The notes below the pieces were generated by a model. That model searched no databases. It was not told the origin of the DNA and saw only the letters and a program-made list of their open reading frames with translations. 64,000 nt of DNA. It comes from Maricaulis alexandrii (lineage in GTDB: Bacteria > Pseudomonadota > Alphaproteobacteria > Caulobacterales > Maricaulaceae). The stretch covers positions 496,001 through 560,000 of the forward strand of contig NZ_SWKP01000005.1 in the NCBI RefSeq assembly GCF_005871165.1, written 5' to 3'. A program made the translations under genes and the position numbers. Of the stretch, positions 1-64,000 are shown piece by piece. Every line of letters starts with the position of its first letter. The stretch's first letter is position 1.

Positions 1-1
1 T

Positions 2-367
2 GTCGTCCTGATCGAGATGATCAGTGACGGTGCGGCCCAACTGACCAATTTTCTGTCCCATGACGATGTCGGCCAACCCTTGCGCGGCCGTTTCGGGCCG
101 GTGGTCGATAGCCATCTGGACGAGCTGGAGCGCGAGGGCCTGTTCGAGGGCAAGCTGGAATCCGCCCGGGGGACTGCCATGCTGCACAGGAATGGCCAGG
201 CCCGTCCGGTAACGGTCGGCATGATCCCTTTCCGGGTCGAAAACAGCGATACGGATTATGTCGTGCGGGCCGAGGTCCGCTTCCCGGTGGCGCCGGAAGC
301 GGAACTCCACAAGGTTGAGTCCGAACTGATCCTGGTGCCGCACCAGAAGCGCGAACTGGAAGCCTGA
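2..367 (+). CDS. C-terminal part of an unrecognised protein (cut by window edge)
   Basis: The reading frame is open from base 2 to the TGA at 365-367, so this is the 3' part of a longer gene. An ATG at 17 exists, but nothing shows that it is the start. The visible 122 residues are soluble and mixed alpha/beta, with an acidic helix (DELEREGLFEG) followed by strand-like segments. I see no catalytic motif and do not recognise the family. A sensory or PAS-like fold is possible but unproven. It converges on rcdA, with only 5 bases between the two stop codons. Confidence 0.6.
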   Translation, partial: VVLIEMISDGAAQLTNFLSHDDVGQPLRGRFGPVVDSHLDELEREGLFEGKLESARGTAMLHRNGQARPVTVGMIPFRVENSDTDYVVRAEVRFPVAPEAELHKVESELILVPHQKRELEA

Positions 368-372
368 GGGTT

Positions 373-897
373 TCAGCGGTCGCCGAACGCGCCGCGCAGC
401 ATCGCCATCTGGTCGGCAACCGGATTGGCGTCCGTATCGACCAGGCCATCAATGTAGAGATTGTCGTCGATCCGCTTCAGCCGCTCATAGAGGCGGCGCG
501 AGCGCGTGACCAATTCCATCAGCACGGCCGGCGCGGTCTCGCCTTCCGGCCAGAGACCGTCGGTGGGACGGTCGGCATTGAGACGGTATTTGCCGTCCGT
601 GGCATCCTCGGCGCTCATTTCGCCTTCGGACACGGCCCGCTGGGCCAGCAGCCAGGAGGCGGCCTGCATCAGGCGGGTGGTGAGCTTCATGCTCTCCGTC
701 GCGTAGGACAGAGCGCCTGCCCGGTCGAGCGATTTGGAGTCGTCGCGACCCGGACCGTCCAGATAGGCCGCTGTTTCTTCCACCAGATCCATGCCTTCCC
801 GGAAGAGTTTCTGGAACATCTCCGAATTGGCAAAATCCTGGGCGCGGGCGGCAGGTGCGCCTCCGGCGGGGAAGAGGGTCGGCGTTTGGTCAGTCAT
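373..897 (-). CDS. rcdA: RcdA-like regulator of CtrA degradation (DUF1465)
   Basis: This 174-residue helical cytoplasmic protein matches the DUF1465 family. The core reads FQKLFREGMDLVEETAAYLDGPGR, seen here in pieces at about residues 28-52, then YATESMKLTTRLMQAASWLL at about 65-84 and QRAVSEGEM. In Caulobacter, RcdA is an adaptor that helps deliver CtrA and other substrates to the ClpXP protease at the cell pole together with CpdR and PopA. The acidic N and C termini fit the family. Like many alphaproteobacterial homologues it sits beside a DUF1192 gene, here 79 bases upstream on the same strand, so the two may be co-transcribed. The family call is firm; the cell-cycle role in this organism is inferred from orthology. 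Confidence 0.9.
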   Translation of the reverse strand: MTDQTPTLFPAGGAPAARAQDFANSEMFQKLFREGMDLVEETAAYLDGPGRDDSKSLDRAGALSYATESMKLTTRLMQAASWLLAQRAVSEGEMSAEDATDGKYRLNADRPTDGLWPEGETAPAVLMELVTRSRRLYERLKRIDDNLYIDGLVDTDANPVADQMAMLRGAFGDR

Positions 898-976
898 TTC
901 GCGTCCGTTTTTCGGTCGATCTGAGAATACGAGCGAATCAAAGCAATACGCGGGCCAGCTTGCCGAAAAGACTTGA

Positions 977-1174
977 TCAAAACTTAAACACGGCGTCCGC
1001 AGCGGATAATCCGGCCTGTTTTTTCTCAGTCATCGCGTCGATACGCACCAATTCCGCCTCGAGCAAGGCGCGGCGCTCGGCCAGATCTTCCAGGGAGAGG
1101 CCCGACAGGTCTTCGCCGGGGATGATGCTGGTTTTGGCCTTGGCGCTTGCCGCGCTGTCGTCACCATGAAACAT
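977..1174 (-). CDS. DUF1192 family small protein
   Basis: This is a 65-residue acidic, mostly helical protein. It carries the typical DUF1192 pattern LSGLSLEDLAERRALLEAEL followed by a short coiled-coil-like stretch (VRIDAMTEKK) and a C-terminal SAADAVFKF. The ATG at 1172-1174 gives the usual family length; the longer frame upstream overlaps the oxidoreductase gene and is not used. DUF1192 genes commonly lie next to rcdA in Alphaproteobacteria, as here. The function is unknown; a coiled-coil partner role is only a guess. Confidence 0.85.
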   Translation of the reverse strand: MFHGDDSAASAKAKTSIIPGEDLSGLSLEDLAERRALLEAELVRIDAMTEKKQAGLSAADAVFKF

Positions 1175-1231
1175 GTGGACCACCTTCTGTTTCCCTGATG
1201 TCGAACATAGCGCGAGAACGGAGTGTTTCCC

Positions 1232-2218
1232 ATGTCCGAGCCCCAGATCCATCACATCGTGATCGCCCAGGAGCCTGGCGGCCCGGACGTTCTGGCCTGT
1301 GTGGAGCGCCCCCGGCCGGTTCCCGGTCCGGGCGAAGTGCTGATCCGGAACACCGCTTGCGGGGTCAATCGGCCCGACCAGATCGAGCGCTTGGGCTTCT
1401 ACCCGGCACCGCCTGGTGCGCCTGAAGGCCTCGGCCTGGAAGTGTCCGGGCATGTGGCTGAACTGGGCGAGGGTGTGACCGGCCTGGACGTCGGCGAGGC
1501 CGTGGTCGCCCTGGTCGCCGGAGGTGGGTATTCGGAATTTGTCGTGGCCCCGGAGGGCTCGGTCCTGCCGGCACCGAAAGGGCTGGACCTGGTGGACGCA
1601 GCGGGCCTTCCGGAGACCGTCTTCACCGTCTGGGCCAATGTGTTTGAAATCGGCGCATTGTCGCCGGACGAAACCTTTCTGGTTCACGGTGGGACAAGCG
1701 GGATCGGCACGACGGCGATCCAGATGGCCAAGGCCCATGGCGCCCGCGTAATCGCGACCGCCGGCACGCCGGAGAAGGTCGAGCTGTGCCGCAAGCTGGG
1801 GGCGGACATCGCGATCAACTACCGCGAGGAGGATTTCGAAGCCGTCGTCACCGAGGCCGGCGGGGCGGATGTCATCCTCGACATGGTGGGCGGTCCCTAC
1901 GTCCAGAAGAATATCAACTGCGCTCGGGCCGGCGCGCGCCTGGTTTCGATCGCCTTCCTGCAGGGCAGCCGGTGCGAGCTGGATCTGATGCGGGTCATGC
2001 TCAAGCGGATCACGCTGACCGGTTCCACCCTGCGCGCCCGTCCGGTGGCGGAAAAGGCGCGCCTGGCTGCCGCCATCAAGGACACGGTCTGGCCCTGGAT
2101 CGAGGCCGGCAAGGTCCGCCCCGTGATCGACAGCCGGTTTGCCCTGACCGAGGCCGTGTCAGCCCATGAGCGGCTCGACAGTGGCGAGCACTCCGGCAAG
2201 ATCCTTCTGACCTGCTGA
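1232..2218 (+). CDS. NAD(P)H:quinone oxidoreductase, PIG3-type zinc-free MDR
   Basis: This 328-residue medium-chain dehydrogenase/reductase is of the quinone oxidoreductase (PIG3/TP53I3-like) type. The N-terminal GroES-like domain lacks zinc ligands and contains RNTACGVNRPDQIERLG. The Rossmann domain has HGGTSGIGTTAIQMAK at about 145-160, the family's NADPH-binding loop. Such enzymes reduce quinones or enones with NADPH in the cytosol. I chose the ATG at 1232, with GGAG at 1219-1222 placed suitably, over an in-frame GTG nine bases upstream. It is divergent from the DUF1192/rcdA pair with 57 bases between starts, and may share that promoter region. Confidence 0.88.
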   Translation: MSEPQIHHIVIAQEPGGPDVLACVERPRPVPGPGEVLIRNTACGVNRPDQIERLGFYPAPPGAPEGLGLEVSGHVAELGEGVTGLDVGEAVVALVAGGGYSEFVVAPEGSVLPAPKGLDLVDAAGLPETVFTVWANVFEIGALSPDETFLVHGGTSGIGTTAIQMAKAHGARVIATAGTPEKVELCRKLGADIAINYREEDFEAVVTEAGGADVILDMVGGPYVQKNINCARAGARLVSIAFLQGSRCELDLMRVMLKRITLTGSTLRARPVAEKARLAAAIKDTVWPWIEAGKVRPVIDSRFALTEAVSAHERLDSGEHSGKILLTC

Positions 2219-2238
2219 CAATCTCCGGCGCAACCGCT

Positions 2239-2266
2239 TTGCAGGGCGGCGAAAACGCGGTATAAA
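2239..2266 (+). promoter_or_regulatory. Putative sigma-70-type promoter upstream of trcR leader
   Basis: TTGCAG (2239-2244), a 16-base spacer and TATAAA (2261-2266) form a plausible housekeeping promoter. It would start transcription near 2273, about 100 bases before trcR and ahead of the terminator at 2319-2347. Confidence 0.4.
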
Positions 2267-2272
2267 AGCGTC

Positions 2273-2347
2273 AAATCGCTTTGTATCAGGTGTCATCCTT
2301 GCAGAGCGTCGGAAGCCCAAGCCCGGCCGCCGTGTCGGGCTTTTTTT
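2273..2347 (+). ncRNA. Candidate small RNA or attenuator leader ahead of trcR
   Basis: About 75 bases would be transcribed from the putative promoter at 2239-2266 before reaching the intrinsic terminator at 2319-2347. No obvious ORF with its own ribosome site lies inside. It could be a short RNA, a premature-termination leader for trcR, or simply the 3' end of the upstream oxidoreductase transcript. The sequence alone does not separate these possibilities. Confidence 0.3.
2319..2347 (+). terminator. Intrinsic terminator between quinone oxidoreductase and trcR
   Basis: A 7-bp perfect stem, AAGCCCG with CGGGCTT, encloses a 10-base loop and runs into a tract of seven or more T. It ends 26 bases before the trcR start codon, unusually close for a terminator of the upstream gene. 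Confidence 0.75.
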
Positions 2348-2373
2348 GTTTCTCCCCAACGAAGAGGGAATCC

Positions 2374-3042
2374 ATGACCGAGATCCTGATGCCGAAAGCC
2401 ACGGCTGTCTGGCTCGTCGACAACACGTCGCTGACCTTTGACCAGATCGCCGGCTTCTGCGGCCTGCACCCGCTGGAGGTGAAGGGGATCGCGGACGGTG
2501 ATGTGGCTGTGGGCGTGCGCGGTGCCGACCCGATCTCCAACGGTCAGCTCACCCGCGAGGAAATCGAGAAGGCCGAAAACAATTCGGACTACCAGATGAC
2601 CGTGGTGAAGCCGAAATATGCGGACCTGCACTCCCCGTCCAAGCGTCGCGGCCCGCGCTACACGCCGCTGTCGCGCCGCCAGAACCGTCCGGATGCGATT
2701 GCCTGGCTGGTCCGCAACCACCCGGAACTGTCCGACGCGCAGATTTCCAAACTGATCGGCACGACCAAGACGACGATCGGGGCCGTGCGCGACCGCACCC
2801 ACTGGAACTCCGCCAATATCAAGCCGACCGACCCGGTCTCGCTTGGCCTGTGCACCCAGATTGACCTCGACGAGCAGGTGAAGAAGGCTTCGGCCCGCCG
2901 CCGCAAGCTGGAAGAGGAAAATCCGGAAATGCTGGCCGACACGCTGAAAGCCCAGGACGAGCTTCAGGCGGACCAGGATGATGACTTCAAGTCCAATGAT
3001 GACATCGACCTGGAAACCCTGTTCGGCGGTTCCAAGGACTAG
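2374..3042 (+). CDS. trcR: TrcR-like cell-cycle transcriptional regulator (DUF1013)
   Basis: This 222-residue protein is of the DUF1013 family, which databases name cell cycle transcriptional regulator TrcR. The N-terminal third holds one helix-turn-helix-like segment (LTFDQIAGFCGLHPLEVKGI, about 18-37). A second lies near 105-135 (ELSDAQISKLIGTTKTTIGA). The C-terminal tail is charged and acidic (QADQDDDFKSNDDIDLETLF). The ATG at 2374 is preceded by GAAGAGGGA. An in-frame TTG at 2281 would place the terminator stem inside the gene and is rejected. The protein is nearly universal in Alphaproteobacteria; the exact targets are not known to me. It is followed by a strong terminator. Confidence 0.88.
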   Translation: MTEILMPKATAVWLVDNTSLTFDQIAGFCGLHPLEVKGIADGDVAVGVRGADPISNGQLTREEIEKAENNSDYQMTVVKPKYADLHSPSKRRGPRYTPLSRRQNRPDAIAWLVRNHPELSDAQISKLIGTTKTTIGAVRDRTHWNSANIKPTDPVSLGLCTQIDLDEQVKKASARRRKLEEENPEMLADTLKAQDELQADQDDDFKSNDDIDLETLFGGSKD

Positions 3043-3068
3043 GGTCTGACCGACACGGAATGATGAAG

Positions 3069-3096
3069 AGGGCGGCTCCGACGAGCCGCCCTTTTT
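3069..3096 (+). terminator. Intrinsic terminator of trcR
   Basis: A 10-bp perfect stem (3069-3078 with 3083-3092) encloses a 4-base loop and is followed by a short T run. It lies 27 bases after the trcR stop. Confidence 0.85.
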
Positions 3097-3217
3097 CGTG
3101 CTGACGTGTTCGTGGCGGGCCACTGGCGGGTATCTGACGCAAGCCTGACGTGGCGGATTGGCGAGGGAGCTGGTCTTTCGGGGTCATCCGATTACAACAG
3201 CTCCCGAGGAGAAAATC

Positions 3218-3679
3218 ATGGCTTTCAAGGCAGACGCGGCAAAGATCAAACGTTGGCGCGAAGAGCGGCACTGGTCGCAGGAACACCTGGCCGAACTGGC
3301 CGGGATCGGTCTGCGCACCCTGCAGCGGATCGAAAAGGGCGAACCCGCCTCCAAGGACACGCTCATGGCCCTGGCGGCCGCCTTCGGGGTGGAGGTTCTG
3401 GCGCTGTGCATCGATCCGGAAGCCGAGGCGGCCGAGATCATCCGCAAGAAGGATCAAAAGGCCGTGGCCGGGCTGCGCCTGTCCGTGGGCATCCATTTTG
3501 CCGGCTATGTGATTGGCATGGCGGTCTTTGCCGCCATCAGCCTGGGTGACACATCCGGCTACTGGATCATGAAATGGCCCACCCTGTGGTGGAGCGTCGG
3601 CATGGTGGCCCATGCCGCAACGCTGGGCATTGTCGAACTCGTGGCGCGGACCCGGCAGGCCCAGGCCCGCTGGAGCTAG
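3218..3679 (+). CDS. XRE-family regulator with C-terminal two-helix membrane anchor
   Basis: This is a 153-residue protein. Residues about 7-60 form an XRE/Cro helix-turn-helix (KIKRWREERHWSQEHLAELA, then LRTLQRIEKGEPASKDTLMALA). After a short charged linker come two hydrophobic segments, at about 82-105 and 114-138. This is the layout of the 2TM domain family, in which a DNA-binding head is tethered to the inner membrane. The ATG at 3218 follows CGAGGAGAA at good spacing; the longer frame from 3158 lacks one. The stop overlaps the last four bases of the convergent dctM gene. Its target is unknown; the adjacent TRAP operon is one candidate. Confidence 0.82.
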   Translation: MAFKADAAKIKRWREERHWSQEHLAELAGIGLRTLQRIEKGEPASKDTLMALAAAFGVEVLALCIDPEAEAAEIIRKKDQKAVAGLRLSVGIHFAGYVIGMAVFAAISLGDTSGYWIMKWPTLWWSVGMVAHAATLGIVELVARTRQAQARWS

Positions 3680-4956
3680 CGCATGAAATTGACGAGGCTC
3701 ATGGAGATGGCGGGGAAATAGGTCACCGCCATCAGGGCCACGAAGAGCGCTCCATAGAAGGGCCAGATCGTCTTCACGGTCTCCTCCACCGGCACCTTGC
3801 CGATGGCCGAACCGACGAAGAGGACGGAGCCGACGGGCGGCGTCACCAGGCCGATCCCCAGATTGAGCATCATCACAACACCGAACTGGACCGGATCCAT
3901 GCCCAGCCCTGTCACGATCGGCAGGAAGATGGGCGTGGTGATCACGATCAGGGGCGACATGTCCATGAAAGTGCCCAGGACCAGCAGGATCACATTGATG
4001 ATCAGCAGGATCAGGATCGGATTGTCGGTCAGCGTGGTGATCAGATTGGCCAGCTGGGCCGGTGCTTCCAGCAGGGCCAGCGTCCAGCCGAAGGCGGAGG
4101 CGGAGCCGATGATGAGCAGGACCATGGCCGTGGTGCGCACGGCCTGGACCGCGGCTTCGAGGAAGGCTTTCGCGCCCATGGAGCGATACAGCAGGGCTGC
4201 GACGGCGACCGTGTAGATGACCGCGATGGCGGAGCTTTCCGTGGCCGTGAACAGGCCGCCGAGTACGCCGCCGACAATGATGATGGCGGTCATCAGGCCC
4301 GGCAGGGCCATGATCAGGGCGCGCAGGAAGACCATCCAACCGGGAAACTCGCCGCGCGGATAGCCGCGCTTCACGGCGACGGCCCAGGCGGCCACCATCA
4401 GGGCGCCCCCGGTGAGCAAGCCCGGCACGATGCCGGCGACGAACAGCTCGCCGATCGACACGCCGACGCCGGCGGCGGCCGCGTAGATGATCATGTTGTG
4501 CGACGGCGGAATGAGCAGGCCGCAGATGGCCGAGGTCGAGGTGACGTTCACGGCATAGTCCGCATCATAGCCGCGTGACTTCATCATCGGCATCAGGGTG
4601 GAGCCCATGGCCGAGACCGAGGCGATGGCGGAACCGGACACGGCTCCGAACAGCATGGACGCGCCGACATCGACCTGGCCGAGACCACCGCGGGCCTGGC
4701 CGAAGGCCGCTTCGGCGACCCTGACAAGCCTTTCGGCAATGCCGGACCGGTGCATGAGTTCCCCGGCAAAGACGAAGAAGGGAATGGCCATGAGCGAGAA
4801 TACGCTCATGCCACCCGCCATGCGCTGGAACACGCCGATGGCCGGCAGGTCCATGAAGAAGAAGGTGACGAGCGTCGCGCCCAGAAGGGAGAAGGCGACC
4901 GGGACACCGCAGACCAGCAGCAGCGTCAGCACGCCCAGGAGAATGGCGAGTTCCAT
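3676..4956 (-). CDS. dctM: TRAP transporter large permease, DctM type
   Basis: This 426-residue inner-membrane protein has about a dozen hydrophobic segments and the usual length of the DctM large TRAP permease. Diagnostic stretches are the N-terminal LLLVCGVPVAFSLLGA, the GSAIASVSAMGSTLMPMM region and the C-terminal GLVTPPVGSVLFVGSAI. Together with DctQ and the periplasmic binder DctP it forms a sodium-driven secondary transporter for organic acids or uronates. It is the last gene of the operon pectate lyase-dctP-dctQ-dctM, 3 bases after dctQ. Its 3' end overlaps the XRE gene by 4 bases. Confidence 0.93.
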   Translation of the reverse strand: MELAILLGVLTLLLVCGVPVAFSLLGATLVTFFFMDLPAIGVFQRMAGGMSVFSLMAIPFFVFAGELMHRSGIAERLVRVAEAAFGQARGGLGQVDVGASMLFGAVSGSAIASVSAMGSTLMPMMKSRGYDADYAVNVTSTSAICGLLIPPSHNMIIYAAAAGVGVSIGELFVAGIVPGLLTGGALMVAAWAVAVKRGYPRGEFPGWMVFLRALIMALPGLMTAIIIVGGVLGGLFTATESSAIAVIYTVAVAALLYRSMGAKAFLEAAVQAVRTTAMVLLIIGSASAFGWTLALLEAPAQLANLITTLTDNPILILLIINVILLVLGTFMDMSPLIVITTPIFLPIVTGLGMDPVQFGVVMMLNLGIGLVTPPVGSVLFVGSAIGKVPVEETVKTIWPFYGALFVALMAVTYFPAISMSLVNFMR

Positions 4957-4959
4957 GCC

Positions 4960-5454
4960 TTACGCCTCCGGTTCGCCGGCGGCGGCCGGGTTGTGGATTT
5001 CCAGGATGTTTTCCAGGGCGAACAGCGTCATTAGCGCGCCGGAAATGGGTAGGGGCAGATAGGCCGCACCGCGCGGAATGCCGAGGGTCGGAATGACATG
5101 CTCCCAGGTCCGCATGATCAGCTCACCGCCCCACACCGCCATGGCGATGCCGACCAGGGCGACCACGAGCTGGGCGCCGGTATCGACCAGTTTGCGCGGC
5201 CCGCCGGGCAGGGCATTCACCAGGGCGGAAATGCGGATGTGGAAGCCTTCCTTCACGCCGGCGGCGGCCGCAAAGGAGACATACCAGATCATCAGGACCA
5301 GCGAGGCCTGTTCGGACCAGGACGGGCTGGCATTGAGGACGTAGCGCGCGAAGACCTGCCAGCCGATGATCAGCGTCATCACGGTCAGGCCGATACCGCC
5401 GACAACCAGGAGGCTGCGGCTGGCGAGGCGCAGGAAATGGGCCAGGGCAGACAT
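4960..5454 (-). CDS. dctQ: TRAP transporter small permease, DctQ type
   Basis: This 164-residue inner-membrane protein has four predicted helices and the DctQ signature GWQVFARYVLNASPSWSEQ near residues 28-46. It is the small permease partner of DctM. Its start overlaps the stop of dctP by one base and dctM follows after 3 bases, so the three are translationally coupled. Substrate choice lies mainly with DctP. Confidence 0.92.
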   Translation of the reverse strand: MSALAHFLRLASRSLLVVGGIGLTVMTLIIGWQVFARYVLNASPSWSEQASLVLMIWYVSFAAAAGVKEGFHIRISALVNALPGGPRKLVDTGAQLVVALVGIAMAVWGGELIMRTWEHVIPTLGIPRGAAYLPLPISGALMTLFALENILEIHNPAAAGEPEA

Positions 5455-6437
5455 CAGGCTTCAGCCCCCATATTGCGGATATCCTCGACCAGGCGGCGCT
5501 GGATATCCGTCGTGACATACCGGTCCCAGACATCGCCCATGCGTTCGGAGAAGGCGCCGATATCCGGGATTTCGTTGGCCTGGATGCCGGCGTCCAGAAC
5601 CCGTTGCCGCGAGGCGTCGACGCGCGCATCCCACAGCGCCCGCATCACGGGCACGCTGTCGCGCGCGGCCTGCCGGAACAGGTCCTGATCGTCCGGCGAG
5701 AGCCGGTCCCAGCTGCGCTTGGACATGACCAGGGCTTCCGGGGCCATGACATGGCGCGACAGGGAATAATACCGGGCGGCCTCGAAATGCCGGGTGGCTT
5801 CATAGGAGGGCCAGTTGTTCTCTGCGCCGTCGATCACGCCCTGGACCAGGCCCTGATAGACCTCGCCGAAGGACATCGGCGTGGCATTGGCACCCAGCGC
5901 GCCGACCATGGAGACATAGACGTCGGAATTGGGAACCCGGATCTTCAGCCCGCGCAGGTCGGACGGTTCCATGATCGGGCCGCGCGTATTGTAGAAACTG
6001 CGCGCGCCGCTGTCATAGAAGCACAGGCCGACCAGGCCGTGCGGTTCCAGCGAATCCAGAATGGCCTGGCCCGGGGCTCCGTCCAGCGAGCGGCGCATAT
6101 GGCCGATCGAGTTGAACAGGAAAGGCAGGGCCGGCACCACGGTTTCGGAGGCGATGGAGTTGAGCGGGGCGAGATTGACCCGGTTCAGGTCGAGCGCGCC
6201 GAACACGGTCAGTTCCAGCGTGTCGCGTTCCGAACCGAGCTGGCCGCCGGCGAAGATCTTCATCGACAGGCGGCCGCCGGAGCGTTCGGCGATCATGTCG
6301 GCCATGGCCTGCACGCCCTGCACGGTCGGATAGTCCGAGGCATGGGCGTCGGCCGAGTTGAGGGCCCGCTCTTTGCGGCCGCATCCGGCGACGGCCAGGG
6401 CCGCCCCCGAGGCAATCAGATGGCGTCGATTGATCAT
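5454..6437 (-). CDS. dctP: TRAP transporter substrate-binding lipoprotein, DctP type
   Basis: This 327-residue binding protein begins MINRRHLIASGAALAVAGCG, a lipobox with the lipid-carrying Cys at residue 19. The paired arginines give it a Tat-like look. Family marks include the ligand-contacting arginine region LRGLKIRVPNSDVYVSMV and the downstream FGEVYQGLVQGVIDGAENN with the conserved Asn-containing hinge. It would sit in the periplasm anchored to a membrane and hand a carboxylated sugar or organic acid to DctQM. It lies 27 bases after the pectate-lyase gene, so the ligand is probably an oligogalacturonide or uronate product; that is inference from context. Confidence 0.92.
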   Translation of the reverse strand: MINRRHLIASGAALAVAGCGRKERALNSADAHASDYPTVQGVQAMADMIAERSGGRLSMKIFAGGQLGSERDTLELTVFGALDLNRVNLAPLNSIASETVVPALPFLFNSIGHMRRSLDGAPGQAILDSLEPHGLVGLCFYDSGARSFYNTRGPIMEPSDLRGLKIRVPNSDVYVSMVGALGANATPMSFGEVYQGLVQGVIDGAENNWPSYEATRHFEAARYYSLSRHVMAPEALVMSKRSWDRLSPDDQDLFRQAARDSVPVMRALWDARVDASRQRVLDAGIQANEIPDIGAFSERMGDVWDRYVTTDIQRRLVEDIRNMGAEA

Positions 6438-6464
6438 GGCTCTCCCCCCTGATCCGCGGCTTGT

Positions 6465-8000
6465 CTAGTTCGCCGGTACCAAGCTGTTCAGCCAGTCTTC
6501 CAGATTTGTGTAGCCGTCGCCATCACGATCCAGAGCGCCGTCGGACGGGTCGGATGCGTCAAGGCCGTTGGCCTCTTCCCAGGCATCCGGCATGCCGTCG
6601 CCATCGCTGTCCGGGCGCGGATCGCCACCCGGCAGGTCCGGCCAGCCACCCACTTCAGCTTCCGAGGAGATGATCCCGCCCGTGCCATTGCGCACATCAT
6701 TGACCACGCGCTCGTCGACGGCATCGCGCCACAGCGAGGCGCCGGCGCCGTCGAGCACGGCTTCATAGGCCTCCAGAGCCGTCTGCGTGTCGCCGAAGAC
6801 AACATCATAGGGCTCGTCCACCCAGCTCAGCTCGTGTGCGGCCGAGCGCAGCATGGGCAATTGCTCGCCCAGCTCGCCATCCATCGTATTGCCGGCGAAA
6901 TAGGCCCGGCCCGTGGCATTGCGCATGTAGAAGATGATCGGGCCGAGCGTGTCGGGTCCCTGGACATAGGCATTATTGACGAAATTGTACTGCGCCACCG
7001 AGGCCGGATCGAGATCCGTGCCGGCGGCATAGTGGTAGTCCGTCCCTTCGCGACCATAGAGCGGCGGCTGGTTCAGGCCCATGTGCTGGCTGGGATCGAA
7101 ATCGGCGCTTTCGGGGATCCAGTCCCAGAAATCGGTCTGTGCGCCATGGCCCCAATTGTAGAAAACATTATTGCGGAAATCGATCAGCAGCCCGTCCGGA
7201 TCCTCAAACGGCGTCGCATAATTGCCGATGCGCGGCATGCGGGAATGATTGTTGGCCCACAGATTGTGGTGCCAGGAATAGCGGGCCCCGTCATTGCCGC
7301 GGATCAGGCTGCCATAGGCGCGATCACCCTTTTCATGGCCGGCATCGTACAGGCCTTCGGAAATGATCGACCATTGCACCGTCAGATTGGTCAGGTGCTT
7401 TTGTCCCGGCAGGCCGCGATAGCTCTGCGAGGAGGACAGGACTTCATCGATCGCCCAGCTCGTGGAGACATGGTCGACGATGATGTCGGACCCGCCCACG
7501 ATCGAGATGCTGTCATCCTCGACCAGGCTCTCGCCGCCAATGCGTGAGCGGATATAGCGTACGATGACATTGTTGGCGTTGATGCGCAGCGGATAGTCGC
7601 GCAGCGCAATCCCGGCGCCCGGCGCGGTCTGTCCGGCGATGGTGATATTGTCGTTCTCGATGGTCAGCCGGTCCTCCAGCTGGATCGTGCCGGAAACGGC
7701 AAAGACCACGGTGCGCGGCCCGTCCGCTTCGACCGCTTCACGCAGGGAGCCGGGGCCGCTGTCATTGAGATTGGTGACCGTATAGACCGTGCCGCCGCGT
7801 CCGCCGACCGAATAGCGGCCGAATCCGTCGGCGCCCGGGAAGGCGATCAATTGCGGGCTGGCCGGTGCCGCCTCGGCCGGCTCCGGAGCCGGCGCCGGTG
7901 TCGTGTCTTCGGCGGTGTTTTGTGCAGTGTCGGCCTGCGGCACATCGCTGCAACCGGTCGCGATGGCGCAAACGCCAATGAGCAAAGCGCTCCTGAACAT
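6465..8000 (-). CDS. Secreted pectate lyase lipoprotein with C-terminal calcium-binding tail
   Basis: This is a 511-residue protein. A lipobox at residues 13-17 (IATGC) marks it as a lipoprotein. An Ala/Glu/Pro linker leads to a right-handed beta-helix of the pectate-lyase superfamily, with TIAGQTAPGAGIALRDYPLR, IIVDHVSTSWAIDE and YSWHHNLWANNHSRMPRIG. The last has the conserved basic residues near the active site. The C terminus (DSDGDGMPDAWEEANGLD, then DRDGDGYTNLEDWLN) is a thrombospondin-3/dockerin-like calcium motif common on extracellular lyases. The ATG at 7998-8000 follows GGGAGGAGACGGAC; the longer frame lacks a signal peptide. It is first in the operon with dctPQM, giving outer-surface cleavage followed by uptake. 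The exact polysaccharide is not proven. Confidence 0.88.
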   Translation of the reverse strand: MFRSALLIGVCAIATGCSDVPQADTAQNTAEDTTPAPAPEPAEAAPASPQLIAFPGADGFGRYSVGGRGGTVYTVTNLNDSGPGSLREAVEADGPRTVVFAVSGTIQLEDRLTIENDNITIAGQTAPGAGIALRDYPLRINANNVIVRYIRSRIGGESLVEDDSISIVGGSDIIVDHVSTSWAIDEVLSSSQSYRGLPGQKHLTNLTVQWSIISEGLYDAGHEKGDRAYGSLIRGNDGARYSWHHNLWANNHSRMPRIGNYATPFEDPDGLLIDFRNNVFYNWGHGAQTDFWDWIPESADFDPSQHMGLNQPPLYGREGTDYHYAAGTDLDPASVAQYNFVNNAYVQGPDTLGPIIFYMRNATGRAYFAGNTMDGELGEQLPMLRSAAHELSWVDEPYDVVFGDTQTALEAYEAVLDGAGASLWRDAVDERVVNDVRNGTGGIISSEAEVGGWPDLPGGDPRPDSDGDGMPDAWEEANGLDASDPSDGALDRDGDGYTNLEDWLNSLVPAN

Positions 8001-8101
8001 GTCCGTCTCCTCCCGGGCCTGCCTCAATACCCCTGCAGCGCCCCGTTTGCTGGCCGCAGATTTGAGCTTGCGGCTTGATCTTGGGGGAATACCGTGAAAA
8101 A

Positions 8102-8115
8102 TGACACCGGTTTCC
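8102..8115. promoter_or_regulatory. Possible LacI-type operator between pectate lyase and hydratase
   Basis: TGACACCGGTTTCC is an imperfect palindrome around ACCGGT, with five of seven half-site positions matching. It resembles operators of LacI-family sugar-acid regulators such as GntR of E. coli. It lies 102 bases before the lyase start in the divergent region. No LacI gene is in the window. Confidence 0.25.
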
Positions 8116-8212
8116 TTTTTTGGAACCGTAACCCAAATCGAAGGCGGTTCAAGCCCCTTCGTCAGACTAACCCGCCACAGAACAAGGCGAGGAAAACCGG
8201 GGAATATACGCT

Positions 8213-9040
8213 TTGACGCCCAATCAGAAATCCATCTCGGAGGCTTTCGTGTCGGCACGCCGCAAGGCGGCTGGCTTGCCGGATTATCCCGGTATTCTTC
8301 CGGCCAGCATGGCCGAGGGCTACGAGATCCAGGATTATTCGATCTCGCTCTGGCCCGACACAGTGGCCGGCTGGAAAATCGGCCTGGTCCCGCCCGCCTT
8401 CCGCGAGGCTGTGGGCGCGGAGCGGCTGGTCGGACCGGTGTTCAGCCGCCTCGTTCATGACCATGCCGATGGCCAGGTCCACGACATGCCGGTCTTTGCC
8501 GACGGGTTTGCAGCGGTCGAAGCGGAATTCATCATCAAGCTGGGTCGGGATGTGCCGGTCGGAACGGCGATCACGCCGGAACTGGCCCGTGAGGTCGCGG
8601 CTTCGCTGCATGTCGGCGTCGAGATCGCCTCCAGCCCCTTCCCGGGCATCAATGATCTGGGTCCGATCTGCGTCATCACCGATTTCGGCAATAATTACGG
8701 CCTCATCCTCGGGCCGGAAATCGATGGCTGGCGCGACCGCCCGCTGACCGACCTGCCGGCCAAGGTGGAAATCGACGGGGAAACCGTGGGTGAGACCACG
8801 GCCGCGTCCCTGCCCGGCGGGCCGTTGGGCGCGCTCGAATTCATCCTGCGCCTGATGCAGGAGCGCGGCATTGCGCTTCCCGCAGGAACCCTGATCTCCA
8901 CAGGCGCCGTGACCGGGGTCCACCAGGCCGAAGTCGGGTCGAAGAGCCGGGTCAGTTTCGGCCAGGACGGGGCGTTCGACCTCGTTCTCAGTGCCCTCGC
9001 CCCGATGGCCGATACCGGCAGCACCGCCGCCAGCGCCTGA
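8213..9040 (+). CDS. 2-keto-4-pentenoate hydratase / FAH-family protein
   Basis: This 275-residue protein is of the MhpD branch of the fumarylacetoacetate hydrolase fold. Metal-binding acidic residues are recognisable in FAAVEAEFIIKLGRD and HVGVEIASS, and the C-terminal part has GTLISTGAVTGVHQAEVGS. MhpD enzymes add water to 2-hydroxypenta-2,4-dienoate, but relatives act on other 2-keto acids. The reading frame opens with TTG at 8213, with GGGGA about 10 bases upstream; a GTG at 8249 is another option. It is divergent from the pectate-lyase/TRAP operon, so a role in processing a keto acid from that substrate is an inference worth weighing against aromatic-ring catabolism, for which no other gene is present. 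Confidence 0.82.
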   Translation: MTPNQKSISEAFVSARRKAAGLPDYPGILPASMAEGYEIQDYSISLWPDTVAGWKIGLVPPAFREAVGAERLVGPVFSRLVHDHADGQVHDMPVFADGFAAVEAEFIIKLGRDVPVGTAITPELAREVAASLHVGVEIASSPFPGINDLGPICVITDFGNNYGLILGPEIDGWRDRPLTDLPAKVEIDGETVGETTAASLPGGPLGALEFILRLMQERGIALPAGTLISTGAVTGVHQAEVGSKSRVSFGQDGAFDLVLSALAPMADTGSTAASA

Positions 9041-9065
9041 TCCGGCATCAACCGCAAAAGCAAGA

Positions 9066-9089
9066 CGGCGGCCCGTTGCCGGGCCGCCG
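9066..9089. terminator. Hairpin between hydratase and TonB receptor genes
   Basis: A 10-bp GC-rich perfect stem with a 4-base loop lies between two convergent genes. Only the minus-strand side shows T-rich sequence, so it is a better terminator for the receptor gene. Confidence 0.55.
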
Positions 9090-9115
9090 CCTATGGGTGT
9101 TTCGGGTTCAGGGGC

Positions 9116-12085
9116 CTAGAAGTTGACCGTCACACCCACCGTGTAGACCCGTCCGAGCACGTCATACAGGCTCGGATAGGTATTGCCCGAGTTGAAGGCC
9201 GTGGTGCCCGTCGAGTTGCCGATGACCGGCGGATCTTCGTTGAAGATATTGTCCACCGTCGCGACGAAACGGACATTGTCATTGACCGTATAGGCTCCGG
9301 ACAGATCGAAATAGTTGTAGGCATCGATCGAGCGGAAGGCCGGGAAGAGGTTCGCGGCCTCTTCCACCTGGGCGTCCATGCCGGACATGTGGCGCCACAG
9401 ATAGGACAGTTCGACATCGCCCATGGACCAGGTCGTGCGTTGCGCGATGCGCAATTGCGGGACCGGGTCACAGGTGGTGCCGTAATAGCCGTTACAGTCG
9501 ACGACATCAGAGAAGGGTGCCGATTGCAGCTCGTTGGTGAGGTAGTAGTTGGCGTTCACCGAGAAATCGAGCATGCCCCAATCGCCGAGGTCATAGCCGG
9601 TATTGGCGCTGATCTCGATGCCTTCGGCACGGCGGAAGGCCAGATTGGTGTTGTAGCCCGGCAGGCCGGCGCCGGACGTGGCCAGCGACCCGTTGATGCG
9701 GACAATACCGGCACAGGCGTCCGGATCGGCCAGGACATAACAGGCATCCATGGCTTCCTGGCCCGAGAAGGTGCCGATGAAGTCTTCGATCTCGATGTCG
9801 TAATAGTCGATCGAGACGATCGGGTCGGTCAGGTTGGCGATGTTCAGGCTCGGCGACCAGACCATGCCGAGGGTCAGCGTGTTGGCGCTTTCCGGATCGG
9901 GCAGATCGGTCGGGACCGTGCCGGCGAACTGGTTGACCTGACCGGCAACGATGTCACCGACCACACCGACCAGGGCGGCGGGGACGCCGGTGGATTCGCA
10001 CAGGGCGCGCAGCGAGGCGTCGATCGCATTCGGATTGCCGTTGGAGCACGGGTCATAGGTTGCGTTCGACAGGCCGGTCGTGATCGGGCTGAACAGTTCG
10101 GAGATGTTCGGGGCCCGGTTGGCCTGCTGCAGCATGGCGCGGAAACGCAGGCTTTCCACCGGCGACCAGTTCACACCCGCCTTCCAGGTCGTGGACTGAC
10201 CGGACAGCGAGAAGTCGGACAGGCGATAGCCCAGCTCGACATTCAGGTCCTCGAAGCCGGGACGGCTCTGGACCAGCGGAATGTACATCTCACCGAAGGC
10301 CTCATAGACGTCATAGCCACCGGAAACGGGCAGGATATTGCCCCCGGCACCGCCCTGACAGCTCGTCGGCGGGGTTTGCAGACAATCATCCGGCAGGGAT
10401 GACGCCGTCTCGTCGCGATATTCGAAACCGAAGGCCGTATCGACCGGGCTGTCGGCGAAGGGCGATTGCCAGCCGCTGATCGGGCCGCTGACCGAGCCGG
10501 ACACGATGGTCTGGGTGGTCTTCTCCTGCAGCAGCGCCGTGACGGACGAGAAGCCTGCCATGTCGTCGGTGATCGAACCGAAGCCGGTGGAGAACAGGTC
10601 CAGCGGCACACAGGTCGACGGACCGGTATCACCGCTCGGGGTGATACACGTGTCCGGATCCACCGTGTTCAGGGCAATCGCGATGTTGGAGACATTGGTG
10701 TAGCCGGCGCGGACGCGGGTCCGGTCGGAAGCGCCATGCTGGAAGGACAGATCATAGATCCAGTCGCCCATCAGGTCGCCCCGCAGGCCGAGCACGAAGT
10801 GGAACTGGTTGGCATCGAAGGCTTCGGACCGCGTCCCCAGTTCCAGTGTGCGGCGGCGGATCGGAACATCAATGGAGTCGGCGAGGTCGAACACGCCGTT
10901 ATTGTTGTTGTCGATCGCCCCGGTGACCGGGTCGAACACGCCCAGGCCGGCGCCGGTGGCGAAGGTGTTGACCTGGTCGATGATCGCCTGACGCGCCTGG
11001 GCCGTCAGGAAGGGGTTCATCAGGGGCACTTCGAAGACATTGCCGAACACGCCGGACGGCGCGACTTGCTGGGTCACATTGGTTGAGGTGAAATTGCCCC
11101 GGCCATAGATCTCGAAGTGACGGTTGATCTCGTAGCGGCCGTTCACGTCCAGGTTAAACCGCTCCTGCGGCGTCTGGTAGTAGTTGAACGGGTTGAAGTT
11201 GAAGCGCGAGCAGCGCGGACCGAGCGAGCCGTCATCGCGGATCTGCAGGGTCATGCCGGGCAGGTCCAGAGCGGTCGGGATGGCCGTGGTGGAACCGGAG
11301 GCCGTTTCATCAACACCGCCGGGGCTTTGACAGTCCGGTTCGCCCGGCAGGACCGGGGTGCCACCGAGGCCGGAGCCATTGGTGGAGGACACGCCGACGG
11401 CACCGAAGGGCCGGTCGCCGAACTGGACGCCAAAGCGCTGGGTATAGCCCAGGCTGGCCGTCACATTGCCGCTGCCATCATTCAGATTGGTGCCCAGAAG
11501 CACGGAAATGGCGTGCTGTTCGCCATCGGATTCTTCCGAAGCGCGACCCTCATAGCTGATCTCCACGCCTTCGAAATCATCCTTCAGGATGAAGTTCACA
11601 GCGCCGGACATGGCATCGGAGCCGTACACGGCCGACGCACCACCCGTCACAACATCAATCCGTTCGATCATGTTGGCCGGGATGGTCTGGGTGTCGACAA
11701 TACCGGTCAGGGCATAGGGGGTGAGGCGCTTGCCATCGACCATGACGAGGGACCGGTTGGTGCCCAGGCCGCGCAGGTTGATGGAGGCGGCACCCGCCGT
11801 CCCGTTGTTCACATTCTGGCCGTCACCGGGAATGGTCGACGGCAGATTGCGGAAGACCCGTTCGATATTGGCTTCCTGCTGGAATTCCAGCTCGACCTCA
11901 TCGACCGTGTTCACGGGGCTGGACGACACCACATTGGGTGACTGGATCCGGGTGCCCGTGACCACGACGACGTCATTGTCCTGGGCCTGGGCGGCTGACG
12001 TGCCGGCCAGGACCAGCCCGGCCAGGGCCGCACCGGACAGAAGAACGTCCCGCAGAGACGGGTGTGACTTGAATTCGCGACTCAT
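9116..12085 (-). CDS. TonB-dependent outer-membrane receptor
   Basis: This is a 989-residue receptor. A long signal peptide ends in AGTSAAQAQ, followed directly by DNDVVVVTGTRI, the form seen in Caulobacterales and sphingomonad receptors. The plug domain has INLRGLGTNRSLVMVDGKR and VTGGASAVYGSDAMSGAVNF. The C terminus ends in a beta strand with aromatic Phe (TVGVTVNF), as needed for barrel assembly. The ATG follows GAGGGAAAA. It imports a ligand across the outer membrane using TonB-ExbBD energy. The ligand is not evident. It is divergent from the LytS/LytTR pair, which could control it. Confidence 0.93.
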   Translation of the reverse strand: MSREFKSHPSLRDVLLSGAALAGLVLAGTSAAQAQDNDVVVVTGTRIQSPNVVSSSPVNTVDEVELEFQQEANIERVFRNLPSTIPGDGQNVNNGTAGAASINLRGLGTNRSLVMVDGKRLTPYALTGIVDTQTIPANMIERIDVVTGGASAVYGSDAMSGAVNFILKDDFEGVEISYEGRASEESDGEQHAISVLLGTNLNDGSGNVTASLGYTQRFGVQFGDRPFGAVGVSSTNGSGLGGTPVLPGEPDCQSPGGVDETASGSTTAIPTALDLPGMTLQIRDDGSLGPRCSRFNFNPFNYYQTPQERFNLDVNGRYEINRHFEIYGRGNFTSTNVTQQVAPSGVFGNVFEVPLMNPFLTAQARQAIIDQVNTFATGAGLGVFDPVTGAIDNNNNGVFDLADSIDVPIRRRTLELGTRSEAFDANQFHFVLGLRGDLMGDWIYDLSFQHGASDRTRVRAGYTNVSNIAIALNTVDPDTCITPSGDTGPSTCVPLDLFSTGFGSITDDMAGFSSVTALLQEKTTQTIVSGSVSGPISGWQSPFADSPVDTAFGFEYRDETASSLPDDCLQTPPTSCQGGAGGNILPVSGGYDVYEAFGEMYIPLVQSRPGFEDLNVELGYRLSDFSLSGQSTTWKAGVNWSPVESLRFRAMLQQANRAPNISELFSPITTGLSNATYDPCSNGNPNAIDASLRALCESTGVPAALVGVVGDIVAGQVNQFAGTVPTDLPDPESANTLTLGMVWSPSLNIANLTDPIVSIDYYDIEIEDFIGTFSGQEAMDACYVLADPDACAGIVRINGSLATSGAGLPGYNTNLAFRRAEGIEISANTGYDLGDWGMLDFSVNANYYLTNELQSAPFSDVVDCNGYYGTTCDPVPQLRIAQRTTWSMGDVELSYLWRHMSGMDAQVEEAANLFPAFRSIDAYNYFDLSGAYTVNDNVRFVATVDNIFNEDPPVIGNSTGTTAFNSGNTYPSLYDVLGRVYTVGVTVNF

Positions 12086-12339
12086 TTTTCCCTCATAGAC
12101 TTGGGGTTCTGAAGGCGCGCAGGCGCCATCGACGCGCGGTCCCCCCGCTCGTCACTGATCACGCTGTCATGGGGCTGACACACACTTCGCCAGCAAAGCG
12201 GCGATCAGGCCAGGAAACGCGGTTAACGGGTTTGGCGCCGACGAATTCCGGCCAAACATGAGACAAACGACAGGATTTTCACGACAAAGTGGTCGCGGAG
12301 CGATTTCCAGCACCGGGGGTGCTGGGCCTATACTGACGC
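12086..12339. other. Divergent intergenic region, TonB receptor / LytS kinase
   Basis: These 254 bases separate divergent starts. I see no ORF or RNA gene. The hexamer ACGACA occurs twice, 14 bases apart, about 70 bases before the kinase gene (near 12268 and 12282). This could be a regulator site, but the spacing is not the usual LytTR one. Confidence 0.4.
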
Positions 12340-13989
12340 ATGACCATGGGCACAGACATGACCCGTCTCGGGGGCGACCCGTCGCGCTGGGGACTGAGAA
12401 GGTGGCGGGCTCCCTGGGGTGTTGTCACCCTGGTGGCCCTGTCCTTCGGCTTCTGGGGGATTTTCTCCGTTCTGTCGCTGGCGGCCAATTGGGAGCCGGT
12501 CAGTGCGCATCTGGACATGCTGTGGCGTTTCATCCTGGCGGATGTGATCGGGGCGTTTCTGTCGATCGGCATCGCCTGGCGCCTTTCGGAAGTCCGTCAC
12601 TGGAATGCGCCGACCCGCCTGCTTCTGGCGGCCACGCTCTCCCTGGTCGCGGTCACCCTCTATGCCGGGCTGGCCGCGTTTCTGATCGCACCGATGCGGC
12701 CGGATCGGCTCGACGGGGTCGCGGCGGGCATCCACGTCCTCCAGATGATGTTCAAGCACTACTGGATCTTCATAGCCCATGCCGGTTTCTTCCTGCTTCT
12801 GGACCAGGACCGTCCCGCCCCGCCTGCCGAACAGGCGGCGACGGCCCGCTATCATGCGGTCCGCACCGCCATTCTGGGTCAGGATGAGGCGGTTCCGGGC
12901 ATGGATGCGCGCTGGTTCTGGACCTTCCAGAGCGTGTTCTGGGGGGCGATGCTGGTCTTCTCGTCAGCCAATGCGATCAATTCCGGGGAGAGTCCCCTCA
13001 ATATCTGGCGGATCGGTGTGGCCGAGAGCTCCGGTCTGATCCTGACCGCCCTGGCGCATTATGTCTTCCTGAAACCGACCCGACACTGGCCGCTCTATCG
13101 GCGGGCGGCGCTGGCGCTGGCCTGCGCGATCGTGCTGACACTGGGCTATATCACGGCGATCTGGGCCGCCTATTACGTGGTCTTTCCCGTCGAGGCACCG
13201 CTGCGCAATGGCGAGCCGATCAATATCGGCTTCAGCTTCCTGCTCTATGCGGCGCCGCGCTGGATCTTCCTGAACTTCCCGGTCTTCGTGGGCTGGTCCG
13301 GCTTCTACCTGGCCCTGGACACCACCCGGCGTCTTCGCATCCAGGAACGCCAGCTCTACAATTCGATCATGCTGGCCCAGGAATCGCAGTTGAAAATGCT
13401 GCGCTTCCAGCTCAATCCGCATTTCCTGTTCAACACGCTCAACGCCATTTCCTCCCTCTTGCTGGACAAGCGCAATGACGAGGCCGACGCGATGCTGACG
13501 CGCCTGTCCCGCTTCCTGCGCTTCACCCTGGATGTGGCGCCGGACGATCAATTGCCGCTGAACCAGGAACTGGATGCCCAGCGCCTGTATCTGGATATCG
13601 AGGCCACCCGGTTCGGGGACCGTTTGCAGGTTGATATCGATGTCGATCCGCGGGTCGAAATGGCGCTTGTGCCGACCCTGATCCTGCAGCCGGTCCTGGA
13701 AAACGCGGTGAAATACGCGGTCTCGCGAACCATCGAACCCGTCCGGGTCGAGGTGCGGGCGACCCTGTCGGAGCCCGGTCGGCTGCAGATCTCGGTGCGG
13801 GATTCGGGCGGGGGGTACGGCGCGGTTCCGGCGGCGGGCGCCGGCGTGGGATTGGCGAATATCCGGTCGCGGCTGGACGTTCTCTACGGACACCGGGCCA
13901 GTCTTGAGGCCGGTCCGACCGGGGAAGGCGGGTTCGAGGTCGTGATGGATCTGCCGATGGAGACGATACGAAAGAGCGGGGAGGAATAG
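12340..13989 (+). CDS. LytS/YehU-type membrane sensor histidine kinase
   Basis: This is a 549-residue kinase. The first 330 residues contain seven or so hydrophobic segments with no recognisable ligand domain. Then comes a short coiled coil and the His_kinase domain QLNPHFLFNTLNAISSLLL, whose His in NPHF is the phosphate acceptor, and an HATPase with LQPVLENAVKYA and GVGLANIRSRLDVLYG. Together with the next gene, one base downstream, it forms a two-component pair of the LytS-LytTR kind. Three ATGs lie near the start (12340, 12346, 12358) and none has a good ribosome site; the first is used. The signal sensed is unknown. Confidence 0.88.
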   Translation: MTMGTDMTRLGGDPSRWGLRRWRAPWGVVTLVALSFGFWGIFSVLSLAANWEPVSAHLDMLWRFILADVIGAFLSIGIAWRLSEVRHWNAPTRLLLAATLSLVAVTLYAGLAAFLIAPMRPDRLDGVAAGIHVLQMMFKHYWIFIAHAGFFLLLDQDRPAPPAEQAATARYHAVRTAILGQDEAVPGMDARWFWTFQSVFWGAMLVFSSANAINSGESPLNIWRIGVAESSGLILTALAHYVFLKPTRHWPLYRRAALALACAIVLTLGYITAIWAAYYVVFPVEAPLRNGEPINIGFSFLLYAAPRWIFLNFPVFVGWSGFYLALDTTRRLRIQERQLYNSIMLAQESQLKMLRFQLNPHFLFNTLNAISSLLLDKRNDEADAMLTRLSRFLRFTLDVAPDDQLPLNQELDAQRLYLDIEATRFGDRLQVDIDVDPRVEMALVPTLILQPVLENAVKYAVSRTIEPVRVEVRATLSEPGRLQISVRDSGGGYGAVPAAGAGVGLANIRSRLDVLYGHRASLEAGPTGEGGFEVVMDLPMETIRKSGEE

Positions 13990-13990
13990 G

Positions 13991-14758
13991 ATGCGCGTAC
14001 TCTTGGTCGATGATGAGCCCCTGGCCCTGCGCCGGCTGGAAATCCTGCTGTCGCGGCGCCCCTGGGTGGATGTGGTGGCGGCGGTCCGGGACGGGCAGGC
14101 CGCGATCCGGGCCGCGCGGGAGCTCAACCCGGATGTGGTGTTTCTTGATATCCAGATGCCGCAGCTGGACGGGTTCGAGGTGGCGGCCTTGCTGAGCGAG
14201 GGCAGCCGTCCGGAGATCATCTTTGTGACGGCCTATGAGACCCATGCCGTCCGTGCCTTCGAAGCGGCGGCCATCGATTATCTGCTGAAGCCGGTGGAGA
14301 TGGAACGGCTGGACGAGGCCTTGGGGCGCGTGCGGACCCATCTGGCCAGCCGTGACGCCAATGCCCGGGCCGATGAACTGGAAGCCCTGGTCCACACCCT
14401 GCGCGGCCATGACGGCGACCGGCACCCGGATTTGTGGATCCGGGACCGGCGCGGCCGCGTGCGGCTGGAAAAGACGCGGATCGACTGGGTGGAGGCGGAA
14501 GGCGATTATGTCCGCATCCATTCCGGGGCCCGGTCCTGGCTGATGCGGGCGACCATGGGGTCAATGGAAAAACGGCTCGATGACCATCAATTCGCCCGGG
14601 TGCACCGGTCGGCGATCGTCAATCTGCGCCGTATTGCGCGGACTGCGGCCACGTCGACCGGATGCAAGACGCTGCGTCTGGAGGACGGAACGGAAGTCCG
14701 GGTGGGCCGGGCATTTGAATCCCGGGTCAATGAATTGCTGGCACGGCCGATGTCCTGA
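13991..14758 (+). CDS. LytTR-family response regulator
   Basis: This is a 255-residue regulator. The receiver domain (residues 1-120) begins MRVLLVDDEPLALRRL, with the phosphoacceptor Asp53 in FLDIQMPQLDG and the switch Lys in YLLKPVE. The C-terminal LytTR DNA-binding domain (about 150-250) shows RIDWVEAEGDYVRIHSG and HRSAIVNLRRI. The ATG follows GGGGAGGAATAG. It is translationally linked to the LytS-type kinase upstream. LytTR proteins bind direct repeats; the divergent TonB receptor is the nearest candidate target. Confidence 0.92.
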   Translation: MRVLLVDDEPLALRRLEILLSRRPWVDVVAAVRDGQAAIRAARELNPDVVFLDIQMPQLDGFEVAALLSEGSRPEIIFVTAYETHAVRAFEAAAIDYLLKPVEMERLDEALGRVRTHLASRDANARADELEALVHTLRGHDGDRHPDLWIRDRRGRVRLEKTRIDWVEAEGDYVRIHSGARSWLMRATMGSMEKRLDDHQFARVHRSAIVNLRRIARTAATSTGCKTLRLEDGTEVRVGRAFESRVNELLARPMS

Positions 14759-14803
14759 CAGGCGCATCGGCCGGTTGGGGGCCAGGTGCCAGGCTTGATC
14801 CGC

Positions 14804-15040
14804 TTACTGCGGTTCGTCGTCGGCGTCTTCGACGGCCTCTTCCATGTCTTCGGCCGCGTCCTGGACGTCGTCGGCCATGTCGTCCATGGCTTCGCCCATT
14901 TCTTCCATCGTCCCGGAGTCTTCGCCGGTCATCTCTTCGACGGCTTCATCGACTTCTTCGCCGGCATCTTCAGCCGGACCGTCGGAACAGGCCACCAGAC
15001 CGGCGGCGCTGAGGGCCAGAATCCAGAGTTTCAGTTTCAT
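14804..15040 (-). CDS. Small acidic lipoprotein under an EcfG-type promoter
   Basis: This is a 78-residue precursor. The signal peptide MKLKLWILALSAAGLVAC ends in a lipobox with Cys at residue 18. The mature part is almost entirely acidic and helical (EEVDEAVEEMTGEDSG, DDMADDVQDAAEDMEEAVED), like a low-complexity coiled coil. The ribosome site AGAGGAGAC precedes the ATG well. A GGAAC-N17-CGTT motif on the same strand at 15074-15099 places it under the general stress sigma factor. It should be anchored in the cell envelope. I do not recognise a named family; cation binding or envelope buffering in stress is only a guess. Confidence 0.8.
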   Translation of the reverse strand: MKLKLWILALSAAGLVACSDGPAEDAGEEVDEAVEEMTGEDSGTMEEMGEAMDDMADDVQDAAEDMEEAVEDADDEPQ

Positions 15041-15073
15041 GGCAGTCTCCTCTCAAGTGACGTCCCCCTATGG

Positions 15074-15099
15074 AACGCACGCAAGGATAGCTGAGTTCC
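15074..15099 (-). promoter_or_regulatory. EcfG-type stress promoter for acidic lipoprotein gene
   Basis: On the minus strand GGAAC (15095-15099), a 17-base spacer and CGTT (15074-15077) match the sigma-EcfG consensus GGAAC-N16/17-CGTT. The start codon lies about 35 bases downstream of the -10 element. Confidence 0.75.
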
Positions 15100-15242
15100 C
15101 GTCTTTGGACACCCGATCTCTTGAAAGCCGGATTGCCACGGAATGGCCCCATTTGCGGACGGATCGAACCGGGCGGGTGCGCGTTGATGAGGTGTGCCGC
15201 TGCTCTGGCGGCCACATTGGTCAAAGACATGGGAGAGACCCG

Positions 15243-15545
15243 ATGAAAAAGACCCTTCTGATTGCGGCCGCTACGCTTTTTGGTGCCGCGACCCCGGCCA
15301 TGGCCGCCACCATCACCTTCGAAGAGGTGGATGCCGACAGTAATGGCGAAGTCAGCCTCACCGAAATCCAGGCCGTTGCGCCGGATGTGACCGAGGACCG
15401 GTTCGACACGTTCGACCATGATGATGACGGTGCTCTGAGCGAGACCGAATTCCGGGTCTGGACGATGTCCTTGCCGGGTGAGCCCGAAGCCGAGGCCGAG
15501 GTGGAAACCGACGCCGAAACGATGATGGACGAACCCCAGGCCTGA
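15243..15545 (+). CDS. Exported EF-hand calcium-binding protein
   Basis: This is a 100-residue protein with a signal peptide (KKTLLIAAATLFGAATPAMA) and two EF-hand loops. The first is DADSNGEVSLTE near 33-44 and the second DHDDDGALSETE near 60-71. The acidic tail is EPEAEAEVETDAE. Small periplasmic EF-hand proteins of this layout are common in Caulobacterales and bind calcium; the partner is unknown. GGGAGAGACCCG precedes the ATG at 15243. It is divergent from the acidic lipoprotein gene and followed by a strong terminator. No EcfG motif precedes it. Confidence 0.85.
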   Translation: MKKTLLIAAATLFGAATPAMAATITFEEVDADSNGEVSLTEIQAVAPDVTEDRFDTFDHDDDGALSETEFRVWTMSLPGEPEAEAEVETDAETMMDEPQA

Positions 15546-15570
15546 TCCGGCCGGTTCATCCCGAAAAGAG

Positions 15571-15598
15571 CGCCCGCTCCTTCTGGAGCGGGCGTTTT
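15571..15598 (+). terminator. Intrinsic terminator of EF-hand gene
   Basis: A 10-bp perfect stem (15571-15580 with 15585-15594) encloses the loop TTCT and is followed by TTTT. Confidence 0.88.
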
Positions 15599-15618
15599 CG
15601 TGTCCGGTCGCGAATTCG

Positions 15619-15643
15619 GGAACGCTTTGCCGGCCAGTGCGTT
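15619..15643 (+). promoter_or_regulatory. EcfG-type stress promoter for a 29-residue protein gene
   Basis: GGAAC (15619-15623), a 16-base spacer and CGTT (15640-15643) match the sigma-EcfG consensus exactly. The start codon of the small gene lies 35 bases after the -10 element. Confidence 0.78.
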
Positions 15644-15677
15644 GATTGAACTCACGCCAACTTATTGGGAGGCCGGT

Positions 15678-15767
15678 ATGAAACCGCAAGAAACCCCGTC
15701 GCGGGTCCTCGCATACATCGCCCTGATGACGGCGTCGGTCCTGTTGCTTCTGGTCCAGTTGACCTAG
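15678..15767 (+). CDS. 29-residue single-helix membrane microprotein
   Basis: The ORF encodes 29 residues: a polar basic N terminus (MKPQETPSR), one hydrophobic helix (VLAYIALMTASVLLLLVQL) and a stop. GGGAGG (15668-15673) precedes the ATG by four bases. A perfect EcfG-type promoter lies just upstream and a terminator closes the preceding gene, so it forms its own transcription unit. It converges on phyR, with 12 bases between stop codons. The protein should insert in the inner membrane. No family is recognised; a small stress-response modulator of a kinase or transporter is plausible. Confidence 0.7.
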   Translation: MKPQETPSRVLAYIALMTASVLLLLVQLT

Positions 15768-15779
15768 CGCGTGCCGGGC

Positions 15780-16568
15780 TCAGCCGATGAGCGGCGCCGG
15801 CTCGGCCGGCTTGGCGTCGGCGAAGAAGAGAACCTGGCTGATCGTGGCCGCAATGGTCTCGGGCATGAAGGGTTTGGTGATCAGATAGGCCGGTTCGGGC
15901 CGTTCTCCGGTCAAAAGGCGCTCCGGATAGGCCGTGATGAAGACAACCGGCACGTCCTGATCGGCCAGGATGTCGTTCACCGCATCAATGCCGGAGGAGC
16001 CATCGGCCAGCTGGATGTCGGCCAGAACAAGGCCGATCTCGCTGGAGCGGAACAGGTCGATGGCTTCGCGCCGGGTCCGGGCCACGCCCTCCACATCATG
16101 GCCGGCATCGGCGATGATGGCTTCGATATCCAGGGCGACGATGGGTTCGTCCTCGATGATCAGGACGCGGGTCCGCAAGCCCGCCTCGATCGTGTTCTGG
16201 GCGTCGACGAGGAGGTGGTCGATATCACCGGCATTGAGGCCGAGGATGCGGGCCGCATCGCGCGCCGGGAAACCTTCCACGGCAGTCAGCAGGAGGGCGC
16301 GCCGGGCCAAGGCCGGAATCCGGTCCAGCTGGGCCTGGGTCGTATCGTCCGAGACGGGAGACGCGGCCTCCGGCTTCCAGCAGGCGTGAAACAGCCGGTA
16401 GAGCGCCACCCGGGGCGGCCAGTCGGTCTCGATGCTGGCCTGGCCGGCGACGGCGGCCTGCAGGGCATCGCGCACGGCGGCGTCCCCGCGTGCCTGGTCC
16501 CCGGTCAGAAGCCGGGCATGACGGCGCAGGTAGGGAATGTGCGGTTTGAAGCTGTCGGAAAACGCCAT
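15780..16568 (-). CDS. phyR: PhyR, anti-anti-sigma response regulator of the general stress response
   Basis: This 262-residue protein has the PhyR layout. A sigma-factor-like N-terminal domain (about 1-130; FKPHIPYLRRHARLLTGDQ and the region-4-like FPARDAARILGLNAGDIDHLL) precedes a receiver domain (about 133-255; LIIEDEPIVALDIEA, phosphoacceptor Asp184 in LADIQLADGSSG). When phosphorylated, the sigma-like domain binds NepR and frees EcfG. I chose the ATG at 16568 by the family N terminus; an ATG at 16577 is also possible. An EcfG promoter lies about 60 bases upstream, so expression is probably autoregulated. It is divergent from nepR-ecfG-phyK. Confidence 0.93.
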   Translation of the reverse strand: MAFSDSFKPHIPYLRRHARLLTGDQARGDAAVRDALQAAVAGQASIETDWPPRVALYRLFHACWKPEAASPVSDDTTQAQLDRIPALARRALLLTAVEGFPARDAARILGLNAGDIDHLLVDAQNTIEAGLRTRVLIIEDEPIVALDIEAIIADAGHDVEGVARTRREAIDLFRSSEIGLVLADIQLADGSSGIDAVNDILADQDVPVVFITAYPERLLTGERPEPAYLITKPFMPETIAATISQVLFFADAKPAEPAPLIG

Positions 16569-16624
16569 GAGCCTCATCAATCCTGTTCTGTCCGTCCGGG
16601 CAGGCCGGACTCTATCTCTTCTCT

Positions 16625-16649
16625 AACGCGCAATTCGGCGAGCGGTTCC
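16625..16649 (-). promoter_or_regulatory. EcfG-type promoter of phyR
   Basis: On the minus strand GGAAC (16645-16649), a 16-base spacer and CGTT (16625-16628) match the sigma-EcfG consensus exactly. Its -35 box lies back to back with that of the nepR promoter, 19 bases apart. Confidence 0.85.
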
Positions 16650-16668
16650 CGCCGGTGTGAATTTTTTT

Positions 16669-16693
16669 GGAACCTTTGGCCGTTCCGGGCGTT
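16669..16693 (+). promoter_or_regulatory. EcfG-type promoter of nepR-ecfG
   Basis: GGAAC (16669-16673), a 16-base spacer and CGTT (16690-16693) match the sigma-EcfG consensus exactly. It lies 55 bases before the nepR start and implies positive autoregulation. Confidence 0.87.
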
Positions 16694-16747
16694 GCAGGCT
16701 CAGCCTGCCGTGATTTTGACACGGTCCATGTTACACTCAACGGGGCG

Positions 16748-16993
16748 ATGAGCCCGAGCGATTGGCAGACCATGCGCGATGAAAGTGGAATAAGCCGCCA
16801 CCCCAAACTGGTTGATGCGGATACGGCCCGGTCCCGGCAGCAATTGATCGGGCAGCGCCTGCGCGACCTGTATGACGGGGTTCTGGAGGAAGGCGTGCCG
16901 GACGCGTTCGAGGACCTTCTTGCCGCCCTCGACGGCGAAGAAGGAACAGACGCACCCGCACCGGTCGCGAAAACGGGAGGCGATCATGACTGA
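16748..16993 (+). CDS. nepR: NepR anti-sigma factor
   Basis: This 81-residue protein contains the NepR core IGQRLRDLYDGVLEEGVPDA followed by FEDLLAALD, the two helices that grip EcfG or PhyR. The acidic C-terminal tail is variable in the family. In unstressed cells NepR holds EcfG; phosphorylated PhyR takes NepR away. The ATG at 16748 has GGGGCG just before it and lies downstream of the EcfG promoter; the longer frame would start upstream of the likely transcript. It overlaps ecfG by 8 bases (ATG of ecfG at 16986), pointing to coupled translation. Confidence 0.92.
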   Translation: MSPSDWQTMRDESGISRHPKLVDADTARSRQQLIGQRLRDLYDGVLEEGVPDAFEDLLAALDGEEGTDAPAPVAKTGGDHD

Positions 16994-17594
16994 TCCAACC
17001 CCGACCCGCCTGGACGATGCCGCATTCAAGACTTTGCTGCACGACGCGATTCCCCACATGCGGGCCTTTGCCCGCGGTCTGACCCAGGACGCGACGGCGG
17101 CGGATGACCTGGCGCAGGACGCTCTGCTGCGGGCCTGGGATCGCCGTGCCCAGTTCCGGGCCAACACCAATTTCAAGGCCTGGGTGATGACCATTGTCCG
17201 CAACCAGTTCTACTCGGACAAGCGCCGCTCCTGGCGCCAGGTCCAGCTGGATGATGACCATGCCCGCGAAACCCTGCCGGCGGCCGTGGATCAGGATGAC
17301 GTCATGGCGCTCGATGATGTCCGCCGCGCCCTGTCCGAACTGTCCGAGGAACACCGCGAGGCCCTGATCCTGGTCGGGGCGGGCGGTTATGCCTACCAGG
17401 AGGCCGCTGAAATCTGCGGCTGCGCGGTCGGCACCATGAAAAGCCGGGTAAACCGGGCCCGCGCCCGTCTGCTGGAGGTTCTCAAGGCCGGGCCGAAGAT
17501 CGGTCGGGGCGATGACGGCGTCTCCGCCGTGGATGCGCTGGACAGCCTTCTGGGCGACCTCGAACAGATGTCTGCATGCCGTTCATCGGGCTGA
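16986..17594 (+). CDS. ecfG: EcfG-type ECF sigma factor of the general stress response
   Basis: This is a 202-residue ECF sigma factor. Region 2 shows FARGLTQDATAADDLAQDAL and LRAWDRRAQFRANTNFKAW. Region 4 shows LSEEHREALILVGAGGYAYQ then EAAEICGCAVGTMKSRVNRA. The sequence fits the EcfG/SigT class partnered with NepR and PhyR. It directs RNA polymerase to GGAAC-N16/17-CGTT promoters, of which four lie in this locus. It overlaps nepR by 8 bases and the following kinase gene by 19 bases. The C-terminal extension after region 4 is about 30 residues. Confidence 0.94.
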   Translation: MTDPTPTRLDDAAFKTLLHDAIPHMRAFARGLTQDATAADDLAQDALLRAWDRRAQFRANTNFKAWVMTIVRNQFYSDKRRSWRQVQLDDDHARETLPAAVDQDDVMALDDVRRALSELSEEHREALILVGAGGYAYQEAAEICGCAVGTMKSRVNRARARLLEVLKAGPKIGRGDDGVSAVDALDSLLGDLEQMSACRSSG

Positions 17595-19324
17595 GGGCCT
17601 TTCTGAATTCCCGCGGGTGGGGGCAGACGGGCCGTGGCCTGCGTCTCCAATTGCTGGCTGTTCTGACGCTCAGCCTGAGCCCGCTTCTGGTCCTGTCCGT
17701 CGCCCAGGGCGTGATCGAGTTCCGCGAGGAGCGGCAGGAGCAGCTCGCCCGCTTCCATGCCGAACTGGTCGAGGCCACCGCCGAGCTGGATACCGAGCTG
17801 GAGCGGACGGCGGGCTTCGTGGCGGGCCTTGCCAGCTATCCCGGCCTGTTCGACATGCCGGCGGAACAATGTGTGGAGACGCTGCAGGCCTTGCAGACGG
17901 CCCAGCCGCTCTTCGCCAATCTCAAACTCATCAATGAGCATGGCGAGGTGGTGTGTTCGGCGGCCGAGTCCGAGCCGGTGATCGATGCCGCCCGGCATGT
18001 CTGGTTCGCCCGCCTGGCCGGGGGGCAGGATGAGAGTTTCAGCGGGGTCTATCTCGACTGGCTCCTGCACCGGCCGGTGATGACGGCGGCGCACCGTCTT
18101 CCGTCGAGCGACATGTTTGCCGGCGCGGTGGCGGTCGACCTGGATGTCCGCTCGGCACTGGCCCTGTTGCGGACCCAGGATCTCCCCGAGGAAATGAGCC
18201 TGGCCCTGAGTGATGATGAGGGCAATCTTGCCTATGTCTCCGAAGCCGGAGAGGGGGACCGCATGGCCCGCTTGCCGGGCGATGCGTTGGCGAATGTGCG
18301 CGAGACCGGTGAGCCGGTGGTGCTGGAACAGATTTCCGGCGCGCCGGGCAAGGTCATCCTGATCGCTCCCCTGACCGGGCGGGGCGTGCAGCTGGCCCTG
18401 ATCTCGCCCGCGCTTCTCATGGGAAGCTGGGCCGGGTTCGACATTGTCGGCACCGTGCTCGTGCCGTCGCTCATGTGGTTGCTGGCCCTGACCTGCGTGT
18501 CCTTGGCTGTCGGCTTCTTCGTGCTGCGCTGGCTGGCCTATCTGGGCCGGGTGGCGCGCCTCTACGGGGCCGGGCGACTGGATGTGCAGCCGGTGCTGGC
18601 CCGGCATGCCCCGGTCGAGATCCGCACCCTGGCCGACACGATGGAGTCCATGGCCCGTGACCTGAATGCGCGGACCGAGGAGCTGGAGACCGTCGCCGAC
18701 CAGCGCGGGGCCCTGCTGCGGGAAATCCACCACCGGGTGAAGAACAATCTCCAGGTCACGATGAGCCTGCTCAACATCCAGGCCCGCCGGGCGACCGATG
18801 ACGAGGCGCGGCGGGTCCTCATCGAGGCCCGCGGGCGGATCAATGCGCTCGCCCTGGTCCACCGGACGCTCTACGAGAATGATGATCTGCGCACCGTCGA
18901 GATGCACGCCTTCCTGGAGCAATTGCTCCACTATCTCGGCCAGGCCTCCGGTGAGCTTCAGTCCGACATTCTCCTGCGGGTGGATGAGGCGGATGTGTCG
19001 CTGGATCCGGAACAGGCCATTCCGGTTGCGCTCTTTGTGACCGAGGCCGTCACCAATGCCTTCAAACACGCCTTTCCCGACGGAGCCTCCGGCGAGGTGC
19101 GGGTGAGCGTGCAGATGCGGGAGGATGGCCGCGTCGGCGTGTCGGTGCGCGATACCGGCCAGGGACTGGGCGCGGACAGTGCTGACGGGATGGGCTCCTC
19201 CATCATGCAGGCCATGGCCCGGCGCGTGAATGGCGAGATGGAGCGGTACAAGGTCGAGGCGGGCGGCACCCAGGTCTGGCTGCGCTTCATGCCGGAATTC
19301 CCGTCTGATACGCTCATTTCCTGA
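17576..19324 (+). CDS. phyK: PhyK-like HisKA_2 sensor histidine kinase
   Basis: This is a 582-residue membrane kinase. A hydrophobic segment at about 25-45 and another at about 290-318 flank a periplasmic sensor domain of about 240 residues. A HAMP-like linker follows, and then the HisKA_2 dimerisation domain with LREIHHRVKNNLQVTMSLLN (phospho-His 385 or 386). The ATPase domain has VTEAVTNAFKHAFPDGASGE and DTGQGLG. HisKA_2/HWE kinases encoded beside phyR are the cognate PhyK kinases. The start overlaps ecfG by 19 bases, so it is probably part of the EcfG-controlled nepR-ecfG transcript. What the periplasmic domain senses is unknown. Confidence 0.85.
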   Translation: MPFIGLRAFLNSRGWGQTGRGLRLQLLAVLTLSLSPLLVLSVAQGVIEFREERQEQLARFHAELVEATAELDTELERTAGFVAGLASYPGLFDMPAEQCVETLQALQTAQPLFANLKLINEHGEVVCSAAESEPVIDAARHVWFARLAGGQDESFSGVYLDWLLHRPVMTAAHRLPSSDMFAGAVAVDLDVRSALALLRTQDLPEEMSLALSDDEGNLAYVSEAGEGDRMARLPGDALANVRETGEPVVLEQISGAPGKVILIAPLTGRGVQLALISPALLMGSWAGFDIVGTVLVPSLMWLLALTCVSLAVGFFVLRWLAYLGRVARLYGAGRLDVQPVLARHAPVEIRTLADTMESMARDLNARTEELETVADQRGALLREIHHRVKNNLQVTMSLLNIQARRATDDEARRVLIEARGRINALALVHRTLYENDDLRTVEMHAFLEQLLHYLGQASGELQSDILLRVDEADVSLDPEQAIPVALFVTEAVTNAFKHAFPDGASGEVRVSVQMREDGRVGVSVRDTGQGLGADSADGMGSSIMQAMARRVNGEMERYKVEAGGTQVWLRFMPEFPSDTLIS

Positions 19325-19343
19325 ATGGCAGCACCCATGAAAA

Positions 19344-19371
19344 AGGACCGGCCCTTTCCGGAGCCGGTCCT
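19344..19371 (-). terminator. Intrinsic terminator of putP
   Basis: A 9-bp stem (AGGACCGGC with GCCGGTCCT) is followed on the minus strand by TTTTT. It lies between the convergent phyK and putP genes and may serve both. Confidence 0.8.
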
Positions 19372-19394
19372 CTTCATGTCCGTCCGGGTGACGC

Positions 19395-21044
19395 CTAGCC
19401 CTGGCTTTCGCTGGGCAGTTTGCCGTCCTTGAGAATGCCGGTCATCGAGTCGAAATGATCGGTGACGGAGGCATCGGGTTTCCGGGTCATGTTGGAGACC
19501 AGGAAGATGGCAATGGTCGCGGCGATGAAGCCCGGCACCATTTCATACATCACACCCGACAGGTTCAGCACATAGATCCAGATCAGGACCGTGGCCGCAC
19601 CGACCACCATGCCGGCCACAGCGCCGGCCCGGGTCATGCCGCGCCAGAACAGGCTGATCAGGATCAGCGGACCGAAGGCCGCGCCGAAACCGGCCCAGGC
19701 ATTGGAGACCAGGGACAGGATGTTGCTGTCCGGATCGAAGGCCAGGGCAATCGCGACCAGCGAGACCGCGAAAACCGAGATCCGGCCGACCAGGACGAGT
19801 TCCTTCTGGCTGGCCCCCCGTCGCAGGAAGATCTTGTAGAAATCCTCCGTCAGCGAAGAGGACGAGACCAGCAGCTGAGACGAGATCGTCGACATGATGG
19901 CGGCCAGGATGGCGGCCAGCAGGAAGCCGGCGATATACGGGTGGAAGATCACTTGGGAGAGCAGGATGAAGATGGTTTCCTGGTCGCTCAGCATGACCTG
20001 TTCGCCTTCCGAGAAGGCCCCGGTCGTGTCGATGTTTTCCAGTTCGGAGAAGCTGGTGGCTTCCGCCGGCGCGTCGACCACGCGGGCAACATTGACGTCA
20101 TCGGCCACCGGGATGTCCTGGCTCTTCACATAGGCCAGGCCGGCAGCACCGGTCAGCACGGCACCGATCACGGTGATGATCATCCAGCTCATGCCGATGC
20201 GGCGCATCGTGGCGACGTCCTTGAGCGTCTTAACGGCCATGAAGCGCACGATAATGTGCGGCTGGCCGAAATAGCCCAGACCCCAGGACATGGTGGAAAT
20301 GATGCCGATCACGGCGAGCCCCAGACTCTCCTGCGGGATCATGGACAGATAGGGTTTCTCCCATCCGCCGACATCCACGCTCAGCGTGCTCAGCGCGTCC
20401 GTGGTCGGGCCGAACCCGCCCAGCTGCATGATGGTCACCACCGGTACCAGGACCAGGGCCACGAACATGATGCAGCCCTGCACGAAGTCGGTCAGGGAGA
20501 CGGCGAGGAAGCCGCCGAACAGGGTGTAGGCCACCACCACACCGGCGGTCAGGAACAGTCCGAGTTGGTAGTTCAGGCCGAAGGAGGCCTCGAACAGCTT
20601 GCCGCCCGAAACCACACCGGCGGAGGTGTAGAGGGTGAAGAAGATGATGATCACCACCGCCGACAGGACGCGCAGCGTGCGCGAGGTGTCGTTGAAGCGC
20701 TTCTCGAAATAGTCCGGAATGGTGATCGCGTCGTCGGCGATCTCCGTGTAGACGCGCAGGCGCGGGGCCACGAGGCGATAGTTGAAATACGCCCCGATGA
20801 TCAGGCCGATCGCGATCCAGGCTTCGGAAAAGCCGGTCGCAAAGATCGCGCCGGGCAGGCCCATCAGCATCCAGCCGGACATGTCGGAGGCGCCCGCCGA
20901 GAGCGAGGCAACCGCCGGGTTCAGCTGACGTCCGCCCAGCATGTAGCCGGACACGTCATCCGTCGACTTGCGATAGGCGTATAGGCCGATCCCCATCATC
21001 AGGATGAAGTACAGCGCAAGGGAAATCAGAGCTTCAATATCCAT
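19395..21044 (-). CDS. putP: Sodium/proline symporter PutP
   Basis: This 549-residue inner-membrane transporter of the sodium:solute symporter family has about 13 helices. Marks include SAGASDMSGWMLMGLPGA near 49-66 and IMSTISSQLLVSSSSLTEDF, which carries sodium-site residues typical of PutP. Proline import feeds catabolism or osmoprotection. The loop between helices near residues 305-350 is longer and more acidic than in E. coli PutP. It lies directly downstream of the proA-proC group on the same strand, 53 bases after proA, so uptake and synthesis of proline are encoded together. Confidence 0.9.
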   Translation of the reverse strand: MDIEALISLALYFILMMGIGLYAYRKSTDDVSGYMLGGRQLNPAVASLSAGASDMSGWMLMGLPGAIFATGFSEAWIAIGLIIGAYFNYRLVAPRLRVYTEIADDAITIPDYFEKRFNDTSRTLRVLSAVVIIIFFTLYTSAGVVSGGKLFEASFGLNYQLGLFLTAGVVVAYTLFGGFLAVSLTDFVQGCIMFVALVLVPVVTIMQLGGFGPTTDALSTLSVDVGGWEKPYLSMIPQESLGLAVIGIISTMSWGLGYFGQPHIIVRFMAVKTLKDVATMRRIGMSWMIITVIGAVLTGAAGLAYVKSQDIPVADDVNVARVVDAPAEATSFSELENIDTTGAFSEGEQVMLSDQETIFILLSQVIFHPYIAGFLLAAILAAIMSTISSQLLVSSSSLTEDFYKIFLRRGASQKELVLVGRISVFAVSLVAIALAFDPDSNILSLVSNAWAGFGAAFGPLILISLFWRGMTRAGAVAGMVVGAATVLIWIYVLNLSGVMYEMVPGFIAATIAIFLVSNMTRKPDASVTDHFDSMTGILKDGKLPSESQG

Positions 21045-21097
21045 GAACCTGCCTTGAATTGGTACGCGTCAGGAGTGAAAGCGGAGACGGCCGGCCC

Positions 21098-22354
21098 CTA
21101 GGGTCGGGTCTGGCCATTGCCGTGAACGAGGTATTTGAACGAGGTCAGCTGTTCCAGGCCGACCGGACCGCGCGCGTGCATCTTGCCCGTCGCAATGCCG
21201 ATCTCGGCGCCCATGCCGAACTCGCCACCATCGGAGAATTGCGTCGAGGCATTGTGCATGACCACGGCGCTGTCGATCGTGTTCAGGAAAACTGCCGCGA
21301 TATCGGCATCCTCGGTCACGATGGCGTCGGTGTGGGCGGAGGAATGGTGGGTGATCCAGTTCAGCGCGTCCTGCAGGTCGGCGACGATCTTCACCGACAG
21401 GATGCTGTCCAGATATTCCGTGCCCCAATCCTCTTCATCAGCCGGCTTGATGCGGCTGTCGATCGCGGTGGCGGTTTCATCACCGCGGAATTCACAATCA
21501 TCCATTTCGTCGAGCAGGCCCGGCAGGAAGTCCTCGGCGACGGCCTGGTCGATGACGAGGCTTTCCGTGGCACCGCAGATACCGGTCCGGCGCAGCTTGG
21601 CATTGCGCACGATGGCGCGGGCCTTGGTCAGGTCGGCGCTCTCATGGATATAGGTGTGACAATTGCCGTCCAGGTGCAGCAGGGTCGGCACGCGGGCCTG
21701 GTCGCGGACCAGGGAGACGAGCCCCTTGCCGCCCCGCGGGATGACCAGGTCGACGTATTCCGTGCATTGCAGAAGGTGCTGGACCGCCGCGCGATTGGTC
21801 GTATCGACCATCTGGATCGCGTTTTCCGGCAGGTCCGCCTCGCGCAGGCCTTCCTTCATGCACTCCACGATGATGCGGGTGGAGTTCAGGCTTTCCGAAC
21901 CGCCGCGCAGGATGACGGCATTGCCCGATTTCAGGCAGAGGGCACCGGCATCGGCGCCGACATTGGGACGGCTCTCATAGATCATGCCGATCACGCCCAG
22001 CGGCACGGCGACGCGTTCGATGCGCAGACCGTTGGGGCGTTCCGTCACGGCCAGCTGGCGGCCGACCGGGTCGGGCAATTCGGCGATCTGTTCCAGGGCC
22101 TTGGCGACACCCTCGATGCGGTCACTGTCCAGCATGAGCCGGTCGATGAAGGCGTCCGGCTTGCCGGCTTCGCGGACGCTGTCCACGTCCTGCTTGTTGG
22201 CCTCGATCAGGTCATTGGCCCGCATGCGCAGAGCGGCCGCGGCAGCGACAAGCGCGGCATTCTTGCGTTCCGTGGACGCTGTCGCGAGCTGACGCGCCGC
22301 GTCCTGGCCCTGACGGCCGAGTTGTTCGATATAGGCTTGCATTCGATCTGACAT
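21098..22354 (-). CDS. proA: Glutamate-5-semialdehyde dehydrogenase (gamma-glutamyl phosphate reductase)
   Basis: This 418-residue enzyme catalyses the second step of proline synthesis: NADPH-dependent reduction of glutamyl-5-phosphate. Recognisable parts are [38 protein letters not shown] and the catalytic Cys in [16 protein letters not shown] near residue 257. Length and motifs are normal. It follows proC on the same strand after 50 bases and precedes putP, while proB is divergent from proC, so the whole proline pathway is contiguous. Confidence 0.95.
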
Positions 22355-22404
22355 GTCGTGTCCGTTTGCGTGGGGATTGTTGGGGAGTTTTGCCGCGACG
22401 GCAA

Positions 22405-23184
22405 CTAGCGCAATTCGACGGCGCGCTGATAAGCGGCGCCGGTGGTCTCGAGCAGCAACTGGTCGAGCCAGCCATCGCGCCGCAACGCGTTGATGCCGGC
22501 TTCGGTCGTGCCCTTCTTGCTCATCACGGAATTGCGCAACTCCTCGAGGCTGAGGTCGGATTGCCGGGCCATTTCGATGGCACCGGACAGGGTTTCCAGC
22601 ACCAGGGCGCGGGCCGTGTCGGGCGCGAAGCCCATTTCCTCAGCGGCGGCGGTGTAGGAGCGGGCGATTTCGAAGACATAGCCCGAACCGGACCCGGCAA
22701 TGGCCGTGATCCGGTCGATCTCGTCCTCGGTGTCCACCCAGATCGCGGTGCCGGTGGTTTCGGCCAGCTGGGTGGCCAGATCGCGATGGGCCTGCGTGCA
22801 GGCCGGATCGGCGTAGAGACCGTTGACGCTTCGGCCGATCAGGGCCGGCAGGTTCGGCATGATCCGGATCACCGGATTATCGCCCAGTTCGCGCTGGATC
22901 GAGGCGATGGAAAAACCGGCCGCAATGGAAATCAGGCAGCCGCCCTCCTTCAGGAAGGGCGTGTAGGCCGGCATGATCTCGGCGATCTGCTGCGGCTTCA
23001 CGGCGATGATGATGGCATCGAAACGGCGGCCGTCCAGCGCTTCGGGGGATCCCGCATGCTGGGCACCGTCCGGGATGGCGGAGGGAGTCCGGTTCACCGC
23101 TGTGAAGCGCGCCGGAACCTCATCCAGCCAGCGACGCAGCATGGCGCCGCCCATTTTCCCGCATCCGACCATCAGAATTTCCAT
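22405..23184 (-). CDS. proC: Pyrroline-5-carboxylate reductase
   Basis: This 259-residue enzyme performs the last step of proline synthesis. The NADP-binding N terminus is [20 protein letters not shown]. The dimerisation domain has [19 protein letters not shown] and the C-terminal [19 protein letters not shown], the family signature. The ATG at 23184 gives the normal length; the longer frame extends into the AT-richer leader. It is divergent from proB across 300 bases. Confidence 0.94.
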
Positions 23185-23484
23185 CGCGCATCCTTGGGTT
23201 TGCTGTGTCCACATACAATGCGCTCGACACACCGAATGAGTGCGCCGAGCCGCGTTGGAGGGGGATATAGCAGAATGTATTTCGAATTCAAATAAGTTTT
23301 GCGGTTGCGAGAAAAAAGCAATTTCCCTGCCATTATTCATCTTTCAGCCATATTTTGTGAGGCATTTAGAGGGTCAACGCAGTGCAAAACAGGTCGAAGG
23401 GGGTTGAATTTCTTAGAACCCGAAATATTTTGCGCTCAACATTTCAGCGGGGGTCCAGCCCTTGCGCCACACCAGGAGCTCTTT
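23185..23484. other. AT-richer divergent region between proC and proB
   Basis: These 300 bases separate the divergent proC and proB starts and are clearly less GC-rich than the surroundings. They contain long A/T runs near 23270-23345. I see no convincing ORF, RNA gene or terminator. It must hold the promoters of both proline genes and may hold a regulator site. Confidence 0.5.
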
Positions 23485-24642
23485 GTGAGTGAGAAAAAAC
23501 GTATTGTCGTGAAGATCGGGTCCAGCCTGCTTGCCACGGATGGGAAGCTGACCCTGCGCTATGCCTTCATGCACGGACTTCTCGCAGACATCGCGCAATT
23601 GCGTGAAGAAGGCCATGACGTCCTCCTGGCCTCCTCCGGCTCGGTGGCGCTCGGCCTGAACGCGATCAACGCCTCGCCGGAAGAAGCCGGCGTGCTCGAC
23701 AAGCAGGCCGCGGCGGCCTGTGGCCAGCCGCTCCTGCTGAACGCCTACAAACAGGTGGCGCATGAGCACGGCTTCGATATCGCCCAGATTCTGGTGACCC
23801 TGGACGATCTCGAGGACCGTCGCCGCTTCCTCAATACCAAGAATACGATCCAGCGCCTGTTCGAGCGCGGCATCATGCCGATCGTGAACGAGAATGACAC
23901 GATCACGACCGAGGAAATCCGCGTCGGCGACAATGACCGTCTCGCGGCCAAGGTCGCCCAGATGCTGCAGGCCGACCATCTCGTCCTGCTGACCAATATC
24001 GACGGCCTGTATGACCGCAATCCGACCGACCCGAATGCCGAATTCATCGAAACGGTCGAGGATGTCAGCGCCTATCTGGAAGTGACCGGTGGGACCTCCT
24101 CGCTGGGCTCCGGCGGCATGCTGACCAAGATGCAGGCGGCCAATATGGCCCAGAATGCCGGTGTCACGACGCTGATCGGTGAAGGTCATATCGACCGTCC
24201 GGTCTCGGCCCTGCTCAAGAATGAGCGTCGCCACACGACCTGCGTCGCCAAGGGCACCCCGGCGTCGTCCTGGGCGGTCTGGCTGACCAACCGCCTGCAC
24301 CAGGCCGGGGGTCTGGTCCTGCGCCAGGATGCGGCGGACGCGCTCAGAAGCAACAAGGCGGGCGTGTGCCATGCCGACGTGCTCAAGATTCACGGCGACT
24401 TCCACAAGGGCGACGTCCTGCACGTCTATGACGAGAGCGGTGACGAGATTGCCCGCGGCCTGACCAATTTCTCGTCCGACGAGACCATGGTGCTGGCCCG
24501 CAATGCCGGTCAGGATGTCCAGGATCTTCTGGGCTATCAGGCGCGGCCGGAAATCATCAATCGGGACAACATGGTCATCCTGGAAGACAAGCACATCCTG
24601 TGGGATGCGCCGACCCAGGAGCTTCGCCTCGTCGCGTCCTGA
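23485..24642 (+). CDS. proB: Glutamate 5-kinase
   Basis: This 385-residue enzyme performs the first, usually proline-inhibited, step of proline synthesis. The amino-acid kinase domain starts KKRIVVKIGSSLLATDGKL and has ASSGSVALGLNAI, IVNENDTITTEEIRVGDND and SSLGSGGMLTKMQAANMA. A C-terminal PUA domain follows from about residue 285. The GTG at 23485, with CAGGAG seven bases upstream, fits; the longer frame from 23299 does not encode family sequence. Confidence 0.94.
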   Translation: MSEKKRIVVKIGSSLLATDGKLTLRYAFMHGLLADIAQLREEGHDVLLASSGSVALGLNAINASPEEAGVLDKQAAAACGQPLLLNAYKQVAHEHGFDIAQILVTLDDLEDRRRFLNTKNTIQRLFERGIMPIVNENDTITTEEIRVGDNDRLAAKVAQMLQADHLVLLTNIDGLYDRNPTDPNAEFIETVEDVSAYLEVTGGTSSLGSGGMLTKMQAANMAQNAGVTTLIGEGHIDRPVSALLKNERRHTTCVAKGTPASSWAVWLTNRLHQAGGLVLRQDAADALRSNKAGVCHADVLKIHGDFHKGDVLHVYDESGDEIARGLTNFSSDETMVLARNAGQDVQDLLGYQARPEIINRDNMVILEDKHILWDAPTQELRLVAS

Positions 24643-24718
24643 TAGCGGCCATTCAGCGATCACCGTACCGAAAGCTGGAAATTTGTGACGGGCCGGTCCA
24701 CATTTGTCATGAAACGTA

Positions 24719-25654
24719 ATGGCAGAAGGGGGCGGGCTCGCCATGGATGGGGCTGAACACGCTGAGACTCCGAAAAAGCGGCGCCGGCCGACACCGCAGG
24801 AACTGGCGACCGGCCTGGTCCATCTCCTCGATGTCGAGGAGCTGGATGTCGACCTGTATCGCGGCGCCCGCAATCCGGGCGGCAAGGGGCGGGTGTTCGG
24901 TGGCCAGGTGATCGCCCAGGCCCTGCAGGCGGCGGTGCGCTCGGTCGAGGCCGACCGGGTCGCCCATTCCCTGCACGCCTATTTCATGCGGCCGGGGGAC
25001 GAGGATTTCCCGATCATCTATCGCGTCGAGCGCGACTATGACGGCGGCAGTTTCTCAAACCGCCGCGTCATCGCCATGCAGCGCGGCAAGCCGATCCTGA
25101 ACATGACCTGTTCCTTCCACCGCCATGAGAAGGGGCTGGAGCACCAGTTCGAAATGCCCAAGGTCGTCGGCCCGGAAGAGCTGCGCACCGAAGCGGAAAT
25201 CTTCGCCGGGCTGAAGGGCCAGATCGATGACCGCCTCTACAAATTCCTGACCCGCGCCCGCCCGTTGGAGCTGCGCCCGGTCGAGGTCTGGAACCCGATC
25301 GACCCGGATCCGCGCGATCCGGTCCGCAATATCTGGTTCCGTGTCGGGGGCGATATCGGCGATGACAAGCTGATGCACCGCGCCGTGCTGGCCTTTGCCT
25401 CGGACATGGCGCTCCTGTCGACCTGCATGCAGCCGCATGGCGTGTCCTGGATGACCCGCAAGATGCAATCGGCCAGCCTCGATCACGCGGTCTGGTTCCA
25501 CGATGATGTCCGCATGGATGAATGGCTGCTCTATTCCACCGACAGTCCCTGGTCGGGCGGCGGGCGTGGCTATAATCGCGGTTCGATCTTCAATCGCGAG
25601 GGCAAGCTGGTCGCCTCGACGGCCCAGGAAGGCCTGATCCGGGTCAAGGACTGA
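24719..25654 (+). CDS. tesB: Acyl-CoA thioesterase II
   Basis: This 311-residue double-hotdog thioesterase hydrolyses acyl-CoA to free acid and CoA. The N-terminal hotdog has GRVFGGQVIAQALQAAVRSV and the C-terminal one ASLDHAVWFHDDVRMDEWLL and ASTAQEGLIRV, with the active-site Asp and Gln of the TesB family. The first 25 residues are an extra basic N terminus; a second ATG at 24743 would remove part of it. It opens the fatty-acyl metabolism part of the window and converges on the thiolase gene. Confidence 0.9.
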   Translation: MAEGGGLAMDGAEHAETPKKRRRPTPQELATGLVHLLDVEELDVDLYRGARNPGGKGRVFGGQVIAQALQAAVRSVEADRVAHSLHAYFMRPGDEDFPIIYRVERDYDGGSFSNRRVIAMQRGKPILNMTCSFHRHEKGLEHQFEMPKVVGPEELRTEAEIFAGLKGQIDDRLYKFLTRARPLELRPVEVWNPIDPDPRDPVRNIWFRVGGDIGDDKLMHRAVLAFASDMALLSTCMQPHGVSWMTRKMQSASLDHAVWFHDDVRMDEWLLYSTDSPWSGGGRGYNRGSIFNREGKLVASTAQEGLIRVKD

Positions 25655-25694
25655 TCCGCGCGCCGTTCCGGCAGACCTGGATCCGCAAAGAAAA

Positions 25695-25720
25695 AGCCGC
25701 GCTCCGGACGGAGCGCGGCT
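25695..25720. terminator. Bidirectional terminator between tesB and thiolase genes
   Basis: An 11-bp perfect stem (25695-25705 with 25710-25720) with a 4-base loop has an A run on its left side, giving T5 on the minus strand, and a weaker T-rich right side. Confidence 0.85.
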
Positions 25721-25748
25721 CTTCTGTGCGGGCGTCGGCTGTGAGGTC

Positions 25749-26921
25749 CTACAGGACTTCGAGCAGGCCGGCTGCGCCCATGCCGCCGCCCACACACATG
25801 GTGATGACGACGTATTTGGCGCCCTGGCGCTTACCTTCGATGAGGGCGTGGCCCACCATGCGGGCGCCGGACATGCCATAGGGGTGACCGATCGAGATCG
25901 CGCCGCCATTGACGTTCAGCTTGTCGCCCGGAATGCCCAGCTTGTCCTGGCAGTAGAGGACCTGGACGGCGAAGGCTTCGTTGAGTTCCCACAGGCCGAT
26001 ATCGTCGACGGTGAGGCCGAAGCGCTCGAGCAGTTTCGGAACGGCGAAGACCGGACCGATACCCATTTCGTCCGGCTCGGTGCCGGCAACGGCCATGCCC
26101 ATGTAACGGCCCAGCGGAGCGAGACCGCGCTTGGCAGCCAGTTCGGCTTCCATGACCACGCAGGACGAGGCGCCGTCGGAGAGCTGCGAGGCATTGCCGG
26201 CGGTGATCGTGCCGCCTTCGATGACGGTCTTCAGGCCCTGCAGGCCTTCCAGCGCCGTCTCCGGGCGATTGCCCTCATCCTTTTCCAGTGTGACTTCCTG
26301 CATGGAGGTCTCGCCGGTTTCCTTGTCGACGACATATTTGGTCGACTTCATCGGCACGATTTCATCGTTGAACTTGCCGGCGGCCTGGGCGGCAGCCGTA
26401 CGCTGCTGCGATTGCAGGCCGTATTCGTCCATGCGGTCGCGCGAGATGCCATAGCGCTTGGCGACGACTTCCGCCGTCTGCAGCATCGGCATGTAGATAT
26501 CCTTGTGCATGGCGACCAGTTCCGGGTCGGGCTGCACGCGCATTTCCTTGGTCTGGACCATGGAGATGGATTCCACGCCGCCGGCGACAACGACATCCAT
26601 GCGGTCGACGATGACCTGTTTGGCGGCGGTGGCGATCGACATCAGGCCGGAGGAGCACTGACGATCCATCGACATGCCGGCGACCGAGGTCGGCAGGCCG
26701 GCGCGCAGGGCGGCGGTGCGGCCGATCGTGTGCTGGACGCCCTGCAGCAGGGCGGCGCCATAGACCACGTCCTGGACTTCGGCCGGATCAATGCCGGCGC
26801 GCTCGACGGCTGCGGCAATCGTGTGGCCGGCCAGGGTCGGCGACGGCGTGGCGTTGAAGGCGCCGCGATAGGCTTTGCCGATCGGCGTACGGGCAGTGGA
26901 AACAATGACGGCATCACGCAT
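25749..26921 (-). CDS. Acetyl-CoA C-acyltransferase (thiolase)
   Basis: This is a 390-residue thiolase with an intact active site. The nucleophile is Cys89 in [12 protein letters not shown], the His lies in [15 protein letters not shown], and the second Cys is in [13 protein letters not shown]. It cleaves 3-ketoacyl-CoA in beta-oxidation or runs the reverse acetoacetyl-CoA synthesis. Sequence alone does not fix chain-length preference; the setting next to acyl-CoA dehydrogenase genes favours degradation. It is divergent from the acyl-CoA dehydrogenase gene at 27281. Confidence 0.9.
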
Positions 26922-27280
26922 GGGTTTTCCCTCGTTCTGTCACTAGCGGGATTGATGAGCGGGGCGCGCCGTCGACCGGCGGCGGTCCCGGCTTGCGGGG
27001 CGGTATTCGAAGACCAGGCTTGGCCGTGCGTTCTGTTTTGTCCTGGCAGTCAGCATGGGTCTCGATCCGGTTTTTCCCCGGCAAGGGTGAGAGGAGGTTT
27101 TAGTCGCCGATCACGGTTGCCTGCAAGCGAAAACCGGACCCTTTCTTCAAATTTCCGCAGAACCGGGGCGACGCTTCAAATTGTTATGCCAAGTATGCAC
27201 GCCATGGCAGGCTCTTGTCGGTTTTCAAAAAACAGGTATGCTCATACCAAAGATACGAAGAATACATTGGGAGGCAGGCA
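26922..27280. other. Divergent regulatory region, thiolase / acyl-CoA dehydrogenase
   Basis: These 359 bases hold no convincing gene. The right end contains a likely promoter (TTGTCG at 27215-27220, 16 bases, TATGCT at 27237-27242) overlapped by the dyad at 27235-27248. The middle part is GC-rich and unremarkable. Confidence 0.5.
27235..27248. promoter_or_regulatory. GGTATG-CT-CATACC dyad over the -10 region
   Basis: This perfect 6-bp inverted repeat with a 2-base centre overlaps the putative -10 box of the acyl-CoA dehydrogenase gene. The half-site GGTATG recurs in other intergenic regions of the catabolic block, so a repressor operator is likely. Confidence 0.5.
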
Positions 27281-28594
27281 ATGGCCTGGGATTTTGAGAC
27301 CGATCCGGAGTTTCAGGAGAAGCTCGACTGGATGGATGGCTTCGTTCACGACAAGGTCGAACCGATTGCCCATCTCGGCTTTCATCCGGCCGATGTGAAG
27401 AACCCGAAACACCGGGCGATTATCAAGCCCCTGCAGGAGGAAGTGAAGGCCAAGGGCCTTTGGGCCTGCCATCTCGGCCCCGATCTCGGCGGCAAGGGCT
27501 ATGGTCAGGTCAAGCTGGGCCTGATGAACGAGATTCTCGGGCGCTCGCCCTTTGCGCCGACCGTGTTCGGCTGCCAGGCGCCGGATACCGGCAATGCCGA
27601 GATCATCGCCCACTACGGCACCGAGGAACAGAAGCGCCAGTATCTGGAGCCCCTGCTCAACAATGAGATTGTCTCGGCCTTTTCCATGACCGAGCCGCAG
27701 GGCGGGTCCGACCCGCTTCTCTTCACGTGTTCCGCCGTCGAGGATGGCGATGAATGGGTGATCAATGGCGAGAAATGGTTCTCCACCAATGCCAAATGGT
27801 CCGAATTCCTGATCGTGATGGCGGTGACCGACCCGGATGGTGAACCCTATCGCCGCATGTCCATGTTCATCGTGCCCACCAAGACGCCGGGCGTGGAGAT
27901 CGTCCGCGATGTGGCGGTCTACGGTCAGCAGGAAGGCTCGGAGGGCTATGTCCGCTATACGGATGTGCGCGTGCCCAAGGATCACCTTCTGGGTGAGCGG
28001 GGCGGCGCCTTCGTGATTTCCCAGACCCGTCTGGGCGGCGGCCGGATCCACCACGCCATGCGCACGGTCGGGTCCTGCAAGCGCGCCCTCGACCTGATGT
28101 GCCGCCGCGCCATGTCGCGCCGCACGCGCGACGGGGTGATGGCCGACAAGCAGATGGTCCAGATGCAGATTGCCGACAGCTATATCGAGCTGGAGCAATT
28201 CCGCCTCTTTGTCCTGAAGACGGCCTGGATGATCGACAAGTACAAGGACTACCGGAAGGTCCGCAAGGATATCGCCGCGATCAAGGCGCTGATGCCGAAA
28301 GTCTATCGCGACATTGCCGGTCGCGCCCTGCACCTGCACGGTTCGTTGGGCGTTTCGCCGGAAATGCCCTTTGCCGGCCAGGTGATCGGCTCCTACGTGA
28401 TGGGCATCGCCGATGGCCCGACCGAGGTCCACAAGGTCACGGTCGCGCGCCAGCATCTGCGCAATTACCGGAATATCTCCGACGCGATTTTCCCGGACTA
28501 TTCCATTCCGAACATGAAAGAGGCCGCGCTCGAGAAATACGGCGATCTCGCCGATACCGTCCGTGACCTGGCCGAACAGGTCGGCGCGGACTGA
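27281..28594 (+). CDS. Acyl-CoA dehydrogenase, ACAD10/11-like
   Basis: This 437-residue flavoprotein carries out the first oxidation of an acyl-CoA. FAD and substrate stretches include SAFSMTEPQGGSDPLLF and WVINGEKWFSTNAKWSEF; the C-terminal part has RALHLHGSLGVSPEMPF. Where short- and medium-chain enzymes carry YEGT with the catalytic Glu, this one has IADGPTEVH, so an Asp stands at that place, as in ACAD10/11-type enzymes. GGGAGG precedes the ATG at 27281. It lies behind the GGTATG dyad. ACAD10/11 homologues often act with an APH-type phosphotransferase; one is encoded at 40129. Confidence 0.88.
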   Translation: MAWDFETDPEFQEKLDWMDGFVHDKVEPIAHLGFHPADVKNPKHRAIIKPLQEEVKAKGLWACHLGPDLGGKGYGQVKLGLMNEILGRSPFAPTVFGCQAPDTGNAEIIAHYGTEEQKRQYLEPLLNNEIVSAFSMTEPQGGSDPLLFTCSAVEDGDEWVINGEKWFSTNAKWSEFLIVMAVTDPDGEPYRRMSMFIVPTKTPGVEIVRDVAVYGQQEGSEGYVRYTDVRVPKDHLLGERGGAFVISQTRLGGGRIHHAMRTVGSCKRALDLMCRRAMSRRTRDGVMADKQMVQMQIADSYIELEQFRLFVLKTAWMIDKYKDYRKVRKDIAAIKALMPKVYRDIAGRALHLHGSLGVSPEMPFAGQVIGSYVMGIADGPTEVHKVTVARQHLRNYRNISDAIFPDYSIPNMKEAALEKYGDLADTVRDLAEQVGAD

Positions 28595-28737
28595 CACAGA
28601 ACGATCCGGGGTGGTGCTGGGCTGCCCCGGAAGACGACGCCGGAAAACCGGCGCGTTGATGACAATGGGGAGGAGGGCGATGCCGGCGACGGGGCCGTAC
28701 GGGATCGCACTTCCGCAAAAATATTTGTGGAGACCAC

Positions 28738-30207
28738 ATGACTGATACGGCTTCGCCGACGGATGCGCCACCGCTGAAATTTCACACCAAATTCCTCTAT
28801 GGCCTGGGTTCAATGGCCTATGGAATCAAGGATTTGGCCTTCCGTGTTTTCCTGCTCTACTACTACAATTTCGTGGTGGGAGCGCCCGCGGCCCTGGTGT
28901 CGGCGGCGATCATGGTGGCCCTGGTCATCGACGCCTTCTCCGACCCGATCGTCGGGCAGATTTCCGACAATTTGCGCACCAAATGGGGGCGACGGCATCC
29001 GCTGATGTATCTGTCGGCGATCCCGGCCTCGCTGTCCTTCTTCTTCCTGTGGGTGCCGCCGGCGGGCCTGGAGGGCACATCCCTCTTCATCTATCTCGTC
29101 GTGCTGGCCTCGGCGGTGCGGACTTTCATCACGCTCTATGAAATCCCCAGCTCCGCGCTCGCGCCGGAATTGGCGACCGATTATGACGAGCGCACCACGA
29201 TTGCCGGCTATCGCTTCTTCTTCGGCTATATCGGTGGGATCGGCCTTTATGTCCTCTCCCTGGTCCTGCTCTTCCCGCCGACGCCGGAACACCCGTTCGG
29301 CATCACCAATCCGGCCGGTTACCTGCCCTTCGGCATTCTGGGATCGGTGATCATGATCTCGACCGTGCTCCTGTCGACCATGGGCACGCACCACCGGATC
29401 AAATACATGCGCCAGCTCTCGGCGCCGCAGCGCCGGAACCCGCTTCAGACCCTGATGCTGATGCGCCAGACCTTTTCCCACAAAGGCTTCCTGGCGATCC
29501 TGGCTTTCGGTGTCCTGAAATATACCGGGCTGGGCATCACCTCCGCGCTGGCCCTCTATTTCGGCTCCCTGTTCTGGGAACTGACCTCGGGGCAGCTGGC
29601 CATTCTCGCTGCCGATGCGGCCTTGGGCGCCACGCTGGCCCTGGCGCTTGCGCCGCGCCTGTCCAAGAAGCTCGGCAAGAAGGGGGCGGCCTTCGTGCTG
29701 GCGCTGACGGCGATCCTGTTCACCTGCGCACCCTATGTGCTGCGCCTGCTCGGACTGTTCTTCGAGAATGCCAGCCCGGCCCTGCTGCCGGCCCTCTTCT
29801 TCCTGTCGGCAATCTACACGATGTGCGGGATCTCTTCCGCCATTCTGGTGCACGCCATGATCGGCGATGTCATTGATGACAGTTCCTTGCGCACGGGACG
29901 CCGCGCCGAGGGCCTGTTCTATGCGGCCAATTCCTTCATGCAGAAATGCTCGTCCGGTCTGGGCGTGTTCATCGCCGGTCTCATGCTGTCCTTGGTCGGC
30001 ATGCCGGACGGCGCCCGCCATACCGGTGTGGATCCGAATGTGATCGTGCACCTGGTCCAGCTCTACATTCCGGTGATCGCCGTTCTCTACCTGGTCGGGG
30101 CCTTCTTCCTGCGTTTTTACAAGATCGACCGGGCGAGCCATGAGGCAAACCTGGCCTCGATCCGGGCCAAGGAAGCGGCCGAGATCACCGAGAACACCAC
30201 GTCATGA
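28738..30207 (+). CDS. MFS transporter of the GPH (MelB-like) type
   Basis: This is a 489-residue inner-membrane carrier with about 12 helices. The loop DPIVGQISDNLRTKWGRRHP near residues 63-82 is the glycoside-pentoside-hexuronide/cation symporter signature. GPH-like carriers are also frequent in catabolic clusters for lipids and steroids, so a sugar substrate is not implied. GTGGAG precedes the ATG. It begins 143 bases after the dehydrogenase gene and is followed by the thiolase-like gene after 27 bases, so it probably leads or joins a long operon reaching 35.4 kb. Confidence 0.85.
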   Translation: MTDTASPTDAPPLKFHTKFLYGLGSMAYGIKDLAFRVFLLYYYNFVVGAPAALVSAAIMVALVIDAFSDPIVGQISDNLRTKWGRRHPLMYLSAIPASLSFFFLWVPPAGLEGTSLFIYLVVLASAVRTFITLYEIPSSALAPELATDYDERTTIAGYRFFFGYIGGIGLYVLSLVLLFPPTPEHPFGITNPAGYLPFGILGSVIMISTVLLSTMGTHHRIKYMRQLSAPQRRNPLQTLMLMRQTFSHKGFLAILAFGVLKYTGLGITSALALYFGSLFWELTSGQLAILAADAALGATLALALAPRLSKKLGKKGAAFVLALTAILFTCAPYVLRLLGLFFENASPALLPALFFLSAIYTMCGISSAILVHAMIGDVIDDSSLRTGRRAEGLFYAANSFMQKCSSGLGVFIAGLMLSLVGMPDGARHTGVDPNVIVHLVQLYIPVIAVLYLVGAFFLRFYKIDRASHEANLASIRAKEAAEITENTTS

Positions 30208-30234
30208 ATTGTGCAACGACCCATGGGAGCGACA

Positions 30235-31392
30235 ATGTCCCTGCGTAACGCCGCCTATATTGCCGGTGCCTTTGAACACCCCACCCGTCTGGCCCCCGAC
30301 AAGACGACGCCGCAGCTTCACGCCGAATGTGCGGCCGGAGCGCTCGCCGATGCCGGGCTCACCATCGAGGATGTGGACGGGTATTTCTGCGCCACGGATG
30401 CGCCGGGTTTCGGTCCGATCTCCATGGTGGATTATCTCGGCCTGACGGTGCGCCACACGGATTCCACCGAGATGGGCGGCTGTACCTATATCCAGCACGT
30501 CGCCCACGCCGCTGAGGCCATCGCGGCCGGCAAGTGCAAGGTGGCGCTGATCACGCTGGCCGGGCGTCCGCGGTCAGAAAATGTCATGCGCTTCCGTCCG
30601 GGGGCGCCGGAACAGGCGTTCGAGCAATGGATCGGTCTGACCAATCACACTTCCTACGGGATGTGCGCGGTCCGGCACATGCACGAGTTCGGCACGACGT
30701 CTGATCAACTGGCCTGGATCAAGGTCGCGGCTTCGCATCACGCCCAGCACAATGAACACGCCATGCTGCCCAAGGTGGTCACGGTGGAGGACGTGCTGGA
30801 AAGCCCGATGATCGCCGATCCGCTGCACCGGCTCGATTGCTGCGTGACCACGGATGGGGGCGGCGCGCTGGTCGTGGTGGCGCCGGAGATCGCGAAAACC
30901 CTCAATCGCCCGATGATCGCCCTGCGCGGGGCGGGCGAGGCGACGAAAGGACCGTCCGGGGGGCTGGGGCTCGACCTGACGGTGTCCGCCGCGGCCCGTT
31001 CGGGCCCGGCGGCTTTCGCCGAGGCGGGCGTGACGCCGGCCGACATCAAATACGCCTCCATCTATGACAGCTTCACCATCACCGTGCTGATCCAGCTGGA
31101 AGACCTTGGCTTCTGTGCCAAGGGCGAGGGCGGCAAGTTCGTCGCCGACGGCAATCTGATATCCGGCACGGGCAAGCTGCCCTTCAACACGGATGGCGGC
31201 GGTCTGTGCAGTAACCACCCCATGTTCCGCGGCGGTATCACCAAGGTGATCGAGGCCGTTCGCCAATTGCGCGGTGAAGCCCACCCCGCCGTCCAGGTGC
31301 CCAATTGCGACCTGGCCGTTGCCACCGGCATTGGTGGTTCGCTGGGGGCCCGTCACGGCGCCGCCACCGTTATCCTGGAGCGTCAGTCATGA
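30235..31392 (+). CDS. Thiolase-like protein of the SCP-x/Ltp2 type
   Basis: This is a 385-residue thiolase-superfamily protein. Instead of the classic nucleophile motif it has EMGGCTYIQHVAHAAEAI, with Cys where relatives often carry Ser, and DGGGLCSNHPMFRGG in the C-terminal domain. Such proteins pair with a DUF35 OB-fold partner, encoded by the next gene with a 4-base overlap. In steroid and branched-acid degradation such pairs act as thiolase or as retro-aldolase, releasing acetyl- or propionyl-CoA. GGGAG precedes the ATG at 30235. Which reaction it runs cannot be read from sequence. Confidence 0.85.
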   Translation: MSLRNAAYIAGAFEHPTRLAPDKTTPQLHAECAAGALADAGLTIEDVDGYFCATDAPGFGPISMVDYLGLTVRHTDSTEMGGCTYIQHVAHAAEAIAAGKCKVALITLAGRPRSENVMRFRPGAPEQAFEQWIGLTNHTSYGMCAVRHMHEFGTTSDQLAWIKVAASHHAQHNEHAMLPKVVTVEDVLESPMIADPLHRLDCCVTTDGGGALVVVAPEIAKTLNRPMIALRGAGEATKGPSGGLGLDLTVSAAARSGPAAFAEAGVTPADIKYASIYDSFTITVLIQLEDLGFCAKGEGGKFVADGNLISGTGKLPFNTDGGGLCSNHPMFRGGITKVIEAVRQLRGEAHPAVQVPNCDLAVATGIGGSLGARHGAATVILERQS

Positions 31393-31787
31393 GCGATCGC
31401 AAGCTTCCGGCCCCGCAGCCCAATGCGGAAACCGAAACCTTCTGGGACGCCGCTTCGAACGGTGTGCTGAAGATCAAGCGCTGCGGTGATTGCAACCAGG
31501 CGCACTATTATCCGCGGGCGATCTGTCCGCATTGCGGCTCGGCGAAGACCGGGTGGATCGATACCGCGGGGAGCGGCGAGATCTACTCGGTGTCCGTCAT
31601 GCGCCGTGGCGAAGGGGCCCCGTTCGCGGTGGCCTATGTCACCCTCGATGAGGGTCCGGCCATGCTCACCAATATCGTGGCCGATGATCTCGACAGTCTG
31701 GCCATCGGCCAGCGCGTCGAGGTCGTTTTCACACCGACAGAAGACGGGGCTCCACCCGTTCCCATGTTCACACCAAGGGGAGGCTAG
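31389..31787 (+). CDS. Zn-ribbon OB-fold protein (DUF35), partner of thiolase-like protein
   Basis: This is a 132-residue protein. The N-terminal rubredoxin-like zinc ribbon has CGDCNQAHYYPRAICPHCGS, with four Cys in two CxxC pairs. An OB-fold follows (GSGEIYSVSVMRRGEGAPFA). DUF35 proteins bind acyl-CoA and form complexes with thiolase-like proteins such as Ltp2. Its ATG overlaps the stop of the thiolase-like gene, a sign of matched production. It ends 2 bases before the next acyl-CoA dehydrogenase gene. Confidence 0.92.
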   Translation: MSDRKLPAPQPNAETETFWDAASNGVLKIKRCGDCNQAHYYPRAICPHCGSAKTGWIDTAGSGEIYSVSVMRRGEGAPFAVAYVTLDEGPAMLTNIVADDLDSLAIGQRVEVVFTPTEDGAPPVPMFTPRGG

Positions 31788-31789
31788 TC

Positions 31790-32998
31790 ATGGCGACTGC
31801 AGAACTCACCAACCCGGCTGATGCCCTGGAGGATTTCCGCAAGGAAGCCGCTGACTGGCTGGCCGAGAATTTCCCGAAATCCCTGGTCGGCAAGGAAAAC
31901 GTCCTCGCCACCGTCGAGGGCGAGGCCAAGGCCGATCCCGACGCCAAGGCCTGGAAGAAGGCCATGGGCGACAAGGGCTGGGGCACACCGACCTGGCCGA
32001 AAGCGTATGGCGGCGGCGGGCTGAGCTTCAAGGAAGCCCGCGTCTTGCAGGAAGAAATGGGCAAGATTGGCGCCTGGAACCCGATCGGTGGCATGGGCGT
32101 CATGATGCTCGGGCCGACGCTCCTGGAATTCGCCTCCGAAGAGCAGAAACAGCGCCACATCCCGCCGATCTGCCGCGGCGAGATCCGCTGGTGTCAGGGC
32201 TATTCGGAACCGGGTGCCGGTTCCGACCTGGCCAGCCTCCAGACCAAGTGCGAGGACAAGGGCGACCATTACCTGATCAATGGCCAGAAGACCTGGACCT
32301 CCGGTGGTCAGTGGGCCGACTGGTGCTTCGCCCTGGTGCGGACCGATACCACCAAGAAGCATGAAGGCATTTCCTTCATCCTGCTCGACATGAAGACGCC
32401 GGGCGTCGAGGTGAAGCCGATCCGCATGATTTCCGGCTCCTCGCCCTTCTGCGAGACCTTCTTCACCGATGTGAAAGTGCCCAAGGAAAACCTGGTCGGC
32501 GAGCTGGGCCAGGGCTGGACGATCGGCAAGCGCCTGCTCCAGCACGAGCGCACCAATCTCTCTGGAGGTGGCTCGATGAGCCGCGGTCAGGGGCCGTCCC
32601 TGTCCGATATCGCCAAGCATTATGTCGGCGTCGACAGTGAAGGCCGGATCGCCGATTCCGAGCTGCGCACCAAGATCATCAAGCATGAGATGGAAGCCAA
32701 ATCCTTCCAGCTCACGGCGCGCCGCGTGATGGCGGAGTCCAAGGGCGGGAATATCTCGCTGGCCTCTTCCATCCTGAAGAATGTCGGTGCCCGCATCACC
32801 CAGGAACGCGCCGAACTGACCCTGGAGATGATGGGGATGAACGGTCTGGGCTGGGAAGGTGACGGCTTTAATACGGCCGAGCTCGGCGCTACGCGCGGCT
32901 GGCTCTGGGGCAAGGCGGTGTCGATCTATGGCGGCACCACCGAGATCCAGAACAATGTCGTGGCCAAGCGCATTCTTGGCATGCTGGACCACCAGTAG
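31790..32998 (+). CDS. Acyl-CoA dehydrogenase, first subunit of a probable heteromer
   Basis: This is a 402-residue acyl-CoA dehydrogenase. It contains RWCQGYSEPGAGSDLASLQT, the FAD-binding HYLINGQKTWTSGGQWADW and a C terminus of SIYGGTTEIQNNVVAKRIL. The YEGT Glu is replaced by Gly, as in enzymes whose base comes from another helix (IVD/LCAD type and many steroid enzymes). It is followed after 14 bases by a second, more divergent dehydrogenase. Adjacent unequal pairs of this kind form alpha2-beta2 enzymes in steroid side-chain degradation in Actinobacteria and Proteobacteria. The pairing here is inferred from gene order. Confidence 0.9.
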   Translation: MATAELTNPADALEDFRKEAADWLAENFPKSLVGKENVLATVEGEAKADPDAKAWKKAMGDKGWGTPTWPKAYGGGGLSFKEARVLQEEMGKIGAWNPIGGMGVMMLGPTLLEFASEEQKQRHIPPICRGEIRWCQGYSEPGAGSDLASLQTKCEDKGDHYLINGQKTWTSGGQWADWCFALVRTDTTKKHEGISFILLDMKTPGVEVKPIRMISGSSPFCETFFTDVKVPKENLVGELGQGWTIGKRLLQHERTNLSGGGSMSRGQGPSLSDIAKHYVGVDSEGRIADSELRTKIIKHEMEAKSFQLTARRVMAESKGGNISLASSILKNVGARITQERAELTLEMMGMNGLGWEGDGFNTAELGATRGWLWGKAVSIYGGTTEIQNNVVAKRILGMLDHQ

Positions 32999-33012
32999 GG
33001 GAGATTGAGACA

Positions 33013-34128
33013 ATGGCTGTCCTGAACGAAGAACAGACCATGCTGCGCGACATGGCGCGCGAATGGTCGAAGAATGAATCGCCGGTCTCCGCCTTCCGCA
33101 AGGTGCGCGATGCCGGTGAAGCGATCGGGTTCGACCCGGCCGCCTTTGCCGCCCAGGCCGAGATGGGCTGGACCGGTGTCATCATCCCGGAAGCCTATGG
33201 CGGGTCCGATTTCGGCTATCTCAGCCTTGGTCTCGTGCTGGAGGAAACCGGTCGTACCCTGACCGCCAGCCCGCTCGGTACGACGGCCCTGGCGGCCACC
33301 AGCGCCCTGCTGCTGGGTGGTTCGGAAGACCAGAAACAGGCCTGGCTGCCGAAGATCGCCAGCGGTGAGGTCATCGCCGCCCTCGCGGTCGATGAAGGTC
33401 CGCGCCATGATCCGACCCAGATCGCAGCCAAGGCGGACAAGTCCGGCGATGGCTGGACGCTCAGCGGTGAAAAGGCCTTCGTGGCCGAGGGCGACAGCGC
33501 GCATCTCTTCGTGGTGGCCGCGCAGACCGGTGACGGCGTCGGCCTCTTCCTGGTGCCGGGCGATGCGTCCGGCGTCACGCGCAAGCCGCGCAAAATGGTC
33601 GATGCCCGCAGTCATGCCGCCGTATCCTTTGACGGGGTCAAGCTGGGAGCCGATGCTCTGATCGGTCCGGCCGACGGCGCCGACCTGCTCGACCAGGTCC
33701 TGGACCGCGCCCGGGCCGGGACGGCCGCCGAAATGCTGGGCCTTTCGGTGCAGGCTTTCGAGGACACGCTGGCCTATCTGAAAACCCGCGAGCAATTCGG
33801 TGAGATCCTGTCGCGCTTCCAGGCGCTTCAGCACCGCATGGCGCACCAATTCACCCAGATCGAGCTGATGCGCTCGGCCGTGGAAGGCGCGCTGGAGGCC
33901 ATTGATGCCGGCCGGGATGATATCGCCCAGCTGGCCTCGCTGGCCAAGGCGACGGCCTGTGACACCCTCCACCTGGTCTCGCGCGAGATGATCCAGCTGC
34001 ATGGCGGGATCGGCATGACGGATGAGCATCATGCCGGCTTCTACATCAAGCGGGCCCGCATCCTGGAGAATGCCTGGGGCAATGCCTCTTTCCATCGGGA
34101 GCGCTATGCGCGCCTGCGTGGGTATTGA
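33013..34128 (+). CDS. Acyl-CoA dehydrogenase, second subunit of a probable heteromer
   Basis: This is a 371-residue acyl-CoA dehydrogenase-fold protein, shorter than typical homotetrameric enzymes. It keeps MGWTGVIIPEAYGGSDFGYL and the C-terminal MIQLHGGIGMTDEHHAGFYI, but its FAD loop (DGWTLSGEKAFVAEGDSAH) and active-site region are weakly conserved, and no catalytic Glu motif is seen. This fits the non-catalytic or FAD-sharing partner in alpha2-beta2 dehydrogenases. It follows the gene at 31790 by 14 bases and overlaps the next MFS gene by 4 bases. Confidence 0.87.
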   Translation: MAVLNEEQTMLRDMAREWSKNESPVSAFRKVRDAGEAIGFDPAAFAAQAEMGWTGVIIPEAYGGSDFGYLSLGLVLEETGRTLTASPLGTTALAATSALLLGGSEDQKQAWLPKIASGEVIAALAVDEGPRHDPTQIAAKADKSGDGWTLSGEKAFVAEGDSAHLFVVAAQTGDGVGLFLVPGDASGVTRKPRKMVDARSHAAVSFDGVKLGADALIGPADGADLLDQVLDRARAGTAAEMLGLSVQAFEDTLAYLKTREQFGEILSRFQALQHRMAHQFTQIELMRSAVEGALEAIDAGRDDIAQLASLAKATACDTLHLVSREMIQLHGGIGMTDEHHAGFYIKRARILENAWGNASFHRERYARLRGY

Positions 34129-35438
34129 GCCAAGACCCGTCTTCCACGCTCCCGCCCGACGCGTCCGCGCGCCGGGCGGGCCGCGTCGAAAATCGCGAAC
34201 GGGCCTATGACCGCTTCGTCGAAGGCAATCTGAGGCGGAATTATTTCGCGCACTTCACCCACGGCATGCTGGGCATGACGGGGTTCCGTCTGATCTTCGC
34301 ACCGACCTTCGTGCCGGCCTATCTGCACATGCTGACCGGCTCGGCCTTCTGGGTCGGCATGGGCCAGGCGCTGATCCAGGCCGGGGCGATTGCCTCGCCG
34401 ATCATGGGGGCGGCCCAGATCGAGCATCGCCGGCATGTGATGCCGGCCGCCATGACCATCGGCGTGATGATGCGCGTCCAATTGCTGGGCCTGGCGCTGG
34501 CCGGCTGGTTCCTGACCGGCTCGCTCCTGCTCGCCGCCACCTTTCTCTTTCTCTTCCTGTTCGGTTTCTTCCTGGGCTCGCAGCGCGTTGCCTTCCAGGT
34601 CGTTCTGGCCAAGGTGATCCCGATCCGGTTACGGGGTCGATTACAGGCCTGGCGCAATCTCGCCGGCGGGGCGATCGCGGCCGGCCTGTCCTGGTGGGCG
34701 GGCGTGTACCTCATCGGGCCGAACGTCTTCGGCAATGGCTATGCCACCACCTTCATGATGGCTTTCCTGCTGACCAGTGCCGGCCTGGTGACGCTTTACG
34801 TCTTCATGCGCGAGCCCAGCAGTCCGACGGTGCGCGCGCAGATGCCCTTCATGGAGCGCCTGAAAGAGTTTCCAGTCCTGCTCGAGGATCGCGACTACCG
34901 CAATTTCCTGATTGCCCTGGTTTTCGCGACGATGGGCCGGATCGCCATCCCCTTCTGCATCATCCTGGCCGGGCGCCGGATGGATATCGACGGTACGGCC
35001 ATCGGCCTCCTCTCGCTCGCCTTTCTGGGTGCGGATACGCTGACCAATCTGATCTGGGGCACGCTGGGGGACCGTTATGGCTTCCGCCTCACCTTCATCG
35101 GAACGGTCGCACTGTGGCTGATTTCCCTCACCGGCATGCTTTTCGCCACTGCACCCTGGCACTTCCTGCTCGCCTTTTTCGGATTGGGTGCGGCCATGTC
35201 CGGGAATATGATGAGTGTGACGACCCTGGTTCTGGAGTTCGGTCACCGGGATGACATCCCGATGCGACTGGCTTTCTCGACCACGGCGGAGACCAGTATC
35301 GCGACCCTGGGACCCATTATGGGCGGGGTCGTGGCAAGCGTATTCGGCCTCGTGCCGGTCTTTCTGATTTCGATCGCGGCGCTGGCCGTCGCGCTGGCCG
35401 TTCTAGTGTTGGCAGTACGGGAGCCGCGTCATCTGTAG
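34125..35438 (+). CDS. MFS transporter
   Basis: This 437-residue membrane protein has about 12 helices and major-facilitator features (GTLGDRYGFRLTFIGTVALW, and LFGFFLGSQRVAFQVVLAKV). The N terminus is polar and about 60 residues long before the first helix. It begins with a TTG at 34125 that overlaps the stop of the acyl-CoA dehydrogenase gene, suggesting translational coupling. Direction and substrate are not evident; the operon context suggests movement of the acid being degraded or of a product. Confidence 0.83.
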   Translation: MSQDPSSTLPPDASARRAGRVENRERAYDRFVEGNLRRNYFAHFTHGMLGMTGFRLIFAPTFVPAYLHMLTGSAFWVGMGQALIQAGAIASPIMGAAQIEHRRHVMPAAMTIGVMMRVQLLGLALAGWFLTGSLLLAATFLFLFLFGFFLGSQRVAFQVVLAKVIPIRLRGRLQAWRNLAGGAIAAGLSWWAGVYLIGPNVFGNGYATTFMMAFLLTSAGLVTLYVFMREPSSPTVRAQMPFMERLKEFPVLLEDRDYRNFLIALVFATMGRIAIPFCIILAGRRMDIDGTAIGLLSLAFLGADTLTNLIWGTLGDRYGFRLTFIGTVALWLISLTGMLFATAPWHFLLAFFGLGAAMSGNMMSVTTLVLEFGHRDDIPMRLAFSTTAETSIATLGPIMGGVVASVFGLVPVFLISIAALAVALAVLVLAVREPRHL

Positions 35439-35506
35439 ACGCTTTACGTTTACGGAAGCGTTAGGCTGATCGTCCAGTTATATCAAGAAAACCTCGTTAT
35501 GATTTC

Positions 35507-35535
35507 TTGACTTGCCCAAAACACATTGCTCTAAT
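35507..35535 (+). promoter_or_regulatory. Sigma-70-type promoter of TonB receptor gene
   Basis: TTGACT (35507-35512), a 17-base spacer and TCTAAT (35530-35535) form a good promoter. Transcription would begin near 35542, and the element GCGGTATGCC (35543-35552) lies right at the start point, a typical repressor position. Confidence 0.6.
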
Positions 35536-35588
35536 CGAATGTGCGGTATGCCAAAAAAACAAGCAACCGCTCAGTCTGGGAGGAGATA

Positions 35589-38522
35589 ATGACTGTTAAG
35601 GGTCTAATGCGTGCGACAAGCGCGCTGACTGCCCTTGCGTTGACAGCGGGGCTTGGTGCCACTGCTCTCGCGCAAGACGAAGACGTAATCATCGTTACAG
35701 GGTCCGTTATTCAGGGTACGCCCGAGGATGCGGCACTTCCGGTCGACGTACTGTCGGCCGAGGAACTGGCCCGTCTGGGTAACCCGTCACCCGTCGAACT
35801 CATCAAGGCCTTGCCGGTTTCCAGCGGGGTCATCGGGGACACGAATCAGTTCGACAGCCGCTCGCAGGCCACGGAAGGCATGGCCTCGGTCAACCTGCGC
35901 GGCCTCAGCCCGCAGCGCACCCTGGTCCTGCTCAACAATCGCCGCCTGGTTTCGGCCGGCACGGGCACGCCCTTCGTGGACGTGAACCTGCTACCACATG
36001 CCGCGATCGGCCGGATCGAGATCCTGAAGGACGGCGCCGCCGCCATTTACGGGTCTGATGCTGTCGGTGGTGTGGTCAACTTCATCACCCGCACGGGCCA
36101 GGATGGCTTCCGCGTGGGCGGCGACTACACCTTCATTTCCGATAGTGACGGCGATTATTCCGTGCAGGCCAGCTTCGGCCAGGGCGGGGATAATTGGGAC
36201 CTTCTGCTGGCGGCCGGCTATCAGCACCGGTCCGAATTGCAGGCGCGTGACCGCGATTTCGCGGTGCGCCCCTTCGAGGAAAACCCGGAAGGTGGCTGGA
36301 CCGGTGGCGGCAACCCCGCAACCTTCCTGCCGCTCGGTGTCATCCCGGGCGTCGGCGTGGCTCCGATCGGCGGCCTTCGCGCCGACCCGGACTGTGCCGT
36401 CCTCGGCGGCTATGTGACGGCAGCCGGTTGGTGCCGCACGCAGTACACCGGCTTCGACAACCTGGTTGAGGAAGAAGACCGCTTCCAGCTCTACGCCCAG
36501 TACAATGTCGACATTTCCGACACCGTGTCCTGGGATCTGAGCGTCCTGTACGGCAATGACGAGATTCCGGAATACCGGACCTCGCCGATGTATCTGCTGA
36601 CCCAGCCGCCGTCGGCGTCTGTCGGTGGATCGCCGAGTGGCTTCATCGTGCCGGCCAACAATCCGGGCTTCATCCAGATGGTCACGGAAAATCCGGGCTA
36701 TGTTCCGGCGACGACCGTGGCGGCCCTGTTCCCGACCCTGCTCTTCCGCCCGCTGCTGGCAGGCGGCAACCCGGCCTTCGACAATGATATGGGATCGGCC
36801 ACCGGCTTCCGCGAAAACGACAGTTTCCGCGTGTCGACCGGCTTCAGCTTCGAAATGAGCGACACGCTCAATTTCGACGTGGCGGCAACCTATCACCGCT
36901 TCGAACGCTACTTCACCGGCTATGACAGCTTCGGTGACCGGGTCCAGCTGGCCATGCTCGGCTATGGTGGTCCGAACTGTACGCCGTTTGCCGGTCCGGC
37001 CGGGGCGGGTGACTGTATGTGGTACAACCCGTTCGGCAACCAGGCACCGACCAATGCGGTGACCGGTGAAGCCCGTCCGGGTGACGAGCCGAACCAGAAC
37101 AGCGCTGAGCTGATCAACTGGTTCTTCGTCGAGTCGACCTCCCTGCTGGAGACCGAACTCTTCGTGCTGGATGCCACGTTCAGCGGTGAAACCGGTTTCG
37201 AACTGGCCGGTGGTCCGGTCATGTTCGGTGTCGGCGCCCAATACCGCCAGAACACCTTCGCGGCGACCTATGGCGACAACAACAATATCGCCGTCAATCC
37301 GTGTCGCGACACGCCGGTCTACGGGAATACGACCTGTAACCCGGCCAATGGTGCCCTGGCCTTCCTGGGGTCCAATGCGAACGCCCGGGCTGACAATGAT
37401 GTCTACGCCGTCTTCGGTGAGCTTCAGATGCCGATCACGGACGACTTCAACGTCCAGCTGGCCGCCCGTTTCGAAGACTATGGCGGTGGCACGGGGTCGA
37501 CCTTCGACCCGAAGATCACGGCCCGTTGGCAGATCAATGACACCTTCGCCCTGCGCGGCTCGGTGGCAACGACCTTCCGCGGCCCGCCGGCCCAACAGCT
37601 GGCTGATCGCAACGTGACCTCGCTGCAGGTCATCGCATCGAGCTTCCGCCCGGTCGATGTCTACGGCAATCCGAACCTCGCCCCGGAAACGGCGACCAAC
37701 TATTCGGTTGGTTTCCTGGTGGATACCGGCCCGTTCACGGCCAGCGTCGACTATTTCCGCTATGAGATCGAAGACACCATCACGGTGGAACCGCTCTCGG
37801 GCATGGTGGAAACCCTGTTTGCCGATCCGGCGAACTGCACGGATGCAGCCTTTGACGCCCTTCGCGAGCGCTTCCTGTTCAATGATGGCGGCGGTGTCCC
37901 GGGTGCGGGTACCTGTGCGGCGTCGAACATCTCGCGCGTTCGCACCAATTGGGTGAATGGCGGCAGCCTGACCAGCTCCGGTGTCGACTTCATCCTGAAC
38001 TATGACTTCGGTGATGTGGCCGGCGGCCTGCTCAATGCCGGTGTCACGGCGACCTACATGCTGGGCAATGAGCTGGGACCGGAAACGGTCGAAGGCATCC
38101 AGGTCCAGGATGGATTTGATGGCGTTGGCTATCTCAACTTCCAGACCACTGCTTATCCGGTGCCGGAATGGAAGCTGCGTGGCTTCGTTGAGTACACCGT
38201 CGGGGCTTTCGATGCCCGTCTGACGATGAACTATATCGACAGCTATCGTGACCAGCGTGCCGATCTGGGAACCGGTCCGTTCGCACCCAACCCCTACATC
38301 GCCGGCAATCCGGTGTTGATGCAGGGGGCGACGATCGACAGCCAGTTCACCACGGACTTCAACCTGATCTACAATTTCGGCGATGCGACCACCTTCTCGG
38401 TCACCGCGCTGAACATCACGGATGAAGACCCGGCCCTGGCCCGTCTCGACTACAACTATGATCCCTTCACGGGTAATCCGCTCGGCCGGATGATCCGCGT
38501 CGGCTTCAACACCGAGTTCTAG
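35589..38522 (+). CDS. TonB-dependent outer-membrane receptor
   Basis: This is a 977-residue receptor. The signal peptide ends ALTAGLGATALAQ and is followed by DEDVIIVTGSVIQG. The plug has SVNLRGLSPQRTLVLLNNRR and LKDGAAAIYGSDAVGGVVNF; the last strand is RMIRVGFNTEF. GGGAGGAGATA precedes the ATG at 35589; the ORF upstream of it is not used. It has its own promoter and follows the acyl-CoA catabolic operon, so it likely brings in the substrate of that pathway. The ligand is unknown. Confidence 0.93.
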   Translation: MTVKGLMRATSALTALALTAGLGATALAQDEDVIIVTGSVIQGTPEDAALPVDVLSAEELARLGNPSPVELIKALPVSSGVIGDTNQFDSRSQATEGMASVNLRGLSPQRTLVLLNNRRLVSAGTGTPFVDVNLLPHAAIGRIEILKDGAAAIYGSDAVGGVVNFITRTGQDGFRVGGDYTFISDSDGDYSVQASFGQGGDNWDLLLAAGYQHRSELQARDRDFAVRPFEENPEGGWTGGGNPATFLPLGVIPGVGVAPIGGLRADPDCAVLGGYVTAAGWCRTQYTGFDNLVEEEDRFQLYAQYNVDISDTVSWDLSVLYGNDEIPEYRTSPMYLLTQPPSASVGGSPSGFIVPANNPGFIQMVTENPGYVPATTVAALFPTLLFRPLLAGGNPAFDNDMGSATGFRENDSFRVSTGFSFEMSDTLNFDVAATYHRFERYFTGYDSFGDRVQLAMLGYGGPNCTPFAGPAGAGDCMWYNPFGNQAPTNAVTGEARPGDEPNQNSAELINWFFVESTSLLETELFVLDATFSGETGFELAGGPVMFGVGAQYRQNTFAATYGDNNNIAVNPCRDTPVYGNTTCNPANGALAFLGSNANARADNDVYAVFGELQMPITDDFNVQLAARFEDYGGGTGSTFDPKITARWQINDTFALRGSVATTFRGPPAQQLADRNVTSLQVIASSFRPVDVYGNPNLAPETATNYSVGFLVDTGPFTASVDYFRYEIEDTITVEPLSGMVETLFADPANCTDAAFDALRERFLFNDGGGVPGAGTCAASNISRVRTNWVNGGSLTSSGVDFILNYDFGDVAGGLLNAGVTATYMLGNELGPETVEGIQVQDGFDGVGYLNFQTTAYPVPEWKLRGFVEYTVGAFDARLTMNYIDSYRDQRADLGTGPFAPNPYIAGNPVLMQGATIDSQFTTDFNLIYNFGDATTFSVTALNITDEDPALARLDYNYDPFTGNPLGRMIRVGFNTEF

Positions 38523-38544
38523 TCGAACACCAACCGACCAAGAG

Positions 38545-38576
38545 AAAGGCCCCGGTCATCCGACTGGGGCCTTTTT
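38545..38576 (+). terminator. Intrinsic terminator of TonB receptor gene
   Basis: A 9-bp stem, AAAGGCCCC with GGGGCCTTT, with an inner 3-bp extension (GTC/GAC) is followed by a T run. It lies between convergent genes. Confidence 0.88.
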
Positions 38577-38605
38577 CTGTGCGGTCAAGAAAAGCGAAGC
38601 CGGAC

Positions 38606-39862
38606 CTAGTCGGCGCAGATCGTGTCCGGGTCGGCGAACAGGCCATAGGCCAGCGTCGAGCCGTACAGGGCGAGCGCCTTCTCCGGCGCGATCCGCTGGG
38701 CCCAGCTGCGCAGGTCATAGGCGGAGTTCAGCGAGCCCATGATTAGCTGCGAGGCGACCAGCGGGTCGATTGCGCGGATCGAGCCTTCGGTGATGCCGTC
38801 GATCAGCATGCCGGCAAAACGGCGCGCCATGCGGTTGGAGCTGTCGATCACATCATTGCGCAACTGGGTCGGCAGGGCCTGCAGGGCCGTCGTCCGCAGC
38901 AGCGGGAATTCCGAGTAAAGCTGGGCGTTCAGCAGGGTCGCCATGGAGGACGAGATCTGCTGCCAGTGATCACCATCGGCCCGGGCGGCCGCACGCTGGA
39001 CCAGGGAAATCCGGCCATAGGAGCGGCTGAAGCATTCCAGGACGAGATCATCCTTGGCTTCCAGATGGTGATAGAAGCTGCCCTTCGTGACATTCAGCTC
39101 CGAAGCGATCTGTTCCACCGAGGCGCCCCGATAGCCGCGCTCATTGATCAGGAAGGTGGCGGCGCGGGCAAAATTGCCCGGCATGCCTTCAATCCCGACC
39201 TTCAGCGAGCTTTCATCGATCTGCAGCAGGCGCGGCGACCAGGCCGAATCCGGCTTGGCGAAACCATGCTCGAAAATCTCGATCATCCGGTTGCAGACGC
39301 GCTCATAGTCACCGGTGGAGTATTGCGAGATCCAGGCCGGCAGCCAGAACATGTTCTGCACCAGGACATGCGCCCGGATCGTGCCCAGCGTCTTCTCGGT
39401 CTCCGTCTTGGGCGGCTCGAAGAAGGTGCGCAGCTTGCGGAAGACCTGGATATAGCGCTGGGTCAGGTCGGAATTGAACGGCTCATTGAGGGCGCGGATA
39501 TCAGAGATGAAGGCGATCGGCCGGTCATTGTCCGTGGCGATCGAGGCCTGCAGGTCGAAGGTGAGCCGGATATAGCGGGCAATCCGCTCGCGCGGGTCCT
39601 TGCCCTGGCTGGCTTCCTCGACCAGCGCTTCGATGCGCTGCAGCGAGCGTTCCATCACTGCTGCGGCGAGCAATTCCTTGCGCTTGAAATAATAGGTGAT
39701 GCTGGTCGTGTTCAGATCGACCAGTTGCGCCACGTCGACAAATGTCATGCCGCGCACGCCGTGCCGGTTGATCAGCAGGGCTGCTGCATCGAGAATCCGT
39801 TCGCGTTTTTCCTGGAAACGGCGCGTCTTCGCGTTGTCCGCGGTTTTCGGTGTCGCAATCAT
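38606..39862 (-). CDS. Double TetR-family transcriptional regulator
   Basis: This 418-residue protein is two TetR regulators in one chain. The first helix-turn-helix is at about 20-66 (RERILDAAALLINRHGVRGM, then LNTTSITYYFKRKELLA). The second is at about 229-276 (FARAATFLINERGYRGASVE, then LNVTKGSFYHHLEAKDDLV). Each is followed by a helical ligand-binding region. Most TetR proteins are about 200 residues and dimerise, so this fusion may act as a built-in dimer able to read unequal half-sites. It stands between the TonB receptor and the phosphotransferase operon and is a good candidate local regulator. A palindrome 23 bases before its start may be its own operator. Confidence 0.9.
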   Translation of the reverse strand: MIATPKTADNAKTRRFQEKRERILDAAALLINRHGVRGMTFVDVAQLVDLNTTSITYYFKRKELLAAAVMERSLQRIEALVEEASQGKDPRERIARYIRLTFDLQASIATDNDRPIAFISDIRALNEPFNSDLTQRYIQVFRKLRTFFEPPKTETEKTLGTIRAHVLVQNMFWLPAWISQYSTGDYERVCNRMIEIFEHGFAKPDSAWSPRLLQIDESSLKVGIEGMPGNFARAATFLINERGYRGASVEQIASELNVTKGSFYHHLEAKDDLVLECFSRSYGRISLVQRAAARADGDHWQQISSSMATLLNAQLYSEFPLLRTTALQALPTQLRNDVIDSSNRMARRFAGMLIDGITEGSIRAIDPLVASQLIMGSLNSAYDLRSWAQRIAPEKALALYGSTLAYGLFADPDTICAD

Positions 39863-39884
39863 ATCATTCGCTTAGCAGAGTTCG

Positions 39885-39899
39885 ACGTGACGGTCACGT
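39885..39899. promoter_or_regulatory. Palindrome ACGTGA-CGG-TCACGT upstream of TetR gene
   Basis: This perfect 6-bp inverted repeat with a 3-base centre lies 23 bases before the start codon of the double-TetR gene. The position fits negative autoregulation. Confidence 0.45.
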
Positions 39900-40031
39900 A
39901 AACTGAGAACTGTTCTAGACTATTCCTTGCTTTGGTCATCATAGCAGAAACGGTATGGAAATCTTCCCCGCTTTAAAGTTTCTGTCAAAGAGCTGAGTTC
40001 CTAGGTGTTTCAACGCCCAACAACGCATGTG

Positions 40032-40074
40032 CAGCATACCGGTTCTGATCGTTTACCGAGGAACCGGTATGCTG
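40032..40074. repeat. 13-bp perfect inverted repeat, putative paired operator
   Basis: CAGCATACCGGTT (40032-40044) is mirrored by AACCGGTATGCTG (40062-40074), centre to centre 30 bases, near three helical turns. Each arm contains ACCGGT and the CGGTATGC element found elsewhere in the catabolic block. It lies 55 bases before the phosphotransferase gene. Confidence 0.6.
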
Positions 40075-40128
40075 TAGCCTCCCATCGATACGCCGCACTT
40101 GCGAACAAGAACAAGGGAGGACGGGGCG

Positions 40129-41178
40129 ATGGCATCGGATGCTGCAGCGCCGCTACAGGCTGACGAGATCGATGTGGGCAAGCTGGAAGCCTGGCTGGCG
40201 ACCCGGATTGACGGATTTTCCGGTCCGGTCTCCCTGCACAAATTCCCCGGTGGCCAGTCCAATCCCACCTATCGACTGCAGGCCGGGTCCGCCAACTATG
40301 TGCTGCGGCGCAAACCCTTCGGTCCGATCCTGCCTTCGGCCCATGCCGTGGATCGCGAATACCGTCTCATTTCCGCCCTGCACCCGACCGGTTTCCCGGT
40401 GGCGCGGCCCCATGCCCTGTGCGAGGACGACAGCGTCATTGGTTCCATGTTCTACGTCATGGAAATGGTCGAAGGCCGCTCGCTCGCCAACGGTCTCCTG
40501 CCCGACGAGACGCCCGAGGCGCGCACGGCGATGTATCGCAATCTCGTCTCCACCCTGGCCCAGCTGCACACTATCGACCATGAGGCCATCGGGCTGGGCG
40601 ATTACGGGCGCCCGGGCAATTTCTTTGCCCGCCAGGTCGGGCGCTGGACCAAGCAGTACCGCGCCTCGGAAACCGACCATATTCCCGAAGTGGAGAAGCT
40701 GATCGAATACCTGCCCGACACCGTGCCGGAGCAGGAGCGCGTCTCCATCATCCATGGCGATTACCGCATCGACAATGCCATGTTTGCCCCGGGCGGAACC
40801 GATATCCGCGCCGTGCTGGACTGGGAATTGTCGACCCTGGGCGACCCGCTTGCCGACTTCACCTATTTGGCCATGCAATGGTTCCTGCCCTCCGGTCAGG
40901 GGGCGGGGCTCGCCGGGGTGGATCATGCTGCCACCGGGATCCCCTCCCTGGAGGAGATGGTGGAGCTCTATTGCGGCCTGACCGGCCGCGACGGCGTGCC
41001 CCAGCTGGAATGGTATTTCAGCTACAACCTCTTCCGTCTGGTCGGCATCTGCCAAGGCATCAAGAAGCGCATCATCGATGGCAATGCGTCCAGCGACCAG
41101 GCCGAGGCCGCCGCCGCCCGCGTCGTTCCGCTGGCCGAAGCCGCCTGGGATTTTGCCCGCCAGGCCGGCGCCAAATAG
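40129..41178 (+). CDS. APH-family phosphotransferase, ACAD10 N-terminal-like
   Basis: This is a 349-residue kinase-fold protein. The nucleotide-binding part has KFPGGQSNPTYRL and YVLRRKPFGPILPSAHAVDR. The catalytic loop is HGDYRIDNAMF and the metal-binding part LDWELSTLGDPLADF. Homologues occur fused to or beside ACAD10/11 acyl-CoA dehydrogenases, where they phosphorylate 4-hydroxyacyl-CoA before its isomerisation. Antibiotic resistance is therefore unlikely. GGGAGG precedes the ATG at 40129. It leads a run with two SDR genes, an aldo/keto reductase and a thioesterase. Confidence 0.88.
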   Translation: MASDAAAPLQADEIDVGKLEAWLATRIDGFSGPVSLHKFPGGQSNPTYRLQAGSANYVLRRKPFGPILPSAHAVDREYRLISALHPTGFPVARPHALCEDDSVIGSMFYVMEMVEGRSLANGLLPDETPEARTAMYRNLVSTLAQLHTIDHEAIGLGDYGRPGNFFARQVGRWTKQYRASETDHIPEVEKLIEYLPDTVPEQERVSIIHGDYRIDNAMFAPGGTDIRAVLDWELSTLGDPLADFTYLAMQWFLPSGQGAGLAGVDHAATGIPSLEEMVELYCGLTGRDGVPQLEWYFSYNLFRLVGICQGIKKRIIDGNASSDQAEAAAARVVPLAEAAWDFARQAGAK

Positions 41179-41223
41179 CGCCTCAGATCCAAATCCAAAA
41201 AAATATCGATAGGGGAGACCTCC

Positions 41224-41985
41224 ATGTCCTTGTTCAGCCTCGAAGGCCGTACCGCCATCATCACCGGCTCCTCCCGCGGGATCGGCCGGGCCATCGCCGA
41301 ACAGTTCGCGGCCCAGGGCGGCAATGTCGTGATCTCCAGCCGCAAGGGGCCGGTCTGCGAGGAAGTCGCCGACGCCATCAATGAGAAGGGCCAGGGCAAG
41401 GCCATCCCCATCCCTGCCAGCATCTCGGACAAGGAGGCGCTGGAAGCCCTGGTCGCCAAGACGCGCGAAGCCTTCGGCAAGATCGACATCTGCGTCTGCA
41501 ATGCGGCCTCGAACCCTTATTACGGCCCGATCGGCGGAATTTCCGACGAGCAGTTCCGCAAGATCCTGGACAACAACATCCTGTCCAATCACTGGCTCAT
41601 GCAGATGTGTCTGCCCGACATGATCGAGCAGAAGAAGGGATCGCTGATCGTGGTCTCCTCGATCGGCGGTCTGCGCGGCTCGCCGACGATTGGCGCCTAC
41701 AATGTCTCCAAGGCCGCCGACTTCCAGCTGGCGCGCAATTACGCCGTGGAATACGGCCAGCACAATGTCCGCACCAATTGCATCGCGCCGGGCCTGATCC
41801 GCACCGATTTCGCCAAGGCGCTGTGGGACAACCCCGCCGCCGAGAAAGCCTATAATTCCAGTCACCCGATGCGCCGGATCGGCCTGCCGGACGAGCTGGC
41901 GGGCGCGGCGGTCTTCCTGGCATCCGATGCCGGCTCCTACGTCAATGGCCAGATGATCGTCGTCGACGGCGGTTCCACGATATGA
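41224..41985 (+). CDS. Short-chain dehydrogenase/reductase
   Basis: This is a 253-residue classical SDR. The cofactor loop is [15 protein letters not shown] and the active site has SSIGGL with YNVSK (Tyr-x-x-x-Lys). The C-terminal [14 protein letters not shown] is typical. It oxidises or reduces a hydroxyl/keto group on the pathway intermediate, with NAD(H) or NADP(H). GGGGAGACC precedes the ATG. Its stop overlaps the start of a second SDR gene by 4 bases. Confidence 0.92.
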
Positions 41986-42818
41986 GCGCCGCCGCGATGA
42001 GCCTGGACGGCAAGGTCGCCCTGATCACCGGGGCGGCGTCGGGCATTGGCCGGGCCGCCAGCCTGATGTTCGCCGAGGCGGGCGCGAAGATCGTCGCCTG
42101 CGATCTCAGCGAGGCCGTGAACGAGACGGCACAGGCGGTCCGGGATGCCGGCGGTGAAGTCATGGCCGTCACCATGGATGCCGGATCAGAGCCCGATGTC
42201 ATCGCCGCCGTGAAAGCCGCGACCGACAGCTATGGCGGACTGGATGTCCTGTTCGCCAATGCCGGGATCACCGGTGGTTTGCGGGGTTTCTTCGAGGGCA
42301 CGCCGGAGGTGTGGGCCGAGACGCTGCGGGTCAACCTGATCGGCCCCTTCCTGGCCATCAAGCATGGCGCACCGGAAATCATGAAGCGCGGTGGTGGCTC
42401 CATCATCTGCACGGCCTCGGTGGCCGGCCTTCGCTTCGGCGCCGGCCCGGCCCAGTATTCGGCCTCCAAGGCAGGCGTGATCAATCTGGTCCAGACCGCC
42501 TGCCAGAGCCTGGCGGGCACTGGGGTGCGCGTGAATGCGGTCTGCCCCGGCCTGACCGAGACCGGCATGACCAAGCCGGCCTATGACATGGCCCGCGCCG
42601 CCGGCAAGGAACACAAGATCGGCCAGATCAACCCGCTCCGCCGGGGCGGCCAGCCGGAGGAGATCGCCTCCATGGCGCTGTTTCTGGCCTCCGATGCGTC
42701 CTCCTATCTCAATGGACAGGCGATTGCCGTGGATGGCGGGCTGTCATCCTCGCACCCGGTCGCGCCGGGTACGGTGCGCGAGGTGGAAGAGGGCCTGAAG
42801 ACGGTGCGCGAACCATGA
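41982..42818 (+). CDS. Short-chain dehydrogenase/reductase
   Basis: This 278-residue classical SDR has [15 protein letters not shown] in the cofactor site and YSASKAG in the active site, with the Asp after the second strand (VACDLSE) suggesting NAD preference. It ends with an extra 25-residue tail after the usual [11 protein letters not shown]. It is translationally coupled to the preceding SDR (ATGA overlap). The substrate is not evident; a hydroxyacyl-CoA or hydroxysteroid-like alcohol would fit the context. Confidence 0.91.
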
Positions 42819-42886
42819 GGGGCCGGATCATCACCCCTCCCGCTGGCATCATCCTGCTTTCCAATCCGACCCAGGAGGTCTGACCC

Positions 42887-43834
42887 ATGCAGTACAGACA
42901 ACTCGGTGACAGTGATCTGAGGATTTCCGAGATCGCGCTGGGCACCTGGCTGACCTTCGGGGTCGGCATCGAGCGCGACCAGGCCATTGCCAGTATCGAC
43001 AAGGCCTTCGATCTCGGCATCAATTTCATCGATACGGCGAATGTCTATGGAACCGGCGCCGCGGAAAACCTGCTCGGCGAGGCCCTGAAGGACCGCGCCC
43101 GCGACAGCTATGTTCTGGGCACCAAGGTCTTTTTCCCGATGGAGGGTGGTGAGTACGGCCTGTCCAGGGCGCAGATCGAGAAACAGCTCGATGCCTCGCT
43201 CAAGCGCCTGGGCACCGATTACATCGATCTCTATCAGTGCCACCGCTATGACAAGAACACGCCGCTGGAAGAGACCATGGAGGCGCTCACCGCCGCCGTG
43301 AAATCCGGCAAGGTGCGCTATATCGGCTTTTCCGAATGGTCACCCACGAATATCCAGGCCGCCCTTGACCTGGCCGGCGTCGAGAAATTCGTGTCCAGTC
43401 AGCCGCAATACTCCCTGCTCTGGCGCCGGCCGGAGGAGAAGGTCATTCCCCTGTGCGCCGCCAACGGGATTTCCCAGGTCGTCTGGTCGCCGCTGGCCCA
43501 GGGCGTACTGTCGGGCAAATACCTGCCGGGTCAGCCCCTGCCGGCCGACAGCCGCGCGGCCCATGACACGATGGGTGAGCGCATGGAGCACTGGCTGCGG
43601 CCGGAAGTGATCGAGGCGGTCCACGCGATGAAACCCCTGGCCGAGGAAGCCGGTGTCAGCCTGGCACAGTTCGCCCTGGCCTGGGTGTTGCGCGAGCCGA
43701 ATGTTGCGGCCGCCATTGTCGGTGTCAGCCGGCCCGAGCAATTGGAACAGAATGCGGCGGCATCGGGCCTGAAGATCGATCCGGCCCTGTTTGAAAAAGC
43801 CGAAGCCCTGGCAGAGGAGATACCTGCATCGTGA
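42887..43834 (+). CDS. Aldo/keto reductase
   Basis: This is a 315-residue TIM-barrel oxidoreductase of the Kv-beta/YghZ-like group. The catalytic tetrad is visible: Asp and Tyr in FIDTANVYGTG, Lys in LGTKVFF and His in QCHRYD. NADPH contacts lie in the C-terminal VGVSRPEQLEQNAAAS. It reduces a carbonyl group. CAGGAGG precedes the ATG. Its stop overlaps the GTG start of the thioesterase gene by 4 bases. Confidence 0.9.
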   Translation: MQYRQLGDSDLRISEIALGTWLTFGVGIERDQAIASIDKAFDLGINFIDTANVYGTGAAENLLGEALKDRARDSYVLGTKVFFPMEGGEYGLSRAQIEKQLDASLKRLGTDYIDLYQCHRYDKNTPLEETMEALTAAVKSGKVRYIGFSEWSPTNIQAALDLAGVEKFVSSQPQYSLLWRRPEEKVIPLCAANGISQVVWSPLAQGVLSGKYLPGQPLPADSRAAHDTMGERMEHWLRPEVIEAVHAMKPLAEEAGVSLAQFALAWVLREPNVAAAIVGVSRPEQLEQNAAASGLKIDPALFEKAEALAEEIPAS

Positions 43835-44607
43835 GCCTGGTCGATATCCTGTCCACAGCGGAAACCGGCGATAACAGCCTGGCCGCGCGGATCCCCGATA
43901 ACTGGATGCAGGGCCGCACGGCCTATGGCGGGCTCAGCGCAGCCCTCGCCTTGGAAGCGGCCTTGCGCTCCCAGGATGATTTGCCGCCCCTGCGCTCCGC
44001 ACAGATCGCTTTTGTCGGGCCGCTGGCCGGTGAGGTCGAGGTGAAGACCGAGCTTCTCCGGCGCGGCCGGACGGCGGCCTTCATCGAGGCCAATGTCTAT
44101 GGCGATGGCAAGCTGGGTCTGAAAGCGCTCTTCGTCTTCATGACGGCGCTGGAGTCTTCCATCGACTATGCCGATACGGCCCGGCCGGAGGCCCCGGACT
44201 TTGCCGACGCGGCTCCCGCGCCGACCCATCCGGATCCGAAATTCTTCACCAACAACATGGAATTCCGCCATGCCCTGCCGATCGAGGAACGGCATGCGCC
44301 GGACTTCATGCGCTGGGTGCGGCTGAAAGAGCGCGACGGGCTTCATCCCATGGTCGAGATGATGGCCATTGGCGACGCCATGCCGCCGGCGGCCATGGCC
44401 CTGTTCAAACAGCCCGGCCCGATCAGTTCCATGACCTGGCAGGTCAATCTGCTCACGCCGAACCCGGTGACGACGGATGGCTGGTGGCTGACCCGTTCGA
44501 CGGCCGATCTGGCGCGGGAGGGCTCCTCCAGCCAGGTCATGCAGGTCTGGAATGCCGATCGCACCCCGGTCATCACCGGCATGCAGAGCGTCGCGATCTT
44601 CGTCTGA
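43831..44607 (+). CDS. Acyl-CoA thioesterase-like protein (double hotdog)
   Basis: This is a 258-residue protein of the TesB-like thioesterase superfamily. The N-terminal hotdog includes MQGRTAYGGLSAALALEAAL and FVGPLAGEVEVKTELLRRGR. The C-terminal hotdog ends GSSSQVMQVWNADRTPVITG. It should release CoA from an acyl-CoA intermediate or recover CoA when the pathway stalls. The GTG start overlaps the aldo/keto reductase stop. It is the last gene of the operon beginning at 40129. Confidence 0.85.
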   Translation: MSLVDILSTAETGDNSLAARIPDNWMQGRTAYGGLSAALALEAALRSQDDLPPLRSAQIAFVGPLAGEVEVKTELLRRGRTAAFIEANVYGDGKLGLKALFVFMTALESSIDYADTARPEAPDFADAAPAPTHPDPKFFTNNMEFRHALPIEERHAPDFMRWVRLKERDGLHPMVEMMAIGDAMPPAAMALFKQPGPISSMTWQVNLLTPNPVTTDGWWLTRSTADLAREGSSSQVMQVWNADRTPVITGMQSVAIFV

Positions 44608-44635
44608 CCCGACCGTCTCGGACGAACAACAAAAA

Positions 44636-44664
44636 ACGGGCGGTCCCTTCAAGGGGCCGCCCGT
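44636..44664. terminator. Bidirectional terminator
   Basis: A 12-bp stem (44636-44647 with 44653-44664; one mismatch) lies between convergent genes, with A6 on the left side and T-rich sequence on the right. Confidence 0.85.
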
Positions 44665-44685
44665 CTTGTTTGGCGTGGGGAGGGA

Positions 44686-45837
44686 TCAGTCCGCGCCGTG
44701 CAGCTCCGCCTGGGCACCGACGAAGTCGATCAGATCGCCCTGGACGATACCGAAATCGATCAGGTGCAGACCCCAATCGGCCAGGATGGCTCCGTCCGGA
44801 GTCATCACATCGCCGACAATCGTGTCGGTGCGCGGGTCGGACGGATCGCCGTGGACGGTCAGCGCCAGATACTGGCCGCTTTCATTGTCCAGGCATTCGC
44901 CCGAGAGCAGGCCGGGGACCTTGACGAAGGGCGTCTCGATCTCCGGACCGCCCTCGACCCAGTCGCCCATCACGCCGGAGGAGGTGAAGGCGCTGCGCGT
45001 GTTGAGATAGGCGTCGAACTCCACATTGCCCTCGGTGCCCGGCAGGTCGGCCGGATTGGTGCACACCACCCGGGTGTCCGGATCGCCGGAATTGGCAAAG
45101 CGCGAGCCTTCCGGCGGCGGCGCGTCCGCGCGGAAACTGACATAGGCGATCACGCAGCCGGTATCTTCCGGACCCGTGCAGGGCGCGACGGACTGGAAGG
45201 AGCCACCAGTGGCCGCATCGACCGGCTGGGTCACATTGAATCCGATCAGCAGGGCGGACAGCATCTGGTCCTGCAGCGGCGTGCCGTCGATCTCGCGGGC
45301 CACCAGCTGGGTCAGCATGCGCGTGCCCTGGGAGTGGCCGATCAGAACGAAGGGCCGGCCATCATTGTCGTTTTCCATGTAATGGCGGAAGGACGCCGCA
45401 ACATCGAGATAGCCCATCACGCCATCGGCGCCGGTGTCGGTATTGCCCGCCATCATGGCGCGCAGCGCGGTCAGCGTGACCTGGCGATACATCGGCGCGA
45501 AGGGACGGCAGACCGAGTTGAAGCGCGCGAACTGGGCTTCGATCACCCGCATTTCCTCGTCATTGGCGACGAGGTCGCTGTTCGGTGTCTCGTCATTGGA
45601 GACGGTCGGATAGACGTAGAAACAGTCGATCGCCGGGTCTTCGGCGATGACGTGCGGCTCGATGGTGGTGCTGCCATCGGCCTCGATCACCGTGGCATCG
45701 ATATTCACTGCGCAGGCATCTTCGCGGCCCGGGCGGCACAGCCAGTGGCTGGCTTCGTCATAATCCGGCGGCATGTATCCGGCCGGTTGGGCCAGGCTGG
45801 TCACTCCGGCGGCCATAAGGCTGGCAAGCAGGCTCAT
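44686..45837 (-). CDS. Exported DUF3089 alpha/beta-hydrolase
   Basis: This is a 383-residue protein. A short signal peptide (SLLASLMAAGVTSLAQPA) precedes a DUF3089 domain with CFYVYPTVSNDETPNSDL and the nucleophile elbow FVLIGHSQGTRMLTQLV (GHSQG). Cys-rich segments (PCTGPEDTGC) suggest disulfides outside the cytoplasm. It is probably an exported lipase or esterase. The ATG at 45837 follows AAGGGGAGT; a GTG nine bases earlier is less likely. It lies alone between two catabolic operons and could release acids for the pathway. Confidence 0.85.
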   Translation of the reverse strand: MSLLASLMAAGVTSLAQPAGYMPPDYDEASHWLCRPGREDACAVNIDATVIEADGSTTIEPHVIAEDPAIDCFYVYPTVSNDETPNSDLVANDEEMRVIEAQFARFNSVCRPFAPMYRQVTLTALRAMMAGNTDTGADGVMGYLDVAASFRHYMENDNDGRPFVLIGHSQGTRMLTQLVAREIDGTPLQDQMLSALLIGFNVTQPVDAATGGSFQSVAPCTGPEDTGCVIAYVSFRADAPPPEGSRFANSGDPDTRVVCTNPADLPGTEGNVEFDAYLNTRSAFTSSGVMGDWVEGGPEIETPFVKVPGLLSGECLDNESGQYLALTVHGDPSDPRTDTIVGDVMTPDGAILADWGLHLIDFGIVQGDLIDFVGAQAELHGAD

Positions 45838-45913
45838 TGGTATCACTCCCCTTGAATGAGACCGGCCCGGTTTTCCGGGTCCGGTGACTGGTCGTTCTCG
45901 TGTGAAAAGGCGG

Positions 45914-47701
<1,788 letters not shown>

Positions 47702-47945
47702 CCCCGGCAATCCTGTTTTCGGTTTGCTATTATCTTTGTAGGGCAAACAATACGGTGAGACCTGAAAACCTACAAGGGAATATGCCCAACGCCGATGAAT
47801 GTCGGTGCTTGCTTTGTGTATCGAATACAGGGTATGCGTCTTCGCTGATTGGCCCCGGCGCGCCTGCGCGTCCATATTGGGGGTCGTTATCCGCTGAGTT
47901 CAGGCGCTGCGCCGTCGAAAAAGAATTGATGAGGGAGAGACAGGC
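47702..47945. promoter_or_regulatory. Divergent control region with inverted repeats
   Basis: These 244 bases between the ligase and fadB/J-type genes hold GTTTGC (47722-47727)/GCAAAC (47743-47748), TTGTAGG (47736-47742)/CCTACAA (47769-47775) and a GGTATGC copy at 47831-47837. Promoters were not assigned with confidence. Confidence 0.4.
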
Positions 47946-49985
47946 ATGTCCGTGATCACCACTCGCAAGGACGGGGACGTCCTGGTCGTTACGTCCAACA
48001 ATCCGCCGGTCAATGCGCTGGGCCAGGCCGTCCGTGCCGGGCTCGCCGAGGCCATCCAGGAAGCCTCGGCCGATGACGCCATCAAGGCGGTCGTGATCAC
48101 CTGCGAAGGCCGCACCTTCTTCGCCGGCGCCGATATCACCGAATTCGGCAAGCCGCCGGTCGGCCCCTCCCTGCCGGAAGTCGTCGACGCCATCGAAGCC
48201 AGCGCCAAGCCGGTCGTCGCGGCGATTCACGGCACCGCCCTGGGCGGCGGGCTCGAGGTCGCGCTGGCCTGCCATTACCGGATCGCTGTAGCCTCGGCCA
48301 AGCTGGGCCTGCCGGAAGTGAAGCTGGGCATCCTGCCGGGCGCCGGCGGAACGCAGCGCCTGCCGCGCGTGGTCGGTGTCGCCGACGCCCTGCCGATGAT
48401 CGTCACCGGCAATCCGATTTCAGCGTCCAAGGCCGAAGGCATCGGCCTGGTCGACAAACTGGTTGCCGAGGATGACCTGGCTGGTTCCGGCGTCGCTTTC
48501 GCCCGCTCCGTGGCGGACAAGGGTGATCACCCGGTCTCCTCCACCCGCACGGACAAGATCAAGGACATCCCGTCCGACAGCGATTTCTTCGACGAGTTCC
48601 GCAAGGCCCAGATGCGCCGCATGAAAGGGTTCGAGGCTCCGGAAGCCTGCATCGAGGCCGTGAAGGCCGCGATCGACCTGCCCTATGCCGAGGGCGTCAA
48701 GAAAGAGCGCGAACTGTTCGGCAAGCTGGTCTCGGGCACCCAGTCCAAGGCCCTGCGCCATGTCTTCTTTGCCGAGCGCGCGGCCGCCAAGATCGACGAT
48801 ATCCCGAAGGATACGCCGCTCATCCCGATCAAGAAGGTCGGCATTCTCGGTGCCGGCACGATGGGGGGCGGCATCGCCATGAATTTCCTCACCGCCGGCT
48901 ATGCGGTGACCATTGTCGAGCGGCAGCAGGAAGCGCTGGACCGCGGTGTCGCCATCATCCGCAAGAATTACGAGCGCTCGGCTGCCAAGGGCCGCTTCAC
49001 CGAGGCCCAGGTCAAGGGCGCGATGGATCTGCTCACCCCGACGCTGGACTATAATGACCTGGCCGATTGCGACCTGGTCATCGAGGCCGTGTTCGAGAAC
49101 ATGGATGTGAAGAAAGAGGTCTTCCGCACGCTGGACGGCATCGTCAAACAGGGTGCGATCCTGGCCTCCAACACCTCCTATCTCAATGTCGACGAGATGG
49201 CCGCCGAGACCAAACGTCCGGGCTCCGTGCTCGGCCTGCACTTCTTCTCGCCGGCCAATGTCATGCGCCTGCTGGAGATTGTCCGCGCCGAGAAGACCGA
49301 GCCGGCCGTGCTCAAGACGGCGATGGATCTGTCCAAGAAGATCGGCAAGGTCGCCGTCGTGGCCGGGGTCTGCTTCGGCTTCATCGGCAATCGCATGCTC
49401 TCCCCGCGCCAGCGTGCCGCCCAGGCCATGCTGCTCCAGGGCGCCATGCCGTGGGATGTCGACAAGGCGCTGACCGATTTTGGCATGCCGATGGGCCCCT
49501 TCCAGATGTCCGACCTCGCCGGTCTGGACCTGGGCTGGGACAAGGCCAACTCCAAGAGCGAGACCATTCGCGACGTGCTCTGCGAACGCGACCGCCGTGG
49601 CCAGAAGACCGGCAAGGGCTTCTATGATTACGACGAGAACCGCCGCGCCATCCCGTCCGATGAAGTGGCCGAGGTGATCAAGGAATTCGCCGCCAAGTCC
49701 GGTCTGGAACAGCGCAGCTTCTCCCCGGATGAAATCCGCGAAGCCCTGCTCTTCCCGATGATCAATGAGGGCGCCAAGATTCTCGAAGAAGGCATGGCCC
49801 AGCGCGCCTCCGACATCGATACGGTCTGGATCAATGGCTATGGCTGGCCGGCCTATACGGGTGGTCCCATGTTCTGGGCCGACACGATCGGTCTCGACAA
49901 GGTTGTCGCTGGCCTCAAGGCCCAGGGCGCCGAGGTCTGCAAACTCCTGGAAGACAAGGCCGCCAAGGGCGAGACGTTCAACTAG
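47946..49985 (+). CDS. Fused enoyl-CoA hydratase / 3-hydroxyacyl-CoA dehydrogenase
   Basis: This is a 679-residue FadB/FadJ-type multifunctional protein. The crotonase domain (about 1-190) has [29 protein letters not shown] and [18 protein letters not shown], which includes both catalytic Glu. The NAD-binding domain starts near 297 ([20 protein letters not shown]), and the dehydrogenase core has [18 protein letters not shown]. It hydrates enoyl-CoA and oxidises the 3-hydroxyacyl-CoA. GAGGGAGAGACAGG precedes the ATG. No thiolase gene follows it, unlike fadBA; the thiolase at 25749 could complete the cycle. Confidence 0.93.
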
Positions 49986-50001
49986 GACTGCTGAGGTTTC
50001 T

Positions 50002-50145
50002 CCTCGCCCTTGATGGGCGAGGGGGACCGCGCGCATGCGCGGTGGAGTGGGTGACAGTCAAAGAGTTGGAAAGCGCTCTGCGCTTTCACCCCTTCCGGCT
50101 CGTCGCTTCGTGTCGACCCACCTTCCCCGTCAAGGGGAAGGTGGG
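50002..50145. repeat. Multi-hairpin intergenic mosaic element
   Basis: Four perfect hairpins follow one another: 50002-50022 (8-bp stem), 50027-50042 (6-bp), 50069-50087 (8-bp) and 50117-50145 (12-bp). The arms resemble repeated extragenic palindromes of Alphaproteobacteria that carry CTTGATGGG and GTCAAGGGG loops. The last hairpin overlaps the 3' end of the CoA-transferase gene. No second copy is in this window. Confidence 0.7.
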
Positions 50146-51296
50146 GCGCTTGATTCCAGCGCCGCCAATTCCGCCAAAATCTCATCCGTATGTTCACCCA
50201 GGCCCGGGCAGCGGCCGGTTTCGCCAATCGGCGCATCGGAAAAGCGCATGGGTGAGCGGATGCCGGGAATGTCGTCCCGCTCGATGACCAGTCCGCGATA
50301 AACCGCCTGCGGGTCCTGGAGTGCCTCTTCGACCGTGTTGATCGGTCCGGCGGGAATGCCTTTCTCTTCCAGCGCGGTCAGCCAGTGTTCGCGCGTCCGG
50401 TGCTGCATGAGATCCGCGATACGGCCGGTGATGTCCGCCCGGTTCTCCACGCGCTGGGCATTGGTGCGGTTGGCCGCGAGGACGTCCTCGCCCAGTTCCA
50501 GCAGGTCCGCCAGGCGTTCGAACTGGCCGTCATTGCCGCAGGCGATGATGATGTGTCCGTCCGAGCAGGGAAATTCCTGATAGGGCACGATGGACGGGTG
50601 GGCATTGCCGATGCGCTTCGGCGTCCGGCCGGTGGCGAGATAATTCATCGCCTGATTGCCCAGCACACCGATCATCGTGTCCAGCAGCGCCATGTCGATA
50701 TGCTGGCCCTTTCCGGTCCGCTCGCGCTGGGCGAGGGCGGCCTGGATGGCGATCGTGCCGTAAAGCCCGGTGAAGACATCGGCGAAGGCGACGCCGAGGC
50801 GTTGGGGCGGGCCATCGGCCTCGCCGGTCAGATCCATCACGCCGGACATGGCCTGGATGGCCAGGTCATAGCCGGCCCGGTGTGCATAGGGTCCGTCCTG
50901 GCCGAACCCGGTCACCGAACAATAGACCAGGCGCGGATTGCGGGCCTTGAGGCTCTCATAGTCGAGCCCGTACTTGGCGAGCCCGTCGACCTTGAAATTC
51001 TCGATCACCACATCGGCATGGTCGATCAGGCGTTTCACCGTCTCCAGCTGTTCCGCGTCGTGATAGTCCGCGATCATGGACCGCTTGCCGCGATTGCAGG
51101 AGTGGAAATAGGCGGCCGAGCGCCCGCTTTCATGCTCGATCCAGGGCGGGCCCCAGGTGCGGGTATCGTCGCCGGCGGGGGCCTCCACCTTGATCACATC
51201 GGCGCCCAGATCGGCCAGGGTCTGGCCGATCCACGGGCCGGCCAGGATGCGGGCCAGTTCGACGACGCGCAGGCCCGCCAGCGGCGTCCCGCTCAT
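50130..51296 (-). CDS. CaiB/BaiF-type (class III) CoA transferase
   Basis: This is a 388-residue enzyme. The N-terminal PLAGLRVVELARILAGPWIG and ADVIKVEAPAGDDTR are family hallmarks; the catalytic Asp173 lies in GVAFADVFTGLYG. It moves CoA between a donor thioester and an acid, an alternative to the ligase for activation. The last five or so codons and the stop come from the 12-bp hairpin of the adjacent repeat (the TGA is in its loop), so the C terminus APPSP is probably not native. It follows the MarR gene with a 4-base overlap, forming an operon. Confidence 0.92.
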   Translation of the reverse strand: MSGTPLAGLRVVELARILAGPWIGQTLADLGADVIKVEAPAGDDTRTWGPPWIEHESGRSAAYFHSCNRGKRSMIADYHDAEQLETVKRLIDHADVVIENFKVDGLAKYGLDYESLKARNPRLVYCSVTGFGQDGPYAHRAGYDLAIQAMSGVMDLTGEADGPPQRLGVAFADVFTGLYGTIAIQAALAQRERTGKGQHIDMALLDTMIGVLGNQAMNYLATGRTPKRIGNAHPSIVPYQEFPCSDGHIIIACGNDGQFERLADLLELGEDVLAANRTNAQRVENRADITGRIADLMQHRTREHWLTALEEKGIPAGPINTVEEALQDPQAVYRGLVIERDDIPGIRSPMRFSDAPIGETGRCPGLGEHTDEILAELAALESSAPPSP

Positions 51297-51763
51297 TGGT
51301 GCAGCTCGCCCGGCTCCAGGAAGGGCGCCGCGTCCAGCGCCTCGGCATCCATCAGTTCGGCGATGCGCTGCAGCGAAGCGATCAGCATGTTCTGCTCCCA
51401 GGGCTGCAGGGTGCGGAAGGAGCGCAGGAAGCCGGCCTGCAGCAATTCGGGCGAACTCTTGCTCGCCTCGATACCCTTGGCCGTCAGCTTGGCCATTACG
51501 ACGCGCTTGTCGGTATCGCTCTTCACCCGCTCCACCAGACCGGCCTGGACCAGGCGGTCCAGGATGGAAGTGATGGTCGCCTGGCTCAGCGACACGGCGC
51601 GCGCAATCGCGCTGGGCGACATGTCGCCCTGCTTGTGCAGGGTGTCGATGACCACCAATTGCGGCGCCGTCAGCCCGGTCGCTTTCACGAGGCGCTTGGA
51701 CTGGAGATCAATGGCGCGGGTGATGCGGCGCAGGGCCACTAGGATTTCGTCGTGATCGCTCAT
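51293..51763 (-). CDS. MarR-family transcriptional regulator
   Basis: This 156-residue winged-helix regulator has the MarR pattern LVKATGLTAPQLVVIDTLHK, SPSAIARAVSLSQATITSIL (recognition helix) and the wing VKSDTDKRVVMAKLTAKG. The ATG at 51763 is chosen as the first residue of family-like sequence; the frame upstream adds 19 residues without a ribosome site. It overlaps the CoA-transferase gene by 4 bases, and the divergent TonB receptor is the likely second target. MarR proteins commonly respond to aromatic or acyl-CoA ligands. Confidence 0.91.
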   Translation of the reverse strand: MSDHDEILVALRRITRAIDLQSKRLVKATGLTAPQLVVIDTLHKQGDMSPSAIARAVSLSQATITSILDRLVQAGLVERVKSDTDKRVVMAKLTAKGIEASKSSPELLQAGFLRSFRTLQPWEQNMLIASLQRIAELMDAEALDAAPFLEPGELHQ

Positions 51764-52113
51764 GCTTGCCTGGCTGAACCTGTTTTCTTTTCCTTTATCG
51801 CCGCTTTGCCGGCTTTCCAACTCTCATACCGCGCTAGGCCCGGAAATATTTCGAACACGCAGCATATTTCGATGCGAATTTCCTTCAGCGTCGAAGCAGT
51901 GATTTGGTTACTAGGTGTCGCATACATGTAACGGTTTCTGGAAAGTTTAGCAAAATCAACGGGAAAACCCGTGAGGTTCGTTATCAAATCTAAGTTTTCG
52001 CAAGTGCGGAAATGCTTCCAGCTCAAAGCAGGTCTGGTCAGGCCGGGCCGGACTGGCTAGATCGGTCGTTAATTCCATACCGTAACAGTGAAAACAGGGG
52101 CTGCATCCGCATC
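51764..52113. other. Divergent region, MarR / TonB receptor
   Basis: These 350 bases are AT-richer than the flanks. They contain two palindrome-like sites near 51842-51878 and copies of the CATACC element at 51825-51830 and 52076-52081. No ORF is convincing. Confidence 0.5.
51842..51878. promoter_or_regulatory. Candidate MarR operators
   Basis: GGAAATATTTCGAA (51842-51855) contains the palindrome GAAATATTTC, and TTCGATGCGAA (51868-51878) is a second inverted repeat. They lie about 80-115 bases before the marR start, a plausible autoregulatory site. Confidence 0.35.
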
Positions 52114-54654
52114 ATGCTGAAGCAAAGAGCACTGACGACCACCATTCTCTCCGCCGCCGCTTTCTCCATCCTGGGGACGGCTGCCGCTCATGCGCAGGTC
52201 GACGTCGTGACCGTCACCGCGACCAAGCGCGAAACGAGCACGCAGGACATTCCGCTCGCCGTCAACGCGATGAATGAAGAGACGCTGGACGAACTCGGCG
52301 TCGACGTGTTCACCGACTATCTGCAACAACTGCCGGGCGTCACCGCCGGCGGCTCCGGCCCCGGCCAGTCCACGATCTATATCCGCGGCCTCGCGTCCAC
52401 CACGCCGAACCTGACCACGGCCGGTGTCGCCGGTCTGGCCCCGAACGTGGCGCTCTATCTCGACGAGCAGCCGGTGTCGCAGCCGGGCCGTAACCTGGAC
52501 GTCTATGCCGCCGATCTGGCGCGCGTCGAGGTCCTGCCGGGACCGCAGGGCACGCTCTATGGTGCATCCTCGCAGGCCGGTACGGTCCGCCTGATCACCA
52601 ATCGTCCGGATCCGTCCGCCTTCTACGCCTCCACGAACTTCGCCGTGTCCTTCACGCAGGACGGTGAGATGTCGAACAAGGCCGAAGCCGTCGTGAACGT
52701 TCCGGTCGCCGACAATTTCGCACTGCGCGGTGTCGTCTATGTCGACCAGCAGGGCGGCTATATCGACAATGTCCCGGGTGTCGTGAACGCGTCGGAATCG
52801 GCCCGTTTCCGCCCGGCCGGCACGGTCCGCGCCAATGGCGTTCCGGTCAGCGCCACGCGCGCCGGCTTCCAGTCGACCGCCGATCTGTCCGGCGTCACCT
52901 TCCTGGACGCCAACAATTCGGACCTGCTGGAAAAGAACTTCAACGATTCCACCTATTCCGGCTTCCGCATCAGCGCGCTGTATGACTTCAATGCCGACTG
53001 GTCCCTGACCGTCATGCACATGCAGCAGCAGCTGGACTCCGAAGGCGTCTTCTTCGTCGATCCGACCCTGGACGACCTGGAAGTCTCGCGCTTCGAGGAA
53101 GACGAGCTGGACGACTACTTCCACAACACGAGCTGGACCCTGGAAGGCCGCCTCGGCGCCCTGGAAATGGTCTACACCGGTGCTTACACCGACCGTGAAA
53201 CCGACCAGCGGGTCGACTACACCGACTATCTCTTCGTCGGTCAGTACCTGCCCTATTACATCTGTGATGGCTCTGTGACCTATCCGGGCGCTGCCGCCCC
53301 GTCGGGCACGTGTCAGGCCCCGAACCTGTTCGTGAACTCCGGGACGAATACCAGCGTGTTCACGCAGGAACTGCGCTTCAACACGCCGGAAGATCGCCGC
53401 ATCCGCGCGACCTTCGGTGGTTTCTACTCCGACATGGAAATCGCGGAGCTGAACGACTTCACCTATCCGGGGTCCGAATACGCCATTTCCTTTGACGGCG
53501 TGACGACCGGCTTCGGTCCGAACTATCCGCTGACCAATATCGACGCGACCGGCCCTGTCGGCGACGCCTCGGACGGCTACTTCTCCGATCCGGGCCCGTT
53601 CCCCGCCGGTGTGATCTTCCGGAACGACGTGCTGCGCACGGACACCCAGTTCGGCTTCTTCGGTGAGACCACGTTCGACATCACCGAGCAGTTCTCGCTG
53701 ACCGTCGGCGCCCGCTATTACGACATCGAGGTTGACCTGCAGGGCAGCGCCAACTCGTCCTTTGGCAATTTCGGCGCGACCACGGACGCCCAGCTGTTCG
53801 GCACGAACATCTCCGCGCTCTATGCCTCGGACAATCCGTTCGGCAATCCGGATGCGGCCGCCACTGACGGCTTCATCTTCAAGGGGACGCTGGAATGGCG
53901 CCCGACCGATACGACGCTCTTCTACGCGACCGTGTCGGAAGGCTTCCGTCCGGGTCTCCTGAACCGTCCGGGTGGCGCAGCAGGCCCCGGTGGCTACACC
54001 GTGCCCTACGCCCTGGATACGGATGACGTGACCAATTACGAATTTGGCTGGAAGACTGACCTCTTCGACAACCAGCTGCGCTTCAACGGCAACGCCTTCT
54101 TCGTCGAGATCGAAAATCTGCAGACCACGATTTTCGACCCGTCCATCACCAACCTCTTCTTCTCGGATAATGCGGCCAACGCCGAAATCCGCGGTGTCGA
54201 AGGTGACGTGACCTGGGCGCCGGCCGACATTGAAGGTCTGACGGTTGTCGGTGCCTTCTCCATTCTCGACACCGAGATCACGGAAGTCCTGACGCCGACC
54301 AATGACGTTGTCGCCGGTTCCGAGCTGGCCTTCGCGCCGAGCTATCAGGCCAACCTCCGGGCCCGCTATGAGTGGTATCTGGACAATGGCATGATGGCGC
54401 ACGTGATGCCGCAGATCACCATCACCGACGACAGCTGGTCCGACGTGATCGAGATCAACAAGGCGGAGATCGAGGGCTATGCCTCGCTGAACTTCTCCAC
54501 CGGTCTGACGGGTGACAACTGGTCGGTCGAAGTCTTCGCCGACAACCTCACCAATGAGCGTGGCGAGATGGCGAACAATTTCGTCTTCGACCGCGAACAG
54601 GTGACGATCATTCGTCCGCGAACCGTCGGCGTGCGTGTCGGGGTGCAGTACTAG
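52114..54654 (+). CDS. TonB-dependent outer-membrane receptor
   Basis: This is an 846-residue receptor. The signal peptide ends SILGTAAAHAQ, followed by VDVVTVTATKRETSTQDIPL. The plug has LQQLPGVTAGGSGPGQSTIY, IRGLASTTPN and LPGPQGTLYGASSQAGTVRL; the last strand ends in VGVRVGVQY. This subtype (VTVTATKR, QGTLYGA) is abundant in marine and sphingomonad-like degraders. The ATG at 52114 lacks a strong ribosome site. It faces the MarR-CoA-transferase operon and may bring in a substrate that MarR senses. The ligand is unknown. Confidence 0.93.
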   Translation: MLKQRALTTTILSAAAFSILGTAAAHAQVDVVTVTATKRETSTQDIPLAVNAMNEETLDELGVDVFTDYLQQLPGVTAGGSGPGQSTIYIRGLASTTPNLTTAGVAGLAPNVALYLDEQPVSQPGRNLDVYAADLARVEVLPGPQGTLYGASSQAGTVRLITNRPDPSAFYASTNFAVSFTQDGEMSNKAEAVVNVPVADNFALRGVVYVDQQGGYIDNVPGVVNASESARFRPAGTVRANGVPVSATRAGFQSTADLSGVTFLDANNSDLLEKNFNDSTYSGFRISALYDFNADWSLTVMHMQQQLDSEGVFFVDPTLDDLEVSRFEEDELDDYFHNTSWTLEGRLGALEMVYTGAYTDRETDQRVDYTDYLFVGQYLPYYICDGSVTYPGAAAPSGTCQAPNLFVNSGTNTSVFTQELRFNTPEDRRIRATFGGFYSDMEIAELNDFTYPGSEYAISFDGVTTGFGPNYPLTNIDATGPVGDASDGYFSDPGPFPAGVIFRNDVLRTDTQFGFFGETTFDITEQFSLTVGARYYDIEVDLQGSANSSFGNFGATTDAQLFGTNISALYASDNPFGNPDAAATDGFIFKGTLEWRPTDTTLFYATVSEGFRPGLLNRPGGAAGPGGYTVPYALDTDDVTNYEFGWKTDLFDNQLRFNGNAFFVEIENLQTTIFDPSITNLFFSDNAANAEIRGVEGDVTWAPADIEGLTVVGAFSILDTEITEVLTPTNDVVAGSELAFAPSYQANLRARYEWYLDNGMMAHVMPQITITDDSWSDVIEINKAEIEGYASLNFSTGLTGDNWSVEVFADNLTNERGEMANNFVFDREQVTIIRPRTVGVRVGVQY

Positions 54655-54687
54655 GCCCTGACAAGAGCTTGGCCAAAAGCCAAAATG

Positions 54688-54715
54688 GAAAGCGTCCCTG
54701 CAAGGGGACGCTTTC
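54688..54715 (+). terminator. Intrinsic hairpin after TonB receptor gene
   Basis: An 11-bp perfect stem, GAAAGCGTCCC with GGGACGCTTTC, encloses a 6-base loop. The T tract after it is weak. Confidence 0.7.
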
Positions 54716-54747
54716 TGCGTTCTTCAAGACCGGCGGAGCCCGATAGC

Positions 54748-56748
54748 GTGTCAGAGGAAACGGACAGTCATGTCCAGGCGCTGAATACGGCGCAAAAACA
54801 GATGTATGAGAACCGGTTCGATGCCGCGCTGGAGACGCTCCGGCCCGTGCTCGAGGCAGAACCGGATCATACCGATGCACTCTACATGCAGGCGGTTTGC
54901 TGCCGCTATCTCCAGCAATTCGATGCCGCCCAGGCGGCGCTTGACCGGATCAAGCGGACCGCACCGGATTTCGGACGCGCCTTCCAGGAAGAAGGGCACC
55001 TCCTGCGCCAGCGTGGCGAGACCGGTCGTGCCCTGACCGCCTATCAGCGTGCCTGCCAGTTCAATCCGGCCCTGATCGCCAGCTGGCGGGCCCAGGCCGA
55101 ATTGCTCCAGGCTGCCGGCCGTCCCGAGGAATCGCGGCTGGCTGCGGCCCAGGCTGATCGGGTCAGCGCGCTGCCGCGCGAGCTGATCTCGGTCACCCAT
55201 CTCCTGCACGAGGGCAAGCTGCTCAAGGCGGAGAAGCTCTGCCGCGCCTTCCTCCAGAAAACCCCGCACCATGTCGAGGGGATGCGTCTCCTGGCGGAAC
55301 TGGGCAACCGGTTCGGCGTGCTCGAGGACGCGGATTTCCTGCTGGAAAGCGCGATCGAGTTCGATCCGGACAATCCGCAATTGCGGCTCGACCACATCCA
55401 GATCCTGCGCAAGCGGCAGAAGTTCGAAGCCGCCCTGGCCCAAGCCCGGCATCTCTACGAAACCGAGCCGGACAATCCGCTCTTCCAGTCCCACTTTGCC
55501 ATCGAGAGCATGCAGACCGGGCATTACCAGCGCGCGCTGGACCTGTTCGACCAGGTGCTCGAACGCCTGCCCCAGGACCCGGCGACGCACACCTCGCGCG
55601 GTCATGCCCTCAAGACGCTGGGCCGCCAGGACGAAGCCGTGGCGGCCTATCGCCGGGCCTACAGCGCCCAGCCGGATTATGGCGATGCCTGGTACGGGCT
55701 CGCCAATCTGAAGACCTACCGTTTCACCGATGAGGAGATTGCCGGCATGCAGGCCCAGGAGGCCTCGCCCGATCTCACCTTCGCCAATCGCATCCATCTC
55801 TGCTTTGCACTGGGCAAGGCTTTCGAGGATCGTAAGGACTATGACGCGTCCTTTGCCTATTACGAGCGCGGCAATGCGCTGAAAAAGCTCCAGACCCGCT
55901 ATACGGCGGAGCAGATGGACGAAGAGCTCGAGGCGCAGGCGAGCCTGTGCACGCCGGACCTGTTTGCCAAACAGGGCGGCAAGGGCTGCGATGCGCCGGA
56001 CCCGATCTTCATTGTCGGACTGCCGCGGGCCGGCTCCACCCTGCTGGAGCAGATCCTGGCCTCGCACAGCCAGGTCGATGGCACGCTGGAATTGCCCAAC
56101 ATCCTGGCCCTGTCGCACCGCCTGCGTGGCCGCAACCGCTCCGACCGGACGCGCTATCCGCGCATCCTGAACGAGCTGGAGGCCGATCAGCTGCGCGAGC
56201 TGGGCGAGGACTATATCGAGAATACCCGCATCCACCGCGCCGGTGCGCCCTTCTTCACCGACAAGATGCCGAACAATTTCCGGCATATCGGCCTGATCAA
56301 GCTGATCCTGCCCAATGCGAAGATCATTGATGCCCGCCGCGAGCCCATGGCCTGCTGCTTTTCCGGCTTCAAACAGCTCTTCGCCGAGGGCCAGGAATTC
56401 ACCTACGGGCTCGAGGAAGTCGGCCGCTATTACCGCGGCTATGTCGAGCTGATGGAGCATTGGGACCGGGTCCTGCCCGGCGAGATCCTGCGCGTGCAGT
56501 ACGAGGATGTCGTGGCTGATCTGGAGACCCAGGTCCGCCGCATCCTGGATTTCTGTGGCCTGCCCTTCGAACAGGCCTGCCTGGATTTCCACGCCACCGA
56601 ACGGGCGGTGCGCACCGCCAGTTCCGAACAGGTCCGCCAGCCCATCAACACGAAGGGGATCGAGCAATGGCGCCATTTCGAGGCGCATCTCGATCCGCTC
56701 AAACAGGCGCTGGGCCCGGCGCTCGAGACCTATCGCACACCCGCCTGA
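54748..56748 (+). CDS. TPR-repeat sulfotransferase
   Basis: This is a 666-residue protein. The first 350 residues are TPR-like helix pairs (QMYENRFDAALETLRPVLEA, FQEEGHLLRQRGETGRALTA, HTSRGHALKTLGRQDEAVAA). The C-terminal part is a sulfotransferase domain with the PAPS-binding loop FIVGLPRAGSTLLEQILASH near 421-440, and FFTDKMPNNFRHIGLIKLIL further on. It would transfer sulfate from PAPS to a protein, lipid or glycan bound by the repeats. The GTG at 54748, with GGAG upstream, begins family-like sequence; the longer frame reads through the terminator. It is followed 29 bases later by the BCCT gene. Confidence 0.88.
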   Translation: MSEETDSHVQALNTAQKQMYENRFDAALETLRPVLEAEPDHTDALYMQAVCCRYLQQFDAAQAALDRIKRTAPDFGRAFQEEGHLLRQRGETGRALTAYQRACQFNPALIASWRAQAELLQAAGRPEESRLAAAQADRVSALPRELISVTHLLHEGKLLKAEKLCRAFLQKTPHHVEGMRLLAELGNRFGVLEDADFLLESAIEFDPDNPQLRLDHIQILRKRQKFEAALAQARHLYETEPDNPLFQSHFAIESMQTGHYQRALDLFDQVLERLPQDPATHTSRGHALKTLGRQDEAVAAYRRAYSAQPDYGDAWYGLANLKTYRFTDEEIAGMQAQEASPDLTFANRIHLCFALGKAFEDRKDYDASFAYYERGNALKKLQTRYTAEQMDEELEAQASLCTPDLFAKQGGKGCDAPDPIFIVGLPRAGSTLLEQILASHSQVDGTLELPNILALSHRLRGRNRSDRTRYPRILNELEADQLRELGEDYIENTRIHRAGAPFFTDKMPNNFRHIGLIKLILPNAKIIDARREPMACCFSGFKQLFAEGQEFTYGLEEVGRYYRGYVELMEHWDRVLPGEILRVQYEDVVADLETQVRRILDFCGLPFEQACLDFHATERAVRTASSEQVRQPINTKGIEQWRHFEAHLDPLKQALGPALETYRTPA

Positions 56749-56777
56749 CACCGACGCGAAAGCGAGGATTGATCTCC

Positions 56778-58745
<1,968 letters not shown>

Positions 58746-58843
58746 TCCGGCAATAACCGACTGGATTAATGGGTTTTTAAAGCGCACCAATCTAGCCTCT
58801 GCCCGAATTGGGACATCCGTTCCGCAACCGGGCAGGGGCAATC

Positions 58844-59728
58844 ATGGCGTTTCGAAAACAATGGGTCGCAGCTCTGGTCCTGGCCGGGCTGGCCGGCCCG
58901 TCTGCGCTGGCCAATGGCTGGTCGGATGAGTGGGGCGGCAAGCTGCTCCTGACCCGCGGCATCTCCACCGTGGAGGGCGCGGGCGGCGGCGGCCTGGCGA
59001 GCTGGGCGCTGATCACCGGCAATGAGACCGAGCGCGGCATTGGCGGCACCGCCCATGCCAGCTGGGTCGAACTGCCCGATTACAGCTTTTCCGCCCAGGG
59101 TGTCGCCCTAGGTTTCCACGACCGGTTCGAACTGTCCTATACGCGCCAGGCTTTCGACACCGAAGCCGTGGGCGCTGCGCTCGGCCTCGGCCAGGGCTTC
59201 ACCTTCGAACAGGATGTCTTCGGTGCGAAACTGCGCCTGTTCGGCGATGCGGTTTATGACCAGGACAGTTGGCTGCCCCAGATCGCCGCCGGCGTGCAAT
59301 ACAAGGTCAACAACCAGTCCGCTGTCCTCAACGCGATCGGGGCGCAGGATGATGAGGGCGTCGATCTCTATCTGGCCGCGACCAAGCTCTATCTTGATCG
59401 ATCCCTCCTGCTGAACGCCACCGTGCGGGCCACCCGTGCCAATCAGCTCGGCATTCTCGGTTTCGGCGGGGATCTGGAGGACGATTATCAGTGGGCCGGC
59501 GAGTTCTCCGCCGGCTATCTGGTCAATCGCCGTCTCCTGATCGGCGCGGAATACCGCTTCAAGCCCGACAATCTGGGCCTTGCCGGCGAGGATGACTGGC
59601 TCGATGTCTTTGCCGCCTGGGCCGTGAATGAGCATCTCACCCTGACGGCCGCCTATGTGGACCTCGGCTCCATCGTGACCTTCGAGGACCAGCGCGGTCT
59701 CTACTTTTCCATTCAGGCCGGTTTCTAG
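58844..59728 (+). CDS. DUF3034 outer-membrane beta-barrel protein
   Basis: This is a 294-residue exported protein. The signal peptide is AFRKQWVAALVLAGLAGPSALA, and the mature part begins NGWSDEWGGKLLLTRGIST, typical of DUF3034. Alternating hydrophobic strands with aromatic ends (the C terminus is YFSIQAGF) show an outer-membrane barrel. The function is unknown. GGCAGGGGC precedes the ATG. It heads a tight group with a globin, a cupredoxin and an EAL protein; the four genes are separated by 9, 40 and 7 bases. Confidence 0.87.
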   Translation: MAFRKQWVAALVLAGLAGPSALANGWSDEWGGKLLLTRGISTVEGAGGGGLASWALITGNETERGIGGTAHASWVELPDYSFSAQGVALGFHDRFELSYTRQAFDTEAVGAALGLGQGFTFEQDVFGAKLRLFGDAVYDQDSWLPQIAAGVQYKVNNQSAVLNAIGAQDDEGVDLYLAATKLYLDRSLLLNATVRATRANQLGILGFGGDLEDDYQWAGEFSAGYLVNRRLLIGAEYRFKPDNLGLAGEDDWLDVFAAWAVNEHLTLTAAYVDLGSIVTFEDQRGLYFSIQAGF

Positions 59729-59737
59729 GAGGCCGAG

Positions 59738-60250
59738 ATGATGATCCGATCCCTGTTGCTTGCGGGCCTTTTTTCCGCCGGTCTGTCTGCCGCTGCCCTG
59801 GCCCAGTCGCATCCGCCCCACGCCCAGCCGGGCGAGCTGGAAGTGGACCCCTATACCGTGTCCGACGCCAATGCCGGGGCCGATCCGATCGAGGATGCGG
59901 ATGTGTTCGTGGCCTTTGGCGGCGAGGCGGGGATTGCCCGCGTGGTCGACGGCCTGCTGGAACGGGTCCGGGAGGATGAGCGGATCGAGGGCATTTTCCG
60001 GGCCTCCGACTGGCCGCGCCTGCGCCGGACCCTGATCGAGCAATTCTGCTACATCCTCGGCGGGCCCTGCACCTATACCGGTCGTGACATGGCCTCGGTG
60101 CACCGCGATCACGGCATCACCACGCGCGAATTCAATGCGCTGGTGGAGAATCTCCAGGATGCCATGGATGCCGAGGGCATTCCCTTCGCCCTCCAGAACC
60201 GGCTTCTGGCCCGGCTTGCTCCGATGCATCGCGATGTCGTCACCCGTTAG
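59738..60250 (+). CDS. Exported group 1 truncated haemoglobin
   Basis: This is a 170-residue protein with a clear signal peptide (LLLAGLFSAGLSAAALAQ), so the globin lies in the periplasm. The globin domain (about 60-170) has FGGEAGIARVVDGLLERVRE and FCYILGGPCTYTGRDMASVH, with the probable proximal haem ligand His122. The two Cys (in FCYILGGPC) are conserved in this branch and could form a disulfide or bind haem edge groups. Most truncated haemoglobins are cytosolic; export suggests oxygen or nitric-oxide chemistry, or signalling to the EAL protein encoded two genes on. TAGGAGGCC precedes the ATG. Confidence 0.92.
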   Translation: MMIRSLLLAGLFSAGLSAAALAQSHPPHAQPGELEVDPYTVSDANAGADPIEDADVFVAFGGEAGIARVVDGLLERVREDERIEGIFRASDWPRLRRTLIEQFCYILGGPCTYTGRDMASVHRDHGITTREFNALVENLQDAMDAEGIPFALQNRLLARLAPMHRDVVTR

Positions 60251-60290
60251 GCTTTACGCGATCTCAAGACCGCTCTGCTCTATTGGGGCT

Positions 60291-60875
60291 ATGATGCGTT
60301 TGCTTAGCCTTTTGGCCGCGCTGCTTGTGTCCGGTCAGGCCGCCGCCGAAGACGTGACCGTCCGGGTCACCACGCCGGCCGGAGAGCCCGTTGCCCATGC
60401 CGTGGTCAGCCTGCCGGGCGCCTTGCCCGCTTCGCCGGCGGACGTGGTCCATGAAATGGCCCAGGAAGACCTCCGGTTTGATCCCTTTGTCCTGGTCGTG
60501 CCGCAGGGGGCCGAAGTGGTCTTCCCCAATCGCGACCGGGTCCGGCACCACGTCTATTCCTTCGCGCGCGACAATGCCTTCGAGCTGGAACTCTATGGCC
60601 GCGAGCAGGAACGCAGTGTCGTTTTCGACGCCCAGGGCAATGTCCCGATCGGCTGCAATATCCATGACAATATGATCGCCTATATCCGTGTCGTGGATAC
60701 GCCCCACGCTGTGGTGACGAATGCTGACGGCGTGGCGGTTCTGGAGGGTGTGGCGGCCGGGCCCGTCACGGTCTGGCACCCTTATGCCAATGCCGAGAAC
60801 AATCGGCTCGTCCTCGATGCGCCCGCCGATGGCAGCACGCTGGATGTGACCCTCGACGTCCACGGGCGGCGATAG
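60291..60875 (+). CDS. Exported cupredoxin (methylamine-utilisation-like)
   Basis: This is a 194-residue protein. The signal peptide is MRLLSLLAALLVSGQAAA. The cupredoxin fold carries type-1 copper ligands: His86 or 87 in VRHHVYSF, then Cys122, His125 and Met128 in IGCNIHDNM. A C-terminal carboxypeptidase-regulatory-like segment (GVAVLEGVAAGPVTVWHP) follows. Database names for such proteins refer to methylamine utilisation, but no mau genes are present, so an electron-transfer or copper-sensing role with the neighbouring globin is more likely. The ATG at 60291 follows GGGG; the ORF upstream overlaps the globin gene and is not used. Confidence 0.87.
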   Translation: MMRLLSLLAALLVSGQAAAEDVTVRVTTPAGEPVAHAVVSLPGALPASPADVVHEMAQEDLRFDPFVLVVPQGAEVVFPNRDRVRHHVYSFARDNAFELELYGREQERSVVFDAQGNVPIGCNIHDNMIAYIRVVDTPHAVVTNADGVAVLEGVAAGPVTVWHPYANAENNRLVLDAPADGSTLDVTLDVHGRR

Positions 60876-60882
60876 GTCCGCC

Positions 60883-63213
60883 ATGCGCTTCCGCTCCCTC
60901 CGGACCAAGCTCGCCGTGATCTATGCGGGCCTGTTCGCCCTCGTCATGCTGGCGGCGGCAGCAGCCTCTTTCTATACCGTACAGCGCAATGCGACCCGGC
61001 TGGTCCAGGACGAGATGGCCGCCATGGCCGCCGTGTTCGACCGGATCTGGGCCCTCAATGCCCGCCAGATGGGCGATGCCGCCGACATCCTGTCGCGGGA
61101 TTTCGGTTTCCGGGCTGCTGTGGCGACGCGCGACGTTCCGACCATCGAGTCGGCCCTGGACAATCTGCGCCAGCGCTTTGAATTCGACATTGCCTTCGTT
61201 ATCGACCAGCAGGGCCAGGCCATCGGTGCCGGCGACATCCTGTCGGGGGAGACCATCCGCCTGATCGAGACCAGCCTGGAAGCCCGCGAGACGCCGGGCG
61301 GGGTGGTGGTGCTGGACGGATCAGCCTTTCATGCCGTGGCCCGCCCGGTACGCGCGCCCGATCATGTCGGCTGGGTGGTGTTCGCCTACAGCCTGTCGAG
61401 CCAGGGCCTCAATGACCTGACGGAACTGTCTGCCATTCCGCTGGAGGCGCGCCTGTTCTGGTCTGCCGGCGATGCGGGCTGGCAGGCCTCACGCAGCGAT
61501 GGCGATGATTGGCGCAACCTTTTGGGCGAGACGCCCGGCGAACAGGATGTCGGCTATTCCCTGGATCGCGAGCATCTGGTCAGTGCCATTGCCGTCGACA
61601 GTCTCTCCGACACGATGTCGGCCGTCCTTGTCCTGCAATACCCGGTCGCCCAGGCCATGGCGCCTTTCCGCACCATGATGCTGGGTCTGCTCGCCGCCGG
61701 CCTGGCCGGACTGGCCATCATCCTGGTCGGCAGCTGGCTGATTGCCCGCGGCCTGTCGCGGCCGCTGCAGGCGCTCGAGGCCGCCGCCGGCCGTCTGGCC
61801 AAGGGCGAGGCCACCAGTGTCGCCGCGCCCGGCCAGGACGAGATTTCCCGCCTGGCCCACAGTTTCAACACGATGGGCGAACAGATCGCCGCGCGTGAAA
61901 AGCGCATCACCCATCTGGCCCTGCATGACCCGGAGACCGGCCTGGCCAACCTCCAGGCGCTGGAACAGGCCGTGCGCGACCTGTCCGACCAGGGCGAGGC
62001 CGAGCAGGTTTTCGCCATTGCGGTGGGGATAGACCGTTTCCACCAGGTTCGCGGGGCGATCGGGTTTGCCCTGTCCTCCCAGATGATCGTCGATCTGGCC
62101 GCGCGCCTGGAACAGGTCTGTCCGGATGTCTGCCTTGGCCGGGTCGCCACCGATTCCATCGGTCTCGTCCTGCGGGCCGAGCATGCTGCCACCGTGGAGG
62201 CCGTCGCCCGCCAGATCGTCGACCTGGCCAATACGCCGGTCACCCTGCGCGATGAGCCGGTCGATCTGCACGCCACGATCGGAATCGCTTCGCTGGCGGA
62301 TACCCGGCAGGCTGGCCTGACCGTGATCGAGTGCGCCGGTGTCGCCATCGACCAGGCCCGCCAGGCGCAACAGCGTTTCGCCCGTTTTGACGGCACCGCC
62401 TATGGCGATCCGACCCGGAAGCTTTCCCTGATGAGCCGCATGTCCGCCGGTCTGAGCGCCGGGGATCTCTATCTGAGCTATCAGCCCAAATATGATTTTC
62501 GCACCCGGAGCATCCGGTCCTGTGAGGCCCTGATCCGCTGGGAAGACCCGGAGCGCGGTTTCATCGGTCCGGATGACTTCATCCCCATGGCCGAGGAAAC
62601 CGGCCATATCCTGCCCCTGACGGAATGGGTGCTGGACCGGGCCATTGCCGACCAGGTGCGCCTGAAAGCGGCGGGTTTCGACATCCAGATCGCAATCAAT
62701 ATCTCCGGTCGCCTGATCTCCGATCCGCGCTTCATCGACACGGCGCTCGACCGTCTGCGCGGCCGCGCCGGCCGGATCTGTTTCGAGATCACCGAAACCG
62801 CCGTCATCGACAATCCCGACCAGGCGCTGGCGCAAATGGAGCGTCTGCGGGAGGCGGGGATTGTGATTGCCATCGATGATTATGGCTCCGGCCTGTCCTC
62901 CCTGGCCTATCTGCGCTCGATCCCGGCCGAGGAGCTGAAGATCGACAAGGCCTTTGTGCTCAATCTCGATGAGTCCCGCGAGGACCGGCTGCTGGTGAAG
63001 TCCACCATCGACCTGGCGCACTCGCTGGGGCTGAAAGTGGTGGCAGAAGGCGTGGAAACCGCGGAATCCGTGGCCGTGCTGGCGGGCATGGGCGCGGACT
63101 ATGCCCAAGGATATCACATCGGACGACCCGTCCCGCTGGGCGACTTCCTCGCCTCGCTCAAGGGCCGGTCCGGCGACCCGGATCAGCGCCCGGCTTCCAG
63201 GGCGGCCAGCTAG
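60883..63213 (+). CDS. Membrane c-di-GMP phosphodiesterase with degenerate GGDEF domain
   Basis: This is a 776-residue protein. Two helices (about 11-31 and 264-288) flank a periplasmic sensor domain of about 230 residues. Next come HAMP (about 288-340), a GGDEF-like domain (about 345-500) and an EAL domain (about 520-765). The GGDEF signature is replaced by VATDS near residue 420, so no cyclase activity is expected. The EAL site is complete: CEALIRW at 547-553, EITETAVI, AIDDYGSGLSSL, KIDKAFV and VAEGVET. It should break down c-di-GMP in response to a periplasmic signal, plausibly from the globin and cupredoxin encoded just upstream, 7 bases before it. Confidence 0.9.
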   Translation: MRFRSLRTKLAVIYAGLFALVMLAAAAASFYTVQRNATRLVQDEMAAMAAVFDRIWALNARQMGDAADILSRDFGFRAAVATRDVPTIESALDNLRQRFEFDIAFVIDQQGQAIGAGDILSGETIRLIETSLEARETPGGVVVLDGSAFHAVARPVRAPDHVGWVVFAYSLSSQGLNDLTELSAIPLEARLFWSAGDAGWQASRSDGDDWRNLLGETPGEQDVGYSLDREHLVSAIAVDSLSDTMSAVLVLQYPVAQAMAPFRTMMLGLLAAGLAGLAIILVGSWLIARGLSRPLQALEAAAGRLAKGEATSVAAPGQDEISRLAHSFNTMGEQIAAREKRITHLALHDPETGLANLQALEQAVRDLSDQGEAEQVFAIAVGIDRFHQVRGAIGFALSSQMIVDLAARLEQVCPDVCLGRVATDSIGLVLRAEHAATVEAVARQIVDLANTPVTLRDEPVDLHATIGIASLADTRQAGLTVIECAGVAIDQARQAQQRFARFDGTAYGDPTRKLSLMSRMSAGLSAGDLYLSYQPKYDFRTRSIRSCEALIRWEDPERGFIGPDDFIPMAEETGHILPLTEWVLDRAIADQVRLKAAGFDIQIAINISGRLISDPRFIDTALDRLRGRAGRICFEITETAVIDNPDQALAQMERLREAGIVIAIDDYGSGLSSLAYLRSIPAEELKIDKAFVLNLDESREDRLLVKSTIDLAHSLGLKVVAEGVETAESVAVLAGMGADYAQGYHIGRPVPLGDFLASLKGRSGDPDQRPASRAAS

Positions 63214-63270
63214 AGCCCCAGCGGCTTCAATTCACGGATCAGATCAATCAGCAGGCGCAGGCCGCCGCCG

Positions 63271-64000
63271 TCACAGCCATTTCATCTTCCGGAACAGCCA
63301 GACCTGGCCGATGCCGATCGCGGTCAATATGCCGACGAACCACCAGAAGGCGCTGCCCAGGTCCGAGCCCGGAATACCGCCGACATTGATGCCCAACAGG
63401 CCGGTCAGGAAGCCCAGCGGCAGGAAGATGGCGGCGATCAGGGACAGGACGTAGAGATTCTTGTTCATCCGGTCGGCCAGGCCATTGGCCAGTTCGTCCT
63501 TGACGATCTGGGCCCGCTCGCGGATCGCGTCCAGGTCTTCCAGATAGCGCGTGATCCGGTCGAGATTTTCCTGCAGGCGACGCTTGGCCGGCGGGTCCAG
63601 CCAGACGAAATCCATCGTCCGTAATTGCGCCATCACATCGCGCTGGGGCGCGAAATAGCGGCGGAAAATGATGGCCTGGCGGCGCAGCGTATTGATGGTC
63701 TGGCGTTCCTCGATGCTCGGCTCGTCCATCACCATTTCCTCGACATCATCGAGGGCGGTGTGCAGCTCGGTCATCACCGGCTCCATCCGCTCGAACAGGC
63801 GGGCCGACAGCATGGCGATGAAATCGCCGGAATGCTTCGGGCCCTGGCCGGCGGCGAGGCGGTCCTGGATGTCCTTCACCGCCTTGAGCGGACGCCGCTG
63901 CACCGTGATGATCCGGTGGGCATCGATCCACAGCCGGATCGAGACCATGTCCTCCGGCTGGGCATCCTGGTTGAGATTGACGCCGCGCAGGATCATCAGC
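63271..64000 (-). CDS. zntB: CorA-superfamily metal transporter, ZntB type (cut by window edge)
   Basis: The frame is open to the right edge, so the N terminus is missing. The 240 or so visible residues cover the helical funnel (ARLFERMEPVMTELHTALDD, INTLRRQAIIFRRYFAPQRD) and two C-terminal helices. The selectivity loop after the first helix reads GLLGINVGGIPG, where CorA proteins have GMN and Met is replaced by Ile. The short tail FRKMKWL is typical. ZntB-type members move zinc, CorA magnesium. The 57 bases between this stop and the EAL gene stop hold nothing convincing. Confidence 0.88.
   Translation of the reverse strand, partial: LMILRGVNLNQDAQPEDMVSIRLWIDAHRIITVQRRPLKAVKDIQDRLAAGQGPKHSGDFIAMLSARLFERMEPVMTELHTALDDVEEMVMDEPSIEERQTINTLRRQAIIFRRYFAPQRDVMAQLRTMDFVWLDPPAKRRLQENLDRITRYLEDLDAIRERAQIVKDELANGLADRMNKNLYVLSLIAAIFLPLGFLTGLLGINVGGIPGSDLGSAFWWFVGILTAIGIGQVWLFRKMKWL

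Follow-up and report, generated by a model that had tools for sequence, protein, structure and literature searches.

Do the four neighbouring genes that link an exported globin to a c-di-GMP phosphodiesterase in Maricaulis alexandrii form one functional unit, and what might such a unit sense? The window (the whole stretch of DNA analysed, 64,000 nucleotides) carries all four on the + strand at 58844-63213. An earlier note had described a set of DUF3034, exported globin, cupredoxin and EAL phosphodiesterase genes separated by 9, 40 and 7 bases, and both the gene set and the gaps were confirmed. The cupredoxin gene has a further ATG at 60294. No sigma-70-like promoter was seen in a scan of 58500-63400; the same interval holds 6 weak terminator-like sites, versus 2.7 (sd 1.7) in shuffles. 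The features discussed below are:

58844..59728, + strand: gene for a predicted DUF3034 outer-membrane beta-barrel, 294 aa (PF11231 match, AlphaFold2, Foldseek)
59738..60250, + strand: gene for an exported group-1-type truncated globin, 170 aa (Bac_globin match, PDB profile matches, hydrophobic segment)
60047..60070, + strand: globin Cys pair, codons 60047-60049 and 60068-60070 (pair co-conservation)
60101..60103, + strand: codon of the proximal haem-ligand His of the globin (His in 124/124)
60291..60875, + strand: gene for a putative exported cupredoxin with a C-terminal CarboxypepD_reg-like part (PDB profile matches to copper proteins, annotation of relatives)
60546..60674, + strand: putative type-1 copper ligand positions His86, Cys122, His125 and Met128, C-x2-H-x2-M (conservation)
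60883..63213, + strand: gene for a membrane receptor/phosphodiesterase with the order TM, dCache_3, TM, HAMP, degenerate GGDEF, EAL (Pfam, sensor model, EAL positions)

The neighbourhood survey proposed in the earlier note was run, and the set was found to co-occur in other genomes. Among 126 loci centred on DUF3034, the globin is absent at two and present in 124, while all four genes occur in 81; DUF3034 and the globin adjoin on the same strand in 81/81 of these four-gene loci. Clustering of 1543 neighbourhood ORFs returned four recurrent families, and a fifth gene family was rejected as a cassette partner, the next commonest being present in only 7 loci. The greedy ORF choice used in clustering lost some module genes, so module counts were taken from HMM calls instead. 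Within the genus of the window, an intact four-gene block lies at one site in 4 genomes; in three close genomes this site is empty, with the flanking BCCT and CorA genes ~15 bp apart. The co-location of the four genes is far beyond chance. Loose co-localisation without joint function could draw on the patchy distribution in the family of the window (7/59 genomes) and on the 26 of 124 tree rows, some at contig ends, in which no receptor was called in the fetched stretch. It is nevertheless very improbable, given that the set is retained across five gene orders, is wholly present or absent at one site and spans several classes of Pseudomonadota. The 26 rows imply that the DUF3034-globin genes and the receptor gene can lie apart. 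The neighbours scanned at some receptor-less loci (10 ORFs) comprise DUF885, methylmalonyl-CoA mutase, class II aminoacyl-tRNA synthetase, Sel1 repeats and five unmatched ORFs, and no gene common to them was found.

The first gene product matches DUF3034 over the complete model (PF11231, 340 bits versus a cut-off of 25, model positions 1-255 of 255). An AlphaFold2 model of residues 31-294 (pLDDT 84.1) contains 12 strands, and its closest Foldseek match is the FapF barrel (TM 0.55). The protein is thus predicted to be a 12-strand outer-membrane beta-barrel with a glycine-rich N-terminal segment. No function for DUF3034 was found in the open-access literature, which yielded only apparently unrelated or misprinted mentions, and no mention of PF11231 or IPR021393 was found there; the cassette gives this widespread family a concrete setting.

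The globin scores 58.7 bits against Bac_globin (PF01152, cut-off 21), and a PDB profile search places it nearest to trHbN and other group 1 truncated haemoglobins. Both the globin profile and the proximal His, which we take to be position F8, agree with group 1 membership. A hydrophobic segment precedes the globin domain in 121/123 family members. The two Cys residues are both present in 114 of 122 sequences, both absent in 8 and never found singly, and from this pattern they probably form a disulfide. A lipobox-like motif occurs in about a quarter of the relatives, which are therefore probably lipid-anchored. Group 1 truncated haemoglobins typically carry a distal Tyr/Gln pair, as visible in the trHb structure 5ab8. 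The cassette globin has neither Tyr B10 nor a polar E7/E11 partner: B10 is V/L/M/I in 120/122 and Tyr in none, E11 is L/F/I in 122/122, and the distal haem pocket (B10/E7/E11) is apolar in nearly all members. The cassette delimits a clade of exported globins whose haem pocket is unusual.

This pocket bears on whether the locus encodes a periplasmic NO/peroxide enzyme, with the globin turning over on electrons from the cupredoxin, DUF3034 passing substrate or product, and the phosphodiesterase being merely a co-regulated response. In trHbN the distal Tyr and Gln are regarded as aiding NO dioxygenation, and their replacement by apolar residues at B10/E7/E11 argues against such an enzyme. In its favour, the haem and copper positions are intact, and truncated or other haemoglobins with peroxidase and NO-dioxygenase activities are reported among the matches listed, as far as the text of these sources was available. 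We return to this alternative below.

For the third gene product no Pfam match exceeded its cut-off, the CarboxypepD_reg score being 22.5 versus 32.3. It is called a cupredoxin on account of its PDB profile matches (nitrite reductase, amicyanin and pseudoazurin, E 8e-5 to 0.05) and of four invariant ligand positions. His86, Cys122, His125 and Met128, presumably the copper ligands, are conserved as His in 102/102 and as Cys, His and Met each in 101/101 relatives, consistent with a putative exported, amicyanin-like blue (type-1) copper protein. One relative is annotated 'methylamine utilization protein'. The surroundings of extra cupredoxin copies (9 ORFs) include a sub-threshold porin match, a redoxin, an RND pump and a Band_7 protein, among others. 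The invariant type-1 positions would also fit a copper sensor, in which the receptor would respond to the copper load of the cupredoxin, with globin and barrel as accessories. Type-1 copper sites are, however, optimised to pass electrons, not to exchange metal, and since no fifth family recurs in the neighbourhoods, there is no recurrent copper export gene to accompany such a sensor.

The receptor contains EAL (231.9 bits, cut-off 31.3), GGDEF (53.3, cut-off 23.8), HAMP (40.3, cut-off 25) and dCache_3 (51.2, cut-off 25.7) domains, the last also matched at E 1e-3 in 43/44 relatives. A model of the sensor domain (pLDDT 88.8) matches Cache-type sensor domains, including LuxQ (3c38/3c30). The sensor domains share a motif, DFGFR..A.AT.D, that hardly varies and may be general to dCache_3. 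EAL positions E548, N606, E635, D665, D666, K686, E722 and Q742, which we take to be the catalytic residues, are intact in 81/81 full-length sequences (two short ones excluded), so that by its residues the EAL domain is a putative c-di-GMP phosphodiesterase. The window receptor has ATDSI at the GGDEF motif and so lacks the signature of an active cyclase; across 81 receptors each motif letter is retained in 44 to 59.

The sensor domain invites comparison with iron or haem sensing, whereby DUF3034 and the globin would deliver or scavenge haem and a dCache/CHASE4-like domain would respond to iron or haem, as is reported of IsmP, whose CHASE4 domain binds Fe3+, with haem mimicking the effect (PMC10904736). 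The window sensor matches CHASE4 below threshold (21.1 versus 26.2 bits), and 25/44 relatives match it at E 1e-3. We nonetheless regard this as improbable: it offers no reason for the invariance of the blue-copper positions, the sensor lacks any Cys or His column kept in at least 85% of sequences, and the sensor profile retrieved no IsmP chain at E <=0.1 from a PDB copy that may lack IsmP.

Genome-wide, the cupredoxin accompanies DUF3034 in 38/39 genomes, compared to 22/359 others (raw genome counts, kinship ignored); one genome, G078, has DUF3034 and globin with no cupredoxin at E 1e-10. The highest partial distance correlations are those of DUF3034-globin (0.50) and cupredoxin-EAL (0.51). 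In 6 genomes with a receptor-less DUF3034 locus the distant cupredoxin was fetched, and it adjoins a dCache-EAL gene in 5; in G142 a distant cupredoxin stands without an adjoining receptor. That the cupredoxin, where the pairs separate, lies mostly with the receptor and not with the globin (exceptions G142 and G126) also speaks against the NO/peroxide enzyme, which we consider unlikely. The cupredoxin/EAL pair is found in 8/11 fetched DUF3034-negative genomes, as a copper sensor would allow. Copper sensing alone leaves the cupredoxin in nearly every DUF3034 genome unexplained, and is rather unlikely overall. Across loci the receptor output is EAL, a histidine kinase or a PAS-GGDEF-EAL protein, and at seven loci no enzyme domain was recognised in the receptor. 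At 9 loci a short cupredoxin accompanies a different receptor (histidine kinase or PAS-GGDEF-EAL protein), cupredoxin type and receptor type switching together in 9/9 as called by HMMs built partly from the same rows. This exchange may have happened just once (support 85 for the 12-row set).

Denitrification was considered as a general setting and rejected, with nirK (TIGR02376) above cut-off in 3/39 DUF3034 genomes; nirS (PF02239) is found at E < 1e-50 in 5/39, with weaker PF02239 matches in 10 more. NO from other sources is possible.

The four genes very probably constitute a single, uncharacterised extracytoplasmic sensing system. The earlier note had suggested a periplasmic relay of gas, redox or copper signals that sets c-di-GMP. 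Its coupled relay is well supported by co-occurrence, whole-block presence or absence, intact metal and catalytic residues and output exchange, while for the signal O2, NO, redox and copper all stand as candidates. With a probability of roughly 0.5, we propose a periplasmic metalloprotein sensing unit of two pairs, a DUF3034-globin input and a cupredoxin-receptor readout. The 12-strand barrel and exported globin would supply the input, the globin meeting its candidate signal near the outer membrane. Its apolar distal pocket would bind a small gas or change redox state; NO and CO would be chemically favoured, and O2 only weakly held. The globin might then pass its state to the cupredoxin, most simply as one electron. 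The blue copper protein would report to the dCache domain of the membrane phosphodiesterase, its Cu(I)/Cu(II) or apo/holo forms perhaps docking differently, and HAMP would relay the docking state to EAL, altering c-di-GMP breakdown. The parts of this mechanism that we infer are the electron transfer from globin to copper, the docking on dCache, and the identity and sign of the signal; the gene unit, the residues for haem, copper and catalysis, the export segments, the pairwise coupling and the receptor exchange are observed. Weighing against the proposal are the tree rows with no receptor called, the genomes G142 and G078, the two loci that lack a globin, the receptors with no recognised enzyme domain and the chance that the exchange happened only once. 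In a more tentative extension, the cupredoxin would diffuse as a reporter between the barrel/globin unit of the outer membrane and receptors of the inner membrane. Haem and copper would carry electrons, or redox changes induced by a gas, across the periplasm, and Cache or four-helix-like receptors would read the change as c-di-GMP turnover or phosphorylation. If true, redox signals would be relayed across the periplasm, and no relay of this kind was found described in the open-access literature.

The earlier note knew of no worked-out function for this combination; likewise, no description was found in the open-access literature, and searches there combining globin, cupredoxin, EAL and methylamine utilization gave no work on the cassette among the matches listed. 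The word copper is absent, by term search, from the main text of a review on c-di-GMP stimuli (PMC8846402). Both c-di-GMP enzymes and histidine kinases can, as the cassette suggests, take a cupredoxin as signalling input. Since the cassette is compact and complete in itself, and sister strains naturally have or lack it, the sensed signal is directly testable.

Several known systems resemble the cassette in part. Mycobacterium tuberculosis trHbN, among the best PDB relatives of the globin, aligns over 113 residues without gaps and shares the proximal His; the cassette globin differs in being exported, in its Cys pair and in the apolar residues that replace the distal Tyr/Gln. Amicyanin and copper nitrite reductase share the C-x2-H-x2-M loop and the PDB profile matches, whereas the cassette cupredoxin has an extra C-terminal CarboxypepD_reg-like part (sub-threshold) and a signalling receptor as its partner gene. 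LuxQ reads a separate periplasmic protein, LuxP. LuxPQ likewise consists of a membrane signalling protein, whose periplasmic domain is of dCache type, and a partner in the periplasm that an adjoining gene encodes; in the cassette this partner is a blue-copper protein instead of one with the fold of sugar-binding proteins, and the set includes two more exported proteins, one of them a globin. IsmP-ImcA of Pseudomonas aeruginosa also places a Cache/CHASE4-type sensor on a GGDEF-EAL protein, with IsmP sensing a metal. IsmP, however, detects iron directly and contains a PAS-PAC region, and neither cupredoxin nor periplasm turned up in a term search of the paper (PMC10904736). Globin-coupled sensors with GGDEF, EAL or HD-GYP output, in the available parts of two sources, similarly join a globin to c-di-GMP turnover (PMC8846402, PMC10882959). 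There a 3-over-3 globin is fused to the enzyme, whereas the cassette globin is a separate exported 2-over-2 protein, encoded by its own gene with its own export segment.

The four genes lie consecutively, and the gaps of 9, 40 and 7 bases described in the earlier note are borne out by the open reading frames and Pfam matches:

58844-59728, + strand, DUF3034 gene (open reading frame and Pfam)
59738-60250, + strand, globin gene (open reading frame and Pfam)
60291-60875, + strand, cupredoxin gene (open reading frame)
60883-63213, + strand, dCache_3-HAMP-GGDEF-EAL receptor gene (open reading frame and Pfam)

The set is flanked upstream by a BCCT choline/betaine-type transporter gene and downstream, on the opposite strand, by a CorA/ZntB-type transporter gene. 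Elsewhere in the window, a long open reading frame (52012-54654) resembles a TonB-dependent receptor as judged by eye only, and a TPR-sulfotransferase protein is encoded immediately downstream (54685-56748).

Within the genus, the cupredoxin was found in 4 of 19 genomes. The window and three further loci (L188, L189 and L193) hold the four genes in one order between a BCCT and a CorA gene, the BCCT of L189 being merely 45% identical and L193 having ~2.8 kb of additional DNA downstream of the EAL gene. In the close genomes L190-L192, the BCCT (77-80% identity) and CorA (82-88%) orthologues are ~15 bp apart with no gene between; a genome-wide search of these genomes (two of them 89% and 69% complete), for the cupredoxin only, gave no match. 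The site is likewise empty in L194 and L195, where the BCCT is more distant. Since the site holds either the whole block or nothing, the four genes vary there as a single unit, whether by gain or by loss.

DUF3034 was found in 39 of 398 Pseudomonadota genomes and in 7 of 59 genomes of the family, with at least 589 relatives on GTDB contigs confirmed by pattern search. The best 80 of these, which include Phenylobacterium, Brevundimonas, Caulobacter, Sphingomonas, Sphingobium, Erythrobacter, Arenimonas, Lysobacter and Rhodanobacter among other genera, were taken as named loci. DUF3034 also occurs on 13 plasmid records, 9 from Caballeronia. Gene layout was examined for two of the 13: the Caballeronia grimmiae plasmid carries all four genes in the order of the window (annotated as DUF3034, group 1 truncated hemoglobin, methylamine utilization protein and EAL), while on a Novosphingobium plasmid they form two divergent pairs. 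Searches of open-access papers found no work on DUF3034 or the four-gene set.

The co-occurrence of the four genes, which the earlier note proposed to survey, was confirmed across 126 loci (45 genome stretches, the 80 named loci and the window; named locus L117 and stretch L051 are apparently one and the same place). DUF3034 and the globin were both found in 124, and full sets with a dCache-EAL receptor in 81, contig ends cutting some loci. Most commonly (48/81) the EAL and cupredoxin genes are divergent from DUF3034-globin; 22 sets have the order cupredoxin-EAL-DUF3034-globin, 6 have the EAL gene turned, 4 share the window's order and one differs from all these. Clustering of 1543 neighbourhood ORFs returned four recurrent families, with a fifth in 7 loci. 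In one locus (L046, G078:C3:66000-80000) the DUF3034 gene is a second, decayed copy interrupted by a stop codon; this genome has no cupredoxin match at E 1e-10.

Two pairs can be discerned within the set. DUF3034 and the globin are same-strand neighbours in all 81 full sets, and tree-distance partial correlations over these loci are largest for cupredoxin-EAL (0.51) and DUF3034-globin (0.50), followed by globin-EAL (0.36), no significance being claimed. The cupredoxin (E <= 1e-10) is present in 38 of 39 DUF3034 genomes compared to 22 of 359 others, counts uncorrected for kinship. Twenty cupredoxin sites away from DUF3034 were fetched, 9 in DUF3034 genomes and 11 in DUF3034-negative genomes (of the 22). 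Where the DUF3034 locus has no receptor, the distant cupredoxin adjoins a dCache-EAL gene in five of six genomes (G213, G225, G389, G261 and G246); in the sixth, G142, neither place has one. In G126 the EAL gene stays with DUF3034 and the globin, the cupredoxin lying elsewhere without EAL, and extra cupredoxin copies occur with (G216) and without (G340) EAL. Among the 11 DUF3034-negative genomes, the cupredoxin adjoins a dCache-EAL gene in 8 and not in 3. In the DUF3034 tree, which has 124 rows and omits L046 and L051, 22 rows have no receptor and, one exception aside, no cupredoxin; 4 have a cupredoxin and no receptor. Loci L047 and L048 each combine one cupredoxin with two dCache-EAL genes, both of which it may serve. 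Beside an extra cupredoxin copy (L184:3649-5643) lie an RND pump gene and a gene matching Porin_4 below threshold; this may be another instance of the cupredoxin family being paired with an outer-membrane protein.

The receptor and its output can be exchanged. It is a HAMP-HisKA-HATPase kinase in L076, L081, L138, L141 and L155, with a sub-threshold four-helix (4HB_MCP_1) match in all of these except L141, and a HAMP-PAS-GGDEF-EAL protein in L129 (also with a sub-threshold 4HB match) and L157. A kinase-sensor HMM found 9 loci at E < 1e-20, the same 9 that have a short single-domain cupredoxin; as the HMM seeds included six sensor and seven cupredoxin rows, the independent part of this agreement is smaller. 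The exchanged-receptor rows fall within one 12-row set of the DUF3034 tree (support 85), hence the exchange of receptor and cupredoxin may have been a single event. L138 has a tandem pair of short cupredoxin genes (8064-8869) beside its histidine kinase and DUF3034-globin pair. In seven loci, mostly Lysobacterales (L115, L122, L124, L127, L131, L140 and L150), the cupredoxin accompanies a shorter Cache-like membrane protein; no enzyme domain was found in the first four, which were scanned.

The modelled DUF3034 protein is a 12-strand barrel (pLDDT 84). Foldseek places FapF best (TM 0.55), followed by porins at lower TM; DUF3034 is thus predicted to be an outer-membrane barrel with no close solved relative. 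The receptor N-terminal part (pLDDT 88.8) best matches chemoreceptor models, with Vibrio Cache sensor domains, LuxQ among them, ranking next. All 81 full-length sequences, a set that excludes two short ones, keep the eight catalytic EAL positions. The window receptor has a degenerate GGDEF motif; each motif letter is kept in 44 to 59 of the 81.

The cupredoxin type-1 positions are invariant (His 102/102, Cys 101/101, His 101/101, Met 101/101), with C-x2-H-x2-M spacing; searching the PDB gives copper nitrite reductases, amicyanin and pseudoazurin as relatives, at weak E-values. Since the copper positions are invariant and its fate is mostly shared with the receptor, the cupredoxin is likely the direct input to it. 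DUF3034 and the globin likely form an upstream unit, given their shared fate and near confinement to cupredoxin-bearing genomes.

A hydrophobic segment precedes the globin domain in 121 of 123 sequences, compared to 2 with one inside the domain, and 34 family members have a lipobox-like motif, identified with a loose pattern rather than a predictor. Of the globins, 114 have both Cys51 and Cys58 (domain numbering), 8 have neither and none has just one; the 8 are all Caulobacteraceae-like, suggesting few events. The proximal His is kept in 124/124. At the positions aligned to Tyr, Leu and Gln of trHbN, the group 1 truncated haemoglobin of Mycobacterium tuberculosis (33, 54 and 58), the globin has V/L/M/I (120/122), L/F/V/I (121/122) and L/F/I (122/122), respectively. 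Tight storage of O2 is made less likely by such an apolar pocket, which in general haem chemistry is compatible with NO/CO binding or with a redox-active haem. In the simplest relay, one electron would be exchanged between globin haem and cupredoxin copper, and the receptor would sense the resulting state through its dCache or four-helix-like domain. In trHbN, Tyr and Gln assist the NO dioxygenase reaction, whereas the exported globin has apolar residues at the aligned positions, which argues against a reaction assisted in this manner.
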